Source of the DNA: Candidatus Tectimicrobiota bacterium
Lineage (GTDB): Bacteria > JACPSX01
Direction of reading: 5' to 3'
Length of the DNA: 5,805 nt
Assembly: GCA_016193065.1 (NCBI GenBank)
Contig: JACPSX010000097.1
Span: 1 to 5,805 of the forward strand
This document shows, piece by piece, positions 1 to 5,805 of this stretch (the stretch's first letter is position 1; the number at the start of each line of letters is the position of its first letter). The notes under the pieces were generated by a model, which saw nothing but the letters and a program-made list of their open reading frames with translations, did no database searches and had not been told where the DNA came from. Position numbers and translations under genes: made by a program.

Positions 1-830
1 AAAATCCAGCTACTCAGGAAAACCTTCAGAAGCTGCGCCAGCGTGGCGTGCACATTGCTGGCCCCGCCTTGGGGCACCTGGCATCGGGCCAGGTGGGACC
101 GGGCCGCCTACTTGAGCCCGCCGAGCTTATCGGGCACATTCGCACCATCCTGGGGCGCACAGGTGACCTGGCAGGCAAGACCATAGTGGTCACCGCGGGC
201 GGAACCCAGGAGCCCATCGACCCAGTCCGGGTGGTCACCAACCTCTCTTCGGGAAAGATGGGCTACGCTCTGGCTGCAGCCGCCGTCGGCCGTGGGGGCC
301 GGGTTATTTTGATTAGCGGGCCCGTGACTATTCCTGCGCCCATCGGACTCTCCCAGTATGTCTCCGTGTCCACCGCCGCAGAAATGCGCGACGCCGTCAT
401 GAGCCGGCTCGGGGAGGTGGAGGTGGTCATCAAAGCCGCAGCGGTGGCCGACTTCCGTCCCCAAAAAGCCGCCCGCGGCAAGATCAAGAAGGACACAACC
501 TCCCTTTCGCTGGCGCTGGAGCGGACTCCGGACATTTTGGCTGAGATCGGGGCCGTAAAAGAGGACCGGATCTTGGTAGGCTTTGCCGCCGAGACGGATA
601 ATCTTCTGGAAAACGCCCGGCGAAAGATCAAGGAAAAGAACCTCGATCTTCTGGTCGTTAACGACGTGGGGCGTCCGGACATCGGCTTTCACAGCGACTA
701 CAACCAGGTCACCTTCGTGTACGCCGATGGAACTTCCGAGGAAACCCCGCGGCTCCTCAAAACGGAAATTGCGGGAATCATCCTCGACCGCGTTGCATCC
801 CTGATCTCCCGACGCCGGGGGCGACCGTGA
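1..830 (+). CDS. coaBC: CoaBC, phosphopantothenoylcysteine decarboxylase/synthetase (3' part; start outside window)
   Basis: Bifunctional cytosolic enzyme of coenzyme A synthesis. CoaB joins 4'-phosphopantothenate to cysteine using CTP, and CoaC (an FMN protein) decarboxylates the product. The frame is open from base 3 and gives 275 visible residues (N1 = bases 3-5). It begins with NPATQENL, which lies in the C-terminal part of the CoaC domain, so roughly the first third of the ~400-residue family length is missing. The CoaB domain starts near residue 57. Visible motifs are GGT (66-68), PVRVVTNLSSGKMG with R76 and N80 (counterparts of the essential E. coli Arg206 and Asn210), KAAAVADF (144-151), the Lys-rich KIKKD (160-164) thought to act in acyl-cytidylate chemistry, GFAAETD (193-199) and VVNDV around N220. 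A GTG at 48 is an internal Val, not the start. The stop overlaps the next gene's GTG. Family assignment is near certain. Confidence 0.97.
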   Translation, partial: NPATQENLQKLRQRGVHIAGPALGHLASGQVGPGRLLEPAELIGHIRTILGRTGDLAGKTIVVTAGGTQEPIDPVRVVTNLSSGKMGYALAAAAVGRGGRVILISGPVTIPAPIGLSQYVSVSTAAEMRDAVMSRLGEVEVVIKAAAVADFRPQKAARGKIKKDTTSLSLALERTPDILAEIGAVKEDRILVGFAAETDNLLENARRKIKEKNLDLLVVNDVGRPDIGFHSDYNQVTFVYADGTSEETPRLLKTEIAGIILDRVASLISRRRGRP

Positions 831-1498
831 GCAATGAGCGGAGACCCCTGCCGGAAGAAGCCCGGGAACTGGCGGACATTGCCGCCGCCTTGCGCGGGAT
901 CGTGCTGGCCCAAAGGGAATCCGGACTCCACGTTCTGCCCTGGAAATCAACTCCGCAGCCGGCATCAGTCCCCTCTCCGGAGCTTTCCCTGGACGAGCTT
1001 GCCGCCGTGGTGGCCCGCTGCACTCTCTGCGCCCTCCACAAAGGGCGGACCCGGACGGTATTCGGGACAGGAGCCAGGGATGCTCGGCTGATGTTTATCG
1101 GGGAAGGTCCGGGGCGGGACGAGGACCTCCAGGGAGAAGCCTTTGTCGGGGCGGCCGGGCAACTACTGACGAGGATTATCGGGGCCATAGGACTGCGCCG
1201 GGATCAAGTCTATATTGCGAACATCGTCAAGTGCCGCCCCCCCAACAACCGGACCCCACATGCCGAGGAGATTGCCTCTTGCCGACCTTACCTCACGGCC
1301 CAGATCGATCTGATCCGTCCCAGGATCATCTGCACGCTGGGAAATGTGGCGGCTCAGGCGATCCTGGAAACCACCGAGAAGATATCTTCCTTACGGGGAA
1401 AGTTTCACCGCTGGCGTGATATCCTGGTCATGCCACCTATCACCCCGCCTTCCTGCTGCGGAATCCCGAGAAGAAACGGGATGTCTGGGAAGATATGA
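827..1498 (+). CDS. Family-4 uracil-DNA glycosylase, frameshifted near the 3' end
   Basis: DNA repair glycosylase that removes uracil arising from cytosine deamination or dUTP misincorporation; family 4 enzymes carry a 4Fe-4S cluster. The GTG start at 827 overlaps the coaBC stop (GTGA), which suggests translational coupling. The reading frame gives 223 residues. Four Cys fit the cluster ligands: C65 and C68 (CTLC), C136 (KCRPPNNR) and C152. The uracil-pocket and catalytic motif is [17 protein letters not shown] (92-108), and [11 protein letters not shown] (170-180) is also typical. Residues 1-60 are a loosely conserved N-terminal extension. After M202 the protein becomes unrelated to the family (PPITPPSCC...), while the expected HPA-type motif continues in another frame. 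The full family protein would be 236 residues and end at 1536. The product as written lacks the last active-site motif and is probably inactive unless the shift is a sequencing error. Confidence 0.9.
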
Positions 1499-1536
1499 AA
1501 ATGGTTCAAAAAGAGCTTTCCCAACCAGACTCGTAA
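1435..1536 (+). pseudogene. Out-of-frame C-terminal tail of the uracil-DNA glycosylase
   Basis: From 1435 this frame reads [20 protein letters not shown] followed by [13 protein letters not shown] and a TAA at 1534-1536. This is the expected end of a family-4 uracil-DNA glycosylase, including the HPA motif near the active site. It joins the upstream frame if one base is added in the CC at 1433-1434, giving codons for Met-Pro-Thr-Tyr-His-Pro. The tail has no other substitutions or stops that look like decay, so the lesion is either very recent or an error in the read or assembly. Confidence 0.88.
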
Positions 1537-1574
1537 CGCCAATCCGAAATTCCCCGCCGCGGTCATTCGACGCA

Positions 1575-1686
1575 GGCCCGCGGGTGGCGCCGGGGAAGCC
1601 TCCGCAGAGCCGCGCGAAAGTGGGACCCTCGTCAGGGTGACGAAGCGCGGATCGAGAAGGCGACCCGGCGACAGGACCTGCGGGCC
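1575..1686. other. Nested long-range stem element, possible structured RNA or palindromic repeat
   Basis: Four stems nest inside each other. Bases 1575-1585 pair with 1676-1686 (11 bp, one G-U when read on +). Bases 1588-1594 pair with 1664-1670 (7 bp). Bases 1610-1615 pair with 1645-1650 (6 bp). Bases 1625-1629 pair with 1634-1638 (5 bp, tetraloop CGTC). The whole element folds into one long arm with internal loops. It lies between two convergent genes, so either strand could be transcribed: as a 3' tail of the coaBC-glycosylase transcript or downstream of aroF. It matches no RNA class I recognise, and SRP RNA, RNase P, tmRNA and T-box signatures were not found. A dispersed palindromic repeat is the main alternative. 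GC-rich DNA raises the chance of stems, but four in strict nesting order are more than I would expect by chance. Confidence 0.5.
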
Positions 1687-1706
1687 AACAGCACGCATCA
1701 ACCCAG

Positions 1707-1750
1707 TTTTTTTGGATTAGGGGTAATTCTTTCTGCTAGTGAAAACTAGC
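1707..1750. other. T-tract and GAAA-loop hairpin at the aroF 3' end
   Basis: A T7 run (1707-1713) lies 20 bases after the nested element. A 6-bp perfect hairpin, GCTAGT-GAAA-ACTAGC (1735-1750), encloses the aroF stop codon (TAG, 1748-1746 on the minus strand). On the plus strand the loop is GAAA, a stable GNRA tetraloop. Neither strand has a U-run directly after this stem, so it is not a standard intrinsic terminator. The T7 run has only a weak stem just before it. Transcription must stop somewhere here for both convergent units, but the site is not clear. Confidence 0.35.
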
Positions 1751-2780
1751 GCGCTGGCACTCCGTGCAGGACCCTGCCGGCCGCCTCGATGAAGGGCTGC
1801 AGCTCCACCATGAGCTTCTCAAACTTGCTCGGCTTCAAGGACTGGGGCCCATCCGAGAACGCCTCCTCCGGCCGCGGATGCACCTCCACCATGATCCCGT
1901 CGGCCCCCGCCGCTATGGCCGCCTTGGCCATGGGAATCACGTACCGCCAGTTCCCCGTGGCGTGGCTCGGATCCACAATGACCGGCAAATGGGTCTCCTC
2001 CTTGAGCACCGGAACCGAACTGATGTCCAGAGAATTCCGGGTGGCCGTCTCAAACGTCCGGATCCCCCGCTCGCACAGAATCACGTTGGGGTTCCCCTCC
2101 GACAGAATGTACTCGGCCGACATCAAAAACTCCTGGATCGTGGTCATCATGCCGCGCTTCAAAAACACCGGCTTGGAGACCCGCCCCAGACGCTTGAGCA
2201 ACGAGAAGTTCTGCACGTTGCGGGCCCCCACCTGCAGAATATCCGCATAGGCATTCACCAGGTCCACCTCCTCGGGGTTCATCACCTCGGTGATGATCGG
2301 CAACCCGGTCTCCTCCCGCGCTTCCGCCAAAATCCGCAGCCCCTCCTCGGCCATCCCCTGAAACGCGTAGGGAGACGTGCGCGGCTTGAAGGCTCCCCCG
2401 CGCAATATGTGAGCCCCATGGGCCTTGACCACGCGGGCCGTCTCCAAAACCTGCTCCCGGCTCTCCACCGAGCAGGGACCGGCCATGACGACGACCTCCG
2501 GTCCCCCAATCTTGACCCCTCCCACGGAGATCACGGTCCCTTCCGACTTGAACTGCCGGCCCCCCAGCTTGTAGGGCTTCAGGATGGGAACCACGCTCTC
2601 CACGCCGGGCATGGAGATGAGAGCCTGGAGCTGGGCCTTGCCCCGCTCATCCCCCACCGCGCCGATGACCGTCTTTTCCACTCCCCGGATGAGGTGCGTG
2701 TTATATCCCATGGCCTTCCCCCGGCCGATCACTTCTTCGACTTGCGCATCCGTCGACTTGCCCTTCATTACGATGATCAT
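1746..2780 (-). CDS. aroF: DAHP synthase (3-deoxy-7-phosphoheptulonate synthase), type I-beta with N-terminal regulatory domain
   Basis: Condenses phosphoenolpyruvate with erythrose-4-phosphate, the first committed step towards chorismate and Trp, Tyr and Phe. The protein has 344 residues. Residues 1-70 form the ferredoxin-like domain known from the Thermotoga maritima enzyme, where it mediates feedback inhibition by Tyr and Phe. The TIM-barrel catalytic domain follows. Metal ligands are visible as C103 (GPCSVES), H273 (PSHATG), E299 (GIMVEVHP) and D310 (SDGPQS), each one residue after its T. maritima counterpart. [11 protein letters not shown] (132-142) and the K208-R209 pair of FLKRGM are substrate-binding motifs. 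Two ATGs lie six bases apart. The ribosome site GAGGGAG (2793-2787) abuts the first (2786) but sits 6-9 bases before the second (2780), so 2780 and the MIIVMK start are preferred. Expression is probably controlled by the attenuator upstream. Confidence 0.97.
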
Positions 2781-2786
2781 CTCCAT

Positions 2787-2793
2787 CTCCCTC
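2787..2793 (-). promoter_or_regulatory. aroF ribosome binding site that selects the second ATG
   Basis: GAGGGAG on the minus strand ends directly next to the ATG at 2786, which leaves no spacing for that codon. It is well placed for the ATG at 2780. It begins 16 bases after terminator 2 ends, so that stem does not mask it. Confidence 0.7.
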
Positions 2794-2808
2794 GTTAGTT
2801 GCCAAATG

Positions 2809-2848
2809 AAAAACGGGCCATCCTGTCTTCTACCCGGCGGCCCGTTTT
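2809..2848 (-). terminator. Second (promoter-distal) intrinsic terminator before aroF
   Basis: On the minus strand AAAACGGGCC (2848-2839) pairs perfectly over 10 bp with GGCCCGTTTT (2819-2810). The loop is 19 bases and one more T follows. It is a typical A-stem-U terminator, near-symmetrical and so perhaps active both ways. It lies only 28 bases before the aroF start, with no gene between it and the first terminator, so it must be bypassed or conditional if aroF is read from the leader promoter. Its 5' arm overlaps a segment able to pair with the 3' arm of terminator 1. Confidence 0.75.
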
Positions 2849-2854
2849 ACCCAT

Positions 2855-2889
2855 AAAAAAAGCCGCGGGGCTCTTCGTCCACCCGCGGC
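2855..2889 (-). terminator. Attenuator terminator (segments 3:4) of the aroF leader
   Basis: On the minus strand GCCGCGGG (2889-2882) pairs perfectly over 8 GC pairs with CCCGCGGC (2869-2862). The loop is 12 bases and T7 (2861-2855) follows. The stem starts 19 bases after the leader peptide stop codon. The last four bases of the 5' arm and part of the loop (2885-2876) can instead pair with 2954-2945 inside the leader peptide coding sequence, so termination and antitermination exclude each other. Confidence 0.88.
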
Positions 2890-3002
2890 CTGTATTGAGT
2901 TCGCTTAGCTAACTGTTCCTGCTCTCACCACCCAACACAGCGCCCGGGCAGACGGGGGTAAAGTAAAAGCAATAAAAGTACCGCCAAGCCCCTTTCTGCC
3001 CG
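2876..3002 (-). promoter_or_regulatory. Alternative RNA pairings (1:2 and 2:3) of an aromatic-amino-acid attenuator
   Basis: Segment 1 is CGGGCAGA (3002-2995). It pairs with segment 2, TCTGCCCG (2952-2945), over 8 bp. GGGG (2992-2989) with CCCC (2958-2955) adds 4 bp across a 2x2 internal loop. The Trp/Tyr/Phe codons (2986-2960) fill the loop. Segment 2, as CGTCTGCCCG (2954-2945), can instead pair with segment 3, CGGGTGGACG (2885-2876), over 10 bp with two G-U pairs. That pairing takes half of the terminator's 5' arm. In the classical model a ribosome waiting at the early aromatic codons (2986-2972) covers segment 1 and frees segment 2 for the antiterminator. Smooth translation lets 1:2 and the terminator form. 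The pairings are read directly from the sequence; the regulation is inferred. Confidence 0.8.
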
Positions 3003-3028
3003 ATTCTCTCTGCGACGCTGGGTGTCAT
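2909..3028 (-). CDS. Aromatic-rich leader peptide of aroF (39 residues)
   Basis: A short gene upstream of aroF on the same strand. It starts MTPSVAERIGQKGA and contains WRYFYCFYF at residues 15-23, which is one Trp, three Tyr and three Phe in nine positions. It ends at TAG (2911-2909), 19 bases before a terminator stem. GAGG (3038-3035) lies six bases before the ATG at 3028, an ideal distance. Another in-frame ATG (3034) directly touches the GAGG and is unlikely to be used. The promoter lies about 45 bases further upstream. The role is probably to sense charged tRNA for Trp, Tyr and Phe, as trpL and pheL do; the peptide itself need not have a function. The rest of the sequence matches no family known to me, which is usual for leader peptides. 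Confidence 0.85.
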   Translation of the reverse strand: MTPSVAERIGQKGAWRYFYCFYFTPVCPGAVLGGESRNS

Positions 3029-3079
3029 GCACATCCTCGAATTGCCCGATCTTGTAGACGAGACGACGACAATGCAGTA

Positions 3080-3118
3080 TATATACTCGACCCCTTCCGG
3101 TGGTGTCAAGGCTTTTTT
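3080..3118 (-). promoter_or_regulatory. Promoter of the aroF leader transcript
   Basis: On the minus strand a perfect -35 TTGACA (3109-3104) is followed after 18 bases by TATATA (3085-3080) as -10. An A6 run (3118-3113) just upstream of the -35 could serve as an UP-like element. The start site would fall near 3073 (A), giving a 5' end of about 45 bases before the leader peptide and about 290 bases before aroF. This looks like a housekeeping sigma-A type promoter. The -10 lies inside the 12-base perfect palindrome AGTATATATACT (3076-3087), which might also be a repressor site. Confidence 0.8.
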
Positions 3119-3555
3119 AGGGCTTGCTCACCCCCAGTTCATCATCGAGGAAGTGGGACTTGGCAAAATCCTCGGGGTGCCCCCTTGGGCTCACGAAGCG
3201 CTTGCGACGTGAATTGTGTGGGCCGGATTAAGAGTTCCCTTCCTCGCAACCGCTTAGATCGCCTGCGGGGGCTACCCCTCGGACCGGGACGACTGAGGAG
3301 GCTGCCCGATCTGCCCTGAGCGGAACTGCCGGGAGCAATGGGGACCCACCGGGAGCGGCCAGGGATGGGAAACCGCGCAGCCTAGACTTGCTTGCAGATA
3401 GCTGACCACTTAACGTGGCGGTAGCGGAGGGGTCCCACCCTGGGCGCCCCAGAAGGGTCATTGCGGAAGGCGTGAAGCGAAGGGCAGGAGGAAGCCCCTT
3501 TGCTATGGAGCCGCTTTCAGAGATGGGGGTGGGCAAGCTTTTTAAGGGGGTAGCA
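3119..3555. other. Gap without a convincing gene, several local hairpins
   Basis: This stretch separates the aroF promoter from the aminotransferase start. Open frames here lack a ribosome site or family resemblance. Local stems on + include CCAC/GTGG at 3406-3418 inside GCT/AGC (3401-3425), CTGGG-CGC-CCCAG at 3440-3452, and a 10-bp stem with one bulge at 3476-3504. CCGGGAGC occurs twice between 3330 and 3360. It may be a long structured 5' leader of the aminotransferase or decayed sequence. No T-box (GGGTGGNACCGCG), SAM, cobalamin or TPP signature was found, and no convincing plus-strand promoter. Confidence 0.4.
3476..3504 (+). promoter_or_regulatory. Hairpin presenting AGGAGG in its loop, before the aminotransferase
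   Basis: AGCGAA-GGGC (3476-3485) pairs with GCCC-C-TTTGCT (3494-3504) over 10 bp with one bulged C and one G-U. The 8-base loop is AGGAGGAA (3486-3493), a full Shine-Dalgarno sequence. An in-frame ATG follows directly at 3505, 13 bases after AGGAGG, which is longer than usual. If the stem forms, it changes the effective spacing and access of that site. It may serve an alternative start 17 codons upstream of the preferred one. Confidence 0.4.
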
Positions 3556-4710
3556 ATGCTTGCTGAGCGGGTAAAAACGTTCACGGAATCGGTGATCCGG
3601 GGAATGACCCGGGAGTGTCTGAAATACGGGGGGATCAACCTGGCCCAGGGCTTCCCCGATTTCGACCCCCCGGAAGAAATAAAGGAGGCCGCCGTCCGTG
3701 CGATTCGGGACGGCTACAACCAGTACGCCATCACCTGGGGGTCACCCAACCTGCGCCAGGCCATTGCTGAAAAGGTCGGGACCTACAACGGCATCCCGGC
3801 AGATCCGGAGAAAAACGTGGTGGTTACCTGCGGGGCCACGGAAGCCATGATCGCCTCTCTACTCGCCACGGTCAACCCCGGGGAGGAGGTGATTGTCTTC
3901 GAGCCCTTCTACGAAAACTACGGCCCCGACGCCACCCTGGCTGGCGCAAGCCCGCGCTATGTTTCCCTGCGCGGCCCCCAACTGAGGTTTGACCCGGAGG
4001 AGATGGAAAAGGCTTTCACGCCCCGGACTCGGGCTCTCATTCTCAACACCCCTCACAACCCAACGGGGAAAGTTTTCAGCGGCGAGGAACTGGAGATCAT
4101 CGCCCGGCTTTGCTGCCGGCACAACGTGATTGCGGTCACGGATGAGATCTACGAGCACATCCTCTACGACGGTGCCCGCCACGTGAGCCTGGCCACGCTG
4201 GAAGGGATGTCGGAGCGGACCATCACCATCAGCGGCCTCTCCAAAACTTACAGCGTGACGGGCTGGCGTTTGGGGTATACGATTGCCTCCCCGGAAATCA
4301 CCGACGGGATCCGCAAGGTTCACGACTTCCTGACAGTGGGGGCACCGGCCCCGCTTCAGGAAGCGGCGGCGGTCGCTCTGCGCCTGCCGGACAGTTATTA
4401 CCAAGGGCTGCAACTGGATTACGCGCGCCGGCGGGATCTTCTGTACGGCGCCCTCTGCGAGGCGGGATTTCAGTGCACGATCCCCAAGGGCGCTTACTAT
4501 ATCCTCACGAACTTCGAGGCCTTCGATGCCGGGGACGATACGGAATTTGCCATGCGGCTGGTGCGGGATGTGGGAGTAGCTGCCGTACCGGGCAGCAGCT
4601 TTTACCACCATGCGGATCTGGGGAAAGGCCAGATCCGGTTTACCTTTTGCAAGAGGGAGGAAACCCTGCAAGCTGCCGCCAGGCGGCTTCTCACGCTAAC
4701 CCGCCTGTGA
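3556..4710 (+). CDS. PLP-dependent class I aminotransferase (aspartate/aromatic aminotransferase-like)
   Basis: Transfers an amino group between an amino acid and a 2-oxo acid using pyridoxal phosphate. The start at 3556 gives 384 residues, the usual family length, beginning MLAERVKTFTESVIRGMTRE; AAGGGGG (3544-3550) is a moderate ribosome site. In-frame starts at 3505 (after AGGAGG) and 3415 would only add unconserved residues. Motifs are INLAQGFPDFDPP (27-39), NQYAITWGSPNLR (55-67), NTPHNPTGKVF with N168 contacting PLP, VTDEIYEH with D196 and Y199, and SGLSKTYSVTGWRLGY with the Schiff-base Lys K230 and R238. The fold-type I pattern is complete. The sequence is closest in feel to the kynurenine/methionine/aspartate aminotransferase branch, so the substrate is open. 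Aromatic transamination would fit the aroF neighbour but is only inferred. The 3' end overlaps the convergent hydrolase gene by 15 bases. Confidence 0.93.
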   Translation: MLAERVKTFTESVIRGMTRECLKYGGINLAQGFPDFDPPEEIKEAAVRAIRDGYNQYAITWGSPNLRQAIAEKVGTYNGIPADPEKNVVVTCGATEAMIASLLATVNPGEEVIVFEPFYENYGPDATLAGASPRYVSLRGPQLRFDPEEMEKAFTPRTRALILNTPHNPTGKVFSGEELEIIARLCCRHNVIAVTDEIYEHILYDGARHVSLATLEGMSERTITISGLSKTYSVTGWRLGYTIASPEITDGIRKVHDFLTVGAPAPLQEAAAVALRLPDSYYQGLQLDYARRRDLLYGALCEAGFQCTIPKGAYYILTNFEAFDAGDDTEFAMRLVRDVGVAAVPGSSFYHHADLGKGQIRFTFCKREETLQAAARRLLTLTRL

Positions 4711-5805
4711 GTAAACGACTTCTCCCGCCTTCACCGTCATCACGATCACTGCGGCATCTGGAGATTCCACGAAGTCCGGGGTTACCGCCACCAGATCCGC
4801 CTGACAGCCCACCGCGATGGACCCGATACTGGTTTCCCGGGAAATTGCGTCTGCACTGCCGCGTGTGTAAGCAAGGACCGCCTGCCACAGTGAGAGGCGC
4901 TGGGCCGCAACCGGATGATAGAGGGCTCCTTGAATCCCCAACAGAGGTCCGGGAGGCATAGAATCTGAACCAAAACAGAGGGGGATGCCGGCGTCCCAGA
5001 CTTGGCGGAACGGGTTGGCCTGCCGACCTCGCTTCCCGAGCTTCTGTTCGTAAAGCCCCCCAGGGGCCTGCCAGTTCGCCACAAAATTCGGCTGCATGGA
5101 CAGAGAAAACCCGCCGCGCTTCACCCCCTCCAGGTGGTCATTCCTGAGAAGTTCCGCGTGCTCGATCCGATTCCAACCGTGAGGTCTTTCCCGCAGCCCA
5201 CCCGCTTTGCGGGTACCCGGGGCCACGGCCAGGATCTGGCTGATGGCGCGGTCTCCGATGGCGTGGATGGCAAAGGGGACACCCAGGCGCACCATGTTCT
5301 CCAGGCATTCTCCCATCTCCCGATCGGAAAACAGCAAGCTGCCGCGGTTTTCAGGCTCACCCCTGTAAGGTTTCTCGAGGGCCGCCGTCCCGGCCCCGAT
5401 GGAGCCATCGGCAAAGATCTTGACCCCCACCACCTCCACCCTTCCTTTCTTGGCCTGGAAATACCGGCGGATTTCCCCAAAACGATCGGACATGGCCAGG
5501 GGAAGATAGCAGAAGATGTCCAGCGGCAGACTCCCGGCGCGGTCCAGGAGTTCCAGCGTTTCCTCTCCATCGATCATCTCGTGAACCGAGGTGATTCCCA
5601 GTGCGGAGATCTGTGTCAGGACTTCCCAGAAGTCCTGCTTCAAGAATGCGAGATCCCGGGGGATGAGGTCTTCCGTTTTCCACAGGGCCTGCTCGCGGAT
5701 CAAGCCATTTTGGGGGGACTCCTTGGCGGTGATCTCCGCAGGCAGAAGGGAGAGAGCGCGGGAATTGATGACCCCGGCATGTCCGCAGACCCGCCGCAAG
5801 AGCAC
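4696..5805 (-). CDS. Amidohydrolase family protein, Amidohydro_3/YtcJ-like (5' end outside window)
   Basis: Metal-dependent hydrolase of the amidohydrolase superfamily. The 369 codons present run off the window edge; the GTG at 5805 is an internal Val within LLRRVCGHAGVINSRAL, a motif that lies well inside YtcJ-type proteins. About 150 N-terminal residues, with the HxH metal motif, should lie beyond the edge. Numbering from the edge, the visible likely metal or active-site residues are K129 (VGVKIFADGS, candidate carboxylated Lys), H181 (IHAIGD), H216 (RIEHAELL) and D281 (FGSDSMPPGP). The C-terminal part, GSIAVGCQADLVAV, is the usual beta-sandwich return. Family members include N-substituted formamide deformylases and many proteins of unknown substrate; the substrate cannot be told here. 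The stop TAG (4698-4696) lies inside the aminotransferase 3' end. Confidence 0.92.
   Translation of the reverse strand: MLLRRVCGHAGVINSRALSLLPAEITAKESPQNGLIREQALWKTEDLIPRDLAFLKQDFWEVLTQISALGITSVHEMIDGEETLELLDRAGSLPLDIFCYLPLAMSDRFGEIRRYFQAKKGRVEVVGVKIFADGSIGAGTAALEKPYRGEPENRGSLLFSDREMGECLENMVRLGVPFAIHAIGDRAISQILAVAPGTRKAGGLRERPHGWNRIEHAELLRNDHLEGVKRGGFSLSMQPNFVANWQAPGGLYEQKLGKRGRQANPFRQVWDAGIPLCFGSDSMPPGPLLGIQGALYHPVAAQRLSLWQAVLAYTRGSADAISRETSIGSIAVGCQADLVAVTPDFVESPDAAVIVMTVKAGEVVYSQAG

Follow-up and report, generated by a model that had tools for sequence, protein, structure and literature searches.

A probable ribosome-mediated attenuator with a Trp/Tyr/Phe leader peptide before a type I-beta DAHP synthase gene of a Candidatus Tectimicrobiota bacterium

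The aroF locus and the parts of its leader

The window, i.e. the whole stretch of DNA analysed here, comprises 5,805 nucleotides of contig JACPSX010000097.1 from a Candidatus Tectimicrobiota genome (assembly GCA_016193065.1). Its minus strand carries an aroF-type gene, the product of which matches the models NF006421 (E 3.8e-154, 512.9 bits, cut-off 335) and TIGR01361 (E 7.6e-124, 412.2 bits, curated cut-off 267.75). The start of the gene is most likely ATG 2780, because the sequence GAGGGAG is then properly spaced and the homologues inspected begin with M-I-I/V-V. No other DAHP synthase gene was detected in the genome, which is 86% complete, so that absence is not proof; the remaining matches are weak (36–39% identity over partial length) and probably represent the related KDO8P synthase, and a search of the same 86%-complete assembly for a type II DAHP synthase found none. 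Searches across the family, class and phylum of the window matched its own genome only. The nearest aroF outside this genome, in locus L075, is 73% identical; further sampling around G214, the nearest relative, yielded no additional close homologues, and a DNA search of plasmids gave no match.

The features of the aroF leader are listed below in the order in which they would be transcribed.

3080..3109, minus strand: predicted leader promoter, TTGACA (3109-3104), 18-nt spacer, TATATA (3085-3080)
3035..3038, minus strand: putative ribosome-binding site GAGG of the leader, 6 nt 5′ of ATG 3028
2909..3028, minus strand: leader peptide ORF, 39 codons plus TAG, encoding MTPSVAERIGQKGAWRYFYCFYFTPVCPGAVLGGESRNS
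2989..3002, minus strand: segment 1, CGGGCAGAAAGGGG; the fold of 3002-2945 has -26.4 kcal/mol
2960..2986, minus strand: control codons Trp15-Phe23, WRYFYCFYF, inside the loop of stem 1:2
2929..2958, minus strand: segment 2, with the core CGUCUGCCCG at 2954-2945; its partner is segment 1 or segment 3
2876..2900, minus strand: segment 3, antiterminator partner of segment 2 and 5′ arm of terminator 1
2855..2889, minus strand: terminator 1 (3:4), GCCGCGGG (2889-2882) / CCCGCGGC (2869-2862), U7 at 2861-2855
2809..2848, minus strand: second terminator-like hairpin (5:6), AAAACGGGCC / GGCCCGUUUU, U5 at 2813-2809, -20.0 kcal/mol
1746..2780, minus strand: aroF-type gene (type I-beta DAHP synthase that includes an N-terminal region); ATG 2786 is an alternative start

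The control run contains one Trp, three Tyr and three Phe, that is, seven aromatic residues among nine consecutive ones. Transcription of the leader is expected to start near 3073. The original prediction, made from the letters alone, had placed the promoter, the ribosome site, the 39-codon peptide with WRYFYCFYF, three stems and the U7 run on this strand and in this order, and all of them are found there. What it had described as a 12-bp stem 1:2 consists of 8 + 4 bp with an internal loop (3002-2989 with 2957-2945), and the loop enclosed by it is exactly that of the aromatic codons Trp15–Phe23. The 10-bp antiterminator 2:3 (2954-2945 with 2885-2876, including two G-U pairs) and the terminator 3:4 with its eight G-C pairs and T7, likewise predicted, can be read in the sequence and are reproduced by folding, which adds an inner helix to the 10-bp stem; the 2:3 fold has -42.2 kcal/mol and terminator 1 has -16.8 kcal/mol. 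The segment 2850-2960 folds with a z-score of -3.87, and 0 of 200 shuffles folded equally well.

A simple promoter and terminator scan of the window listed neither the leader promoter nor terminator 1, because the -10 hexamer has A as its last base and the loop of the terminator exceeds the limits of the scan. An Rfam scan of the leader matched no family, and the T-box covariance model (RF00230) matched neither the window nor any part of the 86%-complete genome. Our leader-plus-terminator detector (described below) found no second match on either strand of the window.

Two other elements of the window are worth recording. On the plus strand, 3123-3541 is a copy of a dispersed repeat of ~420 bp that ends 14 bp 5′ of the -35 element of the leader promoter; at least 45 matching stretches, 73–94% identical, occur on many contigs of the same genome, and also in L199–L205. 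The repeat was checked for a convincing ORF, an Rfam family and long inverted repeats, and none was found. Misbinning of this short contig was considered and set aside, as the repeat is common to many other contigs of the bin and the GC content agrees. Also on the plus strand (827-1535) lies a gene for a family 4 uracil-DNA glycosylase with an apparent frameshift near 1430, the expected C-terminal sequence running on in another frame, which may reflect an assembly error or decay.

Stall position and the exchange of pairings

The behaviour of the leader was modelled by placing each leader codon in the A site, assuming ribosome footprints of 9, 11, 13, 15 and 17 nt, and folding the RNA left free 3′ of the ribosome up to the first U run as the transcript end. 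Such folding of naked RNA at equilibrium shows no more than that the sequence is arranged for a switch of this kind. With the ribosome stalled at any codon from Trp15 to Phe21, P(2:3) was 0.69–0.99 and P(3:4) ~0 over the footprints of 9–17 nt; at Tyr22, P(2:3) was 0.40–0.99 with P(3:4) still near 0, and at Phe23 the outcome varied with the assumed footprint. By the time the ribosome stood at Val26, or already earlier, 3:4 had taken over (P 0.95–0.98). With no ribosome on the RNA, 1:2 formed with P 0.93–0.98, and P(3:4) was 0.88 in a longer transcript and 0.25 in the transcript cut at the first U run. The pairings 2:3 and 3:4 are mutually exclusive, and across the footprints of 9–17 nt their probabilities change places where the aromatic run ends. 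The simulation thus disagrees with the earlier proposal that only stalls at Trp15–Tyr19 would be effective: folding favours 2:3 strongly as far as Phe21 and mostly at Tyr22, so nearly all of the control codons should work.

The mechanism that we envisage is the classical one. RNA polymerase would start near 3073 and a ribosome would follow on the leader ORF. When any of the charged tRNAs for Trp, Tyr and Phe runs low, the ribosome would stall within codons 15–23 and cover segment 1, upon which 2:3 would form, 3:4 would be blocked and aroF would be transcribed. When all three amino acids are ample, the ribosome would enter the codons of segment 2, leaving segment 3 free, and terminator 1 would form. 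If the leader is not translated, 1:2 would form and termination would again be allowed. With less certainty, 5:6 may act as a second terminator governed by the same stall through pairing of segments 4 and 5.

This last point depends on the hairpin between terminator 1 and aroF (arms 2848-2839 and 2819-2810, then T5). Its 5′ arm (GGCCGCCGGGUAG) is a near copy of segment 3 (GGCCGCGGGUGG) and is therefore able to pair with segment 4. The resulting 4:5 duplex has -20.3 kcal/mol in the window, where 0.75% of shuffles were equally good; the corresponding values are 0.25% in L075 and 0 of 2000 in locus L012. In L075, two hairpins with U runs occupy the same places as in the window (-110 and -65), and in L012 the second hairpin is present without a U run. 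As long as segment 6 is not yet made, the predicted fold contains 4:5 together with 2:3. The arrangement would then be a six-segment chain, 1:2/3:4/5:6 versus 2:3/4:5, with two terminators under one stall, to which we assign a probability a little short of one half. Such a chain is known from hisL, in which A:B, C:D and E:F alternate with B:C and D:E and the last hairpin alone is the terminator, whereas in the window a U run follows 3:4 as well as 5:6.

The alternative, which we rate at just under an even chance, is a classical attenuator acting at terminator 1 alone, 2848-2810 being a fail-safe, a weak constitutive terminator or a hairpin that stabilizes the mRNA. It is favoured by the 19-nt loop and short U run of 5:6 and, above all, by the equilibrium folding of the finished window RNA, in which 5:6 forms with P 0.80–0.96 in both states and so persists during the stall. 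Equilibrium folding of the window does not support 4:5 as the prevailing state, which is obtained only in the fold lacking segment 6, and coupled control of the second hairpin would need kinetic trapping in 4:5. Against a hairpin indifferent to the stall stand the performance of 4:5 relative to shuffles in all three loci, the prediction of 4:5 before segment 6 is made, and the consideration that a strong constitutive terminator directly before aroF would waste the control exerted upstream. Between the two-terminator chain and a fail-safe terminator the balance is about even. As a separate observation, the second hairpin of L012 (~2790-2850 of that locus) carries CCUCCAGG, a perfect complement of the ribosome site CCUGGAGG of the DAHP synthase gene, so an additional translational control of this gene is possible.

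Aromatic leaders before DAHP synthase genes of other bacteria

No other genome from the phylum of the window was available, and the sampling was therefore widened to DAHP synthase genes of the same type across bacteria, represented by 152 upstream regions. The detector required a closed ORF no longer than 70 codons in which at least five residues in nine are aromatic, followed by an intrinsic terminator 5′ of the gene. At this loose cut it found leaders in 22 of the 152 regions, in one of the 152 reverse complements and in none of 760 dinucleotide shuffles. We quote mainly the strict cut (at least seven aromatic residues in nine, plus the terminator), as the loose one takes in false positives; it retained 14 of the 152 regions, from nine families, and no reverse complement. 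Among the calls of the loose cut, that in L163 was rejected as a leader, since it resembles the end of the coding sequence of a pheA-like gene lying upstream, and those in L070, L071 and L083 are doubtful. Most of the surveyed homologues lack such a leader in their upstream regions, including one that is 71% identical (L044).

Examples of the aromatic runs are YFFNGYRFFWGYFWF (L045), FFIDYNFYFWFGFYF (L099), LFYGFFFGYFYFF (L126), VYFTYFTYFNFNYYWFF (L136), SYWWYYFYSW (L162) and, in a metagenome-assembled genome of Spirochaetes (L012), SYFFYFYFYF, read from a GTG start. The hexamer TTGACA also occurs 5′ of the leaders in L045, L075, L091 and L012. The peptides of other lineages have their aromatic composition in common, not their sequence. 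Pairing 2:3, taken as that between the stretch after the aromatic codons and the region of the terminator 5′ arm, was stronger than in shuffled sequences for 17 of the 20 leaders (combined p 1.5e-20), and pairing 1:2 was also enriched (combined p 1.9e-9); both combined values assume independent leaders and overstate the case, as some leaders share a family. In L079, L080 and L107, the three missed, the test was anchored on the last hairpin instead of 3:4, and the pairing was read by eye.

The helix 2:3 is kept with differing sequence in the window (GUCUGCCCG/CGGGUGGAC), L075 (GGUCUGCC/GGGCAGACC), L080 (GUCCGUCCGC/GCGGGUGGAC) and L136 (GGGGAUAGUCC/GGGCUAUCCCC), and in L136 and L162 its sequence is wholly unlike that of the window. 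By eye, the core GUCYGYC in segment 2, together with a segment 3 that matches it, is common to the window (GUCUGCCC/GGGUGGAC), L075 (GUCUGCC/GGGCAGAC), L080 (GUCCGUCC/GGGUGGAC), L079, L107 and L099. In L099, 13 nt (CCGUCUGCCCGGG) are identical to the segment-2 core of the window and lie in another reading frame; it is therefore the RNA, not the peptide, that is kept. Very aromatic leaders, e.g. AYFNFFFSSYYFYFFF, were also noted in one family in L138, L141 and L126 and in another in L136 and L160, with 2:3 helices that differ in sequence.

In the Nostocales sampled, the attenuators are complete and doubled. All 11 of the loci examined (L031–L035, L037–L041 and L043, from Nostoc, Fortiea and Brasilonema; aligned) have two aromatic leaders in series before aroF, at ~2334-2950 of the loci, each with its own terminator. 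Typical peptides are MFSSNYYFYFWxKAVHRE and M...NWFYSFYFWPRANSG. In L043, for instance, the partner of segment 2 (CGGUUCACCGGG) is CCCGGUGAACCG, and this partner overlaps the terminator arm GAACCGCAGA. An Rfam scan of five Nostocales loci left the tandem leaders unmatched, and we found no published description of them among openly licensed papers. According to a study of 2016, reliable data on cyanobacterial attenuation were lacking at that time (PMC4833913).

Known attenuators, other readings and implications

Attenuation by stalling on a leader peptide is a textbook principle, and trpL, pheL and hisL of enterobacteria resemble the window in relying on it, each of them reading one amino acid. 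The DAHP synthase gene under the control of aroR in Corynebacterium glutamicum encodes an enzyme of type I-alpha, that of the window one of type I-beta. The original prediction knew of no description of such a leader for a type I-beta enzyme, which is too strong a statement, since leader peptides and attenuators before DAHP synthase genes are already known. The ribosome-mediated attenuator aroR of C. glutamicum (Neshat 2014, via PMC11802643 and PMC4046766) likewise places aromatic codons (Phe-Tyr-Phe) immediately 5′ of aroF, a DAHP synthase gene; it belongs to Actinobacteria and, in published work, answers Phe and not Tyr limitation, with Trp not mentioned, whereas the window peptide holds Trp, Tyr and Phe. 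The predicted uORFC-13-1 of Acholeplasma also combines a uORF with Phe codon(s), a promoter and an adjacent terminator before aroF; its 24 examples come from one genus and environmental sequences, and what is described is a U run coding for at least one Phe, not a run of three kinds of aromatic codons (PMC8632094). Attenuators, i.e. a terminator and antiterminator before the same enzyme class, were predicted in 2005 for aroA-I-beta operons, e.g. that of Thermus thermophilus (Merino's database, PMC1173090 Table 7), the passages on them naming no sensor or leader peptide. An attenuator was also suggested for E. coli aroF (Camakaris 1980, as cited in PMC8632094 and PMC2659441).

Could the terminator of the window be conditional but governed by something other than the ribosome (a protein that binds the RNA, a riboswitch of an unknown class or a tRNA sensor akin to a T-box), with the aromatic ORF as an incidental feature? 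The leader is long enough for such a sensor, and the sensors of aromatic genes do differ between lineages, T-boxes being cited for tyrosine genes of Gram-positives (PMC1262725). Nevertheless, we regard this possibility as very improbable: neither Rfam nor the T-box model gave a match in the leader or the 86%-complete genome, respectively, the switch coincides with the end of the aromatic codons, and aromatic ORFs recur before the same gene in many families. The setting in Firmicutes implied by the original prediction is unsupported: the searches of the phylum match the genome itself, and the assembly, 86% complete, gave no T-box hit. Less credible still is a small hydrophobic protein with a function of its own as the product of the ORF, the hairpins serving simply to terminate the transcript. 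A promoter, ribosome site and terminator do make up a complete small gene, but the peptides of other lineages are alike in aromatic composition only, the reading frame across CCGUCUGCCCGGG is another one in L099, and two mutually exclusive partners of segment 2 would be needless in so simple a gene.

The leader is real and most likely functional, and the anatomy, the stall simulation and the recurrence of similarly built leaders before this gene in other lineages together lead us to interpret it, with high probability, as a ribosome-mediated transcription attenuator of aroF that works by the classical mechanism. Attenuation by Trp, Tyr and Phe before a type I-beta DAHP synthase, the core of the original prediction, is well supported. 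Less expected are the reading of Trp, Tyr and Phe by one peptide, the second hairpin and the breadth of the distribution. The full picture, in which aromatic attenuation is widespread among bacterial phyla and largely undescribed for type I-beta DAHP synthases, the window has a two-terminator six-segment chain and Nostocales have tandem leaders, is put forward tentatively, its chances as a whole being slightly below even.

Synthesis of all aromatic amino acids begins with DAHP synthase, so that one shared enzyme serves three end products, and a leader reading three amino acids at once would solve the control problem that such an enzyme poses. The survey suggests that such a solution has arisen in, or spread to, many lineages, some of them with little known regulation by leader peptides. 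As the tandem leaders occur in several named strains, attenuation in cyanobacteria becomes directly testable.
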